This document shows positions 1 through 64,000 of a DNA stretch of 64,000 bases, one piece after another (the stretch's first letter is position 1; every line of letters begins with the position of its first letter). The position numbers and the translations under genes are program-made. The notes under the pieces are model-generated. The model saw only the letters and a program-made list of their open reading frames with translations, searched no databases and was not told where the DNA came from. The stretch comes from Bacteroidota bacterium. GTDB lineage: Bacteria > Bacteroidota > Bacteroidia > Chitinophagales > Saprospiraceae. Location of the stretch: assembly GCA_030147525.1 (NCBI GenBank), contig JASBVF010000006.1:1-64000 (forward strand), given 5' to 3'.

Positions 1-597
1 CCTCGCTTTAAGGGGAAATCTCATTTTCAAATTTCACACGTGGCGTGGACAGATCCCTGACGGGACACAAAGAGGCGCTGCGATTCAGCTAATAAGACAC
101 GTACCTGCGGGCCCCATTTGTTTCCCCTCGGGGACCCGTCCACGTCATAAGGGAAAGTCTCGTATTCATATCACTAACATGGCGTGGACAGATCCCTGAC
201 GGGACACTAAGAGGCGCTGCGATTCAGCTAAAAAGATACGTACCTGCGGGCCCCTTTTGTTTCCACTCGGGGATCTGTCCACGTCATAAGGGAAATCTCA
301 TTTTCAAATTTCACACGTGGCGTGGACAGATCCCTGACGGGACACAAAGAGGCGCTGCGATTCAGCTAAAAAGACATGTACCTGCGGGCCCCTTTTGTTT
401 CCCCTCGGGGACCCGTCCTCGTCATAAGGGATAGTCTCTTTTTCAAATCTCAAACCTGGCGTGGACAGATCCCTGACGGGACACAAAGAGGCGCTGCGAT
501 TCAGCTAAAAAGGCACGTACCTGCGGGCCCCTTTGTTTCCCCTCGGGGACCCGTCCTCGTTTTAAGGGAAAGTCTCGTTTTCAAATTTCAAACCTGG
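1..597. repeat. 139-bp tandem repeat array with hairpin arms
   Basis: The phrase GGCGTGGACAGATCCC recurs at about 42, 181, 319 and 458, a period of 138-139 bp, and a fifth copy breaks off near 597. The array is already under way at base 1, so it probably extends beyond the window. Each unit has a left arm CGTGGACAGATCCC and, about 70 bp later, a right arm that is its near reverse complement. The second unit (arms about 183-197 and 269-283) pairs perfectly over 14 bp, while the others read GGGGACCCGTCC(A/T)CG. Short open frames cross the array but are not conserved between units, so I do not call genes here. Confidence 0.85.
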
Positions 598-685
598 AAA
601 GTAATTTTAGGAATAACATGAACCGATATTATCTTCGTTCAGGAAGAAGGAAATTACCTGTAATCCTTATCTCTTAATTACCGCA

Positions 686-720
686 AAATCTGTAAGGTTT
701 TTTTAGGAAGGTACAGATTT
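686..720. repeat. Short inverted repeat beside the first 21-bp array
   Basis: AAATCTGTA at about 686-694 is repeated inverted as TACAGATTT at about 712-720, around a T-rich centre. It resembles a small hairpin. The same sequence context, in the opposite orientation, borders the second 21-bp array near 50945-50980. Confidence 0.45.
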
Positions 721-740
721 GTTTTTGTCGTAAAATCAGC

Positions 741-945
741 TAAAGCCTTCAGGTCATCGCCTAAAGCCTTTAGGTTGTCGTCTGAGGCTTTCAGGTTGTT
801 GTCTAAAGCCTTTAGGTCGTCGTCTGAGGCTTTCAGGTCGTCGTCTGAGGCTTTCAGGTCGTCGTCTGAAGCCTTTAGGTCATCGTCTAAAGCTTTCAGG
901 TCATCGTCTGAAGCCTTTAGGTCATCGTCTGAAGCCTTTCCCTTT
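741..945. repeat. 21-bp tandem repeat array A (about nine copies)
   Basis: About nine contiguous 21-bp units run from about 741 to 930. Each is built from a T(A/G)AAGCCTTTAGG half followed by TC(G/A)TCGTC, and the array decays into CCCTTT repeats near 945. Because 21 is a multiple of three, stop-free frames open across it (giving a seven-residue SSEAFRS repeat), but there is no other sign of a gene. Units differ at the same few positions in shuffled combinations, as expected for a variable-number repeat. Confidence 0.85.
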
Positions 946-1002
946 CCCTTTCCAGGTGCCCGTCAAGCCGCCCATTTGCCCCTAAACCGCATAAAAAACA
1001 CG

Positions 1003-1160
1003 AGAAAAATGACCTGATAATAAAAAATGGAGCCCCGGCAGGGCGGCAATCGATAGATAACCGCACCGCCGGGGCTCCATTTTTGGATAAAATGAATGCT
1101 ACAAACATGATCGCCCCTCCGGGGCTGAAATTTTATCAAAATTCGGGATGACTCATGTTT
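1003..1160. repeat. Palindromic element, copy 1 (left part missing)
   Basis: A GC-rich hairpin (GGAGCCCCGGC... with its complement ...GCCGGGGCTCC) surrounds a short loop containing ATCGATAGAT. It is followed by GGATAAAATnAATGCTACAAAC and ends in AAAATTCGGGATGACTCATG. Two fuller copies lie at 8927-9155 and 59034-59256. This copy lacks the outer left arm seen in the other two. It lies just beyond the 3' end of ribB and could act as a transcription terminator. Confidence 0.8.
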
Positions 1161-1201
1161 TCCTTCCCTCACATTTTCACGCTCTCATGTTTTCATTCCT
1201 T

Positions 1202-2389
1202 TCACCAGCCAACCACCTCCACGATTTCCAGGCCGAAACCGATCATACCGATCCGGCGGGTTTTGCTGTTGGTCAGCAGCCGGATCTTGGAGATGCCGAG
1301 ATCCCGCAGAATCTGGGCGCCGATGCCGTAATCCCGCTGTTCCATCTCCTGGCTTCTTCTTCCCCTGAACGGACGGGGTGATTTTTCTTTTGCATTGCGC
1401 AGGTTTTGCAGGCAGGCCATGAGCGACATGTCTTTTTCACCATGCCGCATGATGACGATGGCGCCCTGCCCTTCTTCAGCTATTTTCTGAAACGAGCGAT
1501 TGAGGTTGGCGCCCATGTCGTCGAAGATGGCATTGAGCAGATCGCTGCCGTCCATCGAGGAATGTACCCGCACCAGCACGGGATCTTCGGGTCTCCACAT
1601 GCCTTTGATGATGGCCAGGTGCGTATCGCCGGTCGGCATTTGCGAATAGGCGATGAGTTCGAACTCACCGTAGCTGTTTTTAAAAGGAATGGTAAACTCC
1701 CGCTTGATGAGCCGCTCGTTCTGCATGCGGTAAGCGACGAGATCTTTGATGGTGATGATTTTCAGGTCAAACTTGCGGGCGATTTCGACCAGTTGTGGCA
1801 GCCGTGCCATGGTGCCGTCCTGGTTCAGGATTTCGACGAGCACGCCGGCGGGTTTGAAGCCTGCCATCCGGGCGAGGTCGATGGTCGCTTCGGTGTGACC
1901 GGTGCGCCGCAGCACGCCGCCGGATTTTGCCTTCAGCGGGAAGATGTGCCCCGGCTTGGCGTAGTCGGAAGGTTTGGTGTCGGGATGCACGAGCGCCCGG
2001 ATGCCGGTTGCCCGGTCGTAAGCGGAGATGCCGGTCGTGCAGCCCTGGCCGATGAGATCGATGGAAACGGTGAAAGCCGTTTCGTGCAGGGCCGTGTTAT
2101 CGGGCACCATCATGGTAAGCCCCAGTTCTTCGGCTCTTTGCTCCTCGATGGGAGTACAGATCAGCCCCCGGCCGTGGGTGGCCATGAAGTTGATGATTTC
2201 CGGCGTCACGCATTCTGCGGCGCAAATGAAGTCGCCTTCGTTTTCCCGGTCTTCATCGTCCACCACAATGATAACTTTCCCGTTGCGAATGTCCTCGACG
2301 GCTTCCTCGATGGTGTTCAGCTTGAATTTTTGATTGGACCAAACGGCAACGCCTTCGGTATTCATCGTTTCAGTCGTATTATTTTCCAT
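1202..2389 (-). CDS. ribB: 3,4-dihydroxy-2-butanone 4-phosphate synthase with degenerate GTP cyclohydrolase II domain (RibBX-like)
   Basis: The N-terminal half (residues about 22-220) is a RibB domain, which makes dihydroxybutanone phosphate from ribulose 5-phosphate for riboflavin synthesis. It has the acidic [10 protein letters not shown] loop (44-53), the HGRG segment and RRTGHTEA (161-168). The C-terminal half (230-395) still resembles GTP cyclohydrolase II (VRVHS, then [12 protein letters not shown] and IRLLTN). However, it lacks the three zinc-ligand cysteines expected just after VRVHS (here [13 protein letters not shown]) and the GRGIGL segment of active enzymes. The second half is therefore probably not a working RibA, like the RibBX variants known from other bacteria, and a separate ribA should exist elsewhere. 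I start at the ATG at 2389; the 30 upstream in-frame codons have repeat-like sequence. Confidence in RibB is high; loss of RibA activity is inferred. Confidence 0.9.
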
Positions 2390-2491
2390 TAATTTATTTT
2401 TGTTGTTGGCTGTTGGCTGTTTGCCGCCGGCTAAAAGCCCGTCGCTAACGGCAAAAAGCCAACCGCCAATCGCCCGCAAAGGTCTTTATTT

Positions 2492-2893
2492 TCACAAAGT
2501 GAGCTTCTGCCGGAGCGACTTTTTTTCGGAATGCGCCTTTTTTTTCTTTAAACGCTCATGCCGATTGGCGACGAGGGGCCTTACTTTCTTGCGTTTTTTC
2601 GGCGGTTGCAAGGCTTCCTTCATCAAATCGAGGAAGATGCTGACAGCTGCTTCCTTGTTGGTCAGCTGCGAGCGGGAGCTTTGGTTGGAGATGATTAAAA
2701 CGCCGTCTTTGGTTATGCGGGAAGCTAACCGGTCCATGACGAGCGCCTTTTCGCTGTCGGTCAGCACCTGCGAATTCGGCACGTCGAACAGCAGATCGAC
2801 TTTGGTTTCCACCTTGTTGACGTTCTGCCCGCCCGCCCCGGAGCTTCGGGAGGTACGGAAGTTAAGTTCATTTAAAAATCTATCAGTGTCCAT
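2492..2893 (-). CDS. arfB: Alternative ribosome-rescue factor ArfB (YaeJ-type peptidyl-tRNA hydrolase)
   Basis: The 133-residue protein has the class-I release-factor GGQ motif (GAGGQNVNK, GGQ at 21-23) and a strongly basic tail rich in KKK and RK (about 100-133). This is the layout of ArfB, which enters stalled ribosomes with its tail in the mRNA channel and hydrolyses the peptidyl-tRNA. The length matches the family (about 140) and excludes a full release factor. The ATG at 2893 is chosen because homologues begin with a short acidic lead before FLNELNF-like sequence; the 55 upstream in-frame codons cross a simple TTTAAAGG repeat. It lies upstream of ribB on the same strand with a gap of about 100 bp. 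Confidence 0.92.
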   Translation of the reverse strand: MDTDRFLNELNFRTSRSSGAGGQNVNKVETKVDLLFDVPNSQVLTDSEKALVMDRLASRITKDGVLIISNQSSRSQLTNKEAAVSIFLDLMKEALQPPKKRKKVRPLVANRHERLKKKKAHSEKKSLRQKLTL

Positions 2894-2904
2894 TTTGATG
2901 GTTG

Positions 2905-3220
2905 TATGGTTCTGTAGGTTTAAAAGGTTTAAAGGGTTAAGGGGTTTAAAGGATTCAGGAAATCTGCGTTTGAAAAACGCCTCTCCAAAAACACAAACAC
3001 CCAAAAACACTTTTTCGCCATCGGAACAGTCAGCAACCCGGAATAGTTCATGAAGCATGGCTACCTTTGTGCGTTGATGGGGGTGAAGGGTTTAAAGGGT
3101 TAAAGGGTAAAGAGTTAAAAGTAGCGAGACGGCGCCCTCTTTAAAGCCTTTAACCCCTTCAACCCTTAAACTTTTAAACCATTCAACCCTTAAACTCTTA
3201 AACCATTCAACCTCCCCCCT
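2905..3220. repeat. Simple-repeat block made of TTTAAAGG-type units in both orientations
   Basis: Between arfB and the next gene there are many short GGGTTTAAAGG and GGGTTAAAGGG units (about 2915-2960 and 3085-3120), followed by inverted versions such as TTTAACCCCTTCAACCC (about 3140-3215). The two sides can pair as an imperfect palindrome. A -7-like TACCTTTG sits at about 3062-3069 on the plus strand within the block. No gene is supported in this stretch. Confidence 0.7.
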
Positions 3221-3227
3221 ACTGCAT

Positions 3228-4073
3228 ATGCCAGAAAATAACCACCGCACCATCCTTCCGCTTTTGCAGGCAGCCACGGTTTGCCTTTTTGCCGGCAGAG
3301 CCTGGCAACACCTGTTCTGGGATGCTCCCTACCGGGAGTTGTTCTGGGATCAAAACATCATGCAGCCACTGGTGGAGAAACTAACCGGCTGGCGCTGGCA
3401 GGAGTACGTCACCAGTCCGGCCGTGGATGAAGCAATTGCACACTTTACGACGGGCGTGGGTATTTTCTTTGCCGTCTGCGCCGTCACGGCCTTGTTCATC
3501 CGGCGCTTACCGTCCATCTTCCGCCTCCTGCTGTGGGCGGGCGCATTCATGCTGTTCTGCCTGGCGCTGCTTTACACCAAGGAGTACTTCAATCACCTGG
3601 GGCAGTTCTTCGAATATGCCCTGCAGTTCAGTACACCCGTATTTTTATTGCTTGTTGTAAAAAACGGCGGCCTCACCGACCGGCTTTTGCTTTGGATGAA
3701 AATAGCCATAGCGCTCACCTTCTCCTGTCATGGATTGTATGCGGTGGGTTACTACCCTCGTCCGGGTCTTTTTCTTGAAATGACCATGCGCATCCTCGGC
3801 GTTTCGGAGGCCGGCGCCATTCAATTCCTGAACATGGCAGCAGTCTTGGATTTCGTGGTGGCAGTCGGCATCTTCCTGCCCTGGAGGTGGACGAAATGGA
3901 TCGTACTCTACGCTGCCGCCTGGGGCCTGGCAACGTCGCTCGCAAGAATCTTCGGCAATTTTTACTGGGATTTCCCGGTGAGCAGCCTGCATCAATGGAC
4001 GCACGAGGCTGTGATGCGGCTTCCGCACTTTTTAATTCCGCTGGTGGTGTTTTTAAGAATCAGGAGGGATTAG
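3228..4073 (+). CDS. Multi-pass membrane protein of unknown function
   Basis: The 281-residue protein has about seven hydrophobic segments, roughly at 11-24, 74-91, 97-115, 130-145, 155-175, 200-220 and 225-280. The loop after the first segment is rich in aromatic residues (QHLFWDAPYRELFWD). It should lie in the inner membrane. I do not recognise a named family; its size and segment count vaguely recall DoxX-like proteins but I see no diagnostic motif. The start ATG at 3228 directly follows the TTTAAAGG simple-repeat block. It is convergent with pfkA and separated from it by an inverted repeat. Confidence 0.8.
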   Translation: MPENNHRTILPLLQAATVCLFAGRAWQHLFWDAPYRELFWDQNIMQPLVEKLTGWRWQEYVTSPAVDEAIAHFTTGVGIFFAVCAVTALFIRRLPSIFRLLLWAGAFMLFCLALLYTKEYFNHLGQFFEYALQFSTPVFLLLVVKNGGLTDRLLLWMKIAIALTFSCHGLYAVGYYPRPGLFLEMTMRILGVSEAGAIQFLNMAAVLDFVVAVGIFLPWRWTKWIVLYAAAWGLATSLARIFGNFYWDFPVSSLHQWTHEAVMRLPHFLIPLVVFLRIRRD

Positions 4074-4107
4074 GAATTGGGAGTTAGTAGTCCCGCAAAT
4101 AAGTTTT

Positions 4108-4205
4108 TTATAATTCTCCCGCAGATTTCACGGATGGCCGCAGATTTAATTTATTCAAATCAAATATCTATCTGCGTAAATCTGCGGAATCTGCGGGAGA
4201 GGAAT
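4108..4205. terminator. Inverted repeat between convergent genes (probable bidirectional terminator)
   Basis: CTCCCGCAGATTTC at about 4112-4125 is mirrored by GGAATCTGCGGGAG at about 4187-4200, with inner copies of CGCAGATTTA in both orientations. It occupies the gap between two convergent genes. Similar CGCAGATTT palindromes are widespread intergenic repeats in bacteria, so it may be repeat-derived. Confidence 0.55.
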
Positions 4206-4247
4206 TATTGATTTTCTACTTTTGGCGGAAGGAATTCCCAATTCCAA

Positions 4248-5231
4248 TCAAATCGCCAGCATCTCCGCCAATCGCAGCAGATCGAGGTTGATCTCCTTTT
4301 GATTTTTAACGGCAATCGACAGCGGCGTATGTTTAATCTGATGGCTGACAAGGCCCACCATCACGTTTTTATGTCCATCCTGTAAGGCTTCGATGGCGCC
4401 GTTGCCAAGACGACTGGCCAGCAGACGATCGAAACCGCTGGGCGCCCCGCCCCGCTGCAGGTGACCGATCACCGCAACACGGGTATCGAAAACATCGAAC
4501 TTCGCTTTGATCTCTTCAGCGATTTTATCGGCTCTTCCGATCGGATTACCCTCGGCCACGATGATCAGGCTGAAGAGCTTTTTGCGACGACTGGACTTTT
4601 GCAGGTTGCGCACGAGGTCATCGAGCGTCATTTCCTTTTCCGGTAAAAGCACGTGACCGGCTCCACTGGCGATCGCCGTGTGCAGCGCCAGAAACCCGGA
4701 GTTGCGGCCCATCACTTCGATAAAAAACAGGCGGTCGTGCGACTCGGCCGTGTCCCTGATTTTATCCACCGCTTCAACGGCCGTATTCACTGCCGTATCA
4801 AAGCCGATGGTGAAATCGGTACCGTACAAATCATTGTCGATGGTACAGGGCACGCCGACGATCGGCACGCCGTATTCCCGGTAAAACAACTCAGCTCCGG
4901 TGAACGTACCGTTGCCGCCGAGCGCAATACAGGCATCGATCTTATTTTTTTTCAAGGATTCGAAGGCAAGCTTCCGGCCTTCCTCCGTCATGAAACGCTG
5001 ACTGCGGGCCGTCTTCAGAAAAGTACCGCCCCGCTGAATGATGTTGCCGACATCCCTGATCTCCAGCTTTTTCAGATTCCCGTCAATCATTCCTTCATAG
5101 CCGCCATGAATACCAAAGACTTCCATTTCGTAGTGTGCAGAAGTACGTACCACAGCCCGGAGGCCCGCATTCATGCCGGGGGCGTCGCCACCGGAGGTAA
5201 AAACTGCAATTCTTTTCAACTTTTGACTCAT
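4248..5231 (-). CDS. pfkA: 6-phosphofructokinase
   Basis: The 327-residue enzyme has the PfkA layout: TSGGDAPGMNAG (12-23), PCTIDNDLYGTDFTIGFDTA (128-147) with the catalytic TIDND, EVMGRNSG, and the C-terminal GHLQRGG segment. It phosphorylates fructose 6-phosphate in glycolysis. The nucleotide-site motif that normally reads GGDGS is GGNGT at 105-109, so the usual Mg-binding Asp (Asp103 in the E. coli enzyme) is Asn, while the following Gly typical of ATP-dependent enzymes is kept. The codon is AAC in the sequence. Whether this lowers activity or is a lineage variant cannot be told here. The start ATG fits the family. It is followed on the same strand, after the gap upstream, by a sugar-kinase gene. 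Confidence 0.95.
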   Translation of the reverse strand: MSQKLKRIAVFTSGGDAPGMNAGLRAVVRTSAHYEMEVFGIHGGYEGMIDGNLKKLEIRDVGNIIQRGGTFLKTARSQRFMTEEGRKLAFESLKKNKIDACIALGGNGTFTGAELFYREYGVPIVGVPCTIDNDLYGTDFTIGFDTAVNTAVEAVDKIRDTAESHDRLFFIEVMGRNSGFLALHTAIASGAGHVLLPEKEMTLDDLVRNLQKSSRRKKLFSLIIVAEGNPIGRADKIAEEIKAKFDVFDTRVAVIGHLQRGGAPSGFDRLLASRLGNGAIEALQDGHKNVMVGLVSHQIKHTPLSIAVKNQKEINLDLLRLAEMLAI

Positions 5232-5324
5232 AAAATAGCGTAGTTTTATGAAACGGCCAGGAAGAAGGTCCTCAACATGCGGAGATTAAAACCCGCCGGA
5301 CATCCACACTGACCGTCAACCGGT

Positions 5325-6212
5325 TTACTCAAACTCCTTTTGTTCGGGATCGAGTTGAATTCCTTTTTCGGCTTTCAGATGGTAATTCAGGAGAGGCAGG
5401 ATGGGTTTGTGCAACACCTTGCCGAGGTGCAGGTTTAACTCATCCATCGCTTCCTTTAAAATATCCCTGCAATAAAAGGCCACGGAACCTGCGAAATGCA
5501 CATGCAGCTGTTCGTGGTTTTCATATTTGCAAACATGGCGGTTGAGAAACTCCAGAAAACAGTCCCGGATTACTTTCCGCACAAATGGATGCCCGAAGTG
5601 GCCGGCAAATAGTTTTACAAACGAAGCGAGGTATGCTGCCGGCACCACCCCGCCGTGGTAAATTGTATCGATGACGTCTTTACGCCCGTTCGGACAAGCC
5701 TGCCTGATCACCGGATGCAATTCCTCCGGCATTTCACGGTAAAAATAGGCCTGCAACAGTTTCTTCCCGATCAGAGCGCCGCTTCCTTCATCCCCGAGCA
5801 AAAAACCCAGGTTGTCAACATGGTCGGCTTCTTTCTCTCCATCGTACAGCATGGAGTTGGAGCCGGTACCGAGTATGCACACAATGCCCGGCTCATTGCC
5901 GCAGGTCGCTCTCGCCGCCGCCATCAGGTCGTGACTGACCTCAATTTTTGTTTGCTGAAAAACAGCACCCAGCGCCTCGGCCACCACCTTTCTCCGGTCA
6001 GGGTCCCAGCAGCCTGCACCATAATAAAAGACGGAACCGCCGGCTGTTGCTTTCAACTTTACCGCCAATTCCTGCTGAACGACATGCCTGATCTGCTCAA
6101 CTGTATGGTAGTTGGGATTGAAGCCGGAAGTGGTAATGTTCATCAACTTACCATCCTCCATTCTTATTTTCCAATCGGCTTTTGTAGAGCCGCCATCACA
6201 AACAGCCAGCAT
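5325..6212 (-). CDS. BadF/BcrA-type ATPase, probable N-acetylglucosamine kinase
   Basis: The 295-residue protein has the ASKHA phosphate-1 motif CDGGSTKADW (5-14), an acidic HDLMAAAR segment, the phosphate-2 motif ILGTGSNS (113-120) and GDEGSGALIG (140-149). This matches the BadF/BadG/BcrA/BcrD family, whose members of this length in Bacteroidota are mostly annotated as GlcNAc kinase-like. It would phosphorylate an amino sugar, perhaps from wall recycling. The substrate is inferred from the family, not visible. The ATG at 6212 is preferred over an in-frame TTG at 6233 because that TTG overlaps a -7 promoter box (TACATTTG read on the minus strand, 6231-6238). Confidence 0.85.
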   Translation of the reverse strand: MLAVCDGGSTKADWKIRMEDGKLMNITTSGFNPNYHTVEQIRHVVQQELAVKLKATAGGSVFYYGAGCWDPDRRKVVAEALGAVFQQTKIEVSHDLMAAARATCGNEPGIVCILGTGSNSMLYDGEKEADHVDNLGFLLGDEGSGALIGKKLLQAYFYREMPEELHPVIRQACPNGRKDVIDTIYHGGVVPAAYLASFVKLFAGHFGHPFVRKVIRDCFLEFLNRHVCKYENHEQLHVHFAGSVAFYCRDILKEAMDELNLHLGKVLHKPILPLLNYHLKAEKGIQLDPEQKEFE

Positions 6213-6230
6213 ACCAACTGATTTTTGCCG

Positions 6231-6238
6231 CAAATGTA
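6231..6238 (-). promoter_or_regulatory. -7 box TACATTTG for the BadF-type kinase gene
   Basis: Read on the minus strand this is an exact match to the Bacteroidota -7 consensus TAnnTTTG. It lies 19 bp upstream of the ATG at 6212. No clear -33 TTG was found at the expected spacing. Confidence 0.6.
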
Positions 6239-6413
6239 GTGTAAAACTAACACCAACCTGAACGAGCGGAGTATTTTTTTAGTTGCCGTGCTCCTTTTTA
6301 AAAGCAGCAAAACACAACTTTAAACAACAAAATGTTTATTTTAAGTTGTTTTTTAAAAACAAAAACATTTATTTTGCTCTTGTAATGCGTATTGATCAAC
6401 AAAAACTTTGAAA

Positions 6414-7247
6414 ATGACTGAGTTCAAATTACACCGCCAACCCACCCGTGAAGACCAATTTACCCAATTTTTTAACTGGATCGGTAAATACTGGTTTCAG
6501 TTGGTTATAGCACTTTTCCTCGTGCATTTATACGCCAACCGGAATGTGCAGGTTACCGTTTCGGGTCATGGACAGGCTGTGGCGGCCAGTTTCAAAGAGC
6601 CGAAGCCGGTGAAAGCCCTTGCCAGTACTGTGAAAGACGAGGAGCTATCTTTCGCCTCTATCGCTACCCAACCCACATTTACCGAAGACAAACCTGCCGT
6701 GATTCCCGGTAAATGGAAGTCATCCGACTTTCGCAACCTTTCCTTTGTGTTTTCACCCGATCTTGCTGAAAGAAAGGGAGTTGACCAACGCATTGTGAAG
6801 GAAAAAATGGACAATTGCCGCAGTTACGTTGAACGGTTCGCCGCTACAGCCATCGCAGAAATGAAACAATTTGGTATCCCTGCCAGCATCACCCTCGCCC
6901 AGGGACTACTCGAAACGGACGCCGGCAGCAGCCATCTGGCCACCGAATCCAACAATCATTTTGGGATAAAATGCCGCTCCAAATGCCGTGGCTGCACCTG
7001 TCGCAACTACTCTGACGATGATATCTACGACATGTTCCGGGTTTTCGACTCTGCCTGGGAGAGTTACCGGGAACACTCCAAACTGCTGCAAATGGACCGC
7101 TACAAGGGTTTGAAAAAGCTCGGCACCAAAGATTACAAAGGCTGGGCGGCAGGTCTCAAGAAGGCAGGTTATGCGACCGATAAAAACTACCACAAGAAAC
7201 TGATCAAGATCATCGAGGCGCTGGACCTGCATCAGTTTGACCGGTAA
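6414..7247 (+). CDS. Membrane-anchored glucosaminidase (GH73-type peptidoglycan hydrolase)
   Basis: After a short cytoplasmic lead there is one membrane anchor (about residues 24-42), then a linker of about 90 residues, then a GH73 glucosaminidase domain (about 140-275). The motif ASITLAQGLLETDAG carries the expected catalytic Glu (about 167), followed by NNHFGIKC and a Tyr-rich C-terminal half with YKGLKKLG and GYATDKNY. Such enzymes cut the glycan strands of peptidoglycan. An insertion after NNHFGIKC contains four closely spaced cysteines (about 187-196, spacing C-x3-C-x2-C-x-C), more than I expect for the family. A TTG six bases earlier could also start translation; ATG is preferred. Confidence 0.88.
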   Translation: MTEFKLHRQPTREDQFTQFFNWIGKYWFQLVIALFLVHLYANRNVQVTVSGHGQAVAASFKEPKPVKALASTVKDEELSFASIATQPTFTEDKPAVIPGKWKSSDFRNLSFVFSPDLAERKGVDQRIVKEKMDNCRSYVERFAATAIAEMKQFGIPASITLAQGLLETDAGSSHLATESNNHFGIKCRSKCRGCTCRNYSDDDIYDMFRVFDSAWESYREHSKLLQMDRYKGLKKLGTKDYKGWAAGLKKAGYATDKNYHKKLIKIIEALDLHQFDR

Positions 7248-7276
7248 ATTACCCCCATTTGCAGCGGTTGTATATA

Positions 7277-7317
7277 CGAACAGCGGCAGGCCTTGTCACA
7301 AAGCCTGCCGCTGTTCG
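7277..7317. terminator. Strong hairpin terminator between convergent genes
   Basis: CGAACAGCGGCAGGC is followed after an 11-base loop by its perfect reverse complement, giving a 15-bp GC-rich stem. It sits between the 3' ends of the glucosaminidase and M28 peptidase genes and would serve both strands. Confidence 0.8.
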
Positions 7318-7358
7318 TTGAGCACTGACGTGCAACAGAGCCGATCTGCGTTACCGGA

Positions 7359-8846
7359 TCAATCCTCAAATTTATCCCCCGGCGTCCAGGCCGGTTTTCC
7401 TTCCATGTTTGCAATCATGCGGGCCATACGAGTGTAAGTCTGAGAGAAACGCAGCAGGTAATCGTAGTCGATCGTATCGGGATTATCCGCAGCCTGGTGG
7501 TAATATTGAAACACCGCCTCATTCATCTCCGTGATGCCGGGAGCGACATCGATGGCAGGGATTTTCTTTCTGGCAAAGGAAATATTATCCGAGCGCTCGT
7601 ACAGATTCTGGCCCGGTGCGGGGTCGCCGGTAATTTGCAGACCGCTGTTTTTCGCAGCATCATACAACAGTTCATCCACATTTGTCCGCTCCAGACCGAT
7701 GACGGTGATATGTTCGGTGGAGTTGTAACCTGCGCCGTCGTTGTTGAGGTTGTACACCATTTGCTCGAGCGGCACCGGCGGATTGTCCACGAACCAGGCA
7801 CTGCCCAGCATGCCCATTTCCTCACCGGTGCAAGCCAGCAGCAGCACGGAGCGTTTGGGCGGATTGGCAGCCAGTTCTTTGGCGGCAGCCATTAAGGCAA
7901 CCGTTCCCATTCCGTTATCCCGTGCCCCGTTGAAAATGCTGTCCGTTTCCGTGTAGGGCGCCCCACCCTCTTTTCCGATACCGACATGATCATAATGGGC
8001 GCTGAGCACAAGATATTCGTTTTTTAGAACCGCATCCGTGCCTTCGATCAGTCCTACTACATTGGCGGCTTCGAGCTGTTTGGTGCCGATGCCGGTGGTG
8101 GTGAACTGCACCTGCATGACGGCGCCTTTTTCCAATTCAGCAACCGGATTGGGGGTGCCTTCTTTTAGCCAACCGTACACGAGGCCGGCTCCGCCGTCCG
8201 CCTTTTCTCTTGCGACTTCGAGGCGGTCTTTTCCAAAATAGTTTTTAAAAAACTGCCAGGGAAAGTTGAGTCGGTAAAGTTCGAAAAGCGCCACTGCGCC
8301 ACGCTCTGCCGCTATTATTTGCTTGTCTTTCATCGCTTCAAAAACTTCCATCGGGCCTTGTGCACCGGGACTTCCCGGCAGTACGAAAACGACCTTGCCC
8401 TTCACATCCAGGCCTGCGTAATCATCCACACCCGCCTCCTGATCCACCCAGCCATGACCGGCAAATACTGCTGTCGCCGTCGTTTCCAGCTTACCGCCTT
8501 TCAAAATCAGCATGTTTTCGTTGAGGGTAAAGGTTGTTTCACCCAATGTCAAACTGCCAGACAGCGGCGGATGCACGTCGTTAAACGGAATATTCTGAAA
8601 ATAGCCATCCATCCCTGGCACCGGTTTCACTCCGTAGCTTTCGAAAGCTTTGGCGATATACGCAGCAGCCATGGCTCCGCCTTCGGAGGTGGTCCTTCTG
8701 CCGCCCAGTTCATCGGAAGCGAGGTACATCAGGTGGGATTCGAGCTCTGCCTTTTCAAAATTGAATGTAACAGGCGGGACTGCCGTCTGGGCAATTGTCA
8801 TTTGCCCCAACAACAAAAGAAAGAAAGCCGGAATTGATCTCAACAT
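7359..8846 (-). CDS. Secreted M28 family metallopeptidase with PA domain
   Basis: The 495-residue protein begins with a signal peptide ending near QMTIAQ. The N-terminal part includes a PA-like insertion with KVVFVLPGSPG. The M28 catalytic domain shows the two-zinc ligands in order: SAHYDHVG (about 282-289), ARDNGMG (about 308), GEEMGMLGS (about 342) with the catalytic Glu, NNDGAG (about 368) and YYHQAAD (about 450). It is probably an aminopeptidase acting in the periplasm or outside the cell. The ATG at 8846 is chosen over a TTG eight codons upstream because it opens a normal signal peptide and lies 33 bp downstream of a -7 box. Confidence 0.92.
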   Translation of the reverse strand: MLRSIPAFFLLLLGQMTIAQTAVPPVTFNFEKAELESHLMYLASDELGGRRTTSEGGAMAAAYIAKAFESYGVKPVPGMDGYFQNIPFNDVHPPLSGSLTLGETTFTLNENMLILKGGKLETTATAVFAGHGWVDQEAGVDDYAGLDVKGKVVFVLPGSPGAQGPMEVFEAMKDKQIIAAERGAVALFELYRLNFPWQFFKNYFGKDRLEVAREKADGGAGLVYGWLKEGTPNPVAELEKGAVMQVQFTTTGIGTKQLEAANVVGLIEGTDAVLKNEYLVLSAHYDHVGIGKEGGAPYTETDSIFNGARDNGMGTVALMAAAKELAANPPKRSVLLLACTGEEMGMLGSAWFVDNPPVPLEQMVYNLNNDGAGYNSTEHITVIGLERTNVDELLYDAAKNSGLQITGDPAPGQNLYERSDNISFARKKIPAIDVAPGITEMNEAVFQYYHQAADNPDTIDYDYLLRFSQTYTRMARMIANMEGKPAWTPGDKFED

Positions 8847-8878
8847 GCTTTTAATTTTATTTTTTAACAAAAGAGCGC

Positions 8879-8886
8879 CAAAAGTA
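8879..8886 (-). promoter_or_regulatory. -7 box TACTTTTG for the M28 peptidase gene
   Basis: This is an exact TAnnTTTG match on the minus strand, 33 bp upstream of the ATG at 8846. The palindromic element copy 2 begins about 40 bp further upstream. Confidence 0.6.
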
Positions 8887-8926
8887 ACTGTATTTACCGG
8901 CTGTTCATTGTTTTTTAACTAAACAA

Positions 8927-9155
8927 AACATGAGTCATCCCGAATTTTCAAATTGGGTTTAAAGCCAAAATAGCCCCGGAGGGGCGGCTATGTTTGTAGA
9001 AAAATGGCCTAATAATAAAAAATGGAGCCCCAGCGGGGCGGCAATCGATAGATAACCGCCCCGCTGGGGCTCCATTTTTGGATAAAATTAATGCTACAAA
9101 CATAATCGCCCCTCTGGGGCTAAAATTTTATCAAAATTCGGGATGACTCATGTTT
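8927..9155. repeat. Palindromic element, copy 2 (complete, about 229 bp)
   Basis: The outer arms AACATGAGTCATCCCGAATTT and its complement enclose a second pair (AGCCCCGGAGGGGCGGC-type and GCCCCTCTGGGGCT-type) and a central hairpin GGAGCCCCAGCGGGGCGGC with its complement. The central loop reads ATCGATAGATAA. It lies between the promoter of the M28 gene and the 3' end of the asmA-like gene. No open frame of gene character is present, so it looks like a non-autonomous, REP- or MITE-like element. Confidence 0.85.
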
Positions 9156-9185
9156 CTCTATCCACAATCCACTGTCAATTCAAAA

Positions 9186-12100
9186 TCATCCTCCCCCGCC
9201 TTTCTTTTTCTTGAAGGGGTTGATTTCCTCAATTTTCTTCTTGGCCTCTTCGCCGACTTTGCTCTTTATTTCTTCACCGGCTTTTTCACCGGCCTTTTTG
9301 GCTTCTTCTTCCAGTTTCTTCTGGGCTTCGGCTTTGGCCTGGTCAGCCAGTTTTTTGGCTTCTTCTTCAGCTTTTTTCTTCTCAGCTTCCAATCGGGCTT
9401 CAGCTTCTGACTTAGCTTCGTCCAGCTTCTTCTGGGCTTCTTCCTGCACCTTGTTCACCACGGCATCTTTCACGCTGGTGGCGGTGCCGTCAGTGCCGAG
9501 CAGCTTGAAACCGACTTTCGGGTCGGTCAGGCTACCGCCCAGACTGATCTGCACGTTGATAAATTCGCCGGCATCCACGTTCAGGCCAATCTTGGAAGCC
9601 TCCTTGCTCAGGAAGTCGATGCCGGTGTTTGCGGCAGCGCCGATGGCATTTTTACCGATTTTAGCCCTCGGTATTTTAGCGGCGATGTTGTAGTTCATAT
9701 CGCCCTCCAGTTTGTGGGAACCACCGATTTTCATGTCGATGTCCTGGTATTTGTAGTTGAAATCTTCCAGCTGCACGGCGCCGTCTTTCACGGTGAACCA
9801 GTTTTTACTATCCTTCAGCGTCAGGTTTTTGAAGGCGTCGACATTGAGTTTGTTGCCAATTTCTTCCAGCGGTTTCGCTCCTTTGATCGTTGCATTGATG
9901 GTTTGAAGCAAACCTGCCGCCGTCAGCGTGGAGAGGTCCGGCATCAGGTCTTTGGTCAGGTTGCTGCTCATGGTCAGCTCCGTATTGAAAACGCCCTGCA
10001 TGAACTTCCCGATCGGCGCAATGGCCTGGAAGGTATTGAACGTATTGAAAGCCTTCTGGAAATCCATCTGCTGCAACTTCATCGCAAGATCGAACTTCGG
10101 CGTATCGTGGTTCTGCGTGTTGTAGCCGCCGTTGATGGCCATCCGGCCGCCCAGCGTATTGGCTGACAAGTCGGTAAATTTCACCTCTTCGTTGGCGATG
10201 ACCAGGCCGCCGGTCACGTTGTTCAACTCCATGTTGTCATAGATGACCTTGTCCATATTGGCCGTCATGCGCATATCGATGTTGGCGGGAACGAGTATCG
10301 GCTCAGTAGCTTCGGCTGGTGCAGTGGCAGCCGGTGTTTCACTCTCGGTCATAAACTGGTTGAGGTTCATGTATTTGGAGCGAAGCGTCAGATTGCCGCC
10401 CAGTGTTTCATCATTGAAAACATAATTCCAGACATTGGACAGGTAGCCGGATGCCGAAAAATCGCTGTCGCCGATTTTGCCGCTCAGTTCGCTGGTAGTC
10501 AGTTTGTTGGGGGTGAAATTACCTTTGGCCACCAGATCTTTGACCTTGTAAACATCGTAGTCAATTTCTTTCATCGATGCGTCTACGGTAAAATCAAATC
10601 GGTTGAAAAGTTCCTCTTCCGCCGCCTGCGGACTGCCCGTTGCCGGAGTAGAAGTTGTTTCTTCTTCCGTCATCCACTCGTCCGCATTGAAATAGCCGGA
10701 CCGCAGGGTGAAGTTCCCTTTCATCGTTGCATCCGGCGAGAAGTACGCCAGGATGTTGTCGAGCGCACCGCTGCCGCTGAGGTCGCTCTTGCCAAGTTTC
10801 ATATCGAAATTGGGAATCTGCACGTTCTTCGGCGTGAAAAACATGCGCATGGCGTCGATGCGAACCGGTGGCATATCGTCCGCTACGTAGTCCATGTTTT
10901 CGATGGACATATCGCCTTTCATATCCACGTTGGCGTAGTCGCCTTTGTCGATGGTCGACATTTTTGTTTTCACGGCCACGTCGGCATTGATCAACCCGTT
11001 GAGCGTTTTCACGCCCTCCATTGGAAATGCCCGCACGAAGTCGCCAAGGTTGAGCACACCGGTGATTTTGGTATCCACATCCGGATCAGACATGGGGGTG
11101 CGGAGTTTGAAATATCCTTCCAGCGGATTGTTGCCGATTTTCAGGCTGAATTTTGAAACATCTACCAGCATCTGATCGAGGTTGCTGCCGGGGCTGTTGA
11201 CGACGACATTGGTGTTGATGCCGCTGATACCCATCGGCAGGTCGGGATACTTTACATCGCCGTTGGCTACATCAAAGTTGATCTTGAAAGCCGGGTATCG
11301 CTCCGGCGAAGCGCTGTAGATACCTTTCACAAAACCGTCGAGCTTGAAAGTGCCGCCGGCTTTCACGTTTTCATAACCGGCAATGTAGGCGTTGGGAATC
11401 ATCGAAAGCAGCGCTTTGAAATCGCTCTTCGGTGCGCTGAAGGTCAGGTCCATGTCGATGTCGTTCTCGTTCGGCATGGACACCCAGCCGTCGGCCTTCA
11501 TTTCCAATTCGTTGATTTTCAGTTCGTTTTCCTTCAACGTGTACTTTGAATTAGGCAGGTCGATGTTGAAACCTGCGTCAAGTTTGGTCTTCGCTTTTTT
11601 CAGGTAAGTAATACCGCCGGATTCGGCCGTGAATTCGTCGATAGAAGTTTTTGTCGTCAGATCGAACACATCCTGGGTAAAGTCGCCTTCGCCGCTGTGG
11701 TTGAGGTTGACGAGCTTCACGTAGTTGCCACCTTGGCGGTCGTCGTAAACGATGTTACCGTTGTTGATGGCGTATTCCTGGAGTTTGATCTGGAATGTGG
11801 TTTCCGTGGTCGTGGTGTCAGTGGTTGGCTTGGCGATGTCGTAGTTGGCTTTGCCATTGCTCAGCACGATGACGTTGATCTCCGGTTTATCGAGGGTAAC
11901 GGATTTGATTTCGAGCGGCACCTGGCCAAAATTCCAGGCCGACCAGAAATCGACCGTAATGCCGAACGACTCGCCGCCCACAAGTTTGACGCCGTCGAAT
12001 TCATCGATGCCGATGACTTCATAGTTTTTAACCCCGACGCTCACGCTGGGGAAACTCCGCAACAGCGAAATGTCAACGGTTTCGAAGTCAACTTTGGCGT

Positions 12101-12245
12101 TGAGGTTTTCATTGACCACATTTTTCACCGCAGCGATAATGTCGTCTTTAAATACAAAAGGTAAGGCCACCAGCGCCCCGATAAACACTACGAGGAATAC
12201 GCCGAGACCGATAAAAACTCTTTTAAATAACTTTTTCTTTGTCAT
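9186..12245 (-). CDS. AsmA family protein
   Basis: The 1019-residue protein begins with a basic lead and one membrane segment (about 8-30), then an AsmA N-terminal region with KVDFETVDISLLRSFPSVSV (about 51-70). Long beta-rich repeats follow, and an AsmA C-terminal region before about residue 930. AsmA proteins are periplasmic bridge-like proteins of the inner membrane linked to outer-membrane lipid and protein homeostasis. The last 90 residues are a Lys/Glu/Ala-rich helix (coiled coil) ending in KKKGGGG, which is an unusual tail. The ATG at 12245 gives a normal signal anchor; the in-frame extension to 12305 has no such features. It stands alone, divergent from the universal stress gene. Confidence 0.9.
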   Translation of the reverse strand: MTKKKLFKRVFIGLGVFLVVFIGALVALPFVFKDDIIAAVKNVVNENLNAKVDFETVDISLLRSFPSVSVGVKNYEVIGIDEFDGVKLVGGESFGITVDFWSAWNFGQVPLEIKSVTLDKPEINVIVLSNGKANYDIAKPTTDTTTTETTFQIKLQEYAINNGNIVYDDRQGGNYVKLVNLNHSGEGDFTQDVFDLTTKTSIDEFTAESGGITYLKKAKTKLDAGFNIDLPNSKYTLKENELKINELEMKADGWVSMPNENDIDMDLTFSAPKSDFKALLSMIPNAYIAGYENVKAGGTFKLDGFVKGIYSASPERYPAFKINFDVANGDVKYPDLPMGISGINTNVVVNSPGSNLDQMLVDVSKFSLKIGNNPLEGYFKLRTPMSDPDVDTKITGVLNLGDFVRAFPMEGVKTLNGLINADVAVKTKMSTIDKGDYANVDMKGDMSIENMDYVADDMPPVRIDAMRMFFTPKNVQIPNFDMKLGKSDLSGSGALDNILAYFSPDATMKGNFTLRSGYFNADEWMTEEETTSTPATGSPQAAEEELFNRFDFTVDASMKEIDYDVYKVKDLVAKGNFTPNKLTTSELSGKIGDSDFSASGYLSNVWNYVFNDETLGGNLTLRSKYMNLNQFMTESETPAATAPAEATEPILVPANIDMRMTANMDKVIYDNMELNNVTGGLVIANEEVKFTDLSANTLGGRMAINGGYNTQNHDTPKFDLAMKLQQMDFQKAFNTFNTFQAIAPIGKFMQGVFNTELTMSSNLTKDLMPDLSTLTAAGLLQTINATIKGAKPLEEIGNKLNVDAFKNLTLKDSKNWFTVKDGAVQLEDFNYKYQDIDMKIGGSHKLEGDMNYNIAAKIPRAKIGKNAIGAAANTGIDFLSKEASKIGLNVDAGEFINVQISLGGSLTDPKVGFKLLGTDGTATSVKDAVVNKVQEEAQKKLDEAKSEAEARLEAEKKKAEEEAKKLADQAKAEAQKKLEEEAKKAGEKAGEEIKSKVGEEAKKKIEEINPFKKKKGGGG

Positions 12246-12603
12246 GATAAATTTGGTTTGCGGAAGAGATGCAGAATGTTTGGATTTTACACAGGCTTCT
12301 CCCACTTTCTTAATCGTATAAGTGATTGTTTTGTTTTATTTCGAGCCTGAATTGGAGATTTGGCATCGGGTATCAGGAATTAGGAATTGATTCCACCAAA
12401 TTCTGGACTCCGATTTCACCGCAAATCTGACCATTATTTCCCATCCTTTATTGTTTGCAGCGCCAATAATTTTTTCAGGCGCCTCCCGCCATCGGTGATT
12501 TTTTCCCAACTCCCGGACAGACTTTTGTCATTGGAATTTTCCTGATAACCACCCTAACTTTTTCAATCTGAAATCGGGCAGCGAATCATTAAAATATTAT
12601 GTC
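12246..12603. other. Divergent intergenic region (no gene seen)
   Basis: This 358-bp gap separates two divergent genes and should hold both promoters. On the plus strand TAACTTTT at about 12555 differs by one base from the -7 consensus and lies about 40 bp before the ATG at 12604. I see no repeat, RNA gene or open frame of gene character. Confidence 0.5.
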
Positions 12604-13563
12604 ATGACAACTTTCCCATCCCCTAAGGCGGAAGCCAAAGGAATTGTCTATCCGCTGAACGTGAAAAAAGTAATGATCGGCCTCGAGCTTGATTACACAG
12701 ATGCTGCGCTTCTCCGTTATTTCGAATTCTTCAATCAATTCATCAAAGTATCCAGGGTTACCTGCGTGCATGTACTACCGGAACCTTACCCGATAGTATC
12801 GTTCCGTGACGTAAAACCGGGCCTGCCCGACGTCTACGATACGGCAGAATATGACAGAGGTATGCAAAAAATGGAGCAGGAGTTGCATCAGACCTTTGAC
12901 AAAAACTTCCTGCAAAAAGTAAATTATTCCGTGGAAGTCGGCTCGCCGCTCGAAAAACTCACAAGTGCTGCCAACGAGGCATCCGCCAACATGGTGGTCA
13001 TCGGTCAGAAAGCAAACGTCGATTATCACATGATTCAGGCCATGAACGTCATCCGAATGGTCGACGCCAACGTGCTGGTAGCCCCTGAAAAAGCGACCCC
13101 CGTCCTGAATAACATTCTGGTGCCGGTTGATTTTTCTGAAAACTCTATCCACGCACTAAAAACCGCTATCGGCTTCAAACATGCATCCCTGACGCCGGTA
13201 CGCATTATTGCCACGCATGTGTACCAGATGATCGATTTTCTGTTCCCCGGACGGGCAGGCCTGACCAGCGCCTCCGGCGACGAGCTCCAGCGCAAATACC
13301 TGCAAAGCCTGGATGAATTCCTGACGGAAAAACTGGCTGATCTTAAAAACGAGGTTGAACAATTGGTTGTCGAAACGAATGAGATCGATGTAGCCAGCCA
13401 ACTGCTCCGACAGGCAAACGGCTCCGATGCCGACTTAATCATCATGGGCGCTAAGGGTCACACCCGACTGTCGCAGCTTTTCCTTGGCTCTACTACCGAA
13501 AGCCTGCTTCGCAAGAACAAGAACCTGCCGGTACTCGTGGTGAAACAGGGAGTAACAAACTGA
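12604..13563 (+). CDS. Tandem universal stress protein (UspA family)
   Basis: The 319-residue protein has two UspA-like domains, about 17-155 and 166-315. The second begins NNILVPVDFSENSIHAL and ends with the ATP-binding signature MGAKGHTRLSQLFLGSTTE (about 281-299) and PVLVVKQ. The first domain is more diverged (VVIGQKANVDYHMIQAMN) and lacks that signature, so only one nucleotide site is likely. Such proteins bind ATP or AMP and help cells survive starvation and stress; no specific partner is visible. A strong hairpin follows the gene. Confidence 0.92.
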   Translation: MTTFPSPKAEAKGIVYPLNVKKVMIGLELDYTDAALLRYFEFFNQFIKVSRVTCVHVLPEPYPIVSFRDVKPGLPDVYDTAEYDRGMQKMEQELHQTFDKNFLQKVNYSVEVGSPLEKLTSAANEASANMVVIGQKANVDYHMIQAMNVIRMVDANVLVAPEKATPVLNNILVPVDFSENSIHALKTAIGFKHASLTPVRIIATHVYQMIDFLFPGRAGLTSASGDELQRKYLQSLDEFLTEKLADLKNEVEQLVVETNEIDVASQLLRQANGSDADLIIMGAKGHTRLSQLFLGSTTESLLRKNKNLPVLVVKQGVTN

Positions 13564-13581
13564 ATTTAATTGCATTGCCCT

Positions 13582-13637
13582 GAAGAGGAACCACACCCGC
13601 AACTGCCTGTGCATTTGCGGGTGTGGTTCCCCTCTTT
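13582..13637 (+). terminator. Hairpin terminator after the universal stress gene
   Basis: AGAGGAACCACACCCGCAA is followed after a loop of about 11 bases by TTGCGGGTGTGGTTCC and CCTCTTT, giving a near-perfect stem of about 19 bp some 20 bp after the stop codon. Confidence 0.75.
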
Positions 13638-13823
13638 CCGATTCTACCGCATTTACTTCGGCCAGATCAGTAGTGGAAACACCATCGCCTGACACAAACC
13701 GAAATACAGAGCCCCCCGCATGTCAGCCAATTGCCCAATACCGAAAATTCCCCTCCCCTGCCTTCCTTCGTCTCAGAACATCCCTATCTTGCCGCCTAAT
13801 TTTTTCATCAAACAAATACGAAC

Positions 13824-14558
13824 ATGAAAAGACACCTTTTAACGATTGCGGCACTTCTCTTTTGCCTCTCCCTCAGCGCCCAGGAAATCTGGCTCGAAAC
13901 CGGTATCAAAGGCGGCGGCGGCACTTCTTTCTTGCTGAACAAAGGCATCCTCGACGACAGCGATTACCGTTACCAACTAACACCCATGTACGGCGCCGGC
14001 GCTAAGGTTGCGCTTAACTTCGGCCCCTTCCACGGCATCGCCCTCGAAGGTATGTACAGCCAGTCGGGACAAAATTTCACCTACCAGGTTCCCGCCACAA
14101 ATGTGGATCTGAAGAATGAAATTCAGTGGAAATCAATTGACGCTTACCTCATGTACCGCTACATCAGAAACCGGGCTTACCTCGAAATCGGCCCCATGTA
14201 CTCCCTCGTGCAATCAGTCGAACAAACCGACAACGGCACCGAACTCCTGAACACCGACCGCTATTACGAAAACAACTACCTCGCCGGCGCCGTCGGTTTT
14301 GGCGGCTATCTCGCCGGCTCAAGCACCTTCACCGTGGGGTTGGGTATTCGCATGTTTTACGGCATCACCAATTTTGTCAACGATGCCGGCACCGACCTTG
14401 GCTATCCGAATCCCGGCCACAGCCTGACCTACGATAACATCGAACCCACGCATCCCGTCGGTGCGCAAGTCATCCTCGAATTCAACTTCGGGATCGGCCA
14501 TTGGGCCAAAACTTCCTGTAGCAAGCGGATGAAGTTCTACGGCTCAGGTAGAAAATGA
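13824..14558 (+). CDS. Outer-membrane beta-barrel protein
   Basis: The 244-residue protein has a clear signal peptide (MKRHLLTIAALLFCLSLSAQ, 1-20). Alternating hydrophobic and polar strands rich in Tyr and Gly follow, for example YGAGAKVALNFG, YLMYRYIRNRAYLEIGPMY and TVGLGIRMFYG. This pattern fits the small outer-membrane barrel (PorT-like) family of Bacteroidota. A specific role is not visible. The C-terminal 20 residues after EFNFGIGH are basic and do not look like a barrel strand, so the true barrel end is near 228. TATCTTGC about 35 bp upstream differs by one base from the -7 box. Confidence 0.82.
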   Translation: MKRHLLTIAALLFCLSLSAQEIWLETGIKGGGGTSFLLNKGILDDSDYRYQLTPMYGAGAKVALNFGPFHGIALEGMYSQSGQNFTYQVPATNVDLKNEIQWKSIDAYLMYRYIRNRAYLEIGPMYSLVQSVEQTDNGTELLNTDRYYENNYLAGAVGFGGYLAGSSTFTVGLGIRMFYGITNFVNDAGTDLGYPNPGHSLTYDNIEPTHPVGAQVILEFNFGIGHWAKTSCSKRMKFYGSGRK

Positions 14559-14565
14559 TATGAAT

Positions 14566-14636
14566 GAAGAATGGAGAATTGCACGGCAGTGCGTTATTCT
14601 CAATTCTCCATTCTCATTTCTCAATTCTCAATTCCC
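14566..14636. repeat. Imperfect palindrome of GAGAATTG-type short repeats
   Basis: GAATGGAGAATTG at about 14569-14582 is mirrored by CAATTCTCCATTC at about 14600-14612. Further CTCAATTCTC copies follow, and the block ends at the -7 box of the next gene. It may terminate transcription from the barrel gene. It is of the same general kind as short-repeat palindromes elsewhere in the window. Confidence 0.6.
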
Positions 14637-14644
14637 TATCTTTG
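14637..14644 (+). promoter_or_regulatory. -7 box TATCTTTG for the M20 dipeptidase gene
   Basis: This is an exact TAnnTTTG match, 48 bp upstream of the ATG at 14692. It lies inside the longer open frame that begins at 14560, which argues against that earlier start. Confidence 0.6.
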
Positions 14645-14691
14645 GGCCCTGCTCAGACAACTTTACATTATCAAACATAACAACCAATAAC

Positions 14692-16107
14692 ATGCAAAAA
14701 ACTCAGGAATACATCGCTCAAAACAAGCAGCGTTTCCTCGACGAATTGTTCGAACTGCTGCGCATTCCTTCCATCAGTGCCGACCCAAAATACAAGGCCG
14801 ACGTGCTGCGTTGCGCTGATTTCGTGGCGCAGAGCCTCCGGGATGCCGGTTGCGACAAAGTGGAAGTTTGCCCCACCACCCACCAAAAAGACGGACAAAC
14901 AAAAGCAGGCTACCCAATCGTTTACGGTGAAAAAATCATCGATGAAAAACTTCCTACCGTCCTGGTGTACGGCCATTACGATGTTCAACCGCCGGACCCG
15001 CTTGACCTGTGGGACTCCCCGCCGTTTGAGCCGGTGGTAAAAACTACCAAAATCCACCCGCAGGGCGCCATTTTTGCCCGTGGTTCCTGCGACGATAAAG
15101 GCCAGACTTACATGCACGTCAAGGCTTTTGAAGCCATGGTGAAAACCGGCAGCCTGCCCTGCAACGTTAAATTCTGCGTGGAAGGCGAAGAGGAAGTCGG
15201 CTCGCCCAGCTTCCGGCCTTTCGTCGAGGAAAACAAGGAGAAACTCGCCTGCGACGTCATCCTTTGCTCCGACACTTCCATCATTGCAAACGACATTCCC
15301 AGCATCACCACTGGCGTTAGGGGACTTGCCTACCTCGAAGTCGAAGTCACCGGACCTAACCGGGACCTCCACTCCGGCGTGTACGGCGGCGCCGTCGCTA
15401 ACCCGGCCAACGTACTGGCGGATATGATCTCAAAACTCATCGACAAGGACGGGCACATCACCATCCCCAACTTCTACGACGACGTTCAGGTGGTGAGCGA
15501 CGCTGAGCGGGAAGCCATGGCACGGGAACCTTTCAACCTCGACAACTACAAGGAAGACCTCGGCATCGCCGATGTACAGGGTGAAAAAGGCTACTCCACC
15601 AACGAACGCACTTCCATCCGTCCATCACTCGATGTGAACGGCATCTGGGGCGGCTACACCGGTGAAGGATCGAAGACGGTTTTACCTTCAAAGGCTTACG
15701 CCAAAATTTCCATGCGCCTCGTACCGCACCAGCGCCCGGAAAAGGTGTACGACCAGTTTGAAACCTACTTCAAATCACTGGCTCCCGCCTCCGTGAAGGT
15801 TAAAGTAACCCGCATGCACGGCGGAACTCCCGGCGTCACCCCTACCGACACGCCTGAATACAAAGCGGCCCACCTTGCCATGGCAAAAACCTTTGGCAAA
15901 GAGCCCATCCCGAAGCGGGAAGGCGGTTACATTCCGATCGTCGCCCTGTTCAAAGACGTACTGAAAAAAGACAGCATCCTCATCGGCTTCGGCCTTAACA
16001 GCGATGCGATTCACTCGCCAAACGAGCACTACGGCTTGTTCAATTTCTACAAAGGCATTGAAACCATTCCGTATTACTACCAGCATTATGTGGAGCTGAA
16101 AAAATGA
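14692..16107 (+). CDS. M20 family dipeptidase
   Basis: The 471-residue enzyme shows M20 metal-ligand motifs in order: YGHYDVQPPDP (about 92-102), the ARGSCDDKGQ segment (about 129-138), EGEEEVGSPS (about 164-173) with the catalytic Glu, LCSDTS (about 192) and NEHYG near the C-terminus (about 446). The insertion domain contains RDLHSGVYGGAVANP, typical of the cytosolic dipeptidase/carnosinase-like branch. It probably splits dipeptides in the cytoplasm, as there is no signal peptide. The ATG at 14692 is chosen because upstream codons lie in repeat sequence and include the promoter box. Confidence 0.93.
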   Translation: MQKTQEYIAQNKQRFLDELFELLRIPSISADPKYKADVLRCADFVAQSLRDAGCDKVEVCPTTHQKDGQTKAGYPIVYGEKIIDEKLPTVLVYGHYDVQPPDPLDLWDSPPFEPVVKTTKIHPQGAIFARGSCDDKGQTYMHVKAFEAMVKTGSLPCNVKFCVEGEEEVGSPSFRPFVEENKEKLACDVILCSDTSIIANDIPSITTGVRGLAYLEVEVTGPNRDLHSGVYGGAVANPANVLADMISKLIDKDGHITIPNFYDDVQVVSDAEREAMAREPFNLDNYKEDLGIADVQGEKGYSTNERTSIRPSLDVNGIWGGYTGEGSKTVLPSKAYAKISMRLVPHQRPEKVYDQFETYFKSLAPASVKVKVTRMHGGTPGVTPTDTPEYKAAHLAMAKTFGKEPIPKREGGYIPIVALFKDVLKKDSILIGFGLNSDAIHSPNEHYGLFNFYKGIETIPYYYQHYVELKK

Positions 16108-16123
16108 TAGGTGTGTTTTTTTA

Positions 16124-16153
16124 GTTGGCAGTTCGACCGGTCGAACTGCCAAC
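16124..16153. repeat. Perfect 30-bp palindrome between convergent genes
   Basis: The left half GTTGGCAGTTCGACC is followed immediately by its exact reverse complement with no spacer. It lies 16 bp after the M20 stop codon. It could be a terminator stem-loop, or a binding site for a dimeric protein because there is no loop. Confidence 0.7.
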
Positions 16154-16285
16154 TTTCAACAAACGTAATCTGCCTCATTTATACCTGAAGCACGCAAGTC
16201 TGCGTATAGATGAACAGACTTATTTTCAATTATCCAAAGCCGGGCTTTCTACCAACCACTTTTCTTCGAGCATATATCTGTATTG

Positions 16286-16651
16286 TTATTCCGCCCGCAG
16301 AATCTTCTCCATTTTGCGCCCTCTTGCCAGTTCATCTACCAATTTGTCCAGGTACCTGACCTGCTGCGTCAGCGGATTTTCAATTTCTTCCACCCGGTAA
16401 CCACAGATGACGCCCGTAATGAGCCTTGCGTTGGGGTGTATGGTTGCGTCCTGAAAAAAAGCCTCGAAAGTCGCTTTTGTATCAATGAGCTCTTGCAACT
16501 TTTTATCATCATACCCCGTCAGCCAGGTTACGACCCGGTGCAATTCGTCCTTTGTCCGGCCTTTCTTTTCGACTTTGGTGACGTAATGCGGATAAACAGA
16601 GGCAAAGGTCATTTTAGCGATTCGTTCGTCGTGACTGCTTGTATTTTTCAT
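16286..16651 (-). CDS. DUF2200 family protein
   Basis: The 121-residue protein matches the family from end to end as I remember it: [20 protein letters not shown] near the start, [19 protein letters not shown] in the middle, and [20 protein letters not shown] and [17 protein letters not shown] at the end. Members are small cytosolic proteins of unknown biochemical function. The length is normal. Nothing in the neighbourhood suggests a role. The gene is convergent with the M20 dipeptidase. Confidence 0.88.
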
Positions 16652-16918
16652 GTGTTGCGTTGTTTTCGATTAAGAGTGGCTTAGTGTCTTGAAAGGATTG
16701 GTTCAGGTTGGTGTTGCATGAAATCCCGTTGAAATAAACCGGCTCTGCAAAGTACTGCTAAAAAACTTGTACGATTAAAACCTCTACGAGCCTAAGCTTT
16801 GCTTCAAAGTTAAATTTTTTCCGGTAAAAGCGCTCAGAGACAGGAAGAGGTGGCAATGCTGACACTGTTTGATAAATCAGTCTTGCGATGAGCTGTGTGG
16901 AACAGGTTGAGCATCAAT

Positions 16919-17698
16919 TTATTGTTTTGACTTAGCCAGGTAGGCTTCAATCTGTGCTTTTACCTGCCGGGCGTCTTCTATCAGACCTTTTTTCCAGTTG
17001 AGGTTGATGTACACAGCAGCTTTCATGAGGCTGATATGCCGGGCAAATTCCTGGACTTCGGGGTCGGCGAAGCCTTTTTCGAAGAAAGTATAGTCAAAGG
17101 GATTGACCTCAATGTTCCACTGGTCGGGAAGGCCTGTTTCAATGAAGGAATTCATATCCAGTTTGGCGTCGATGGATTCGCCCCTGATGTCCATAATGTA
17201 TTGGTTGTTAATCTCCTGGCTGGTGACGACTTTGGAACTTTTGTTATAATATTCCATGATGTCGTACCGAAGGTTGAAGGGCTTGATCAGGTTGAGTTTA
17301 CCGGAGGATTTCATTTCTTCGAATACGGTGTTCTGTGGATTGAAATAATTGATAATTGAACTAAAATACAGGACGTTTTTAAACTTTTTTTGATCGAGGA
17401 AAATGCTGTCGGTGGCAAAAGCCTGTATGAGTTGGGTGTATGCATTCAGATGCATGGTATCTCTGTGCATCCGGTTTTCCAGTTCGTCGATATCTTCCGA
17501 GAGGTTACTGCTGATAGCTGACAGGTAGGTTCGTTCCAGTCGCCGGTTTATTTTATCGTTGTTTTTACTGTCGATTTCGAGTGCCAGCAATATACCGATC
17601 ACCAGGAGTATGATTTCGCCGATGGCATAAAGTAGATAGCGGCTAAACATATTCCGGGTGAGCAGCTGATTCTTTATTTTTCGGAAGAAATGTAACAT
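16919..17698 (-). CDS. DUF6090 family membrane protein
   Basis: The 259-residue protein has a basic lead, the family signature FSRYLLYAIGEIILLVIGIL (about 18-37) forming one membrane segment, then ALEIDSKNN. A long helical region of about 215 residues with no further membrane segment follows. This is the DUF6090 layout, frequent in marine Bacteroidota, with no known function. The soluble part is probably periplasmic or cytoplasmic depending on topology, which I cannot decide. No operon partner is evident; the next gene upstream is 287 bp away. Confidence 0.85.
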   Translation of the reverse strand: MLHFFRKIKNQLLTRNMFSRYLLYAIGEIILLVIGILLALEIDSKNNDKINRRLERTYLSAISSNLSEDIDELENRMHRDTMHLNAYTQLIQAFATDSIFLDQKKFKNVLYFSSIINYFNPQNTVFEEMKSSGKLNLIKPFNLRYDIMEYYNKSSKVVTSQEINNQYIMDIRGESIDAKLDMNSFIETGLPDQWNIEVNPFDYTFFEKGFADPEVQEFARHISLMKAAVYINLNWKKGLIEDARQVKAQIEAYLAKSKQ

Positions 17699-17984
17699 AG
17701 CATCCGTTTTTTGTGTCCACAGTAAGTGGTTTACGAGTTGTACATTGTCTCAAAAGGCTGATTTTATTAGTGGTTTGCGTATAACTGAAGGTAAACTGCC
17801 GGCGTCTGCGACCTTGTAACAAATCTCCTTCAGATAAGAGCTCACCGGGTTGGAGGTGTCCCAATTTATAGATTTTAGTTAAACTGTACAAAGTTTTATG
17901 CGGTGCACAGGGGCCGGCGCCTGTTCTTCCCGGGAATACCGGACCTTGATCGACCGGTGTGTAGCAGGCACTGCCGTTCAGGCT

Positions 17985-18677
17985 TCACACCTGCCGTCCG
18001 CCCCGCAGTAAAAGCCAGACGGTGAAGGACAGTTCCCCGACAACTCCGGGCAAAACGACGACGGTGGTGAATATGTCTTTGTACTGTTCATAATCGGCGA
18101 GCATAAACTGGGCGAAGCTGTCGGTGAGATAGCCTGCGCCGGCAATAAAAAGGAGAATGCCGATGAAACGTGGGATATAGCTGGTGCGCAGCGTAAGTGC
18201 GCCAAGGGCTATGAGGTGAATACCAAAAAAGAGCAGCCCGATGAGCCAGGTATAGTTAAAAGATGAGAGGGAATGCATGACATGCGCCTGGATGTATTCG
18301 GCAGCGATGGAGGGAGGTGTGCCGGTGACCCATTCAAGCACGCTGAAAAGGTGCATCAGTGCTGCACCAAACAAGACGCAATTGACGAGCCGGAACCATG
18401 CCATGAAAAGGGCCAGTCGCTCTCCGGCAGGTTTCAATAACACATAAAGCGCCCAGGTGAGCACTACATCAAAGGTTACCATGATGATGAAAGCGAGGAT
18501 GCCTAGCCGGAATTGAGCCGTTTGAGCGGTGAGGTTGGCCACGGTTTTTACGGCATCGGCGCTGTCAACCATATTTTCGAGGATGAAAAAATTGGCGTAG
18601 ATACCGGTGATAAAAATGACGAGGTAGCCGGCTCCGGCGATAAGGGCGATTCTTCGCAATGAGTTAGGTGTTCCCAT
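17985..18677 (-). CDS. DUF4386 family membrane protein
   Basis: The 230-residue protein has about six membrane segments. It opens RRIALIAGAGYLVIFITGIY and later has LGALTLRTSYIPRFIGILLF followed by AGAGYLTDSF, which are characteristic of DUF4386. It is an inner-membrane protein of unknown function. The length is normal for the family. The start ATG at 18677 fits the usual MGTPNSLRRIALI-like beginning. Confidence 0.85.
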   Translation of the reverse strand: MGTPNSLRRIALIAGAGYLVIFITGIYANFFILENMVDSADAVKTVANLTAQTAQFRLGILAFIIMVTFDVVLTWALYVLLKPAGERLALFMAWFRLVNCVLFGAALMHLFSVLEWVTGTPPSIAAEYIQAHVMHSLSSFNYTWLIGLLFFGIHLIALGALTLRTSYIPRFIGILLFIAGAGYLTDSFAQFMLADYEQYKDIFTTVVVLPGVVGELSFTVWLLLRGGRQV

Positions 18678-18916
18678 ATTTCCTTTTTGTGCATGCCCGA
18701 TGGCAAATGAACACCAGAACGGCGGATATCCATTTACCTTCGTTTATTAATTTTTCATGAAAGGCCAACACTAAGAAATTTCTTTTGGCGAACCTAATTT
18801 TCTCCTGTAAAATGGGATCTTACGAATAAATTTGGCAGTATGCAGCAGGCGAGCTTGCAGGCAGACCGGCAAACTCGCCTTGTTTTTTTACAGTGCTATT
18901 ATTATACCTCGGGCAA

Positions 18917-19549
18917 TTAAACAGCTTCACCGTTCAATGCCATGGACCGGGCATCCTTAATGGCATTCATGAGATTCATTTTAGTAACTTCCGGAGCGTA
19001 ATCCATCGGCTGTGCGTTGATAAAAGTGATATCGGTAATGCCTGCCAGACCAAATATGGATCTCAGATAGGGTTCCTGGTAATCGAATTGATGCATATAG
19101 TTGCCACTGCTGTAGTCGCTTCCCCGTGTTGTTATACAAAACATCTTTTTATTTTTCGCCAGCCCCTCGACACCTTCGGGAGTAAACTTGAAAAGAACAC
19201 CAGCCTGCATGACGATGTCAATGTAATGTTTCAGTTTGTAGGGTATGGAAAAATTCCACATCGGGCTGGAAATCAGATAATAATCGTAGGAAAGGAATTC
19301 CGTTGAGTATTTCATCACCTCCTCCCAATCATATTGAGCCTGTTCGCTCAGCGATCCGCCACTCATCAGCACGTATTTGGCGTCCGTAATTTCGCCTGAT
19401 ACTTTTGGCAATTCTACCTTGAAAAGGTCGAGCGTATCAACCACCAGGCCGGGATGTTTTACCTTTTCAGAGTTAAGGAATTCATTTGAAATCTGGAGCG
19501 TCCTTGATTTCTCGAGTCTTGGTGTGGCAATAATGTGAAGAAGTTTCAT
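18917..19549 (-). CDS. azoR: FMN-dependent NADH-azoreductase
   Basis: The 210-residue flavodoxin-fold protein begins KLLHIIATPRLEKSRTLQIS, the phosphate-binding loop region for FMN. It carries SSPMWNFSIPYKLKHYIDIV (about 94-113), the most diagnostic azoreductase motif, and then ITTRGSDYSSG. It would reduce quinones and azo compounds with NADH in the cytosol. The loop reads ATPRLEKSRT where many family members have SPR...S. It is a single-gene unit. Confidence 0.9.
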   Translation of the reverse strand: MKLLHIIATPRLEKSRTLQISNEFLNSEKVKHPGLVVDTLDLFKVELPKVSGEITDAKYVLMSGGSLSEQAQYDWEEVMKYSTEFLSYDYYLISSPMWNFSIPYKLKHYIDIVMQAGVLFKFTPEGVEGLAKNKKMFCITTRGSDYSSGNYMHQFDYQEPYLRSIFGLAGITDITFINAQPMDYAPEVTKMNLMNAIKDARSMALNGEAV

Positions 19550-20060
19550 AAGCTTAACTGTTTGTTTAGGTGAAATAATTGGAACAGATGCACCGGGCGT
19601 TTAGCCGATATTATAGATGGTCGCATGAAGGTTGATTAAGTTGATAAGGGTTGATCCTACTTCAAACTCTTATCAACTTTTAATGCGTTTACCTATAAGT
19701 CCAGTTCAGCCTTTAATTTCAGTATGGGCATTATTTTCTCAGGCGATCATTGATCTGCCGGATAGTCCCTGTTCTATTTATCACAATATTTTTAGGCTGG
19801 CGGGTATCAAGCGTGCTGACTGGCCAATATCTTTGTTGCAAAGCTACAGTAGCGATAATGCTGCGGGTATCACATTTTAATGTGAAGCGGTGCAGATGGG
19901 AAAAGGCTTTTTCCTGGTCTGAAGTTAGGGGCCGGCGCTGTGAAACCTGGTGAAAAGTGGACTTAGACCTGCGATAGTTCATAGAAAATGTACCGGTGGC
20001 TCAACCTCACATTTTTGCTAAAACAATTGCTTTACACCTATTTTTATTTTGGCACAAAAA
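19550..20060. other. Intergenic region without a supported gene
   Basis: This stretch of about 510 bp between azoR and the terminator of the lectin gene has two opposed open frames of about 80 codons (19632-19880 plus and 19731-19982 minus). Neither has recognisable sequence and they largely overlap each other. I see no RNA gene or repeat. Confidence 0.4.
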
Positions 20061-20063
20061 AAA

Positions 20064-20085
20064 CCGGGCACCCTTCGGTGCCCGG
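20064..20085 (-). terminator. Rho-independent terminator of the lectin/TSP3 gene
   Basis: A 9-bp stem CCGGGCACC/GGTGCCCGG with a four-base loop is followed, on the minus strand, by eight T residues. It lies 27 bp beyond the stop codon at 20112. Confidence 0.9.
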
Positions 20086-20111
20086 CATTTCCATCAGTTC
20101 CAATTGAATGG

Positions 20112-23087
20112 TCATCTGGTAATGACCAGCCTCTGCACGACCTTTTGGTCGTTGGTCCTGACACTTACGAAGTAGACGCCGCTCGTGAACCGGCCCTCGG
20201 GGAGGTCGAGGTTCAGGGCGTGTGTATACGCATCAAGTTCCTGCGTCCAGACCGTCCGTCCAAACTTGTCGAGGATGGTCAGGGTGCCGGCTTCATCCAG
20301 GCCATGCAGGTGAACGTTCACCTGATTTTTGGCCGGATTGGGGAATAGTTCCAGTTGAACCGTCTTGAGCTGAGCGGCCGTGCTGATGCTGTTGTTGCCG
20401 GGGGCGATGAGGTTCTGACCGCCCGATGTGCAGTTCGTATTGCCATTGTTGATAGCGTCGATGATGGCCTGGGCCGTACCGACCAGTATGGCATTTTCTG
20501 CTGGTGAAATCTGACTTGGCGTTTTAGCGTTCACTTTATTGATGAAGGCCGTCAGGTTGCCAATGGCCGCATTGTTGTTGCCACTTTGGTACTTGCTCTT
20601 GGCCAGATTTAATTTATTCAGCAGGAAGTTCTCAGTATTGTTCGGCAGATTGAGCGAGACAACGTACGCAGCCAGGGCGTCAATAGCATCGCAAACGCTG
20701 ACTGTAGCATCACATACATCGCCGATTCCATCTACGTCTAAGTCCTCCTGACCTGGATTGGCGTCAGCGGGGCAGTTGTCTACGTCGCCGCAGACTCCGT
20801 CGTTGTCGATGTCGTTGTCCGGGTCGTTCGGGCAATCGTCGCAGAAATCAGGGATCCCATCTGAATCAGCATCGGCGTTGTCGTCACCCCCAGGGCAGAT
20901 GTCATTGCAATCGGCCACGCCATCACCATCGGAGTCATCATCAGCTACGCCGCAACCGCACTGTCCGGGTTCGGTCTTGTTTCCATCTTCGGGACAGAGG
21001 TCATCGCTGTTGGCTACGTATCCTTCAGGTTGGTCGCAGGTGTAACCAGACTGGCTGTCGTTCGGGTCACCGGCACCGTCTCCATCCGTATCGGCATACC
21101 AGGTGGTCGGAACATCGGCTACGCCGCAACCGCAGACGCCTGGGTCGGTCTTGTTCGGGTCGTTCGGGCAACCATCGATGCAATCCTCGGTACCATCGCC
21201 ATCACTGTCGTCATCAGCCACCCCGCAACCACAGGTGCCTGGTTCGGTCTTGTTTCCATCTTCGGGGCAGAGATCATCGCTGTTGGCCACGTAGCCTCCG
21301 GGCTGGTTGCAGGACTGTACTGAGTTAGCGGGGTCGCCGGCGCCGTCTCCGTCCGTGTCGGCATACCAGGTCGTTTGTCCCACAACATCTGGGTCGTCGT
21401 CATCGACGAGGCCGTCGCAGTCGTTGTCCTGTCCGTCACAGACTTCGGTGTTGAATGGATAGTTGTTAGGATCGTTGTCGTCGCAGTCGCCGTCGCAGTC
21501 GGTCACGCCGTCGTTGTCGTTGTCGGTGCAGCAACCTTCGTCTATCAGGCCATTGCAATTGTTATCAATGCCGTCACCGCAGATTTCACCATCTCCACCG
21601 CTCTCTGTACCTATTAGAAAGATGCCATTTTCCAAATAGGTCATGGTATAAGGAGAGGTAACAGTACCAATGCTGCCAGTGAAATTAACGTTCGCACTTC
21701 CGGCATTGAAAATCTGATATTTATCTCCCTCAACAATGCCTGATGCATTCGACAAGTCAAAATTCACGATACCGGAAACGGTGATACTCTTATTGGAGAT
21801 ATTTGAGACTTGATCAAAAGTATTACCAGGGCTACCACCTGGATTTCCGTTACAGGCTACATTACCCCTGCCTGTAATGTCGATATTTATGGTTCCTGTA
21901 AACTCTATCGGATTGATATAGGTACGGAAAACAGATGTATTTCCCGGAATATGTCCTGGTTGTATTGTCCCGCCGACCGGCTGGTTGTTCATCATTGCCA
22001 ATGCTCCTGACCAATAGCTTTTATTGGTAATAATACCATCTGTATTGTCAAGAGAACCATAAACGTAGAATACGCCTTCTCCATAATCAACGGTTCCGTT
22101 ATTGTCAAAGGCGCAAGAGATAGACCATCCATGATATACAACATCAAAGTATCCATTGTTGACGGCAGTACCTACGGAAGCATTCATGCCTTTTGACCAA
22201 CGAGGCGAACTGAATGTACCGTTATTCTCAAACTTTTTGTCAATATAGATATGGGATGTTCCCGGCGCACCGTCTACAAATGTTTCTCCGGCATTAATGG
22301 TCAACCCTTCATAATATCGAACTATACCACCAGGATGGCCATTGTGAACGCAGTCCGCGTTTATGATCACCTCTTTATATGCATAAATGTGTGAACCGGT
22401 TCCCGGGGCATCGGGGCACCAGTTGCCTGCGTTTAAAAAATCATCATCAATCGCTCCGTTGAAAAGGTGTACATCCACCGTAGGATTAATGTTCGGGTCG
22501 CTGTCGTCGCAGTCGTCACCACCGCAGGCAACATCGTCATAGCCGTCGCCGTCGGCATCGTTACAGCTCGCAATTGCATTCGGTACTTCAAGGATGTATT
22601 TACGTGCATCAGTATTCCAGATATCAAACCAGTTAGGGCCTGAAACAAATTTCCAGATTGACCCACCCCGGGGCTGGTTATCATTCGGTTCACCTGGAGC
22701 CCAATCCAAAAAGGTTACGGGGTCTCCATTGGACCATACGAAAGGCCCACTGCCACTATTATCAACCAATCCAATTCTCCAAACATCATTAGGTAGCCAA
22801 CTTTGTATCTGGGTATTTTCAGCAGCATCGTTAATGGCTGCCAGGTGCCCTCCATTAGCTATAGCATCGGCTTCAGCAGCTGCGTAATTAAATGAATTGA
22901 TCGATGTGTAGTAACAATCGTTACCGATTGACCCTAAAGTTGTAAATCCTGCTCCTGATTTGTCAGGACATGTTTGTGCTTGACCGGTCGCATGTAATAA
23001 AAGCAATAAACAGGTAGTAGTGAAAAGGGAAAGAAGAAAATTCCCTTTCCTTAAAAATAGATTGAAATTGAGTTTAGTAAGTGTCAT
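20112..23087 (-). CDS. Secreted C-type lectin / thrombospondin type 3 repeat protein with T9SS sorting domain
   Basis: The 991-residue protein has a signal peptide (about 1-38, ending GQAQ) and a C-type lectin domain (about 45-165: CYYTSINSFNYAAAEADA, WAPGEPNDNQ). A beta-rich middle follows, then MopE-like DGIDNNCNGLIDEGC motifs and Asp-rich thrombospondin type 3 repeats (about 500-790, many DxDxDGxxD calcium sites). A helical FIVAR-like segment precedes the C-terminal sorting domain (VQLELFPNPAKNQVNVHL to VVQRLVITR). It should be exported and anchored on the surface through the type IX system, and may bind sugars and calcium. The ATG at 23087 is chosen over a TTG two codons earlier. The large regulator next to it may control it. 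Confidence 0.92.
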   Translation of the reverse strand: MTLTKLNFNLFLRKGNFLLSLFTTTCLLLLLHATGQAQTCPDKSGAGFTTLGSIGNDCYYTSINSFNYAAAEADAIANGGHLAAINDAAENTQIQSWLPNDVWRIGLVDNSGSGPFVWSNGDPVTFLDWAPGEPNDNQPRGGSIWKFVSGPNWFDIWNTDARKYILEVPNAIASCNDADGDGYDDVACGGDDCDDSDPNINPTVDVHLFNGAIDDDFLNAGNWCPDAPGTGSHIYAYKEVIINADCVHNGHPGGIVRYYEGLTINAGETFVDGAPGTSHIYIDKKFENNGTFSSPRWSKGMNASVGTAVNNGYFDVVYHGWSISCAFDNNGTVDYGEGVFYVYGSLDNTDGIITNKSYWSGALAMMNNQPVGGTIQPGHIPGNTSVFRTYINPIEFTGTINIDITGRGNVACNGNPGGSPGNTFDQVSNISNKSITVSGIVNFDLSNASGIVEGDKYQIFNAGSANVNFTGSIGTVTSPYTMTYLENGIFLIGTESGGDGEICGDGIDNNCNGLIDEGCCTDNDNDGVTDCDGDCDDNDPNNYPFNTEVCDGQDNDCDGLVDDDDPDVVGQTTWYADTDGDGAGDPANSVQSCNQPGGYVANSDDLCPEDGNKTEPGTCGCGVADDDSDGDGTEDCIDGCPNDPNKTDPGVCGCGVADVPTTWYADTDGDGAGDPNDSQSGYTCDQPEGYVANSDDLCPEDGNKTEPGQCGCGVADDDSDGDGVADCNDICPGGDDNADADSDGIPDFCDDCPNDPDNDIDNDGVCGDVDNCPADANPGQEDLDVDGIGDVCDATVSVCDAIDALAAYVVSLNLPNNTENFLLNKLNLAKSKYQSGNNNAAIGNLTAFINKVNAKTPSQISPAENAILVGTAQAIIDAINNGNTNCTSGGQNLIAPGNNSISTAAQLKTVQLELFPNPAKNQVNVHLHGLDEAGTLTILDKFGRTVWTQELDAYTHALNLDLPEGRFTSGVYFVSVRTNDQKVVQRLVITR

Positions 23088-23550
23088 GATCAAATGTTTT
23101 GAATGTTAAAAAATTATCCATTACGTCCGGACCGGGCACGGCACGGCCTGCCCCCCCAACCGCAGGATGGAGTTGAATACGAAAAAATGGCATCAGGGAC
23201 TTATTGCAGTCGTGATGAAGGATAGGTGATGGGGGATGCCTTGTTGTCAGCGAACCTATTGTGGGTTCAAGCGATAACAGGCGAGGCGAGGGAAAAAAAA
23301 GAACTACAAATAACTATTTCTATTAGTCGGTCTGCTTAAAATTGAAGGATGTGTTTCTTATCAAACTTGATAATGCGAAGATGAGGCAAAACGAACCTGA
23401 GAAACCTGCCAAATATAGGGGTCAAAACTGCCCGAGGGGGGACAAAACGGACAAAATAGGGGGTCAAAACTGCCAAGGCTATCGAAAACGCCCGGAAAAG
23501 CAGGTCAGAGTGGGTATGGGTGTCAGCTTTTGAAAGGATAGAAACCTGGC
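23088..23550. other. Intergenic region upstream of the lectin gene
   Basis: This 463-bp region lies between the lectin gene start and the 3' end of the hybrid regulator. It contains a C-rich run near 23150, an A-rich run near 23290 and the spaced GNCAAAAC repeats at 23415-23475. An open frame at 23342-23533 on the plus strand is short and crosses those repeats, so I do not call it. Confidence 0.5.
23415..23475. promoter_or_regulatory. Three direct repeats of G(T/A)CAAAAC spaced about 21 bp
   Basis: The 8-bp motif begins at about 23421, 23441 and 23463. The outer two extend to ATAGGGG(G)TCAAAACTGCC. The spacing of 20 and 22 bp is about two helical turns, as expected for an AraC-type regulator binding one face of DNA. 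The hybrid regulator encoded next door ends in an AraC domain. The role as an operator is inferred. Confidence 0.4.
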
Positions 23551-26500
23551 TCAGGAAAGCATATCGGAAGGGTTGGCGCCAAAACGCTCCCGGAAGAGTT
23601 TGGTGAAATATGGCACATCAGAAAAACCGACGGCCTGGGCGGTCTCTTTGATCGTCTGGTACTGCCCGGCTTCGATGAACTGGCGGGCCTGGTTAAGCCG
23701 GATTTCCCGGAGGTACTGATTAGGCGTCAGCCCGGTAAGTTTTTTCAACTGGCGGTGAAACTGCCGCCCGCTCAAAAGCATTTTTTGCGCAGCAAAATCA
23801 ACGGACAGCCGGCTGTCGTTCAGGTGTTCCAGATATACGTTTTCCAGTTTTTCCAGCCATTCCAGGTCCGCCGCCGCCATGAGGGGTTCTTCACAGGATG
23901 CTTCTTCCTCCCCTGTACTGGAGAAAAAAGCTTTGCGTTCTTCCAGGTTGTTCAGCAGCGTCTCGATGCGGGCCATCAGTTCCTCCTCCACGAAGGGCTT
24001 GGTGAGATAGTCGTCCACCCCGGTACGCAGGGCCCGCAATTTGACCCGCACGTCCGCCCGGGCGGTCAGCATAATGAACGGCAGGTGCCGGAAAGTATCG
24101 CTTGCCTTTACCTTATCCAAAAAGATGAAACCATCCATGACGGGCATCATGAGGTCGGAGATGATTAAGTCAGGAGCGAGGGATGAGGGATGAGGGATGG
24201 AGCGGCCGTTATCCCTCATCCCTCGTCCCTCATCCCTCAAAATTTCCCAGGCCACCTTCCCGTTTTCGGCAGTGATGACGTGGTAGTCCTCTTCCAGTAG
24301 TATTTGCATGTAGGCGCGGAGTTCTGGATTATCTTCGACGATTAAAACGGTGGGCGATGAGCGGTGGGCACTGGACGGTGGAGTATGAACGATAGACGGC
24401 GTTGCAGAAGAAATTTCAGTCTTGGCATCATTTCCGATGAATGAATTTTCCATTATCTCAGATTCAGTTGATGTTTCCCAGGTACTTCCGTTCACCGTTA
24501 CCCGTTCACCGTCAGGTGCTTTTTTCGGGAACTGGAAATAAAATGTACTGCCTTTCCCCATCTCACTCTCCACCCAGATTTTGCCGCCCAGCAAGCCAGC
24601 CAATTCGCTTGCGAGGGAGAGGCCGATGCCCGTGCCACCCTGCGTGGGCACATCGGCCTGTTTGGATTGGTAAAAGCGGTCGAAAATATGCGGAAGATCT
24701 TCAGGGTGAATGCCGGGGCCGTGATCGGTCACACTAACGATACAGCAGCCGTTGTCCTCTGTGACCTTGAGTTTCACCACACCTCCCAGGGAGGAAAATT
24801 TAATGGCATTAGACAGGAAATTATGAACGATTTTTTCGAATTTATTGGTGTCAAGCAGGAGGTGGAGGTTATGACCGGCCCTGTAATCAAACTCCAGACT
24901 GACCGACTCGCTTGTTCCGTAAGATTTAAACTGGGCCAACAGGGGCTGTAAAAAATCATGGAAGTTAACGGCCTCTTCTTTCACCTCCAACCGGCCCGTT
25001 TCGAGTTTCGATAAATCCAAAATTTCGTTGACCAGTTTGAGCAGGTGCTTGCTGTTGCTGTGCACGAATTCGAGCAGACGTTGTTCCTTGGCCGGGCGAT
25101 TGCTTTCTTTTTTCAAAATGCTGTTCAACGGGCTAATCATCAGTGTGAGCGGGGTGCGCAGTTCGTGGCTCACATTGGCGAAGAAACGGGACTTGAGCTG
25201 CCCCAGCGATTTCAGTTGTTCGGCCTGCTGACGTATTTCCTCGGTCTGCAAGGCTACTTCGGCCTCGAGGTGTTTCTTCTGTCTTTTTAATTGCGACATG
25301 CGGATTCTATAAAAAACCGGCCCGCTGACGAGAAAAACGAACGCACAAAGCACGAGAAACCAGGGCCTGAGATAAAACGGCTTTCGCACCACCAGCCGGA
25401 TGGCCAGTTCATTGGCCGACCATTGCCCGTCGGCACCCTGCCCTCTGATGCGCAGCCGGTGCTCGCCGTAGGGTAACCGGCTCAGACGAATGAAGTTTTC
25501 TTTTTGGTAAACCCAGTTCTTGTCCTGTCCCTCGATTTTATAGGCGTATTGCTGCTTGCCCACATCCTCGTAGGTAAGCAGTCCGAACTCCAGGCGTAAG
25601 AAGGGATCGTTGGGAGCCATCACGATTTTTCCGGTTGATATCAGTTCAGCGGTTTTGTCCATCAGCTGTTTTTCGCTACCAACGAATTGCTGGAAGCCGC
25701 TGATGACCAAGGGGGCGGAATAGGCCGAACTGTCCACCTCAAAATCGTCAGGATGGAAGGCCGTAATGCCGTTCAGCCCACCGAAAAACAGGGTGCCGTC
25801 GTCCGCCTGAAAGTGCGATATCCGGTTGAATTCGTTGTGCGAAATGCCATCCTGCTCCAGATAAGTCTTGACCTGGTGGGTCGCTTTGTCAAATCGCATG
25901 ATGCCGTAGTCGCTCGACAGCCAGAGATTACCACGCCTGTCAGGGTACACAGCGTAAATGACATTATTGGACAATCCGTCCACCTTGGTGAATTGCTGGT
26001 ACTGCCCGGTCCTGGTATCGAAATGGATCAGGCCACCGCCGCTGGTCCCCAACCAGAACGTGCCGTCTGCTTCCTGGTGGGCATGGTACAATTTGTCGGA
26101 CGGTAAATGAAACCGCCCCTTTCCTCCCGACCAATAGCGCTCGACCACTGCAAGGGAGGCCTGTTCGATGCAGAACAATCCGGACTCTGACACTACCCAA
26201 AACTGATCGTCTCCATTTTCAATGAATTGGTAGACATGGCTGAAAAAACTCGAAGTATCTGTCACAAGGCGGGTGTAGCTGAAACGGCCGTTTTCCCAAT
26301 GCCCCACGTACCCCTTCTCTGTTCCCAGCCAAATATTGTCCGGCCCTTTTTCATGATATGACCAAGGATTGCCGGTATAAACGGAAGGGTCGGAAAACCT
26401 TGTTTTCTGGTAGGCAGTGCCCGTAACCTCGGTTTTTACAAAACTGTTTTGGTGAAACGAATAGACGTTGCTTTTGCCTCTGTCCAGCCCCAAAGCATAA

Positions 26501-27771
26501 AATATGTCATCGAAGGGGATGGGCCCCTGGCCACTGATCTTGTTTACCTCCGTCGAGCTGAGCACCCGTTTTTTATCAGGGCTCAATTGAAATTTGTACA
26601 AATTTTTTTCGCTCTCCTTGATGACCCAAAGGGCGTTGTTTTTGTCCAGCCCCAAGCCCCTGACCGGGTTGAGGCCGCTGCCGGCGTTCTTGAATATTTG
26701 CAAGAAATGATTTGGCCTGGGGTTTATCAGGTAGATTCCGAACTGGGTGCAGATCCATATCTTGCCATGGTCATCGGCGTACAGAGCATTGGCAAAGGCA
26801 ATCTTGTTCTTCGGGCCGTCCAGTCGCTTTGACTCCTTTTTGCTTTTATCAAAAATAAAAAATCCGGCAGTGGAATAGAAAACCAAAAAAGGGCCTGCAT
26901 CCAGAAACCCGGCGATGTCATCGAAGTAGGAAAAATCCAGGCCCAGCGGCTCGAACAGGCGTGCTTCCTGATTTTGGACAAAAGCCCCGCTTGCAGTGTT
27001 TTCGTAAAAACGGTACGGTCCGGTGGGATGGGTGGCAATCCATTTGACGTTTCGGCTGTCCCGGGTTTGATAGGGCAATACGCAGCCAACAGGTGCGTCG
27101 AGCGGCAAGCGGTGGACTTCCTCCCCCCTTTCGTTCACGGCTGCCAATAATATTTGCCCTTTTTCCAAAATGCTCATCCAAAAATAGCCGTGGGCCGACC
27201 AGACGAAATTGGTGATACTGTCATATTTTTTGGCCAGGTCTACTACTTTGAACGTCCCGTCCGTCCCGTAGGTCAGCAACTGCATTTGTTTGGTCAGCAG
27301 GACAATTTCCCCGGTTTCCTTTTGGGTAAAAGAATGGAAGTCAGCAACTTGAAAAGTGGTCTTTTCTGCAAAAAAATCAGCAAAGGGCGTCACCTGATCT
27401 GTCAATGGATTGAAAATGTCAATTCCTTCGAGAAAGGGGCTCCATTTTGCTAAATTCATACTGGAACCATACATCAGCCATAATAGCCCTTCCTGATCCA
27501 ACAGGGCATTTTGAACCCGGTTGGATTGAAGGCCGTTTTTTCTCTTTGTAATCCATTTGAAATGGTAACCATCGAAGCGGTTGAGGCCGTAGTCGGTGCC
27601 GAACCACATCAGGCCCCGGCGGTCCTGCAGGCAGAAATGGACATTGCGGTGGGACAGGCCCTCTTCCAGGCCAAAGTGTTGTAACTGGACGATATATTCC
27701 TGCGCAGCTGCCTTAAAATAAAAAGCCAACCCGAAAAGGATATAAAGAATATGTTTAAGTGTTATTGTCAA
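23551..27771 (-). CDS. Hybrid two-component regulator (sensor, histidine kinase, receiver, AraC)
   Basis: The 1406-residue protein has a signal peptide (about 1-23) and two-component propeller repeats (to about 740, for example GLMWFGTDYGLNRFDGYHF). A Y_Y_Y domain, a membrane segment (about 800) and a histidine kinase with SHELRTPLTL (about 869), NAIKFSS and GTGIGLSLA follow. A receiver (about 1142-1285) has the acceptor Asp in ISDLMMP (about 1205), and an AraC domain ends the protein. It senses a periplasmic ligand, probably a glycan, and activates nearby genes. The receiver carries about 20 extra residues just before the Asp strand, encoded by a palindromic short repeat. No ATG fits before the signal peptide, so a TTG start is likely. 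The lectin gene lies directly downstream. Confidence 0.93.
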   Translation of the reverse strand: MTITLKHILYILFGLAFYFKAAAQEYIVQLQHFGLEEGLSHRNVHFCLQDRRGLMWFGTDYGLNRFDGYHFKWITKRKNGLQSNRVQNALLDQEGLLWLMYGSSMNLAKWSPFLEGIDIFNPLTDQVTPFADFFAEKTTFQVADFHSFTQKETGEIVLLTKQMQLLTYGTDGTFKVVDLAKKYDSITNFVWSAHGYFWMSILEKGQILLAAVNERGEEVHRLPLDAPVGCVLPYQTRDSRNVKWIATHPTGPYRFYENTASGAFVQNQEARLFEPLGLDFSYFDDIAGFLDAGPFLVFYSTAGFFIFDKSKKESKRLDGPKNKIAFANALYADDHGKIWICTQFGIYLINPRPNHFLQIFKNAGSGLNPVRGLGLDKNNALWVIKESEKNLYKFQLSPDKKRVLSSTEVNKISGQGPIPFDDIFYALGLDRGKSNVYSFHQNSFVKTEVTGTAYQKTRFSDPSVYTGNPWSYHEKGPDNIWLGTEKGYVGHWENGRFSYTRLVTDTSSFFSHVYQFIENGDDQFWVVSESGLFCIEQASLAVVERYWSGGKGRFHLPSDKLYHAHQEADGTFWLGTSGGGLIHFDTRTGQYQQFTKVDGLSNNVIYAVYPDRRGNLWLSSDYGIMRFDKATHQVKTYLEQDGISHNEFNRISHFQADDGTLFFGGLNGITAFHPDDFEVDSSAYSAPLVISGFQQFVGSEKQLMDKTAELISTGKIVMAPNDPFLRLEFGLLTYEDVGKQQYAYKIEGQDKNWVYQKENFIRLSRLPYGEHRLRIRGQGADGQWSANELAIRLVVRKPFYLRPWFLVLCAFVFLVSGPVFYRIRMSQLKRQKKHLEAEVALQTEEIRQQAEQLKSLGQLKSRFFANVSHELRTPLTLMISPLNSILKKESNRPAKEQRLLEFVHSNSKHLLKLVNEILDLSKLETGRLEVKEEAVNFHDFLQPLLAQFKSYGTSESVSLEFDYRAGHNLHLLLDTNKFEKIVHNFLSNAIKFSSLGGVVKLKVTEDNGCCIVSVTDHGPGIHPEDLPHIFDRFYQSKQADVPTQGGTGIGLSLASELAGLLGGKIWVESEMGKGSTFYFQFPKKAPDGERVTVNGSTWETSTESEIMENSFIGNDAKTEISSATPSIVHTPPSSAHRSSPTVLIVEDNPELRAYMQILLEEDYHVITAENGKVAWEILRDEGRGMRDNGRSIPHPSSLAPDLIISDLMMPVMDGFIFLDKVKASDTFRHLPFIMLTARADVRVKLRALRTGVDDYLTKPFVEEELMARIETLLNNLEERKAFFSSTGEEEASCEEPLMAAADLEWLEKLENVYLEHLNDSRLSVDFAAQKMLLSGRQFHRQLKKLTGLTPNQYLREIRLNQARQFIEAGQYQTIKETAQAVGFSDVPYFTKLFRERFGANPSDMLS
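24176..24240. repeat. In-gene palindromic GAGGGAT repeat inside the receiver domain
   Basis: GAGGGATGAGGGATGAGGGAT is followed by a short spacer and then ATCCCTCATCCCTCGTCCCTC, forming an inverted repeat made of 7-bp units. It is translated in frame as an extra loop (EGRGMRDNGRSIPHPSSLA) between helix 2 and strand 3 of the receiver. Confidence 0.8.
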
Positions 27772-28028
27772 GTGTGCCTTTATAAAAAACCAGACCGGGG
27801 TTAGATGTAAAGTTACTAAAGTACGAAATTAACTCTCTTTTGCAAGAGCGTGGTTATAAAAAAGTCATACTCATTTGCGCCATTGATCAAATTGAATGCT
27901 AAACAACTTCTATTTTTCATTTCACCTTTTTAAAATGCCTGTTTGTCTAAGAAAGATCACGCTTGCCCCATACCGGAACTTACCTTTAAGCGTATCCTGA
28001 TTTTGTTATCAAAACACCTTACTAAAAA

Positions 28029-28916
28029 ATGCCTGTTCTGTCTATTCAGCATCTTACCAAAAACTACGGGAACATCAAAGCCGTCGACAACCTTACGCTG
28101 GAGGTAAATGCCGGGGTTGTTTTTGGCATCCTCGGTCCTAACGGAAGCGGGAAAACCACGACCCTCGGCTCCATCCTCGGCATCATTCGACCCGACAGCG
28201 GCACTTACCGATGGTTTGACGGCCGCTATGACGGCGATGAGCGGATGCAGATCGGCGCCTTGCTGGAAACACCGAATTTTTATCCCTACCTGAGCGCCGT
28301 GAAAAACCTGGAAATCATTGCACACATCAAAAAAATCAAAGATCCGCAAATCGACCGGTGGCTGGAGTTGGTCAACCTCTCCGAACGCAGGCATTCCAGC
28401 TTCCGCACTTTTTCTTTTGGGATGAAACAACGCCTCGGCATAGCCGCTGCCATGGTGGGCGATCCGGAAGTTTTGATTTTTGACGAACCCACGAACGGCC
28501 TCGACCCGAATGGGATCGCTGAGGTGCGTGAAATCGTTCAGCGCATTGCTGGGGAAGGTAAAACCATCATCATGGCCAGTCATATTCTCGACGAAGTGGA
28601 AAAAGTGTGCAGCCACGTTGCCATCATTAAAAAGGGCAACCTGCTTGCCTCCGGCGAAGTCGGTGCCATCCTCAGCAACGACCGGCAGGTGGAAATCGGC
28701 GCCGATGACCTCCCCCGGTTGCGGGAATTATTGGCCGCTCTGCCCGGCGTCAGGAATATCACCCCGGTCAACCGGCATTTCAGTCTGCTCGTCCCCCCGG
28801 ATGTCACCGCTGCCTCCCTGAACAAGCTGGCTTTCGACAATGGCCTCACCCTGAGCCACCTGGTGATGAAGCCGAAAAGCCTGGAGTCGGAGTTTCTTGA
28901 GATAACGAGAGGGTGA
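28029..28916 (+). CDS. ABC transporter ATP-binding protein
   Basis: The 295-residue ATPase has Walker A GPNGSGKTT (about 37-45), signature FSFGMKQRLG (about 129), Walker B VLIFDEPTNGLD (about 153-164) and the H-loop MASHILDEVEKV. A C-terminal extension of about 75 residues is typical of ABC-2 type exporters such as CcmA- or Bcr-like ATPases. It would power the permease encoded 76 bp downstream. The substrate cannot be deduced. Its stop codon lies at the beginning of an 8-bp tandem repeat, so the last codons (EITRG) may have been shaped by the repeat. Confidence 0.93.
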   Translation: MPVLSIQHLTKNYGNIKAVDNLTLEVNAGVVFGILGPNGSGKTTTLGSILGIIRPDSGTYRWFDGRYDGDERMQIGALLETPNFYPYLSAVKNLEIIAHIKKIKDPQIDRWLELVNLSERRHSSFRTFSFGMKQRLGIAAAMVGDPEVLIFDEPTNGLDPNGIAEVREIVQRIAGEGKTIIMASHILDEVEKVCSHVAIIKKGNLLASGEVGAILSNDRQVEIGADDLPRLRELLAALPGVRNITPVNRHFSLLVPPDVTAASLNKLAFDNGLTLSHLVMKPKSLESEFLEITRG

Positions 28917-28962
28917 GAGAGTGAGAGGGTGAGAGGGTGAGAGGGTGAGAGGGTGAGAGGGA
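28907..28962. repeat. 8-bp tandem repeat (TGAGAGGG) between ABC genes
   Basis: About six copies of TGAGAGGG follow each other directly, beginning at the stop codon of the ATPase gene and ending about 30 bp before the permease start. The first copies are slightly degenerate. Copy-number change would alter the spacing between the two genes. Confidence 0.8.
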
Positions 28963-28992
28963 TATTTTATCAAAATAAAAATTGAGCCGGAT

Positions 28993-29805
28993 ATGCTTCA
29001 TTTACTTCAGTTCGAATGGAAGAAACAAAGGGATTTTAACTTGTTTAAAATTTTAATGATTGCCTATGCTGTACTGCTGCCCGGTGCGTTGATGATCGGC
29101 AAGAAAATACCGATGGAGGAAGGCATGCCATTCAATCCGCAGACCATGTTTTTTGAATTTCCGACGGTTTGGCAGTGGTTAGGTTACACAGGCAACTGGC
29201 TGGTATTTTTTGTGCTGGGCTTCCTCGGCGTTTTACTCATCACCAATGAACATGAATACCGGACGCTGCGTCAAAATATCATCACGGGTATGCATCGCCG
29301 GGAGTTTTTCCTGAGCAAGCTCTATTTCATGATCGCCATCAGTGTGGTTTTCACGGTTTATTACAGCCTTTGCGCCCTTGCGATCGGCACTCTTCACGCT
29401 GACGACACACTTTATTTTGAAACTGTTTTTAAAAACTGGGATTACATGCCCAGGTACCTGCTGATGTGCATGGGTTACATGAGTTTCGGGCTGCTGACGG
29501 GCGTACTGATCAGGCGAACCGGTATTGCACTCTTCGTTTTTCTGGTATATGCCATGTTCCTGGAACCGGTCATCCGCTGGGCGCTGCACCTGCGTTACAT
29601 CAAGAACAAAAGCATGCACTTTTACCCGATGAATGCCTTCGAGGACCTGTGCCCCGTGCCCATTGCCCAGATGGCGGAAGGTTTTATGAAACAGAACAAC
29701 TTCTCTATGATGCTCAGCCCCGCCGAGGCCACTGCAGCCTCCGGTATTTACATCGTGCTATTCCTTTTTCTGGCTTATTATCGGTTGAAAAACAGCGACT
29801 TGTAG
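28993..29805 (+). CDS. ABC-2 type transporter permease
   Basis: The 270-residue protein has a cytoplasmic N-terminal stretch (LLQFEWKKQRDFNLFK) and about six membrane segments, starting at about 18-36 and ending at about 245-263 (SGIYIVLFLFLAYYRLK). This is the layout of ABC-2 export permeases. It follows the ATPase gene and should form an exporter with it. The substrate is unknown. It ends 7 bp from the convergent HlyD gene, with no visible terminator between them. Confidence 0.85.
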   Translation: MLHLLQFEWKKQRDFNLFKILMIAYAVLLPGALMIGKKIPMEEGMPFNPQTMFFEFPTVWQWLGYTGNWLVFFVLGFLGVLLITNEHEYRTLRQNIITGMHRREFFLSKLYFMIAISVVFTVYYSLCALAIGTLHADDTLYFETVFKNWDYMPRYLLMCMGYMSFGLLTGVLIRRTGIALFVFLVYAMFLEPVIRWALHLRYIKNKSMHFYPMNAFEDLCPVPIAQMAEGFMKQNNFSMMLSPAEATAASGIYIVLFLFLAYYRLKNSDL

Positions 29806-29812
29806 CACCCCC

Positions 29813-31102
29813 TTAATCGAAATTGGATAAAAACTTTTCGAAGAGACGAACGATGAAAAGTTCTTTGTCGGTGATGATTTCCGCTTTGCCGCCCATCTGA
29901 TGCTGAAAATCAAGTTGTTTGCCGAGCGAGGTTTTCAGGCCGTTTTCAAGCGTAACGTCCGCTGAATAATAATCACCTTTGGCAACGGGATAAATTTTAG
30001 CCACTTTGCCCTTGACGGTGCCAAACTCCCTGAAAGGATACCGGTCAAATTTGATGACCACTTCCTGCCCGTTTTTCACTTTCCCGCTTCGGTCCACCGG
30101 GACCTTCACCTTGCCGATGTACTGATTGTCGGCCGAGGCAGGTACCACGGCGAATACTTCCTCACCGGCTGTCAGGATCTGTCCGGGCGTTATTTCAGCA
30201 TAAAAAAGCACACGGCCACTGATAGGAGCCGTCACGAGGTAGTTTTCCTTCCAGCGTTTGATTTCTGTTTTGAGGGTGCTGAGGTTTTGTTTGAGCTGAT
30301 AAATTTTTTCCTTGGCGCCTTCCTTCTGCTGCATTTGCATTTCCAGCATTCTGGCGTTGTTGTTTGCAATTTCATCCCGGTAACGCTCCACATTCACATC
30401 GATGTTTTTGATCTCCGCCGTTTTTTCACTCACCTTCCGGAAGGTCTCGTACACGCTGTAGGCTTTCGAGGTGTCCACCGTCTCGGCATATTGTTTTCTG
30501 GCAAATTCCCGCTCCCTTTCCAGGGCATACAATTCTTTGTTGGCAGAAGTTTTCATCTCCCGCAACGTACTGATGGACTTCTCCATCTGCTGATTGTAGC
30601 GCTCCAGTGCGTAGATGGCCGTCCGGTCGATCTGGCCGGTTTCGAAAAGCGGCAGGTATTCGAAAGTATTGACAAAACTGGAATAGGCCGGGGCCAGTTC
30701 TCCGATTTGCAGGGACAGATCCGGTTGAAACGAGCGGAGTGAGTTAAGGTCAAATTCGCTGAGCGATTCGAGGTCCTGTTCCAGTTTCAGCACATCCCGG
30801 TAATCGGCGTTATTGGCAAAAACAGCCAGCACATCATCCCGCTCTACGATGGCATTTTCCCTGGCTTTCACTTCGGTAAGGTAAGCGGTTTTTTGCGCAT
30901 TCACCGGCACGGGCGGCTCGATGGTCGTGAGCAGCAGCGTTCCTTTCACCGTTTCAGGATATTCAAAAAACACGCTGACCAGCACAAGCAAAGTCACTAC
31001 GCCAATGAGCAGAGAAGTGCCCCAGGTCGCCACCCACGAAGGCGGCTTGGAAAGAATTTCCTTTACTTCACCACTGAGATATTCAATATTTTCCTGTTTC
31101 AT
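29813..31102 (-). CDS. HlyD family secretion (membrane fusion) protein
   Basis: The 429-residue protein has a short cytoplasmic lead, one membrane segment (about 28-46), a first biotinyl-lipoyl half, and a long coiled coil (about 170-290, rich in Lys, Glu and Gln). The second lipoyl half (APISGRVLFYAEITPGQ, about 293-309) and a beta-barrel with GQEVVIKFDRYPFREFGTV follow. It is the periplasmic adaptor of a type I secretion system. It is encoded 30 bp downstream of the C39-peptidase ABC transporter, so the two are co-transcribed and act together with an outer-membrane TolC-like channel not seen here. Confidence 0.92.
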   Translation of the reverse strand: MKQENIEYLSGEVKEILSKPPSWVATWGTSLLIGVVTLLVLVSVFFEYPETVKGTLLLTTIEPPVPVNAQKTAYLTEVKARENAIVERDDVLAVFANNADYRDVLKLEQDLESLSEFDLNSLRSFQPDLSLQIGELAPAYSSFVNTFEYLPLFETGQIDRTAIYALERYNQQMEKSISTLREMKTSANKELYALEREREFARKQYAETVDTSKAYSVYETFRKVSEKTAEIKNIDVNVERYRDEIANNNARMLEMQMQQKEGAKEKIYQLKQNLSTLKTEIKRWKENYLVTAPISGRVLFYAEITPGQILTAGEEVFAVVPASADNQYIGKVKVPVDRSGKVKNGQEVVIKFDRYPFREFGTVKGKVAKIYPVAKGDYYSADVTLENGLKTSLGKQLDFQHQMGGKAEIITDKELFIVRLFEKFLSNFD

Positions 31103-31132
31103 AAAAATCTACGTACGGGGTTGCTTCAGTTT

Positions 31133-33331
31133 TCAATTTGAAAGAAAAACGCCGTCCACATTGCCTGCCAGACCATTGCCGTTGCCGCCCCAGAGGTTGG
31201 CAAACTCGTTGTTGGCGCCTTCTTCTCTGACGCCTGGCAGGGAGAGCGGAATGACGTGATCCATCTGTACAGGCAGGTTGATCCTGCTGGCAACGATGAC
31301 GAGGGTTTTGCCTTTGTAAACCTGCGAAATTCGTTTCAACACAATTTTCTCGGTCTCAGTGTCAAAGTCGTTGGTTGCTTCATCCAAAAATAAAATATCG
31401 GGATTCTGGTAAATCGCTCTGGCAATGAGCACGCCCTGCCGCTGTCCCTTGCTCATGCCTACCCCACCCTCGCCGATCACGGTGTTGAAACCTCTTGGCA
31501 ATCGCTCGAGCATCGGTAAAATATTGGCAATGCGGGCGGCCTCCAGCAGACGTTTGCTATCAATAACCTCATCGCCAAGCACAATGTTGCGGGCAATGGT
31601 CGTGTAAAAAAGATACCCGTCCTGCGGTACGACGCCGCACTTGGCCAGCCACACGGCGTGTTCGATATCGTTGAGTTTGACGCCACCATATTTTATAATG
31701 CCTTCCTGTGGCTGCAGAAAGTTGAGGACCAGGTTGAGCAGGGTCGTCTTTCCGCTGCCGTTGGGCCCGGTGATGACGGTGGTTTTGTTCATCGGAATGT
31801 GAAAATCAAGGTTACGCAGCACCCAGGGGTTCTGCCCGCCCTCATAGCGGAAGGAAACGTTTTCGCCTTCCAGCACACCGTTTTCGGGTAAAATATCCAG
31901 CTTGCCGCTCACCGGTCCGGCCATGTAATTGTGGACTTCGTCCATGCGTTCCAGGCTGAGGCTGGTCTCCTGCCAGCCCAGCAGAAACTCGATCATTTGC
32001 TTGAGCGGGTTGTTGAGTTGGGTTAAAATAAACACAATGGCCACCAGCACGCCAATGGTCATCGATCCTTCAATCACCGCCTGCGCTGCCATGAAAATGA
32101 TGAGGATATTCCGGAACTCGCCCAGGAAAAACGGGAGTTGCAGCGAAAGTTCGTCGGTCAGTGCGTAGGATTTTCCGATCTGGTAAAGGCGGGCTTCGGA
32201 GCGCTCCCAGATCCAGCGTTGATTGCGCTCGGCGTTGGCCATTTTGATATCTTTGATGCCCCGGATCAGATCGGTAAGCTTGCTGTAATGCGATGCGGCG
32301 AGGTCGTGACGGTGAAAGTTGAGGTCTTTTCTTTTGTTTAAAAAATAAAAAATCAAACCTGCCTGTACCAGGGAAACCACGACGAATACCGTAAATATTT
32401 TCCAGCTGAAAGCCAGCAACACCATCGAAAACAGCAACAGCAGCAGCGATGCGTAGATGAGCGAAATGGCATCTTTGGTGAAAAACCGCTGGACACGGGG
32501 GTTGTCGTAGAGCGTTTGCATCACGTCATCCGTTTTTCTTGACTGAAAAAAACTGATGGGCAACGCCAGTATTTTCATCATAAAACCGGTGACCAGTTGA
32601 ATGTTTACTTTTGATCCGACATGAAAAAGAATGAAACGCCTGACAAAGTCCAGTCCGAGCTGGCTGAAGAACAACACGATCCACGCCACGAGGATCATCG
32701 TCAGCAGGTTGGTGTCTTGATGTTCGATGCTTTCGTCCACCATCGTTTGGAGGATGAAAGGAAAAGTAACCGCCAGCAGCCCGCCGATCAGTACTGAAGC
32801 GGCCAGGAAAAAGGACAGGCGTTTGTATTGCATGAAGCGCTCCCACACGAAGCGGGGACCTTTGCGGTCGGTTCTTTTGACTTCCTGAGCGAAGAAGTCG
32901 GCGGTAGGTTCCATCAGCAAAATAATTCCTTCCTTTTCAAATCCGTTGGGGTCGCCGACCCAGTTTTGAAGAAATTCCGCTTTTGAGATGGTGACGATAT
33001 CATCTGCGTCGGGGTCTGCAATGGTAACCCCCTGCTCCGTTGCTTCTACCACGACGATAAAATGGTTTTCCCTCCAGTGGACGATACCCGGCAGGGGTAT
33101 GTCGTCCGTCAGGCGATTGAAGGTAAGGCGGGCGCCTACCGAGTGCATACCGATCTGTTCGGATGCTTCGCTGATATTCAACAAGGTGGCCCCTTCCGAA
33201 GTCTGGTGTGCAAGGGACCTGAGCTGCTCCGTAGAATAAAACCGGCCGTAAAACTGCGCTATCATTCTGAGACAGACGGCGCCGCAATCACGTGCATTTA
33301 ACTGCCGGTAATGGGGGAATTTTCTGGACAT
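31133..33331 (-). CDS. C39-peptidase ABC exporter (bacteriocin/type I secretion type)
   Basis: The 732-residue protein starts with a C39 peptidase domain: QLNARDCGAVC with Cys16, His90 in WRENHF and Asp106 in IADPDAD. This domain removes double-glycine leaders from exported peptides. About six membrane segments (about 165-445) and an ATPase domain follow, with Walker A GPNGSGKTT (about 520) and Walker B LFLDEATNDFD. Two ATPase motifs deviate: the signature is MSKGQRQ instead of LSGGQ, and the switch region reads VIVASRINL where AHR is usual, so the H-loop His is Ser. No small gene with a Gly-Gly leader was found nearby. It forms an operon with the HlyD gene downstream. Confidence 0.92.
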   Translation of the reverse strand: MSRKFPHYRQLNARDCGAVCLRMIAQFYGRFYSTEQLRSLAHQTSEGATLLNISEASEQIGMHSVGARLTFNRLTDDIPLPGIVHWRENHFIVVVEATEQGVTIADPDADDIVTISKAEFLQNWVGDPNGFEKEGIILLMEPTADFFAQEVKRTDRKGPRFVWERFMQYKRLSFFLAASVLIGGLLAVTFPFILQTMVDESIEHQDTNLLTMILVAWIVLFFSQLGLDFVRRFILFHVGSKVNIQLVTGFMMKILALPISFFQSRKTDDVMQTLYDNPRVQRFFTKDAISLIYASLLLLLFSMVLLAFSWKIFTVFVVVSLVQAGLIFYFLNKRKDLNFHRHDLAASHYSKLTDLIRGIKDIKMANAERNQRWIWERSEARLYQIGKSYALTDELSLQLPFFLGEFRNILIIFMAAQAVIEGSMTIGVLVAIVFILTQLNNPLKQMIEFLLGWQETSLSLERMDEVHNYMAGPVSGKLDILPENGVLEGENVSFRYEGGQNPWVLRNLDFHIPMNKTTVITGPNGSGKTTLLNLVLNFLQPQEGIIKYGGVKLNDIEHAVWLAKCGVVPQDGYLFYTTIARNIVLGDEVIDSKRLLEAARIANILPMLERLPRGFNTVIGEGGVGMSKGQRQGVLIARAIYQNPDILFLDEATNDFDTETEKIVLKRISQVYKGKTLVIVASRINLPVQMDHVIPLSLPGVREEGANNEFANLWGGNGNGLAGNVDGVFLSN

Positions 33332-33982
33332 GGCCTTTTTTCGATGTTTGTTTACCAGTACGCAGTCGTTGAGGTTTTGTGCGGGAAATTAAATTTTTCC
33401 CGTTAAAACGTGTAAAACCACTGCGAAGTACAGCAATTAATCAATAGCCCGGCAATCTTCTCCCAAGATTATCCGGACGAGCGAATCATACTCTAAGCAA
33501 AACAGCCTGCGAAAATGCCGGTTTTTTACCAATTTCAAACCGGCAAGTCAGCCTTACGGCCCGTCCGCAAACCTGCCTGCTTCAAGTGCAGCCTCCTTGT
33601 GTAGTTTTCTGAAAAAAAATAAGGTGAGACCTCTTCCCTGAAGGTCAATAATTATACCGGAAATTCCGCATGCTTAAGCAGCGTGAATCTCAAAGTTTTA
33701 TACTCAAAAGAAAGTTGTTTGTGAAACGACCGGGCTTCAAACACTTCAAAACCCTAATTGTCAGTTCGCAAACTTTTCTGCCTCACTGTATAAAAGTCAG
33801 CATTGTTTGTCATTGGATATACTCAGAAGTGGATGGTAACGCAGTTATAAAAGGTTGGCTTGCTTTGTCTTACGGGGCAAATATAGCTTAAAGTTTGAAG
33901 GTGTGAAGAAAATACGGCCTTTTATGTACTCCGGCATGGAAGTTAACCGTGGTTGATACTGCATCCTTCATTTTTCCAATCA
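33332..33982. other. Long intergenic region upstream of the C39 exporter
   Basis: This 651-bp region lies between the C39 exporter start and the 3' end of dctM. It contains a hairpin TGCCGGTTT/AAACCGGCA (about 33516-33545). On the plus strand an open frame of 73 codons (33670-33891) has no recognisable features. I searched by eye for a Gly-Gly leader peptide on both strands and found none. Confidence 0.5.
33516..33545. terminator. Hairpin, possible terminator
   Basis: A 9-bp stem TGCCGGTTT/AAACCGGCA encloses about 12 bases. On the minus strand it is followed by TTTTCGC. It could end minus-strand transcripts from the dctQM operon or from an unseen small RNA. Confidence 0.45.
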
Positions 33983-35311
33983 CTACCTCCCAACCTTGAA
34001 CAGGTTGATGCTGTATTGAATAACCTCCGGATAAAAGACAATCATCGCCAGTATCAGCAGCTGAATGGCTACAAACGGAGCAATACCCCGGTAAAGGTGT
34101 CCTGTCGTTATGCTGGGAGGGGCAACGCCTTTCAGGTAAAACAAGGAGAAACCAAAGGGCGGCGTTAGGAAGGAAGTCTGCAAGTTCACACCGATGAGAA
34201 TACCCAGCCAGAGCATATCGATTTCGTACCGCAGAAAAACCGGAACCACAACCGGCACGATGATGAAAATTATTTCAATAAAATCAATGAAAAACCCGGC
34301 AATGAACATGACCACCATCACGGCAAACAGGAACATGGCAGGAGAAAGGGCCGATCCTTCAATCATTTCCACCAGAAAACGGTCGCCACCCATCTCCCGG
34401 AAAACAAGCGAAAAAGTAGTTGCCCCGAGTAAAATCACGAAAACCATGCAGGTCAGGTGTGTCGTTTCCCGCATGACGCCCCGCAACACCGTCCTATCAA
34501 ACTTTCGCTGTGAAATGGTCATTAATGTAGCGCCAAGCGCCCCGACGGCGGCAGCCTCTGTGGAAGTGGCCCAACCCAGAAAAATGGAACCCAATACGGC
34601 AAGAATGAGCAACATGGGCATAAAAAATGCCTGGAAAACCTTTCTCCAGTAATTGCCTTTTTTAAAATCCCGGAACTCTTCATCCGTCATCACCGGCGCA
34701 GCGGAGGGTTTGAGCGCAGAAAAAATCACGATATAAAGAATGTACAGTGCCACCATCAGGAATCCCGGAATCACAGCACCGGCAAACAAATCGCCAATGT
34801 TGACATTCATAATGCTCCCCAGCAAAACCAGCACAACGGACGGTGGTATGATCTGCCCCAGCGTGCCCGAAGCGGCAATGGCGCCGGTGGCCAGCTCCGG
34901 TTGATACCCTCGCTTGAGCATTGTCGGCAAACTGATAAAACCCATCGTCACGACAGTTGCCCCCACAATCCCAGTGGACGCCGCCAGCAAAGCCCCCACA
35001 ATCACGACGGATATGGCAAGCCCGCCCCGCAACTTCCCGAACAGCATGGCCATGGTTTCAAGCAGGCTTTCGGCCAACCCCGACTTCTCCAGCATGATCC
35101 CCATGAAAATGAATAGCGGAACGGCAATCAGATTGTAATTTGACAAAACGCCCATGAAACGGGAAGGCAGTGCCTGCATGGAGCTTGGCTCCAAAAAACA
35201 AACTGCATACATGATAGACAACCCGCCCAGCGTGAAAGCCACCGGATACCCGTATAAAATCAGGATGAAAACACAGAGAAAAAGCAGCAGCGCCAGTGTT
35301 TCTAAACCCAT
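33983..35311 (-). CDS. dctM: TRAP transporter large permease (DctM)
   Basis: The 442-residue protein has about twelve membrane segments and DctM landmarks: VPLFIFMGIMLEKSG, STGIVGATVVTMGFISLPTM, ASGTLGQIIPPSVVLVLLGS and LTPPFGFSLFYLKGVAP. Together with DctQ it would import a carboxylate or similar acid using the ion gradient, fed by a periplasmic binding protein. No DctP- or TAXI-type binding protein gene is present on either side. It follows dctQ by 24 bp on the same strand, so the two form an operon. Confidence 0.95.
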   Translation of the reverse strand: MGLETLALLLFLCVFILILYGYPVAFTLGGLSIMYAVCFLEPSSMQALPSRFMGVLSNYNLIAVPLFIFMGIMLEKSGLAESLLETMAMLFGKLRGGLAISVVIVGALLAASTGIVGATVVTMGFISLPTMLKRGYQPELATGAIAASGTLGQIIPPSVVLVLLGSIMNVNIGDLFAGAVIPGFLMVALYILYIVIFSALKPSAAPVMTDEEFRDFKKGNYWRKVFQAFFMPMLLILAVLGSIFLGWATSTEAAAVGALGATLMTISQRKFDRTVLRGVMRETTHLTCMVFVILLGATTFSLVFREMGGDRFLVEMIEGSALSPAMFLFAVMVVMFIAGFFIDFIEIIFIIVPVVVPVFLRYEIDMLWLGILIGVNLQTSFLTPPFGFSLFYLKGVAPPSITTGHLYRGIAPFVAIQLLILAMIVFYPEVIQYSINLFKVGR

Positions 35312-35335
35312 GGTGAAAGTCTCTGATTTAGCAGT

Positions 35336-35884
35336 TTAAATGATTTCCCCGGAAGTGTCTTCCGGCTCTTGTTTCTTTTTATCAAACAGTACCAGCCCCG
35401 TGTCAATCAGCGTGGCAAGAGCCTGCAACAACAAGAGTCCTGTTCCGAAGGTGATGCAAAACTTAATCAGGTAGCGGGCAGGCAATCCTCCCGGTTCGGC
35501 AGAGCCTTCGTTTAACCTGAATGACTCCATGGCATAGCTGTAAGAATAAATGATAACCACCACACACCAGGGAATCAGAAACAGCAGGGTGCCGATGAAA
35601 TCCGTCAGCGCCTTGTCCTTTTTGGAGTAATTGTCATAAAACAAATCGACCCGGACGTGCCGGTTGTGCTTGAGGGCATACCCCGCAGCCAGCAGGAAAA
35701 TGAGGGCGAAAAGATGCCACTCCAGGTCCGTGATCCAGATTTTTGTAAAATTGAAAAGCTTACGGCTGATCACGTCAAAGCAAACAACCGCCACGAGTAC
35801 AACCGTCAGCCATGCCGTAGCCCGGCCTGCCCACTCGTTGATTTTGTGAATGCCATTTGATATAGCGGAAAGCAAATGAATCAT
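35336..35884 (-). CDS. dctQ: TRAP transporter small permease (DctQ)
   Basis: The 182-residue protein has four membrane segments and DctQ-like sequence: AWLTVVLVAVVCFDVISRK in the first, WHLFALIFLLAAGYALKHNR and HVRVDLFYD around the second, then the WCVVVIIYSYSYAMESF segment. It is the small subunit that pairs with DctM. The ATG at 35884 is chosen; the longer reading begins at a TTG lying in the terminator hairpin of the upstream gene. The C-terminus is acidic and polar (KKKQEPEDTS). Confidence 0.92.
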   Translation of the reverse strand: MIHLLSAISNGIHKINEWAGRATAWLTVVLVAVVCFDVISRKLFNFTKIWITDLEWHLFALIFLLAAGYALKHNRHVRVDLFYDNYSKKDKALTDFIGTLLFLIPWCVVVIIYSYSYAMESFRLNEGSAEPGGLPARYLIKFCITFGTGLLLLQALATLIDTGLVLFDKKKQEPEDTSGEII

Positions 35885-35945
35885 GTGACGTTGGTTTTCC
35901 GCCACTAAGTACAGGAATTTCCGGCGAGCTGACAAATGAAAAAAC

Positions 35946-35979
35946 AAAAGGCAAGCCCGGATTACCAGACTTGCCTTTT
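35946..35979 (-). terminator. Terminator of the TPR gene
   Basis: AAAAGGCAAG at 35946-35955 pairs with CTTGCCTTTT at 35970-35979. On the minus strand the hairpin is followed by a T-rich run. It lies 20 bp beyond the stop codon of the TPR gene. Confidence 0.8.
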
Positions 35980-35998
35980 ATCACGATGAACTTTAATC

Positions 35999-37324
35999 TT
36001 AATTCTTTGGGAAATAAGACTTAGAATTGGAACCACCGTCTCTTACCACCTGCAGGCGCTCCTTGAACATTTTAGACTTTTCAAGGTCGTCCATACGGGC
36101 GTAAATTTCCGACAAGGCGATGAGCGTATTGACATCGTTCGGCTCCATCGATTCTGTCTTCTGGAAATAAGGCAATGCCGTTGCCATCAGCTCATTGGAT
36201 TCTTTCACCAGTTTGTTGTACTGCTCCTGTTCTGCTTTGGAGAGGCCCAGCGTACCGGCTTTCTTGATCAATTCAACAGCTTTGTTGAAGTAAAGTGAGC
36301 CAATGCTGTACACTGCATCAAATTGGTTGCCGTCAAGTTCGATGGCTTTTTTGAAATAATTCAAAGACTCATTGAAGTAAGTCTTGGCCAGCTCCGAGTT
36401 ATTGTCTTTTGAAAACTCCTGGTTGAAAAGGTTGGTGTAAACATTACCAAGCGCTGTGTAGACAGAAGGGTTGTTAGGTTCTGCTGCAATAGCGTCTTTT
36501 AACAGTTTTTCCAAAACGTCGAACTTCTGCTTGGAGATGTAGTAGTTAATGGCTGCAAAAAGCACTTCCGTGTTGGAAGGGAATTTTTTACGGCCGGCTT
36601 CCAGTACTGCCAATGCTTTGTCTTCCTGGCCATCGGCCATCAGCAGGTTGGAGTAACTTGCGTAGATACTTGGGTCTTCAGATCCGCCTTCATACAAATC
36701 TTTGAAGAGCTCCATTGCCCTTGCTTTGTTATTGGAAGCGGAAGCACAGTATGCCACTACGAATTTGTGATTCTCAAGGCTTGTGTCAGGAATTGCCGGA
36801 TCACCGCCACCTTTACGCAGTGCATTGTCAACCGTCATGACATAGTCCAGCGTCTTGTAGGCATTTTCATAATCCTGCGTCCGGATGAAATAATTACCCA
36901 GATTATTCAGCTTGCCGGAAGCTTCTGAAAGACCTTTCATGGCATCTTTCTTTTCATACTTCTTGGAAGCAATTTCCAAAGCTTTGATGAAAGCATCAGC
37001 AGCAACGATTGGAGCGTTGGGGTGCTCCGGCTTAAAATTCTCCGGATCCAACGCCATTGCTGTAAGGTCTTTATCCGCAAGTGCGTTGTAAATTTCACCT
37101 TTAGTTTGCCAGGTTTTCACTTTGTCTGCATTGACACTTGCTTCAGAAGCAATTTTGATCATGTCAAGTGCTTCCGTCAGTTTATCAGCATTGCTGGAAG
37201 GATCAAGATTATAGCTACCCAAAGCACGGCCGGCTTTTGTAAGTGCCTTTTCAGGATCTTCCTGAGAGAAAGTAATAGTCGTAAAAACAAAAAGTGCAAG
37301 TAAGCTAAAAAGCAATTTTTTCAT
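35999..37324 (-). CDS. Secreted TPR-repeat protein
   Basis: The 441-residue protein has a signal peptide (MKKLLFSLLALFVFTTITFS, 1-20) followed by tetratricopeptide-like helices throughout. Examples are PSVYTALGNVYTNLF, YFNESLNYFKKAIELDGNQF, AVYSIGSLYFNKAVELIKKA and PNDVNTLIALSEIYARMDD. It is probably a periplasmic scaffold for protein contacts; no enzyme domain is visible. It lies between gyrA and the TRAP genes and has its own terminator. CGAAAGTA about 30 bp upstream is one base from a minus-strand -7 box. Confidence 0.9.
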   Translation of the reverse strand: MKKLLFSLLALFVFTTITFSQEDPEKALTKAGRALGSYNLDPSSNADKLTEALDMIKIASEASVNADKVKTWQTKGEIYNALADKDLTAMALDPENFKPEHPNAPIVAADAFIKALEIASKKYEKKDAMKGLSEASGKLNNLGNYFIRTQDYENAYKTLDYVMTVDNALRKGGGDPAIPDTSLENHKFVVAYCASASNNKARAMELFKDLYEGGSEDPSIYASYSNLLMADGQEDKALAVLEAGRKKFPSNTEVLFAAINYYISKQKFDVLEKLLKDAIAAEPNNPSVYTALGNVYTNLFNQEFSKDNNSELAKTYFNESLNYFKKAIELDGNQFDAVYSIGSLYFNKAVELIKKAGTLGLSKAEQEQYNKLVKESNELMATALPYFQKTESMEPNDVNTLIALSEIYARMDDLEKSKMFKERLQVVRDGGSNSKSYFPKN

Positions 37325-37513
37325 GGTAGTTTAAAATTTAGTGGTTCTCGAAAGTAAAGTATCGAACATCCAAAATGTTTGATCGTCGTTTATCTTGACG
37401 AGAATATGCCTCTGGAGGCATAGTACAAAATGTTAAAATTATCTGTTGGTCCTTAAAAAGTTTGTTAAGTTTTTAAAAATCGGCGAATTCGGTTTGCGAT
37501 TATTTTACAAATC

Positions 37514-40042
37514 TCATTCTCCCTCAGTTTCTGACGGCGTGACGTTTTCGGCGCCGTTTTCCTCAGTTGCAAGCCCCTCAGTCAACTCCTCAGGTTCTTC
37601 TTCGTGAGGAACCACCGTAACATCTGCTATCTCGTCGTCATCCAGGCGGATTACCCGTACGCCCTGTGTCGCACGGCCCATGACCCGAATGTCGCTGACC
37701 TGCATTCTGATCACGATACCGGCTCTGGTGGTAATCATGATGTCTTCCTCTTCCGCAACCGCTTTGATGGCAATAACCTGCCCGGTCTTACCGGTTACTT
37801 CCATGGTTTTGACCCCTTTTCCACCCCGGTTCGTCAAGCGGTAATCACCGACTTCGGTACGCTTCCCGGTTCCTTTTTCTGAAATGGTCAGGATGGTGTG
37901 AGTCGTATCACCCGGTTCTACGCAAGCCATACCAACTACGAGATCTTCCTCACTATCGAGCGTTATTCCACGCACTCCGGTTGTATTGCGGCCCATCGGG
38001 CGCACTTTTGATTCATCGAATCGAATCGCATTACCGTTTTTCGATGCAATGAAAATTTCGTTCTTGCCATTCGTCAGTTTGGCTTCCAGCAGTTGGTCGC
38101 CCTCGTTGATATTGATGGCAATGATGCCGCCTTCTCTCGGCCGTGAGTAGTCCTGAAGAGATGTCTTTTTAACAAGTCCCATCTTGGTGCAGAACATGAT
38201 GTAATGTTCTTCCAGGAAATCCCGGTCCGTAAGATCCCGAACGATGATGTAGGCTTTGACTTTATCATCGGATGGAATGGAGAGGACGTTTTGGATGAAA
38301 CGGCCGCCGGATGTTTTTGAAGCTTCCGGAATTTCATACACCCGCATCCAGTGACACTTACCCTGCTCGGTAAAGAACAGCAGATAGTTGTGGTTGCTGG
38401 CGATGAACATGTGTTCTATAAAATCCGTGTCTTTCGTGCGGCTGCCTCTTGCTCCCCGTCCACCTCTTGATTGAGTGCGGTATTCGGAGACGGGAGTGCG
38501 TTTGATATATCCGGCATGAGAAATCGTGATGACCACCTGTTCGTCGGCGATCATGTCTTCGATATTGATTTCACCGTCTTCGAAAGTAATTTCCGTACGG
38601 CGTTCGTCGCCATACTTTTCTTTCATTTCCAGCAGTTCATCCTTGACAATCTGACGCTGCAGGACTTCGCTTTCGAGGATAGCCTTCAACTCTGCGATCA
38701 GTGCCATGGTATCCTCGTAGTCTTTTTTCACCTTGTCTCTTTCGAGGCCGGTGAGTTTTTGCAGACGCATGTCGAGAATCGCCCTGGCCTGGATTTCAGA
38801 GAGATTAAAGGTGCTCATCAGGCCTTCTCTGGCCTCTTCCACGGTGGAAGAACGGCGAATCAGGGCAATCACTTCATCCAGGTGGTCGAGTGCGATCAGC
38901 AACCCTTCCAGGATATGAGCCTTCTCCTCTGCTTTCCGTAAGTCGTATTTCGTACGGCGAACCACCACTTCAATACGGAAAGTGATGAACTCCTCGATCA
39001 TGTCTTTGAGGTTCAGCGTCATCGGGCGGCCATGTACGAGCGCCACGTTGTTTACACCGTAAGAAGTCTGTAGCGGAGTAAGCTTGTAGAGGTAGTTGAG
39101 GATGATGCTGGCCATCGCATCTCTCTTCACATCTACCACGATGCGCAGACCGTTCCGGTCGCTTTCATCTCTGACATCGCTGATACCTTCCACTTTTTTC
39201 TCAGTGGCGAGTTCAGCGATCTTAACTACCAGGCTCGCTTTATTGACCTGGTAAGGAATTTCAGTGATAATGATGGATTCTTTTCCGGAAGGAGATGTTT
39301 CGATATTGGCACGCCCCCTCACCACAACCCGGCCACGGCCGGTTTCAAAAGCTTCCTTCACGCCGGTGTAGCCGTAAATGATACCGCCGGTCGGGAAGTC
39401 AGGTGCTTTGATAAATTTGATGAGTTCTTCGATGCTGATCTCCGGGTTGTCGATGGTGGCAGCGATGCCATCCACGACTTCGCTGAGGTTGTGCGGCAGC
39501 ATGTTCGTCGCCATACCCACCGCAATACCGGAAGCGCCATTTACCAGCAGGTTCGGAATTTTGGTGGGAAGAACAGTCGGCTCTTCGATGGAGTCGTCGA
39601 AGTTGAGCGAATAATCAACCGTTTCTTTTTCAATATCGGCGAGCATTTCATCCGCAATCTTGCGCATCCGGGCCTCGGTGTATCGCATGGCCGCAGGGCT
39701 GTCGCCGTCCATGGAACCGAAGTTACCCTGGCCATCCACGAGCGGGTAACGCAAAGACCAGTTTTGAGCCATCCTGACCATGGTGTCGTACACTGAAGAA
39801 TCACCATGCGGGTGGTATTTACCCAAAACTTCCCCGACGATACGTGCAGATTTTTTGTGAGGTTTGTTGTATGCAAGTCCGAGATCGTGCATTCCATACA
39901 AGACTCGCCGGTGAACCGGCTTCAATCCATCCCTTACATCCGGCAAGGCTCTCGACACTATGACCGACATCGAATAATCGATGTATGCGGTCTTCATTTC
40001 ATCCTCGATGTTAATCGGGATAATCCGTTGTCCTGAAGTCAT
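37514..40042 (-). CDS. gyrA: DNA gyrase subunit A
   Basis: The 842-residue protein has the catalytic Tyr at 121 ([10 protein letters not shown]), the breakage-reunion domain and a C-terminal six-bladed DNA-wrapping domain. A GyrA-box-like TNRGGKG in that domain separates it from ParC. It introduces negative supercoils together with GyrB. The quinolone-determining region reads [11 protein letters not shown], with Ser82 and Asp86 at the places of E. coli Ser83 and Asp87, that is, the sensitive type. The C-terminus is an acidic tail ([10 protein letters not shown]). A -7 box lies about 50 bp upstream. Confidence 0.98.
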
Positions 40043-40089
40043 TTATTTTATTCTGGTTTTGTGTTTCAAAGAATCGTTTTTGAAAGGTG

Positions 40090-40097
40090 CAAAAGTA
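40090..40097 (-). promoter_or_regulatory. -7 box TACTTTTG for gyrA
   Basis: This is an exact TAnnTTTG match on the minus strand, 47 bp upstream of the gyrA start codon. No clear -33 TTG is visible. Confidence 0.55.
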
Positions 40098-40235
40098 GTA
40101 AAAAAAGGCGGGTTATTTACCTGGTAATGTGATGTTTTTATCAGCTAAAACGCCTTTGACAAAAGTCATTCCGGCGATTGTTTTCATTTCAAACAATTCA
40201 GCAAGACGTCTGTTCCCTTTTCAAAATATTTTACC

Positions 40236-40985
40236 ATGCCGGAGCCTTATCTCAGTGCCGCTTTGCTCGTGTTTGCCTACATGTCTGCCTGGTTTTTGTT
40301 TGCTATTTTAAAAAAGGACAACAGCATCGCCGATGTGGCGTGGGGATTGGGTTTTGCTATCATTTTCTGGACGCAGTCTGGTTGGTACGGAAGGCCGCTT
40401 CTCCTGGGAGTGATGGTCAGTGCCTGGGGGCTGAGGCTGGCCGTTTACATTTTTCATCGAAACCAAAAAAAAGGCGAGGACTGGCGCTACCGGCAGTGGC
40501 GGGAGGAATGGGGTAAAAATTTTTACCTGCGTTCCTTTCTGCAGGTTTTCATGCTCCAAGGCCTGTTGATGTGGATCATCGCTTTACCCCTCATGCAGCA
40601 AGCGCCTGAAAACCAACCGTCTCATTGGTTGCAGTGGGCCGGAGTACTGCTCTGGCTTACAGGTTTCCTCTGGGAGGCAGTGGCCGACTGGCAGCTCAGC
40701 CGTTTCAAAGCCAACCCTCAAAACAAAGGGAAAATCATGACGACAGGACTTTGGAGCCTTTCACGGCATCCGAATTACTTCGGTGAGATCGTATTATGGT
40801 GGGGTATATTTCTGTTTGTGGCGCCCTACGGCAACAGCTGGCTTTGCCTGCTCAGTCCGTTGACGATCACCTGGCTGCTCAACCGGGTTTCCGGCGTGCC
40901 CATGCTGGAGAAAAAATATGCTGACAACCCCGAGTACCAGGACTACGTCAAACGAACTAACGCCCTGATTCCCGGATTCTCCTGA
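40236..40985 (+). CDS. DUF1295 family membrane enzyme (steroid 5-alpha-reductase-like fold)
   Basis: The 249-residue protein has about six membrane segments and the family signature at the C-terminal half: TTGLWSLSRHPNYFGEIVLW (about 170-189), then WLLNRVSGVPMLEKKY. The RHPNYFGE motif is shared with isoprenylcysteine methyltransferases and sterol reductases and binds a nucleotide cofactor. The actual substrate in bacteria is unknown. The N-terminal DNSIADVAWGLGF segment is also typical of DUF1295. It is convergent with the antiporter gene, 8 bp apart. Confidence 0.9.
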   Translation: MPEPYLSAALLVFAYMSAWFLFAILKKDNSIADVAWGLGFAIIFWTQSGWYGRPLLLGVMVSAWGLRLAVYIFHRNQKKGEDWRYRQWREEWGKNFYLRSFLQVFMLQGLLMWIIALPLMQQAPENQPSHWLQWAGVLLWLTGFLWEAVADWQLSRFKANPQNKGKIMTTGLWSLSRHPNYFGEIVLWWGIFLFVAPYGNSWLCLLSPLTITWLLNRVSGVPMLEKKYADNPEYQDYVKRTNALIPGFS

Positions 40986-40993
40986 TTTAAAAA

Positions 40994-42265
40994 CTATTTT
41001 TCTTCTACCTCAACCGCCGGCGCCTTCCACTTGACGTAACCCACCGGCACTTCCTCCGCTTTTTTAACGGCCTTACCCGAACGCTGTTTGTCATAAATCA
41101 TGGCAAATGTCATGATCAGGCCGGAAGCAATGATGATGAAAAGCAGAATACCCGGCTCAAATCCGGCAACCTGCGCCGACTCCGGAATGGCATAAAACAG
41201 CAGAATGGTGATCAATCCACGGGGTGCGATGAACAACTGCGGGATAATATCACTGCCAAGGAAAATCCGCAAAATCACATAGCGGATAACATAAATGGAC
41301 AACAAAATCAATCCGCTCACGATGGCTACGTCAAGACTGCCCAGCGAGGCGATGGAAATGGTAAGTCCAAAAATGACAAAGAAAAACGTGCGCACAACGA
41401 ACGCTGTTTCCATGGTGACGATGTGCAGGCCCTCGTAAATGTTTTTCGCCCGCTCGATGTGCAGCCACCGGCCCAGTTTACCCTGAAAAAACAGGGGCAT
41501 ATTGGCGATAATCAACCCGAAAATGAGGATGATGATTAGGGAAGACAAGTGCATTTTTTTACCCAGGGCGTAGAGCAGCAGCAGCACGGCTATCAACAGG
41601 AATAACTTGACATGGCTTCTGATGCTTTGAAAAATAAATACAATCGCATAACTCGCTACAATTGAAATGGCGATCGTGAGCGCAATATTTCCAAAAAAAC
41701 CGCCGATCCCGTTCGACTCGGTAGCTGTTTCAAAAGGCCCTACCAGGAAATAAAAAAGCATGATGCCGAGGATATCCGAAAAGGTGCTTTCATAAATGTG
41801 AAACTCCCGCTTCGCATTGCCCAGTCCGCTGACGCTGGGGATGATGATGGCACTCGACAGGATGGAAAGCGGCGTGGCATACAACCAGGCCTGCGCCATG
41901 GTCATGCCTGGGACAAACTCAAATAAAACAAGCGCAGCCACCCAGGCCGAAGCCAATAATCCGATGAGCGCAATGATCAACGCCTTGGCGATGGGCACGA
42001 GTTTATCCCGCTTCAACTCCAGTTCCAGCGCAGCTTCCAGTACAATCATGATTAAACCCACAATACCCAGCACTTCCAGGATGGGGAAAAAGTCAAGGTC
42101 GCCCATGCCAAATGCATCGAGGCCGAGCTTCAAAACAATCCCCAACGCTATCAGCATCAACACGGACGGAATGTTGGTCTTCCTTGAAAGCTCTCCGAAA
42201 AGAAAAGACAAAATCAGAATGGCAGATGCTTCGATGATGAGATTGTAGGATGCAAGTATTTCCAT
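40994..42265 (-). CDS. Cation:proton antiporter (CPA1/NhaP-like)
   Basis: The 423-residue protein has about eleven to twelve membrane segments. It shows PLSILSSAIIIPSVSGL and YESTFSDILGIMLFYFL, where the Asp in FSDILG is in the place of the ion-binding ND/xD motif, and APRGLITILLF late in the sequence. It would exchange Na+ or K+ for protons across the inner membrane. The ATG at 42265 is chosen because it opens the first membrane segment directly; the longer reading runs back into the preceding gene. It is the third gene of an operon with the MscS-like and P-loop ATPase genes. The soluble tail (KKAEEVPVGYVKW) is short. Confidence 0.9.
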   Translation of the reverse strand: MEILASYNLIIEASAILILSFLFGELSRKTNIPSVLMLIALGIVLKLGLDAFGMGDLDFFPILEVLGIVGLIMIVLEAALELELKRDKLVPIAKALIIALIGLLASAWVAALVLFEFVPGMTMAQAWLYATPLSILSSAIIIPSVSGLGNAKREFHIYESTFSDILGIMLFYFLVGPFETATESNGIGGFFGNIALTIAISIVASYAIVFIFQSIRSHVKLFLLIAVLLLLYALGKKMHLSSLIIILIFGLIIANMPLFFQGKLGRWLHIERAKNIYEGLHIVTMETAFVVRTFFFVIFGLTISIASLGSLDVAIVSGLILLSIYVIRYVILRIFLGSDIIPQLFIAPRGLITILLFYAIPESAQVAGFEPGILLFIIIASGLIMTFAMIYDKQRSGKAVKKAEEVPVGYVKWKAPAVEVEEK

Positions 42266-42318
42266 GTTCGGAATATTTTTCTGTGTAACGGGTTTAAAAA
42301 AAAGCTTCAGGAAAAGTT

Positions 42319-43044
42319 TCAATTCTGCGACTGACATAAAAAGCCCCACTCCTTCATCAGCCTGCGCAGGTCGTGGAGATATTTTTCGTCTTTCAGCAGA
42401 AACTTGGCTTCCAAATAACCCCCGCTCTCCGGCACGATCATTTCCGGTTTTTGATGCCAGTCGAGGTAGGGATTCGTTGCCAGTAAATCGAACAAATGGG
42501 AGGCATTCAGCCGCCCGTTTTTATCGTCAGCCAGGGTGATACGCAGGTGGCAAAATCCACCGGATTCCTCCCCGGAAACGAGCGTATAGCCTTCGCCCAG
42601 CAATTTTTGATAACTGATGTGATGCGGGCCATCGGGTGTCTGAAGGTGCAAACCCAGGTTGCCGAGCCTCGAAATCACGCCCTCCGTCTCGTTCGTTTTC
42701 ACCCGCTTGCCTTTCACAACCGAACGGTCCAGGTGAACGAAACGGCCGCTCATGTAATTTCGGATATGACTGAATCCGGTAAAAACTACCAGCCCGATCA
42801 ACAGCCCGTGAAAAGGCGGATTGATGAAGATAAAAATGCTGCTCAGCAGCACTATCGCCAGGGGTTCGAACAAGGTCAGCAGGTCCTGCACAAACTTGTA
42901 GGGTCGCAGACCGAATCTGCTCTTGGATGTCGACGCTGCCAGCAATCGCCGCACAAACCGTAGCAGGAAATACAGCAAGAGCAGCCCAAGTGCATTGAGC
43001 AGAAAGTTGAACCAGGTGAATTGTATGGATAAAAAATCTTCCAT
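42319..43044 (-). CDS. Membrane protein with MscS-like channel domain
   Basis: The 241-residue protein has three to four membrane segments (about 8-34, 58-75, 78-92). A conserved Arg-rich helix (HIRNYMSGR) follows, then a beta-domain typical of MscS: VKGKRVKTNETEGVISRLGN and HLQTPDGPHHISYQKLL (about 109-146), and a small alpha/beta C-terminal domain. MscS proteins open on membrane tension and release ions. The pore helix here is shorter and less Gly/Ala-rich than in E. coli MscS, so channel function is inferred. It is the middle gene of the operon, 41 bp after the ATPase gene and 54 bp before the antiporter gene. Confidence 0.78.
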   Translation of the reverse strand: MEDFLSIQFTWFNFLLNALGLLLLYFLLRFVRRLLAASTSKSRFGLRPYKFVQDLLTLFEPLAIVLLSSIFIFINPPFHGLLIGLVVFTGFSHIRNYMSGRFVHLDRSVVKGKRVKTNETEGVISRLGNLGLHLQTPDGPHHISYQKLLGEGYTLVSGEESGGFCHLRITLADDKNGRLNASHLFDLLATNPYLDWHQKPEMIVPESGGYLEAKFLLKDEKYLHDLRRLMKEWGFLCQSQN

Positions 43045-43084
43045 TTTGTTGAATTTGTTTCCGGCAATCAGGCCGGACTTCAGA

Positions 43085-45481
43085 TTACCGGTCGTTGCCT
43101 GTCAGATAGCCTTTTTGTTCCAGCAACTGCCCGGTGCCATTGGCCACCAGGTCGTTCATTTCCAGCCAGTCGTCGGGCTGCCGCATCAAAATACCCATGC
43201 TCACCAACCGCTGAAGCACATTGACATAACGCTCTGAAAATGAAGGCCCCAGCAGTTTACGAAGCCGGTATTCGTTCGTCCGTTTCTGCAGCATGACGGA
43301 GGAAAGCAGCAACGCCGTTTCAGGATTCAAAAAGTCAGGCAATGAATATTTGGGTGAAAAACGACTGACCACGTAGTCGTCGTCCAACACCCAGATCGAA
43401 CAGGACCAGTGACTGAGCGCCTCGCCGATGTTACCTCCGGTCATCCGGTAAATAGCAGTGGTGATTTTATTAAATTCCTTAGGCGAAAGCGGGTTGCGCT
43501 CCTCGTCTACCAGTTTTTTATGAGTGGCGCCATGCCGGATGAGAATCGCTTGCCTGACGTCTTCCGGTTTCATCCGGTCGAGCTTGATGGCTCCCTGAAA
43601 AACCTTGTCAAAGTCCAGGAATGTTTCCAGGTGTTTTTTGAGCCAGGTGCTCATCGACACCATAAAAAATATGCTGCCCGCATGGTCATCCATAAATTCA
43701 ATCAGCGACCGGACGTTTCGGGTCAACGGAATATCGGGACTCGACCAGAGCTCCAGGTCGTCGATCCATACCAGTGGGCGAGCGTTCAGGTTGTATTTTT
43801 TAACGAATTGCAGGCATTCGGCCAGGTCGAACGTAGGGTCCATCTTGCGGCCTTTCACATTCACCGGCTCGTAGGGTGAAATGCGGATCGTATTTCCCGG
43901 GAAAAACCGATGTGCGGCCACTTCCCCAAACAGGGACTTTCCCGCAAAACGTCGGCCGGTAACACAAACCGCCCCCCGGAACCCAACGCTCCAGTTCTCA
44001 ACCAGTCGTCCGAAATGCTCCAGTTCCTCCACCCGCCCGACGGCGAATGATTCCCCGATGTAACCTTTTGTGATAAAAATATTGGCATAGGGCGCATTGG
44101 CAGGGTCACCCGAACGGGCATTGATGTACCTCGCCGCTTTTTCCGGGATGCTCAGTTTTTCCTCCTGTTCCACGTTTCGCAAGAGATTCCGCAGAAAGTC
44201 GGTTTTGGTTAAATACCAATCCTTCAGCCTCCTTACCCACTTGTTTTGCCGCAGGGAAAACTGGTCGATGGTCGACTGCAGGGGTACCGGCAGAAAATCG
44301 TCTCCATATTTAAAAATGTAGGAAAGGCGGAAGGAAGTTTCCATCCTTTTGCTGACCAGGTGCGACAGGAGGCTCATTTCTGAGCTGGTTTTTTCAAGGT
44401 TGTTTTTGAAAAAGCGCAGCGGCTGTTGCAAGTCAATTTTTACTGTTTCCGAAGGCTTCACCTCTTTTGAATCACTGGACATGAGCGAAGCCCGGTTACG
44501 AATGTTGACGAGCGCCATTTTCATTCCGTTGGCAGCGCTCTCTGCCAGTTCCCAGATTTCATACAGCAGCGGCAATATCTCCGAATCCAGCCATTGGCGG
44601 GTACGTTTTTTTATCAAAACATCACTCACCTGCAGTTTCCCGCCAAGCACGCCGATGCAAACCTGTGTTTGACCGGGCAGCCGGTCGTACAAACCGCCCA
44701 GTGCCTCGCCATAAATATTGAGGTGTTGCTTCAGGTCCAACTGCTCGGCCAGATCTTCAATGGCCGCAGCAATTTTTCCGGGATGCTCGCTGTACTCTTC
44801 AAGAATGGCAGCCGCTTTTTCGTCGAGCATGGCAGCAGTGGTAAGCTCCTCTTTACAGGCAACAAGCAAGGCGGTGGTCTGCAGCCGGATTTCATTAAAG
44901 ACAACCGATGACGTGTCAAGCTCCTCGTAGCGTTTCACCAGACTGTTGCATTGTTCTACCAACTGCTCCATCTGCTGTTTGTAAACCGGCCACGGGTTTT
45001 TCTGCAACTTCCAGCGGGAAGCCATTTTATCGGCAGCCACCCTTCTGTTATTGTAAATCTGCAAGCCGTGGTCGAGGTTCCCCATCAATTCTTCCGCAGC
45101 CGTTGAAAGGGCGACGCCTGACGATTCGTCCAGTTTTTGCAGCGCCTCCTTGCTCACCGATCCTTCAGATTGCAGGATCAGCGCTTTTTGTATTTCGAAA
45201 ATGACATCCCGCCAGAGAATCAAAAACGCCTTGGCCTGTTCGGCCCATTGGTAGTTTAAATAACAAACGGTAAAGCGATCCTGGCCGGTGATTTGAATTT
45301 TTTCATGGCTAAACAAGTCATACGCATGGTCGCCGGGAGTGCTTAACGCCGCCAGCACTTCACCGGCCTTTTCAGCCAAAATAGCCGGTCGGTCCACCAT
45401 ACTAACGGACTCCCAACACTGCGCAACTGCCTGCCGCAGGGTTTGGGTCGTTTGCTCTATACTTATGTGAAGGTTTTCCAT
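43085..45481 (-). CDS. Large coiled-coil P-loop ATPase (STAND/AAA-like), unknown function
   Basis: The 798-residue protein starts with about 450 residues of helical, coiled-coil-prone sequence without known domains. A P-loop NTPase module follows: VTGRRFAGKSLFG (Walker A, about 505-518), RPLVWIDDLELW (Walker B with tandem Asp, about 570-581), FFMVSMSTW (sensor-1 position), then a helical lid. A winged-helix-like C-terminus ends it (LQKRTNEYRLRKLLG, LVSMGILMRQPDDWLEM). The order sensor-ATPase-winged helix recalls STAND and AAA regulators. I do not recognise a named family. It heads an operon with an MscS-like channel and an antiporter and probably works with them at the membrane. A -7 box lies 46 bp upstream. 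Confidence 0.85.
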   Translation of the reverse strand: MENLHISIEQTTQTLRQAVAQCWESVSMVDRPAILAEKAGEVLAALSTPGDHAYDLFSHEKIQITGQDRFTVCYLNYQWAEQAKAFLILWRDVIFEIQKALILQSEGSVSKEALQKLDESSGVALSTAAEELMGNLDHGLQIYNNRRVAADKMASRWKLQKNPWPVYKQQMEQLVEQCNSLVKRYEELDTSSVVFNEIRLQTTALLVACKEELTTAAMLDEKAAAILEEYSEHPGKIAAAIEDLAEQLDLKQHLNIYGEALGGLYDRLPGQTQVCIGVLGGKLQVSDVLIKKRTRQWLDSEILPLLYEIWELAESAANGMKMALVNIRNRASLMSSDSKEVKPSETVKIDLQQPLRFFKNNLEKTSSEMSLLSHLVSKRMETSFRLSYIFKYGDDFLPVPLQSTIDQFSLRQNKWVRRLKDWYLTKTDFLRNLLRNVEQEEKLSIPEKAARYINARSGDPANAPYANIFITKGYIGESFAVGRVEELEHFGRLVENWSVGFRGAVCVTGRRFAGKSLFGEVAAHRFFPGNTIRISPYEPVNVKGRKMDPTFDLAECLQFVKKYNLNARPLVWIDDLELWSSPDIPLTRNVRSLIEFMDDHAGSIFFMVSMSTWLKKHLETFLDFDKVFQGAIKLDRMKPEDVRQAILIRHGATHKKLVDEERNPLSPKEFNKITTAIYRMTGGNIGEALSHWSCSIWVLDDDYVVSRFSPKYSLPDFLNPETALLLSSVMLQKRTNEYRLRKLLGPSFSERYVNVLQRLVSMGILMRQPDDWLEMNDLVANGTGQLLEQKGYLTGNDR

Positions 45482-45526
45482 TAAATCTCAATCGCAGACG
45501 GTAGTTTGTTCGGCTGCCTGCCGCTC

Positions 45527-45534
45527 CAAAAGTA
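45527..45534 (-). promoter_or_regulatory. -7 box TACTTTTG for the ATPase-channel-antiporter operon
   Basis: This is an exact TAnnTTTG match on the minus strand, 46 bp upstream of the ATPase start codon. It lies in the 105-bp divergent gap shared with the GH13-like gene. Confidence 0.6.
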
Positions 45535-45586
45535 GGATGTTTTTTTAAAAAGTAAACCTTCCAGCCATTTTACGCCAGCTCTTCAA

Positions 45587-47659
45587 ATGGTTCGGTTATT
45601 TTTGCCAAAAAAAATGCCTGACACCCTCACCTCCGATTACGCTTCCGCTCAAACCAACTGGCAAAAAAACCATTCGCAGTGGGTGGAAGATTTCACCTCG
45701 CACCGCCTCAGTTTCATCCCCGGCCTGCTGCCGGAGTGGGCTGTCAGCATTCCCAACCCTCAACTGCTTCCCATCCTTGAAAAACGGCTTGGCAAAGCCA
45801 CCCTCGAAGCCTGCCTGCAACCGGAAGAAACATGGCCCTCAGCAGCTGCCGGCCAGCCATCGGCCGGCTGGCTGAAGCGGACAAACATGGCCGGCATCAA
45901 TGTCCGTACCATTCAGAATTTCTGGAATGTGGTGAAATACGCCCTGACACTGCCCGCCAGCCAAAGCGCCATTCACCTGCTGCCCATCTGGGAGCCCGGC
46001 GTCGTTTCGAGCCTCTACGGCATCGCCTCCTGGAACATCAACCCGGAGTTTTTCAGTCAGGAATTGTACGAGACTTACCCGCATCTTGACACTGTGGAGC
46101 GGCAGCTAAAAGTCACCGTCAACCTGTTGCATACTTTGGGCAAATCGGTCGGGCTGGACGTCATCCCGCACACGGACCGCTATTCGGAGGTGGTGCTGGC
46201 CAACCCGCAGTATTTCGAATGGCTTCAGCGAAAGGGGACAAAAATCGTAAATCACTTGAACAACCTCCACGAGCAGGTGCAGGACGCCATTCTCGATTTT
46301 TTACAAAAAAACGGCAGCAACGGCGTGGTTTGCCCGGAGGGCCGGGAAGCGTTTTTTGGTGAAACATTTGGCGAAGCCAACCGCATCCTTGCGCTCTTCG
46401 GCATGTTGCGGGACTATGGCCAGCGCAGTGAACGCCGGGCTGCTTTGATGGACCACCTCTTCAACCTCGGCTACGAACCCGCCCCCGCCACCATGGCCCC
46501 GCCTTACCGGGGACTGAAAGTGGATCCCGCCTCCGTCACCATCGACAGCCAGGGCCGTGAATGGGTGGATTATGTGATTGAAAACCCTACCTCCATGTCG
46601 AGGGTTTTCGGGCCATTGACGAGGTTCAAGTTTTATGAAAACAAAAACGACAACAAGGATTGGGAAATCGATTTTTCAAATCCGAAAAAAGACGTCTGGG
46701 CCTATTTCACTTCAGCCTACGCACAGATTGCCCGTGAGTACAACTTTGATTTCATGCGGGGCGACATGTCGCACGTGCAAATGCGGGCGGAGGGCGTGCC
46801 TGCTCAGCCGGATGATTTTTACGACCCTTTGCGGGCGGTGCGGAATTTTATCCAATTGGAAAAGCCCCACTTCGGCTACTTCGCCGAGAGCTTTCTCGGC
46901 CCGGCCGGCTACCTTGCCTACGGCGACGAAGTGGACCACCTCGAGGCGGCGGACGCCGATACCACGCTCGGCGATTTGCAAAGCATGGTGGTCGGGTCTC
47001 CGGAGTTCCTTCAGAATTTCCGCTGGTACCTCGACATACTTGCCACCCGCCGGGTGACGCCCAGTTTCACCATCATGACGGGCGACAAGGATGACCCTCG
47101 TTTCGACAAATTTTATGTGGGCGGCAACGAGGCACGGCTGTTCATGGCCTTGTTCCTGCCGGATATGCCGAGCTACATGGGGCTGGGCTTTGAAAGCAGA
47201 GACCGCCACCTCTCCCCTGCCCCCAACGAGCATTACACCAAGCTTTTTGTGTTTAAAATCAGCGACGGGCCAAAGGCTACGAAGGGTAGCTATGTTTGGG
47301 GGAAAAATGCCGCACTGTTCGCCAACCTGCTGAAAATCAGAATGTTTGCCGAAGGTTTTATGCCCGGCATCGCTAACTGCAACACCCGCTGGCTGCTGCC
47401 GCCCGACCCGACCGGCCATAAAAAAATCATCGCCTGGACGCTGACAGAAAAGCCGGAATTGCTTTTTGTCGTCAACCTCGACTGGGAGCACGAAGCGCTG
47501 AATGTGAAAATTCCCTCTCCTGTAAAAATTACCGGCGCTGAAAACTGGCAGCTTGTTTTCTCCACCCTGGAGGAAAACACCGAAAACCTGACCGGATCGG
47601 TCAACCTGCAACTTTCCCGGATTGGCAAGGGTGAAGCCAGAATTTATCAGTCAAAATAA
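45587..47659 (+). CDS. GH13-like (alpha-amylase family) glycosidase
   Basis: The 690-residue protein reads as a TIM barrel with amylase-family regions in order: DVIPHTDR (about 191-198, region I), FDFMRGDMSHV (about 387-397, with Asp nucleophile and preceding Arg), FAESFLG (about 432, with acid/base Glu), and IMTGDKDD (about 495, where HD is usual). A C-terminal beta domain follows (FVVNLDWEHEALNVKIPSP). It has no signal peptide, so it acts on an internal alpha-glucan or a sugar transfer product. The substrate is not evident. The ATG at 45614 is an alternative start. It is transcribed away from the ATPase operon, and its 3' end is 31 bp from the convergent amidase. Confidence 0.8.
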   Translation: MVRLFLPKKMPDTLTSDYASAQTNWQKNHSQWVEDFTSHRLSFIPGLLPEWAVSIPNPQLLPILEKRLGKATLEACLQPEETWPSAAAGQPSAGWLKRTNMAGINVRTIQNFWNVVKYALTLPASQSAIHLLPIWEPGVVSSLYGIASWNINPEFFSQELYETYPHLDTVERQLKVTVNLLHTLGKSVGLDVIPHTDRYSEVVLANPQYFEWLQRKGTKIVNHLNNLHEQVQDAILDFLQKNGSNGVVCPEGREAFFGETFGEANRILALFGMLRDYGQRSERRAALMDHLFNLGYEPAPATMAPPYRGLKVDPASVTIDSQGREWVDYVIENPTSMSRVFGPLTRFKFYENKNDNKDWEIDFSNPKKDVWAYFTSAYAQIAREYNFDFMRGDMSHVQMRAEGVPAQPDDFYDPLRAVRNFIQLEKPHFGYFAESFLGPAGYLAYGDEVDHLEAADADTTLGDLQSMVVGSPEFLQNFRWYLDILATRRVTPSFTIMTGDKDDPRFDKFYVGGNEARLFMALFLPDMPSYMGLGFESRDRHLSPAPNEHYTKLFVFKISDGPKATKGSYVWGKNAALFANLLKIRMFAEGFMPGIANCNTRWLLPPDPTGHKKIIAWTLTEKPELLFVVNLDWEHEALNVKIPSPVKITGAENWQLVFSTLEENTENLTGSVNLQLSRIGKGEARIYQSK

Positions 47660-47690
47660 CGAGGTGATTTGCCAGCGGCTAACGCTTCGT

Positions 47691-48896
47691 TTACTTCAGA
47701 CCTTCCAGCAACCAGTCGGCCAGCAGTTGCCTGTTTTTAGGCAAAATGATGCGCTGCTGATCCGTCGGATGGCGGATGTTGCCGAGTTCGATGTAAGCGG
47801 AGGGGACTTTCGTTTCACGCAACATGTGGAGGTCACGGGCAGAGACGGTGCCGTCGTAGCCACGTCCGTTGCGGTATTTTTTATAGTGAAACTCCATGCT
47901 TTTGTGAAGGTCAAGCGCCAGTTTTTTGCCGGCAGGATCTTCGGAATGGTAATAAAAATAAAGGTCTGTCTGCGCACCCTTGCCCCTTGAGTCAACGTGA
48001 ATCACGATCAGCTTTTGGTCCTGCACGCCCTGCTTTTCATGTTTGTCATACAACTCATTGATCACATCCGAACGCTGGAAAAGGCGGGGCTTGTGGCTGC
48101 GTGGTATCGCCTCGTTTCCCCAAACCACCTCATCCGTATCGCATTGCAGGTATTCGTCGTCCCGGATGCCGTCGTCGGGGTCACGGGTGATCATGTAGGC
48201 CGTTGCGCCGTGGGCGACCAGGTTGCGCACAAGGCGTAGCGCCACATCGTAGGCGTATTCGTCTTCGCAAAGCGTTTTCTTGTTTTTCAACGTCACCATG
48301 GCGCCGGGGTCCGGGCCGCCGTGGCCGCTTTCAATGTAGTAAACCTTGCCCCGCAGCGAATTATCCTTCAGCGGCACATGCTCGTGTTTTTTACCAAAAA
48401 TCGGAAAGCGGCGGTTGCCGGAAGGCTCCACGGCCAGGTTGACTTCACCGTTGACGGGGGCAGCCTCTGCCGAAGGTGCGGGCACATCTTCGTCCGGGCA
48501 ATTGAGCAGATGGTAAGGCACCCAGAGCACTTTGTCCGTTTTGAAAGAGCTTTGGCGATAGCCGTCTTTCAGCATGGCTTCGTTGTAAATCTCAATGTTT
48601 TTGGCGGTGGTCCAGTCGTTGATGCCGATGGAAGAGCGGATGGTTTTTCCGTTGAAAGTATAGATCTGGATGGGCAGGTAGTAGGATTTTCCCACTTTCA
48701 GGCCCGCCCCGTTTTTCATATCGTTGAGTTTGTAAAACTGATTGTGGTTGCACGAATTGCGGTCGAGGCCGTAGCGACGCAACAGCGAGAACACGCCGTC
48801 GCCCGGCAGCGCTTCCGTGCTGAGGTACTTTGGTTTATCTACTGAAAATGAAGTGAGTAAAGTTGTACAAAACAACAAAATGATAAGCCTGGACAT
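47691..48896 (-). CDS. N-acetylmuramoyl-L-alanine amidase (Amidase_3)
   Basis: The 401-residue protein has a signal peptide (about 1-18) and an N-terminal region of about 165 residues with a LysM-like PGDGVFSLLRRYGL segment. The zinc amidase domain shows the ligands in order: ESGHGGPDPGA (His about 192), CEDEYAYDVAL (Glu about 211), VIHVDS (His about 297) and the catalytic YIELGNIRH (Glu about 368). It cleaves the bond between MurNAc and the stem peptide, during wall remodelling or daughter-cell separation. It follows sbcD on the same strand with a 135-bp gap. Confidence 0.92.
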   Translation of the reverse strand: MSRLIILLFCTTLLTSFSVDKPKYLSTEALPGDGVFSLLRRYGLDRNSCNHNQFYKLNDMKNGAGLKVGKSYYLPIQIYTFNGKTIRSSIGINDWTTAKNIEIYNEAMLKDGYRQSSFKTDKVLWVPYHLLNCPDEDVPAPSAEAAPVNGEVNLAVEPSGNRRFPIFGKKHEHVPLKDNSLRGKVYYIESGHGGPDPGAMVTLKNKKTLCEDEYAYDVALRLVRNLVAHGATAYMITRDPDDGIRDDEYLQCDTDEVVWGNEAIPRSHKPRLFQRSDVINELYDKHEKQGVQDQKLIVIHVDSRGKGAQTDLYFYYHSEDPAGKKLALDLHKSMEFHYKKYRNGRGYDGTVSARDLHMLRETKVPSAYIELGNIRHPTDQQRIILPKNRQLLADWLLEGLK

Positions 48897-49031
48897 GGTT
48901 TTCTCAATGATTAAATGATCGTTTTGGTGTTAGTTTTTCTTTGTGTTTCCTGTTTTTTCAAAACACGAAATTATTCAAAAGCGCCGAAAGTTGCCAATAC
49001 TTTTCCATCGGGAGCATTCTTTGGAGAGCCG

Positions 49032-50249
49032 TTACCGCTCTTCCTTCTCCCGCATCCAATCCTGTAATTCGAGGAATGTCTCCACCAGCGTCTCCACGTC
49101 GGCGGGGGCACGGCCGGCGCTTTCGCATTTTTTACGAAAAACATCCACCGGGCGCAGGTCTTCCAGCTCCTCATGGCTGATCAGTTCGTCCAGGGACTTC
49201 AGCGAGTGTTTGAGTTTCACCCCAAGAATATCAATGTTCATGTTCCGGACAAAATCCTGCAGCATGCCGTTCAGGTTTGGAATGATGGTTTCTTCGTCGA
49301 TGATGACCTCTACCCAAACGGTGTGTTGCTCTTTGTATTTTTCATGGAGGCGCTCCAGTCGTTCCTGCACATACTCGAGCGAGCCCTCGATGGTTTTCAG
49401 GCGACGGAACGGAGGCACTTCCAGCTCTCTGACTTCCTTTATTTTCCTTTGTTCAAACGTGATGAGCGTCACCACTTTATCGTCCTTCGTTTCGCTGAAA
49501 CTGAGCGGGATCAGCGACCCGCAATAGCGAATATGTTCCTCTTTCCCAACAGCCTGCGCCCTGTGGATGTGCCCCAGCGCCACGTAGTCGAACACCCGTG
49601 GGAATTGACCGGCACGAATGTTTTCAAGGTTGCCGAGGTAGATATTTTCCTGTTTATCGCTGGCCACGGCGCCGGTGGCGTAGAGATGGCCGGTGGCAAT
49701 GATGGGCACGTTCAGTGATTGATGCGCCTCCGCAGCTTTGCCGACCGCTTCGTAATGCGCCAGAATGCCCGCCTTGACCCGGTCGATGCGCTCCTCTCCG
49801 GTTTCACCGGAAACTGCACGGCGGAGGTCCTGATCCCGGAGAAAAGGCACGGCTGCGACGACGGCTTCCGGTTCGCCTTTTTCATTTTTTAAAACCAGCA
49901 CCTCGTCAGCCGGGTCGGGCGTGGCAGCGCCGATGACGTGAATATCGAGCAATTGCAGCAGCTCTTTGGGTGCGTCGAGCATATACGGCGAATCGTGATT
50001 GCCGGCCGTGATGACGATGTGGCGGCAATTGGAGCGCCGGAGTTTTTTAAAAAAACCATAGTACAACGCCCGTGCATAGTTGGGCGGATTGCCGATATCA
50101 AACACATCTCCTGCTACGATGACCAGGTCGACGGCTTCTTTGTCAATGGTGTCAGCCAGCCAGTCGAGGGCAAAACGATGTTCCTCTTCCCGTTCACGGG
50201 AGAAAAATTTTTGTCCAAGATGCCAGTCGGAGGTATGGAGTACTTTCAC
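49032..50249 (-). CDS. sbcD: Exonuclease subunit SbcD
   Basis: The 405-residue Mre11-type nuclease has all five phosphoesterase motifs: HTSDWHLG (5-12), VAGDVFDIGNP (about 45), TAGNHDSP (about 81), ATGHLYATG and ALGHIHRAQ. A capping domain follows. Together with SbcC it trims hairpins and protein-blocked DNA ends. SbcC normally lies directly downstream, but here the amidase gene follows, so sbcC must be elsewhere or missing. The start codon and length fit the family. The upstream region contains the 21-bp array B about 400 bp away. Confidence 0.95.
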   Translation of the reverse strand: MKVLHTSDWHLGQKFFSREREEEHRFALDWLADTIDKEAVDLVIVAGDVFDIGNPPNYARALYYGFFKKLRRSNCRHIVITAGNHDSPYMLDAPKELLQLLDIHVIGAATPDPADEVLVLKNEKGEPEAVVAAVPFLRDQDLRRAVSGETGEERIDRVKAGILAHYEAVGKAAEAHQSLNVPIIATGHLYATGAVASDKQENIYLGNLENIRAGQFPRVFDYVALGHIHRAQAVGKEEHIRYCGSLIPLSFSETKDDKVVTLITFEQRKIKEVRELEVPPFRRLKTIEGSLEYVQERLERLHEKYKEQHTVWVEVIIDEETIIPNLNGMLQDFVRNMNIDILGVKLKHSLKSLDELISHEELEDLRPVDVFRKKCESAGRAPADVETLVETFLELQDWMREKEER

Positions 50250-50670
50250 GGTTTGATGCTTTTTGGTTGTTGATAATTCTTTTAAAATAGGATGCAGTTG
50301 AAGAAGCGCTGCGAACTTACAAAAAACGGACTGAATCTATCGCTTCAGACACGTTTCTCGATCAATTATACCCGAAGTAAAATGGTTTGCGAAAATAGAT
50401 GACTTTAAACAATTGAAAATCAGTCTGTTTGCCTACTGGCCTACTCGCAAACCGGCCTACTTTAGGTATAAAATATGTCTATTCCTGAAACACCCTGTCA
50501 GCCAAAACCGGAGGAATCACCGCACATGTAAAGCTTTCCGGGAGGTTGCCTGCGTGACGTAATGCTTTTAACGGATGAATGACAAGATTGTCGGTAAACT
50601 CAGGAAAACGACAAAGTATGACAAGTCAAATCAGGATTAAGGAAATTGCCCGTAAGGCTTTTTAAGAAAA
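50250..50670. other. Intergenic region before the 21-bp array
   Basis: This gap of about 420 bp between sbcD and the array has no open frame of gene character. It contains GTTTGCCTAC- and GCCTACT-type imperfect repeats near 50420-50465. Next to the array it has AAATCAGGATTAAGG and CGTAAGGCTTTTT, whose inverted versions occur on the far side of the array. Confidence 0.4.
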
Positions 50671-50943
50671 AATACCTAGCGATCAGGAAGAAATACCTAG
50701 CGATCAGGAACGAATACCCGACGATCAGGAGCGAATACCCAGCGATCAGGAACGAATACCCAGCGATCAGGAGCAAATACCCAGCGATCAGGAGCAAATA
50801 CCCGACGATCAGGAGCGAATACCCAGCGATCAGGAACAAATACCCGACGATCAGGAGCGAATACCCGACGATCAGGAGCAAATACCCAGGAATCAGGAAC
50901 GAAAACCCAGCGATCAGGAGCGAATACCCAGCGATCAGGAATA
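50671..50943. repeat. 21-bp tandem repeat array B (13 copies)
   Basis: Thirteen direct 21-bp copies are built from AATACCC(AG/GA)CGATCAGG plus a variable GAGCG, AACG or AGCA end. Variants are shuffled between copies. Frames are open on both strands because 21 is divisible by three; this gives seven-residue repeats (AIRSEYP on plus, RWVFAPD on minus), which I do not take as genes. The array is bordered on the right by TCCTGAAAAAACCTTACGAT, which is similar to the inverted border of array A. Confidence 0.9.
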
Positions 50944-51047
50944 GACAAATTTAATCCTGAAAAAACCTTACGATTTCATAAAAACAATTTAAAATGACCT
51001 GCTGACGCCGGGATAAAACGTTAGTAACAAACTTGAAGAAAATCAGG

Positions 51048-51055
51048 TATTTTTG
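51048..51055 (+). promoter_or_regulatory. -7 box TATTTTTG for the rhomboid gene
   Basis: This is an exact TAnnTTTG match, about 57 bp upstream of the ATG at 51112. Confidence 0.5.
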
Positions 51056-51111
51056 TCGTGGATCGCAGATGAATATCGACCAACTTAATTTTAAAAAAGC
51101 AACAGTATCCA

Positions 51112-51957
51112 ATGTCAGACACGGGTGTTATAGGCACATTGCTGCTCATCTTTACAGGATTGACCACCTACAAAGGCTTTTCTGACTACAAGTTTTTCGA
51201 AGAAAACCTCTTTGAAGTGGATAGTATTCTGGTACACAAGGAATACAAACGGGTGCTGAGTTCCGGATTTTTACACACCAGCTGGCTGCATTTTGGCTTC
51301 AACATGATCGCACTAATGTCTTTCAGCTGGTCGCTGGAGGCGCTCTTTGGGTATTGGAAACTGCTGTTTATTTACTTTGCCAGCCTCATTGGCGGCAACC
51401 TGCTGGCGCTTTTCATTCACCGCAATCATGGCGACTACCGTGCCGTGGGGGCTTCCGGCGCCATCAGCGGTGTTATTTTTTCGTCCATTCTGCTTTTCCC
51501 GGATGCACCTATCAAGTTCATTTTGATACCCATTGAATTCAAGGGCTGGTTTCTGGGGCTTGTTTTCATACTCGTCTCCATTTTCGGGATCAAAAACAAA
51601 CGCAGCAATATCGGCCACGAAGCGCATCTTGGCGGTGCCCTGACCGGGGCTGTCATTACCTTGTTTCTGGTTCCGTTCGGGTCAATTCCATGGTGGTTGG
51701 TAACTTTGTTGTTGGGCCCGACGCTTGCTTTCCTGCTGATCATCATTTACAATCCTTCCGTGCTGATCATCGACGGCTATTGGGGCAAAGGACTGAAACG
51801 ATCTGTCCGAAAAACCCGGCGCCCGCCCAAAACACCAACTTTCCTTTCAAATGAAGAAGAACTCAATATACTACTGGATAAAATACGCCAGAAAGGTATG
51901 GACAGCCTGACCACCGAAGAACGCCTCCGGCTGGAAGCACTGAAGAATCAATTGTGA
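51112..51957 (+). CDS. Rhomboid family intramembrane serine protease
   Basis: The 281-residue protein has about six membrane segments. The catalytic pair is visible: Ser115 in VGASGAISG and His172 in GHEAHLGGALTG, with the oxyanion Asn64 in HFGFNM. It cleaves membrane proteins within the bilayer. After the last segment a basic linker leads to a short C-terminal helical motif, ILLDKIRQKGMDSLTTEERL (about 254-273), frequently attached to Bacteroidota rhomboids. The glutathione peroxidase gene follows after 52 bp and may be co-transcribed. Confidence 0.93.
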   Translation: MSDTGVIGTLLLIFTGLTTYKGFSDYKFFEENLFEVDSILVHKEYKRVLSSGFLHTSWLHFGFNMIALMSFSWSLEALFGYWKLLFIYFASLIGGNLLALFIHRNHGDYRAVGASGAISGVIFSSILLFPDAPIKFILIPIEFKGWFLGLVFILVSIFGIKNKRSNIGHEAHLGGALTGAVITLFLVPFGSIPWWLVTLLLGPTLAFLLIIIYNPSVLIIDGYWGKGLKRSVRKTRRPPKTPTFLSNEEELNILLDKIRQKGMDSLTTEERLRLEALKNQL

Positions 51958-52009
51958 TTTTCACAACCAATTACCCGACCTTTTGTTACTGCTCCAAAAA
52001 ATGTCCATC

Positions 52010-52585
52010 ATGAAAAATTTCTTTTCCCTTTTTATTGCGATGCTGTTTTTTACTGCTTGTTTTAATCAAAGTGAAATACGCACCAAACCCGCAAACGCTA
52101 TGGCTACCTCCTCCTTTTATGATTTTAAAATGCCCGCACTCGAAGGCGGTGAAATGATTGATTTTCAACAGTTTAAAGGCAAGAAAGTCGTACTGCTGAA
52201 TGTCGCATCCAAATGTGGCTACACTCCGCAATACGCCGACTGGGAGGCGTTTTATAAAGAACACGGCGAGAACATCGTCGTACTGGGTTTCCCGGCAAAC
52301 AACTTCATGGGACAAGAGCCCGGCACCAATGAAGAAATCGCTTCTTTCTGTCAAAAAAACTACGGGGTGACTTTCCAGATGTTCGAAAAAGTCAGCGTGA
52401 AAGGCGACGATCAGGCGCCACTGTACCAATGGCTCTCCCAAAAAGATAAAAACGGCTGGAACGACAAGGAGCCAAGCTGGAATTTCTGCAAATACGTCGT
52501 CAATGAAAAAGGCGAGCTCACCAACTTTTTCGCCTCTGGCATCAAACCTGACGATGCCGAATTCAGAACGGCGGTTGGGCTTTGA
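52010..52585 (+). CDS. Glutathione peroxidase-like lipoprotein
   Basis: The 191-residue protein begins with a lipoprotein signal (lipobox FTAC, Cys about 17). The peroxidase fold shows the active Cys in NVASKCGYTPQY, Gln in GFPANNFMGQEPG and Trp/Asn in SWNFCKYVV, which form the catalytic tetrad. It is the cysteine, not selenocysteine, type, and in bacteria usually works with thioredoxin to reduce peroxides. The lipid anchor would place it in the periplasm. The ATG at 52010 is chosen because it opens the signal; ATGs at 51983 and 52001 are in frame upstream. Confidence 0.92.
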   Translation: MKNFFSLFIAMLFFTACFNQSEIRTKPANAMATSSFYDFKMPALEGGEMIDFQQFKGKKVVLLNVASKCGYTPQYADWEAFYKEHGENIVVLGFPANNFMGQEPGTNEEIASFCQKNYGVTFQMFEKVSVKGDDQAPLYQWLSQKDKNGWNDKEPSWNFCKYVVNEKGELTNFFASGIKPDDAEFRTAVGL

Positions 52586-52775
52586 AATAGTAGATAGTGG
52601 ATTGTGGATAGTTTGTAGAGGATAGTGGCACGACGCACGCAAGGCTTAAAAGATCAATCCGTTGCGTACATTGCATCGTTGCGTGATACAGTTTGATGAA
52701 CCACCTCTGTTTTAAAAAACCATATCTATTCACTATCAACTATCCACTATCAACTATCCTCTGTAAACTATCAAC
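52586..52775. repeat. Imperfect palindrome of GGATAGTGGAT-type short repeats
   Basis: AGTAGATAGTGGATTGTGGA and GGATAGT units (about 52587-52627) are mirrored by ACTATCAACTATCCACTATC units (about 52731-52775). The spacer between them has TTGCGTACATTGC and GCATCGTTGCGTGAT. The block ends at the -7 box of the next gene. No gene is present. Confidence 0.65.
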
Positions 52776-52783
52776 TATCTTTG
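52776..52783 (+). promoter_or_regulatory. -7 box TATCTTTG for the NPP gene
   Basis: This is an exact TAnnTTTG match, 20 bp upstream of the GTG start at 52803. The upstream half is formed by the end of the adjoining repeat block. Confidence 0.6.
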
Positions 52784-52802
52784 TGGCTGAAAATAAAATC
52801 AC

Positions 52803-54092
52803 GTGCAATTACAAAAACTCACCGTAGCCACCCTGCTTTTCCTTCTTCCTTTTCTTGGTCAATGCCAGCAGAAAACTACCATGTTCGGCGACCCGGTTGC
52901 TGAGAACTCGGAGGAATCTTTGTCAAAACCTTATCTCATGCTAATCTCGCTGGACGGGTTCCGGTGGGACTATGTGGAGCAGTTTCAGCCTCCTAACCTT
53001 TCACGATTTATTGCGGAGGGAGTAAGGGCGGAATCCATGATTCCGAGTTACCCAAGCAAAACCTTTCCAAACCACTACACCATCGCCACAGGCATGTATC
53101 CCGATCATCACGGGTTGGTAGACAACAGTTTCTACGATGCTGCCAAAGGAGAAGTTTACAGCATCGGCAACCGGGAATGCGTGGAAGAGGGCACCTGGTA
53201 CGGCGGCACGCCCATCTGGGTGCAGGCAGCAAAAGCGGACATGGTGACGGCCAGTTTCTTTTTTGTCGGCTCTGAAGCGAATGTGCAGGGCATGCGGCCT
53301 TCCTACTTTTACCGCTACGACGGTTCCATTTCCAATGAAAAACGGGTGCAGCAGGCCCTCGACTGGCTGGCGCTTCCCGAAAAAAAGCGCCCGCATCTGA
53401 TCACCATGTATTTCTCCGACATGGACGACACCGGCCACCGGCAAAGCCCTGACAACCAGGAAAAAATCCAGGAATCTTTGTTAAAACTCGACGCCACGCT
53501 CGGCAAGCTCTTCGACGGAGTGCGAAAAACGGAGCTTCCGGTCAACATCATCATCGTATCCGACCATGGCATGTCGCCCGTTGCGGTAAGCAACCTGCTG
53601 CCGGTGGAGCAGGCAGAAGACGACGAGCGTTACCGCACCGTTAACAATGGCGCACTTGCTCACCTTTACCTGCATGACGGTGTGGATGGCGAGGCAGTTT
53701 ATCAGGATTTAAAAACGAAAGAAAAAAACTTCAGGGTGTACCGGACGCAGGAGCTTCCCTTTTTTGAAATACCACCCACCAATTCTCGCTGGGGCGACTT
53801 TATCGTCGTACCTGACAGCGGTTATTACCTGGTAAGCGCCCGCATAAAAGGCTTGCGTTCAGCCTCCGGCAAAACGGAAATCGGCGAACATGGCTTCGAC
53901 ACCAACCGCCAGGAAATGCACGGTATTTTTTATGCCAACGGGCCTGCCTTCAAGCCCGGATTGACCATTCCTGCTTTTAAAAACATTCATGTATATCCAC
54001 TGATGTGCACCATTTTAGGCTTGGATATTCCGCTCGATGTGGATGGAAAAATGGAGGTACTGAAAGAGGTTTTAGTCAAAAAAACGGAGTAA
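52803..54092 (+). CDS. Nucleotide pyrophosphatase/phosphodiesterase (alkaline phosphatase superfamily, NPP type)
   Basis: The 429-residue protein has a signal peptide (about 1-20) and NPP motifs: LISLDGFRWDY with metal Asp51, YPSKTFPNHYTIATG with nucleophile Thr87, YFSDMDDTGHRQSP (about 203-216), VSDHGM (about 254) and GEHGFDTNRQEMHGIF (about 360). It would cut phosphodiester or pyrophosphate bonds of extracellular nucleotides. It is exported to the periplasm or surface. The start codon is GTG, supported by the promoter box 20 bp before it. It is convergent with the GH65 gene, 33 bp apart. Confidence 0.93.
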   Translation: MQLQKLTVATLLFLLPFLGQCQQKTTMFGDPVAENSEESLSKPYLMLISLDGFRWDYVEQFQPPNLSRFIAEGVRAESMIPSYPSKTFPNHYTIATGMYPDHHGLVDNSFYDAAKGEVYSIGNRECVEEGTWYGGTPIWVQAAKADMVTASFFFVGSEANVQGMRPSYFYRYDGSISNEKRVQQALDWLALPEKKRPHLITMYFSDMDDTGHRQSPDNQEKIQESLLKLDATLGKLFDGVRKTELPVNIIIVSDHGMSPVAVSNLLPVEQAEDDERYRTVNNGALAHLYLHDGVDGEAVYQDLKTKEKNFRVYRTQELPFFEIPPTNSRWGDFIVVPDSGYYLVSARIKGLRSASGKTEIGEHGFDTNRQEMHGIFYANGPAFKPGLTIPAFKNIHVYPLMCTILGLDIPLDVDGKMEVLKEVLVKKTE

Positions 54093-54125
54093 AAACAGGC
54101 TCGTCCGAAGATCTGCCCAGCAACC

Positions 54126-56405
54126 TCAGACCGTGGCTTCCTGCTGCGGCGCTAATTCCAGCAGTTGACCCTTCACCCTCAGTTGCAGGGTTTGATTGGT
54201 TTGATTGAAAACTGTGACTCCTTCCGGTGCAATTTTCACTTGCAGCCGGTAGCCTTTCCAGCGAATTTTAAAAGAAAAAGAAGACCAGCCTTCCGGCAAA
54301 AACGGATCCAGTGAAAGCAGATCAGGCGTGGTGCGCAAGCCGCCAATACCATTCACCAAAGCCAGCCATGCGCCTGCCATGCCGAGGATGTGCAGGTCGC
54401 CTGCGGTATCGCCGGGTTCGCTGTCAAGATCAAGGCGGGCAATGCGTTGATACATTTCCGTAGCCTCAGTGTGCCGGCCAAGTTTGGCGGCCAGGATGGC
54501 ATGCACGGCGTACGACAGGCTGTTTTCATGCACCGTCATGGGTTCGTAAAAGTCAAAATTGCGCCGCAGTTGCTCTTCGCTGAAATGTTCCTCAAACAGG
54601 TAAAACCCCAACAGCACATCCGGCTGCTGAATGAAACAGGAGCGGAGAATGCGATCCCAGGTCCAATTGCGAAGCAGGGGGCGGTCACCGGGTGCGAGGG
54701 TGTCCGCCGAGCGGAGTTCTTTGTCTGCAAAGCCTTCGTGCTGTAAAAAAACGCCCAACTGCAAGTCCCTCGGCAGGTGCATTTTCTCTGCAATATGTGT
54801 CCAGTGCGCCGTCTCTGAATTCCTGTCTAAATCGAGGCGCTGAAGCAGTTGGTCCAATTGTTCAGGTGCTGTCCTGCCGACATGTTGCAGGGCTTCCAGG
54901 GTATACCTCAGGCACCAGACGGCGAGGTAATTTGTGTACCAGTTGTTGTTGACGTTGTTTTCAAATTGATTCGGCCCGGTCACCCCGTGAATTACGTACT
55001 GCTTTTTAGGCTGGGACCAATGCACCCGCTGCGCCCAAAACCGCGCTATCGCAATCAGCACTTCCAGGCCGTTCGTCACCAGAAACTGCTCATCCCCCGT
55101 GTAGCGGACGTAATCGTAAATCGAAAAAGCAATGGCGCCGTTGCGGTGAATGGCTTCGAAGGTATTTTCCCAGTCTGCATGGCATTCTTCTCCGTTCACC
55201 GTGGCCATGGGAAAGAGTGCGGCCCCCTTGTCGAACCCCATTCTGGCAGCAAATTCTATGGCCTTCGGCAGGGAATTGCAGCGAAATATTAACAGGTTGC
55301 GGACGATCTCCGTTGGGTAAACGGAAAGGCAGAAAGGCAGGTAAAACAATTCCGTTTCCCAGGTGGAAGTCATGTTTGGTGCCATTGCCGTTTTATCGGG
55401 TCTGTTCTCAAGCGACGCACTGTTTTGCAGCAGTTGAAACAAGTTGAACCGGGCGCCCTGTTGGGCCGCCACATCGCCTTCAATGACAATATCAGCTTCC
55501 TCCCAGCGCTTTTCCCAAGCCTGCGTGTGCGCTTTCAGCAGTTTATCATAGCCGGTTTTGAATGCCTTGCGCACCACCTTGCGGCAACGGTCCAGCAGCT
55601 TTGATTTTTCATCATGAAGAGAGGAAACCAGGCCGGCATATTTGTAAACGACCAGTTCGTCGCCGGTTTTGCACCTGAGCTGAGCGGCGCAACTGATGTA
55701 TTGATCTTCAATTTGCTGCGTGGTTGTCAGATCGGCTTTTTGCTTGTTTTTGAAAACGCTGAACTTCATGCCCACCGCTACCCTCAACTGTGACCTCCGG
55801 GTTTCGGTAACGATGTAGCCGGATCGTTTTTTTGCCAGCTGCTCGATGGCTGACCAGGCGACTTCGCCGGTGGCGGGGTCTGCCACATCACCGTCAATGA
55901 ACGGACGAACCGTGACCGTGCCTTCAAAATTCAGCGGTTTGACGCTGTACCGGATGACCCCGACTTCCTTGTTGTTGAGGCTGCAAAAACGGGTGGATTT
56001 CACTTTGATTTCTTTCCCGCTGACCAGTTTGGCCGTAAAACTGCGCTCGAGCGTACCCTGCCGCATATTGAGCACCCGGCGAAAGCCCTTGATTTTACAG
56101 GTCGCCAAATCAAGCACTTCCCCGTCCACCTGAATACCGATACCTACCCAGTTAGGAGCAGGAACGAACTCCGAAACCGAACCGGGCAGCCCTGACTTTG
56201 CAGGCCCTTCGAGTGTCCTTGATTCAAAAATACCGGCAAGATGGCAACCCTCCGAAGCAGGACCGGAATACTGCTCTTCAAAAATACCCCGTTGGCTCAT
56301 CCACCCGTTACCCAGGGTAAAGCAGTTTTCGCTAACCTTGCTGAAGCCGGCATCGAAACCTTCTTCGACGATGTTCCATTCGTGGTGTTTGAAAGAGTTT
56401 TTCAT
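54126..56405 (-). CDS. GH65 family protein with altered catalytic motifs (maltose/kojibiose phosphorylase-like)
   Basis: The 759-residue protein has the GH65 layout: N-terminal beta-sandwich (1-270), helical linker, (alpha/alpha)6 barrel (about 330-690) and C-terminal beta domain. Family members phosphorolyse or hydrolyse alpha-glucosides. The barrel keeps FPMATVNGEEC and VNNNWYTNYLAVWCLRY. However, the motif that normally reads GPDE(Y/F) or GPNE(Y/F) is GPNQF, so the expected general acid Glu is Gln (codon CAA). The FWDTE sugar-binding motif is STWETE, and the GLTGE-YGG loop before it is absent. It may be inactive or have another chemistry. There is no signal peptide. It is transcribed alone. 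Confidence 0.85.
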   Translation of the reverse strand: MKNSFKHHEWNIVEEGFDAGFSKVSENCFTLGNGWMSQRGIFEEQYSGPASEGCHLAGIFESRTLEGPAKSGLPGSVSEFVPAPNWVGIGIQVDGEVLDLATCKIKGFRRVLNMRQGTLERSFTAKLVSGKEIKVKSTRFCSLNNKEVGVIRYSVKPLNFEGTVTVRPFIDGDVADPATGEVAWSAIEQLAKKRSGYIVTETRRSQLRVAVGMKFSVFKNKQKADLTTTQQIEDQYISCAAQLRCKTGDELVVYKYAGLVSSLHDEKSKLLDRCRKVVRKAFKTGYDKLLKAHTQAWEKRWEEADIVIEGDVAAQQGARFNLFQLLQNSASLENRPDKTAMAPNMTSTWETELFYLPFCLSVYPTEIVRNLLIFRCNSLPKAIEFAARMGFDKGAALFPMATVNGEECHADWENTFEAIHRNGAIAFSIYDYVRYTGDEQFLVTNGLEVLIAIARFWAQRVHWSQPKKQYVIHGVTGPNQFENNVNNNWYTNYLAVWCLRYTLEALQHVGRTAPEQLDQLLQRLDLDRNSETAHWTHIAEKMHLPRDLQLGVFLQHEGFADKELRSADTLAPGDRPLLRNWTWDRILRSCFIQQPDVLLGFYLFEEHFSEEQLRRNFDFYEPMTVHENSLSYAVHAILAAKLGRHTEATEMYQRIARLDLDSEPGDTAGDLHILGMAGAWLALVNGIGGLRTTPDLLSLDPFLPEGWSSFSFKIRWKGYRLQVKIAPEGVTVFNQTNQTLQLRVKGQLLELAPQQEATV

Positions 56406-56589
56406 TTTACTTTATTCAAAAAGAAAACTGGACAAGTTGTTCAGCCCGGCTCGCAAACTACCTCCGGGACGTCAGCAGGTTTTATTTTTACGGTGCGAAA
56501 ATAGCAAGGGTGAGATTCCCTGCAAACTTTAATATTCGAGTGGTTCGCCGTTGATTGCCTACCTTCGTTATTTAAAAACCGAACGCCGG

Positions 56590-57933
56590 ATGTTAGAAGC
56601 TTTCCAGGAATTTATTCAAGCAAAAAAACTCATTGCCACAGGCGAAAAAACACTGATTGCCGCCAGTGCCGGCGTTGACTCGACGGTGCTGTGCCACCTG
56701 TTCCGGCAGGCAGGTTTGGCTTTTGAAATAGCGCATTGCAACTTTCAGCTCCGTGGCGAAGCCTCTGACGCTGATGAAGTTTTTATGAAAAATCTGGCCC
56801 GGGCCTGGCAGGTGCCTTTCCATTCCATCCGTTTCGACACGGTTGATTTTGCCGAAAAAAATAAAATCTCGATTCAAATGGCTGCCCGGCAGCTGCGGTA
56901 CGATTGGCTCGAGTCGGTGAGGCAAAGCAGCGGATGTCAGTACATTGCCACCGCTCATCATCTCGATGACTCTATTGAAACGGTGCTCTTCAACTTCACC
57001 AAAGGTTGCGGAATCCGAGGGCTGCACGGCATTTTGCCCAGGCAGGGCAACATCATCCGGCCCTTGCTTTTTGCGACGAAGGAGCAGATTCTCGCTTTTG
57101 CGAAGCATTCCATCGAATACCGGGAAGACGTATCCAACGAGTCGGTGAAATACACCCGCAACAAGATCCGGCACGAGGTCATTCCGGTACTGGAAAACAT
57201 CAACCCGGCCTTCCGGCAAAGCGCCGGGGAAACCATCGAACGCCTGAGAGAGGTGGAGGCGCTCTATGATTTTGCGCTGCAATCCATCAAAGCAGCATTG
57301 ATGACCCAAACCGGCGAAACTTGGCAGATCGATATTGAAAAACTGCGCCTCTCCCCTGCCCCTTCCACGGTGCTTTACGAATTGCTGCTGCCCTTCGGTT
57401 TTAACAATGATCAGACTGCTCAAATATTGCAAAGCCTTGACCATCAGCCCGGTAAAATGTTTTATTCCCCCTCCCACCGGCTGCTGGCTGATCGCTTTTT
57501 TTTAATCATATCCACGGAAGAAAATGCTGGCGGAGTAGTCAGCATTCCTGGTAAACTACCGGCAGAAATCCGGCTGACGGACGGTACGCTGAAGCTGCGG
57601 ACAGAAAACCAGCCGCCCGCTTCCTTCGTATATAATTCAAACGAGGCCTGGATCGATTTGGAAAAACTGGACTTCCCGCTCCGGCTGCGGCACTGGCAAC
57701 CCGGCGATATTTTTCAACCGCTGGGAATGAAAGGGAAACATCAAAAACTTCAGGATTTCTTCAGCGACCGGAAACTTTCAAGGTTTGACAAGGAAAAAAT
57801 CTGGATTCTGGAAAGCGGCGGGAAAATTGCCTGGGTGGTTGGCATGCGTTTGGATGAACGCTTTAAAGTCTCCGGACAGACAAAACGCTGCTTGGTAGCA
57901 AACTTCGAACCTGATAATTTTGACAATCAATAG
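56590..57933 (+). CDS. tilS: tRNA(Ile)-lysidine synthase
   Basis: The 447-residue enzyme has the N-terminal PP-loop ATPase, the RYDWLESV and ATAHHLDDSIETVLFNF segments, then KYTRNKIRHEVIPVLE, and C-terminal domains with the LRHWQPGDIFQPLGMKG motif. It converts cytidine 34 of the CAU-anticodon tRNA-Ile to lysidine and is essential. The PP-loop reads SAGVDS (26-31) where SGGxDS is the rule, so the first Gly is Ala. The ATG at 56590 is chosen; the longer reading starts at a TTG. TACCTTCG about 25 bp upstream differs by one base from the -7 box. Confidence 0.93.
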   Translation: MLEAFQEFIQAKKLIATGEKTLIAASAGVDSTVLCHLFRQAGLAFEIAHCNFQLRGEASDADEVFMKNLARAWQVPFHSIRFDTVDFAEKNKISIQMAARQLRYDWLESVRQSSGCQYIATAHHLDDSIETVLFNFTKGCGIRGLHGILPRQGNIIRPLLFATKEQILAFAKHSIEYREDVSNESVKYTRNKIRHEVIPVLENINPAFRQSAGETIERLREVEALYDFALQSIKAALMTQTGETWQIDIEKLRLSPAPSTVLYELLLPFGFNNDQTAQILQSLDHQPGKMFYSPSHRLLADRFFLIISTEENAGGVVSIPGKLPAEIRLTDGTLKLRTENQPPASFVYNSNEAWIDLEKLDFPLRLRHWQPGDIFQPLGMKGKHQKLQDFFSDRKLSRFDKEKIWILESGGKIAWVVGMRLDERFKVSGQTKRCLVANFEPDNFDNQ

Positions 57934-57985
57934 TCCCGGTAAACACAAGCCGCCCGAGGCTGTTGTTTACGACAAACAATTCAAC

Positions 57986-59026
57986 ATGAAAAAAAGTACG
58001 TTTACCTTCCTCTTAGCTTTTCTCTTTTTGATGCAGGGCATTGCCCAGCAGGTCGTGCAGGAGCAGCGGCTCCTCATTACCAAACGCACGGCTTCCTGGT
58101 GCCCCAATTGCGGCACCTGGGGCTGGACGCTGTTTGAAAACCTGCTGGAAGACAACCACGAAAAAGCCGTGCTCATCGCTGCCCACTACGACGGCGTGCT
58201 TGCGACTGCGGCCGGCGAAGCCATTACGGATAACTTCGGCGGGTTTTACCAGCCCCGTTTTTTTGTGGATGAAACGGATCAAAACGCCAGCTCCGGCAAC
58301 ATCGGCGCCGTCCGGAATTCTGTCCGGGATCAGGTCAATGCTGCGTTTGCCGGATCGGTTATCGCCAACGTCGGTTTTGCGCCGGTTTATGCAAATGGTG
58401 AAATAAAAGTGGATGCCAAAGTGAAATTTTTCCAGGCTGCGCAAGGCGAATACTACCTCGGTATTTACCTGATCGAAGATAATGTGACTGCATTCCAGTC
58501 AGGCATCGGCAGCAACGCCAATCACATGCGGGTGTTCCGGGAGTCTTTTACTTCCGGCGCATTTGGCACCCAGATCCTGGATGGCAGCGCTACGGCCGGC
58601 CAGGAATTTGACCTGAGCTACTCCCTCGCTATCGGCAGTCCGGAGGGCCTGGATTACGATGTCATCGGCATCATCTGGAAAAAAGAAGGCGAGAAATACC
58701 TGCCCGTGAATGCCTGGTCAAACGACCAGATCAACACGTCGACGGCTGTGGCGGAACCGACCGGTTTGCTCAATTTCACCGTTGCTCCCACAGTGACAGC
58801 AACTGTGACCAACATTCAATTGGAACTGCTTGAAAACCAGGCGGATGCTTCCATCGATCTTTTTGATCTGACCGGCAAGCTGGTGTCCAATATTTACAGC
58901 GGTCCGCTCTCGAAAGGCTTGCAAAATTTTGAGTTGAACCGTGAAACAGCCGGTGGAAACGGCGTTTACCTCGTTCGCTTGAGTGTTGGCAGCAAAGTGA
59001 GCACGAAGAAGGTGGTATTTCACTAA
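57986..59026 (+). CDS. Omp28-like secreted protein with T9SS sorting domain
   Basis: The 346-residue protein has a signal peptide (about 1-20, ending GIAQ). A thioredoxin-like Omp28 region has ITKRTASWCPNCGTWGW (CxxC at 39 and 42) and then AAHYDG. A beta-sandwich follows, and a C-terminal T9SS sorting domain (QLELLENQADASIDLFDLTG to VSTKKVVFH). It is exported across the outer membrane by the type IX system; the CxxC suggests redox activity, not proven. It follows tilS by 52 bp on the same strand. The palindromic element copy 3 begins 7 bp after its stop codon. Confidence 0.9.
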   Translation: MKKSTFTFLLAFLFLMQGIAQQVVQEQRLLITKRTASWCPNCGTWGWTLFENLLEDNHEKAVLIAAHYDGVLATAAGEAITDNFGGFYQPRFFVDETDQNASSGNIGAVRNSVRDQVNAAFAGSVIANVGFAPVYANGEIKVDAKVKFFQAAQGEYYLGIYLIEDNVTAFQSGIGSNANHMRVFRESFTSGAFGTQILDGSATAGQEFDLSYSLAIGSPEGLDYDVIGIIWKKEGEKYLPVNAWSNDQINTSTAVAEPTGLLNFTVAPTVTATVTNIQLELLENQADASIDLFDLTGKLVSNIYSGPLSKGLQNFELNRETAGGNGVYLVRLSVGSKVSTKKVVFH

Positions 59027-59033
59027 AAAAATC

Positions 59034-59256
59034 TGAGTCATCCCGAATTTTAAAATTGGGTTTAAGGCCAAAATAGCCCCGGAGGGGCGGCTATGTTTGT
59101 AGAAAAATGACCAAATAATAAAAATGGAGCCCCAGCGGGGCGATCATCTATCGATTGCCGCCCCGCTGGGGCTCCATTTTTGGATAAAATAAATGCTACA
59201 AACATGATCGCCCCTACGGCGCTGAAATTTTATCAAAATTCGGAATGACTCATGTT
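59034..59256. repeat. Palindromic element, copy 3 (loop inverted)
   Basis: It is built like the copy at 8927-9155: TGAGTCATCCCGAATTTT and its complement as outer arms, inner arms of AGCCCCGGAGGGGCGGC type, and a central GGAGCCCCAGCGGGGC hairpin. The central loop reads ATCATCTATCGATTGCC, the reverse complement of the loop in the other copies. It lies between two convergent genes. Confidence 0.85.
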
Positions 59257-59260
59257 TATT

Positions 59261-59893
59261 TTACGGAATATTCAGCAATTTGTGCGTCTGGATGCTCAGG
59301 CGCCATTTCGGGTTTTTCAGGCAAAAATCAATCGCCAGGCGGGTGTTCTCCTGCACATTCGGCCCGTCCATGGGCTGGATGAAAAAGTTTTCAAAATCTA
59401 AATCTTCGAATTGATCCGGCATAGCGCCCGGCTGCGGGTAAACGAGCTTCAGTTCGTGTCCGGTGGTAATTTCCAGGATCGTTCCGGCTTTCGGGCTCAC
59501 GCAAACCCAGTCGAGGCCCGTTGGTTTTTCGACGGTTCCGTTCGTTTCGACGCCAACTTCAAATCCGTTCTGATGAAAAATATCGATCAGGTTTTCATCC
59601 AGTTGCAGGAGCGGCTCACCGCCCGTACACACTACGTAGGGTTTGCCCAGGTTGGTGTCGCCCCAGAGTTCGGCAGCTTTTTGCACAAGGTCCGGCCCGG
59701 TATATTTTCCGCCATTTTCACCATCCATGCCCCAAAAGTCCGTGTCGCAAAACTGGCAGATGGCTTTGTGCCGGTCTTCTTCCCTGCCGCTCCAGAGGTT
59801 ACATCCGGAGAAACGGCAGAAAACGGCAGGCCTTCCGGTATGTGCACCTTCCCCCTGCAGGGTGTAATACATTTCTTTGATTTTATAAGCCAT
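59261..59893 (-). CDS. queE: 7-carboxy-7-deazaguanine synthase
   Basis: The 210-residue radical-SAM enzyme makes the deazaguanine ring for queuosine. It has YTLQGEGAHTGRPAVF near the start, cluster cysteines at 31, 46 and 49 (CNLW then CQFC), the C-x14-C-x2-C spacing typical of QueE rather than CxxxCxxC. VVCTGGEPLLQLD, VETNGTVEKP and the C-terminal FFIQPMDGP and LSIQTHKLLNIP complete it. Length and motifs are complete. Other queuosine genes are not in the window. A -7 box lies 33 bp upstream. Confidence 0.97.
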   Translation of the reverse strand: MAYKIKEMYYTLQGEGAHTGRPAVFCRFSGCNLWSGREEDRHKAICQFCDTDFWGMDGENGGKYTGPDLVQKAAELWGDTNLGKPYVVCTGGEPLLQLDENLIDIFHQNGFEVGVETNGTVEKPTGLDWVCVSPKAGTILEITTGHELKLVYPQPGAMPDQFEDLDFENFFIQPMDGPNVQENTRLAIDFCLKNPKWRLSIQTHKLLNIP

Positions 59894-59925
59894 TCTTCTG
59901 TTGCAATCTAATTTTTAACGAATAA

Positions 59926-59933
59926 CAAAACTA
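59926..59933 (-). promoter_or_regulatory. -7 box TAGTTTTG for queE
   Basis: This is an exact TAnnTTTG match on the minus strand, 33 bp upstream of the queE ATG and directly next to the stop codon of the methyltransferase gene. Confidence 0.55.
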
Positions 59934-60572
59934 CTATGCGGGTTGAGCCACAATGAGATGATAGCTAAAAAAGAAGTTTCGGTCCAAAAGTTTAGTCCGA
60001 AGTACTTTGAAGCCGTTTTTTTCAAGCTTTTGCTCGTAATCGCTCAGGTCAAGCTGGTGCGGATGCAGGATGTCGCCGGGAATGAGACCGAATATTTTTT
60101 TAAAAACCCGGTAATTGTGCGCATCCACCGTCAGCACGAGACTTCCCGCTTCCGCTGTCGCCCTGCGTAAATTTTGAAGGCAAACATCCAGATCGGCAAC
60201 GTGGTTGATGGCATTGAGACAAAAAACCCGGTCGAAGGGCTGTGCCGGAATGAAATTTTCCAGCGGCATTTCAACAAATTTGACCGAGGGAAAGGCGCCG
60301 TTCTGCAGGAATTTCAGCTGGCTCTGATACTTGCGGAGCAAGGGGTCGACGGCCGTGACTTCCTGTTGCTGAAACATCAGGAACACACCCGCCGGACCAC
60401 AACCGGCGTCAAGTATCCGGTCGCCAGGTGCAGGCCAGGTGCCGGTTTCATCCAAAAATTGCTGCCAGTAATTGCGTTTCCAGTGAAGGTAATCCTCCTC
60501 CGATTTGCCACGGAGGTAGTTGCGCCACCACCATGCCTCAAAGAACTGGGCTATTTTCCATCGCAGATTCAT
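59934..60572 (-). CDS. Class I SAM-dependent methyltransferase
   Basis: The 212-residue protein has the SAM-binding motif I ILDAGCGPAGVF (about 54-65) with motif II acidic VTAVDPLL. The motif IV region FDRVFCLNAINHVADL follows, then a GSLVLTVDAHN strand. It resembles the methyltransferase type 11 group. The substrate is not visible. The ATG at 60572 is chosen because upstream codons overlap the promoter of the divergent Smr gene. It precedes queE on the same strand, but queE appears to have its own promoter. Confidence 0.88.
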   Translation of the reverse strand: MNLRWKIAQFFEAWWWRNYLRGKSEEDYLHWKRNYWQQFLDETGTWPAPGDRILDAGCGPAGVFLMFQQQEVTAVDPLLRKYQSQLKFLQNGAFPSVKFVEMPLENFIPAQPFDRVFCLNAINHVADLDVCLQNLRRATAEAGSLVLTVDAHNYRVFKKIFGLIPGDILHPHQLDLSDYEQKLEKNGFKVLRTKLLDRNFFFSYHLIVAQPA

Positions 60573-60665
60573 GGGGCGAAGGTAGGAAGCAGAAGATGTT
60601 AAGTTTAAAATTGAAGCGTAAACATTTTTCTTCCTGTAGCATTTCGGCTGGTGCGATGTGTTCAC

Positions 60666-60673
60666 TACATTTG
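60666..60673 (+). promoter_or_regulatory. -7 box TACATTTG for the Smr gene
   Basis: This is an exact TAnnTTTG match, 30 bp upstream of the ATG at 60703. Its position rules out the earlier GTG at 60658 as the start. Confidence 0.6.
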
Positions 60674-60702
60674 AAAATCTTTACCAAAACTACACATCAT
60701 CC

Positions 60703-61749
60703 ATGCTATTTGCAGTCGGTACCAAAGTCAAATTCTTACACACAGGCGACGAAGGCGTCGTTGAGAGCCTCCTTGACGGCGGCATGATCAGTGTTTACAT
60801 TGAGAAGCTGGACATGGAAATCCCAGCTTTCCCGGAGGACCTCGTCCGGGCAGAGGAATTCCTGAAACACCCGGTGAAAGCCAAGATCGTCTCCGGCAAA
60901 AAAGAAGTTGAGGCCCCTGCCCCACCGCCGATTTCCATCGAAACGCAGTACACCATATTAAAAAGCGTCGGTATTCAACTGGCTCTCGATCCTGTTCAAA
61001 ACAAGGAAGGGCTGACAGATAAATACCTGATTTACCTGCTCAACGACACTAACTATGACGTGGTGTATTCCATCCGTTTACGGCGAAAAAATGCCCGCCC
61101 CGTCAGTTGGGACGGCCAACTGAGGGCTACCTTTTTCATCCAGTTGGGCGAGATGCTCTATGATGACCTGAACGAAGCGCCGGAGTTTGAAGTGGAATGC
61201 AGCTGGGTAACGACGGAAGGCGTTACCGGAAAGGTCTTTAAATCATTGAAAATCAAACCGAAAACCTTTTTCAACAGCCTGCGGACTGCTCCGTTTCTAA
61301 ATAAAAAAGTACACCTCTACCGCCTGTTCGAAAAACCGGAAACCACTTCACAGAAATCGGGCGAAGACCTCCTGGAGTACACCAAACGCCATGCAAAGCC
61401 ACACTGGCAGCCGCTCGAAAGTCATAAAAAACTGAATGCGCACGACACGAAGGAACTGGCTGAATTCGAGCCTGAAATCGACCTTCACATTGAAAAACTC
61501 ACCGACAACTGGCGCAAGATGAGCAATGCCGAAATCGTCAGGCTGCAACTCTCCAGCTTCGAGCAATACCTCGCCAAGGCTATTCATCTCGGCGTTCAGC
61601 GGGTGTTTATTATCCACGGCGTCGGGGAAGGCAGGCTGCGGGATGCCATCGCTACCCGGCTGATGCAAAATCCGGATGTTCAGACTTTTAAAAATGAATA
61701 CCACCATAAATATGGATGGGGAGCGACGGAGGTGGTGTTTGAGAGTTGA
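60703..61749 (+). CDS. DUF2027 and Smr domain protein
   Basis: The 348-residue protein has an N-terminal KOW/Tudor-like piece (VGTKVKFLHTGDEGVV), then a central beta-rich domain (about 80-230) as in DUF2027. A basic linker leads to a C-terminal Smr domain: EIDLHIEKL (about 263-271), RVFIIHGVGEGRLRDAI (about 301-317) and the NEYHHKYGWGATEVVF end. Smr domains, shared with MutS2, act as nucleases or bind nucleic acid, often on ribosomes or branched DNA. The DLHxEKL and HGxGxGxLR motifs are complete. The precise role in Bacteroidota is unknown. Confidence 0.92.
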   Translation: MLFAVGTKVKFLHTGDEGVVESLLDGGMISVYIEKLDMEIPAFPEDLVRAEEFLKHPVKAKIVSGKKEVEAPAPPPISIETQYTILKSVGIQLALDPVQNKEGLTDKYLIYLLNDTNYDVVYSIRLRRKNARPVSWDGQLRATFFIQLGEMLYDDLNEAPEFEVECSWVTTEGVTGKVFKSLKIKPKTFFNSLRTAPFLNKKVHLYRLFEKPETTSQKSGEDLLEYTKRHAKPHWQPLESHKKLNAHDTKELAEFEPEIDLHIEKLTDNWRKMSNAEIVRLQLSSFEQYLAKAIHLGVQRVFIIHGVGEGRLRDAIATRLMQNPDVQTFKNEYHHKYGWGATEVVFES

Positions 61750-61770
61750 GAGGTTAAAATGTAGAATGTT

Positions 61771-61822
61771 GAATGGAGAACTACCAGGGGCACATGTTTG
61801 TCTGGTAATTCTCCATTTTTTT
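61771..61822 (+). terminator. Rho-independent terminator after the Smr gene
   Basis: GAATGGAGAACTACCAG pairs with CTGGTAATTCTCCATT across a loop of about 14 bases, and is followed by TTTTTTG on the plus strand. It lies between two convergent genes. Confidence 0.8.
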
Positions 61823-61839
61823 GTTTCATGACCTGAGGC

Positions 61840-63801
61840 TTAGGGCGCTCCGGTCATGGCAACCGGCACGGAGCCGCCTGCCAGTTCAATCATCATGGTC
61901 AATTCGTTTACCAGTTCTTCATCGTTTCCGTTGAAACCGACGCTTTTGAAACGGATCATGCCGTTTTTATCCAAAACGAACTTCGTGGGAATGCCTGTGA
62001 CGCCGAATGCAGCCACGGTTTTATCTTCCGTATCCATTAACACGTTGAAAGTATAATTTTTGGAAGCGATGAAATCTGCGGCGTTTTTCACCTTGTCATC
62101 CGAATTTTCCCAGGTGTCGATGAAGACGAACTCGACATCTTTGCTCTCGGCAAATTTATCGACGGCTTTTTGCATGCCGGGGAATGATGCTTTACAGGGG
62201 CCGCACCAGGTAGCCCAAAAGTCCACGACGACCACTTTTCCTTTCAGACTTTCCAGTGAAACTTCCTTTCCTTCCAGGTTAACGAGTTTGAAATCTGGAG
62301 CTGCCTGCTCCATCATTTTTTCCTTCAGTTCATCCCGTTTTTTCAGCAGGGCTTCTTTTTCGAGTTGAACGATGTACTTGTCGTAGGCGCTTTCCAGGGA
62401 GTTGTTGGCCAGGAAGAGGCGCTTGTGTTGTTCCTTCATGTTGGAAGTTGCCTTTCCGTCGGTGATGAATTTGGAAAGGAATTTCTCGGCTTCCGTACCC
62501 CCTTTCACCGCTTCCAGAAAAACACAATACCGTTCGTTCATCTCACCATCTCCGAAATTATTTTTGTCGCAGGCCATTTGCTGGTATTTCAATGCAGCTT
62601 CCTTGTCACCTGTTTTATAGGCCAGCAATGCGTAAGTATCGGCATACATGCCAACGCTGTAACCCATGTTTCGCTGGTACTGCCGGGCGGTTTGATTGAC
62701 CGGTTTCCCGGTTGGCTTCGCCAATTCCTCCTCCAGCAACTGAAGCGAGCGGGCAGAAAAGGCTTTGGCTTTTTCCAAATCCCGGCCTTCCGCTTCAATG
62801 CTTTCACCGGACATGGTCCAGGCAACGCTGTTGAGGCTGCCGGCCATTTGCTGCTTGCTGGACATCAATGAAAGGTACTTGTCGTAATTCGTCCAGTCGT
62901 TTTGCTTGGCATAGCCGCTGGCAATCCGGCCGGCATAACGGTCGAGCGATGCTTTGAAGTTTTTATGCGTGCCGTGATTTTTCCGGAGCTTTTCAAAAAC
63001 AGCCACCTGCTCCTTCAATTCCTTCGTTTCATTGAAAGCATTCATAAGATCGTACATCGCCATTTCACCTTTCGGATACTTTTCCTTCAAAATGGCTTCG
63101 ATCGACTTTGCCTTATCCTGGTCTCCGACGGAATTAGCGTAGCCTCTCGCATCCATGAGCTGAGCTTCCGGAACTTTTTTGCCGGAGATCATTTCGTCAA
63201 CTCTTGCCTTGACTTCAGAGACTACTGCATCGTTTTTGGTCCGGTAGCCCAGAAAGGCATAAAAACCGTAGAATTTTGAATTTTTCTTTGATTCGGGATA
63301 CAACTCAAATTCCTTTTGCATCACCGTCAGGGCTTTTTCCCGGTCGGTTTTTACGCCCCCGAGGTAACCGTAACCCCCATAAATCATGGACTTTGTAGCG
63401 TAGGCGCCCTGCACAGGTGTGCTGCGGTCGCCCCGGTAGAACAGCAGTTTGTAACCCTTTTCACCGTTGTCGTCCGCTTTATCCATCTCTTCGTTTTCAA
63501 ATCCGAAAAGAACAGCGGTAGCAGTTTTGGTGGTTGGAACACTGCCGACGTAACTGCTGCCCGACTTTTCAAGCGTTATCTCGGTTGCGATGGGTTGGTC
63601 ATCCTGCTCGAAGTCGAACAGGTAAGCCACGGCGTAGATATTTGCTGCCTCTTCGAGCGGTGTGCCGGCTGGATTGTATTTAATTTTAATGGTCTCGCCG
63701 GGCATCGGATTTTCCGGTGTGCAGACAAAATTCTGTGCACCAACTGAATGGCCCGCCATTAAAAAAATGCTGAAAATCAGAATATTGATCAATTGTTTCA
63801 T
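61840..63801 (-). CDS. Secreted TPR-thioredoxin (TlpA-like) protein
   Basis: The 653-residue protein has a signal peptide (about 1-22, ending VGAQ), a beta-sandwich region (about 25-120), and helical TPR-like repeats (about 130-480). A C-terminal redoxin domain follows with PDFKLVNLEGKEVSLESLKG, VDFWATWCGPCKASFPGM (CxxC near 533) and GIPTKFVLDKNG. It is a periplasmic thiol-disulfide reductase in the TlpA/ResA group. Its long N-terminal part suggests a role in a complex. The ATG at 63801 is chosen because it opens the signal peptide and follows a -7 box by about 30 bp; the extension to 63939 does not. Confidence 0.92.
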   Translation of the reverse strand: MKQLINILIFSIFLMAGHSVGAQNFVCTPENPMPGETIKIKYNPAGTPLEEAANIYAVAYLFDFEQDDQPIATEITLEKSGSSYVGSVPTTKTATAVLFGFENEEMDKADDNGEKGYKLLFYRGDRSTPVQGAYATKSMIYGGYGYLGGVKTDREKALTVMQKEFELYPESKKNSKFYGFYAFLGYRTKNDAVVSEVKARVDEMISGKKVPEAQLMDARGYANSVGDQDKAKSIEAILKEKYPKGEMAMYDLMNAFNETKELKEQVAVFEKLRKNHGTHKNFKASLDRYAGRIASGYAKQNDWTNYDKYLSLMSSKQQMAGSLNSVAWTMSGESIEAEGRDLEKAKAFSARSLQLLEEELAKPTGKPVNQTARQYQRNMGYSVGMYADTYALLAYKTGDKEAALKYQQMACDKNNFGDGEMNERYCVFLEAVKGGTEAEKFLSKFITDGKATSNMKEQHKRLFLANNSLESAYDKYIVQLEKEALLKKRDELKEKMMEQAAPDFKLVNLEGKEVSLESLKGKVVVVDFWATWCGPCKASFPGMQKAVDKFAESKDVEFVFIDTWENSDDKVKNAADFIASKNYTFNVLMDTEDKTVAAFGVTGIPTKFVLDKNGMIRFKSVGFNGNDEELVNELTMMIELAGGSVPVAMTGAP

Positions 63802-63831
63802 ACTGGTAGAAATTAAAAGATGAAATTTTTC

Positions 63832-63839
63832 CAAAGGTA
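63832..63839 (-). promoter_or_regulatory. -7 box TACCTTTG for the TlpA-like gene
   Basis: This is an exact TAnnTTTG match on the minus strand, 30 bp upstream of the ATG at 63801. The remaining 160 bp to the end of the window show no further gene. Confidence 0.6.
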
Positions 63840-64000
63840 AAAATTTAAAGTTTGGGTGAAACGATGCCCCTTGAAAAATGAAAGCACGGCAACAAAAAAT
63901 AGCGGAAAAACAGAATATGGCAATTTTGCGACATTTCATGCCGGCGCCAGCTGACGGCCATCTGTTTGCCAGTGCTGAAAATGCCTCCGGCTGCCAGTTT

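Follow-up and report, generated by a model that had tools for sequence, protein, structure and literature searches.

An operon pairing a predicted AAA+ ATPase and a pseudo-MscS protein with an antiporter in Bacteroidota, a probable ion-transport control module

Introduction

How a change in volume or turgor is sensed in bacteria and relayed to secondary ion transporters has yet to be settled. A three-gene operon on the minus strand of a 64,000-nucleotide stretch of Bacteroidota DNA (the window) bears on this question, as it places an ATPase beside an MscS-like membrane protein and an antiporter. In TrkH-TrkA and KtrAB, control of the ion transporter lies with a distinct cytoplasmic subunit that binds nucleotides, and in animal cells, SLC12 and NHE transporters are volume regulators. 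An initial annotation had suggested that the ATPase reads a signal and gates ion flow, possibly as a stress or defence system. We asked what these three proteins are, whether they belong together, and what they might do.

A conserved three-gene unit

The first gene (43085..45481, minus strand), supported by its ORF and an 81-sequence family alignment, encodes an AAA+/STAND-like ATPase of 798 residues. The second (42319..43044, minus strand) encodes a 241-residue MscS-like membrane protein, termed pseudo-MscS here, and the third (40994..42265, minus strand) a 423-residue antiporter of the Na+/H+ exchanger type. The longest ORF of the antiporter starts at a GTG at 42349, but several homologues open with nearly the same residues as those following the ATG at 42265; a start there would leave intergenic gaps of 40 and 53 bp. 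A candidate -7 element, TAnnTTTG, which we take to be the Bacteroidota -7 consensus, lies at 45527..45534 on the minus strand, 45 nt from the ATPase ATG. The shared promoter proposed earlier thus has a plausible candidate upstream of all three genes, although 45 such sites occur on both strands of the whole window.

A draw of 298 genomes from the order gave 31 with the ATPase, and these 31 also held the 31 best antiporter scores (at least 616.9 bits, with the next best at 543.8), although the antiporter profile was made from operon members so that their top scores arise partly by construction. By tblastn, all 30 loci, window included, had the antiporter adjoining the ATPase, and so did genome G086 (L060), placing it next door in all 31. 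The MscS-like gene was clear in 28 of these loci, shortened in 2, and not found in 1. Presence within the order was patchy, and two genomes of the same genus lacked the ATPase. In a contig search, a single-protein query gave 0 matches and an alignment query gave 101, of which 80 were kept as named loci; in their flanks, no family beyond those of the unit itself recurred in more than seven. These findings confirm three real minus-strand genes forming one conserved unit carried by Saprospiraceae bacteria, with a co-occurrence and a contrast to the flanks that are beyond chance, rather than an ATPase that occurs mostly apart from its partners. More distant ATPase relatives lacked this antiporter, yet nearly always had an MscS-like gene alongside.

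Since one type I locus, the type to which the window belongs, lacked the MscS-like gene (L055) and two copies lacked the beta-domain (L057 and L058), the MscS-like protein is not strictly needed. We considered whether the tail of the L055 ATPase is a captured MscS domain and rejected this, as its hhalign score (10.3) fell within the range of 20 shuffles (8.3 to 12.9).

Domains of the antiporter and the ATPase

Annotation of the third gene as an ion antiporter was borne out by a match to PF00999 at 2.8e-16 (59.8 bits against a cut-off of 26.2). The protein is 65 to 79% identical to 36 aligned homologues, and S163-D164, which we take to be the conserved acidic site of TM5, was invariant in all 37 rows, with the invariant acidic residue in a YESTFSDILG motif.

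The window ATPase passed no model in the curated libraries searched (Pfam and NCBIfam) and matched no PDB sequence, consistent with the earlier failure to assign it to a named family. Its AlphaFold2 model (mean pLDDT 88.3) gave ORC2 (E 9.9e-7), RuvB, and Cdc6-like AAA+ proteins as top Foldseek matches in the PDB, with FtsH structures also among the fold matches; no confident match to an unrelated family emerged. The long helical part, the Walker motifs, and the winged-helix-like end first noticed in the sequence were all seen again in the model. Residues 1-442 (44156..45481, minus strand) form a predicted long-helix region interrupted by a beta hairpin at residues 271-289, and mean pairwise identity is lower in this region (28%) than in the ATPase part (48%). 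Weak matches of the helical part to a BAR domain and to GajB were put down to coiled-coil chance. A predicted AAA+ domain spans about residues 484-660 (43502..44032, minus strand), and its profile matched fused and soluble relatives at E 6.9e-39 and 8.6e-34. Walker A (GRRFAGKS, residues 509-516; 43934..43957, minus strand) has K at position 515 in 74 of 81 rows and R in 7, and Walker B (LVWIDD, residues 570-575; 43757..43774, minus strand) has D574 in 81 of 81 and D575 in 77 of 81. The order of helices and strands in the model indicates a winged-helix-like region at about residues 720-790 (43112..43324, minus strand), which the fold matches to ORC/Cdc6 and RuvB also support. With Walker A, Walker B, an AAA+ core, and a C-terminal winged helix all present, as AAA+/STAND proteins have them, we predict an AAA+ ATPase with a winged helix.

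Relatives attached to other transporters

Across the phylum, 76 of 395 genomes held relatives of the ATPase. The raw count of 389 of 395 was not used, because matches at E near 1e-8 to 1e-10 were taken to be generic AAA proteins outside the family; among the matches listed, these spanned about residues 25-121 of frames mostly near 850 aa, and they are presumably ClpB-like. An MscS-like gene adjoined the ATPase relative in 40 of 40 places fetched and was found in 76 of the 80 named loci, the other four being three contig ends and L110, where the ATPase stands ahead of an ABC-transporter set. In L294 and L295, the MscS-like frames (151 and 150 bits) overlap a 5' extension of the ATPase frame.

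In 12 loci (type II), the ATPase is fused to an SLC12 transporter, with PF00324 at 1.8e-46 to 8.5e-49 in the five scanned and PF03522 in L244 and L284. MscS is the next gene in 11 of them, and in the twelfth (L064), the gene is truncated where the retrieved sequence stops. In type V, the ATPase is fused to an NHE-type exchanger, which Pfam recognised in L287-L290 but only phmmer in L291-L292; the genes for MscS, TrkH, and TrkA come next. This exchanger is unrelated to the operon antiporter as described here; fused and operon exchangers fall on opposite sides of a very long branch in an unrooted tree, so there are probably two separate links to antiporters. Types III and VI pair the ATPase with a canonical MscS, often with no recognised transporter, and some relatives have CorA in addition to the ATPase and MscS. 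ATPase and MscS trees, both unrooted, gave nearly the same type clusters. Profile comparison detected no relationship between type I and the fused types in their helical regions. The GxxxxGK[ST] motif was kept in 0 of 9 type VI proteins tested and 17 of 25 of type III, so ATP hydrolysis is not a shared property of the wider family. L290 passes Pfam AAA_22 (32.5 bits against 27), and the STAND/AAA matches of other relatives (nSTAND, AAA_16, AAA_22) were mostly below cut-off. The separate SLC12 and NHE fusions strengthen the proposal that the ATPase is tied to the control of ion flow.

Loss of pore features in the MscS-like protein

The model of the 241-residue protein (pLDDT 87.5) has the TM helices, beta-domain, and alpha/beta domain of the MscS fold, and Foldseek matched it to MscS 7dlu at E 7.5e-10, with a TM-score over the whole chain of only 0.30. 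The window protein fell below the cut-off of Pfam MS_channel_2nd (17.4 bits against 20.2). Type I proteins matched their host's ordinary MscS by profile at E 1.1e-12.

The Gly/Ala-rich pore helix (TM3a) was lost where a transporter is attached: its G+A fraction was 0.17 in type I, 0.20 in type II, and 0.13 in type V, versus 0.37 in type III, 0.44 in type VI, and 0.44 in ordinary MscS (n=7), with the types defined after the data were inspected and kinship among rows inflating such statistics. Within type I, mean identity was 69% for the antiporter, 37% for the ATPase, and 34% for the MscS-like protein. Beside soluble ATPases without a transporter, MscS was mostly canonical and slowly evolving (MscS versus ATPase, 56% versus 35% in type III and 64% versus 38% in type VI). 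Calling the second gene an MscS-like channel was thus right as to homology, but the loss of MscS pore-helix composition makes a channel role in the window operon doubtful.

These results bear on the possibility that the MscS-like protein is still a channel gated by the ATPase, with the antiporter restoring ions afterwards, so that one switch has two effectors. The retained fold and the canonical MscS of types III and VI are compatible with such an arrangement. Since types I, II, and V lack the Gly/Ala pore helix, the PN motif is absent in types I and II (0/18 and 0/11, although type V keeps it in 7/7, as does ordinary MscS in 7/7), conservation in types I and II is lowest in the MscS-like protein, and L057 and L058 have no beta-domain, we regard it as unlikely.

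Alternative roles for the ATPase

Alternatively, the ATPase may be an assembly or quality-control chaperone for its membrane partners, with no moment-to-moment regulation of transport, as its fold matches to ORC, RuvB, and FtsH structures and its association with several different membrane proteins might suggest. We consider this quite improbable: Pfam recognised no protease domain in the ATPase, Walker B is of the DD form, many relatives no longer have the P-loop lysine, and the transporter fusions of types II and V make a permanent subunit more likely.

We also searched for signs of defence. The sole PADLOC match of the three proteins was the chance-level GajB match (12.6 bits), and the 91 of 115 chosen flanking proteins that were scanned gave five PADLOC models with one member each, no sign of a defence island. 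No match to the window ATPase turned up among 72,556 plasmid and 50,697 phage records. Of the Pfam families listed for the flanks, the 25 commonest were mostly metabolic. An anti-phage or stress-suicide device, with the ATPase detecting infection and its membrane partners dissipating ion gradients, would suit the STAND-like architecture with its variable helical part and the patchy presence, but with these searches against it and a well-conserved antiporter whose motif is intact, it is very unlikely, and we discarded the defence system suggested initially as the main reading.

A probable control module for ion transport

We instead favour, as the probable function of the operon, a module for ion-transport control with the antiporter as effector and the pseudo-MscS and ATPase as sensor and switch. 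This reading rests on genomes and models, namely, the observed conservation, co-occurrence, fusions, loss of pore features, and rate contrast and the predicted folds. The antiporter would do the actual work, presumably exchanging H+ against Na+ or K+. The MscS-like protein has probably ceased to be a pore; because it retains the MscS fold, it may act in the membrane as a sensor of lateral pressure or crowding and as a docking subunit. The ATPase would probably be a cytoplasmic switch, whose AAA+/winged-helix part, ATP or ADP bound, would reshape the long helical region. We infer that this region contacts the cytoplasmic face of the antiporter and turns the antiporter on or off. Related pairs of ATPase and MscS-like protein would serve other effectors, namely, a canonical MscS channel, SLC12, NHE with TrkH/TrkA, or CorA.

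A broader scenario, which we offer tentatively, is a Bacteroidota-wide class of regulators in which the ATPase-MscS pair was originally a channel switch and was re-targeted at least three times (to Na+/H+ exchangers twice and to SLC12 once), after which the MscS pore was lost and the protein became a tension or crowding sensor; the trees are unrooted, and the starting state is our supposition. Such a class would be the bacterial equivalent of the way in which NHE1 and NKCC1 are controlled by volume in animals.

Relation to known systems

The window protein shares its fold with the MscS family (MscS, YnaI, MSL1), but identity was 11 to 17% among the matches listed, the Pfam beta-domain is below cut-off, the Gly/Ala pore pattern and PN motif are missing, and an ATPase is a near-constant neighbour. 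With CPA-type Na+/H+ exchangers (NhaP, KefC, NHE1), the antiporter has the transporter domain and acidic residue in common, but its branch occurred only with this ATPase in the draw from the order; to our knowledge, the regulators of KefC and NHE1 are unrelated to the window ATPase. The proposed module would work similarly to RCK/KTN K+ transporters, and TrkH and TrkA adjoin type V modules, but its regulator is an AAA+/winged-helix ATPase rather than a Rossmann RCK and has an MscS-like partner. STAND and ORC/Cdc6-like switches share the P-loop, DD-type Walker B, and C-terminal winged helix, whereas no repeat sensor or toxic effector was seen with the window ATPase, which is partnered by ion transport proteins. 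The SLC12 family of cation-chloride cotransporters (prokaryotic CCC), absent from the window, is represented in type II relatives, which differ from plain SLC12 in a coiled region of about 600 aa and an ATPase behind it, with an MscS-like gene next.

We found no description of the module in the PMC literature, within limited coverage. Taken with the attachment of related pairs to further ion transporters, the operon points to a form of ion-transport control not yet described. A pair of proteins found alongside ion transport proteins of several kinds, sometimes in one chain, is a concrete and testable candidate for linking sensing to transport. If the proposal is true, a mechanosensitive channel fold has been turned into a regulator, and bacteria offer models of SLC12 and NHE transporters that come with an ATP-binding switch of their own. 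The genomes provide a built-in comparison between canonical MscS with ATPase and pseudo-MscS with transporter and ATPase. Counting against the favoured reading, a pseudo-MscS occurs without a fused transporter at two loci (L239 and L240), although an exchanger gene lies nearby on the opposite strand.

Conservation of the ATPase, MscS-like, and antiporter genes as a unit

The minus-strand genes for the ATPase (43085-45481), the MscS-like protein (42319-43044), and the Na+/H+ exchanger-type antiporter (40994-42265; PF00999, 2.8e-16), separated by gaps of 40 and 53 bp, form a unit. The ATPase was present in 31 of the 298 genomes drawn from the order, and the 31 genomes with top antiporter scores (at least 616.9 bits; next score, 543.8) were the same 31; the antiporter profile was aligned from operon members, and the two genome lists were matched twice by eye. 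Two same-genus genomes lacked both proteins. By tblastn, all 30 loci, the window included, had the antiporter next to the ATPase, and 25 of them had the MscS-like gene; profile searches with an added genome, G086, placed it in 28 of 31. Two of the three remaining loci encode a shorter MscS-like relative without the beta-domain (hhalign, 9.3e-11), and we did not find an MscS-like gene in the third, L055. These findings agree with the initial annotation, which had proposed an operon of the three genes.

Relatives identified by name were from Saprospiraceae, Lewinella, Neolewinella, and similar organisms. The MscS-like gene was found in 76 of 80 such named loci (kept out of 101), and in three of the other four the sequence stops 71 to 332 bp past the ATPase. 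In the fourth, L110, the ATPase (7812-10199, plus strand; type I, like that of the window) is followed by ABC-transporter genes for a solute-binding protein, a permease, and an ABC ATPase, with no MscS-like or antiporter gene there. Clustering of ORFs of at least 150 aa left after overlap removal recovered the ATPase in 80 loci and the antiporter and the MscS-like protein in 72 each; the next most frequent family was present in 7.

The source assembly (7.08 Mb, 59 contigs) contains a single ATPase match and a single antiporter match (E 0.001). The operon's MscS-like protein falls below the Pfam cut-off and is not among the assembly's 12 MscS matches to PF00924. Divergent from the operon, a 690-aa protein (45587-47659, plus strand) had no Pfam match at E 1.

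Predicted structures and the proposed defense role

No curated Pfam or NCBIfam family passed for the ATPase, and a sequence search of the PDB matched none of the three operon proteins. In the ATPase model (mean pLDDT 88.3; 81-row alignment), a long helical part runs to residue 442 and precedes an AAA+ domain (~484-660), a lid, and a winged helix (~720-790), with boundaries taken by hand from the secondary structure; the initial annotation's helical part, winged-helix-like end, and lack of a named family were all recovered. Its best PDB matches by Foldseek were ORC2 (9.9e-7), RuvB, and Cdc6-like proteins. The MscS-like model (pLDDT 87.5) matched MscS by Foldseek (7.5e-10), but a whole-chain TM-score of only ~0.30 and an rmsd near 15 A indicate that the match is one of fold family and that the single-chain model arranges its domains differently.

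A suggested role in defense found no support. PADLOC gave no credible match for any of the three proteins, with the ATPase match at chance level. The 91 flanking proteins scanned (of 115 chosen) matched five PADLOC models, one member each and three of them DpdF models, and the flanking Pfam families listed (25 of 67) belonged mostly to metabolism and translation; NhaB antiporters occurred in two. The window ATPase had no match in plasmid or phage records, nor did a type III ATPase in plasmid records; 55 plasmid records matched a type II fusion, through the transporter part only among the 20 listed.

Architectures of the ATPase family across the phylum

The ATPase-domain profile, at 1.5e-19 or better, matched 76 of 395 phylum genomes at 78 places, as counted from the search listing. 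In all 40 places fetched, an MscS-like frame on the same strand either adjoins the ATPase frame's end or overlaps it. An earlier class draw showed this neighbor in 16 of 20 fetched regions, the exceptions being L243 (a contig end), L246, L253, and L251, which has no ATPase by profile. Over all regions, which include duplicates between two genome collections, the count was 162 of 174. L243, L246, and L253 encode ~1125-aa ATPase relatives with an intact P-loop and no MscS-like neighbor seen; that of L253 comes after a tRNA isopentenyltransferase gene.

The types were named after the data were seen, related rows are not independent, and all of the evidence is from genomes or models. No account of such a module came up in the open PMC papers covered. 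Type I is the window's own arrangement. In type II, an SLC12-type cotransporter (PF00324, 1.8e-46 to 8.5e-49 in 5 scanned; phmmer in 12 loci) is fused to the ATPase, with MscS next in the 11 uncut loci. Type III has a soluble ATPase of ~1000 aa, then MscS; four of these ATPases (L307-L310) have frames of just 440 to 451 aa, and CorA lies further downstream in L249, L250, L252, and L296. Type V fuses a Na+/H+ exchanger (by Pfam in L287-L290, by phmmer alone in L291-L292) to the ATPase, followed in L287-L292 by MscS, TrkH, and TrkA; L293 has ~11 TM and no transporter match. Upstream of the type V fusion lies a ~418-aa many-helix membrane protein (L287:13800-15053, minus strand; counterparts in L288-L293), which is perhaps a second, degenerate antiporter-like subunit; the L287 and L293 proteins were scanned and matched no Pfam family. 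In type VI, MscS precedes the ATPase (L311-L319, also L294 and L295, the latter two left out of the pore-helix, PN, identity, and P-loop tests).

Types I, II, and III occur together in one genome, G210. Across the family, the ATPase-domain profiles of these three types are related (I-II, 6.9e-39; I-III, 8.6e-34; II-III, 1.3e-68), as are the helical regions of II and III (98.9%); profile comparison detected no relatedness of the type I helical region to these.

Nucleotide-binding motifs and MscS pore features

The type I P-loop is kept, with K in 74 and R in 7 of 81 sequences, and the Walker B D574 is present in 81 of 81. GK[ST] occurs in 12 of 12 type II ATPases (L244 without the first G), and the full GxxxxGK[ST] in 4 of 7 type V (L287-L289 have GK, then N or R), 17 of 25 type III, and 0 of 9 type VI ATPases, though canonical MscS still adjoins the last. 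Across types, this pattern suggests that the ATPase is best viewed as a nucleotide-binding switch and not a motor; nucleotide binding by type VI ATPases appears doubtful.

The pore-helix Gly+Ala fraction was 0.17 in type I (n=18), 0.20 in type II (n=11; one reaching 0.44), 0.13 in type V (n=7), 0.37 in type III (n=18), 0.44 in type VI (n=9), and 0.44 in ordinary MscS of the window's genome (n=7 of 8 fetched out of 12; L146 was dropped for length). The PN motif was found in 0/18 type I, 0/11 type II, 7/7 type V, 18/18 type III, 9/9 type VI, and 7/7 ordinary proteins. L239 and L240, type III rows that group with type II, were kept separate and gave a Gly+Ala fraction of 0.28 and the PN motif in 0/2.

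Mean pairwise identity in type I was 69% for the antiporter, 37% for the ATPase, and 34% for the MscS-like protein (37 loci, 666 pairs). For MscS versus ATPase it was 56% versus 35% in type III, 64% versus 38% in type VI, 21% versus 28% in type II, and 37% versus 45% in type V. Thus, MscS is the better-conserved partner in types III and VI, and the transporter is in type I. Trees of the ATPase and MscS gave nearly identical type clusters, by a quick method with many weak forks and long branches. From these comparisons we infer a swap of the working effector, with MscS turned sensor or adaptor; the trees, being unrooted, give no direction.

Antiporter origins

In the exchanger tree, a very long branch separates the fused type V exchanger from the operon exchanger, which sits among stand-alone exchangers, so the ATPase probably met antiporters on two separate occasions. 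Of the stand-alone antiporters, the one that the tree places closest to the operon exchanger (L214:1813-4200, minus strand) adjoins CorA and carries a fused voltage-channel-like domain (PF00520, 9.9e-34), an arrangement reminiscent of animal SLC9C1.
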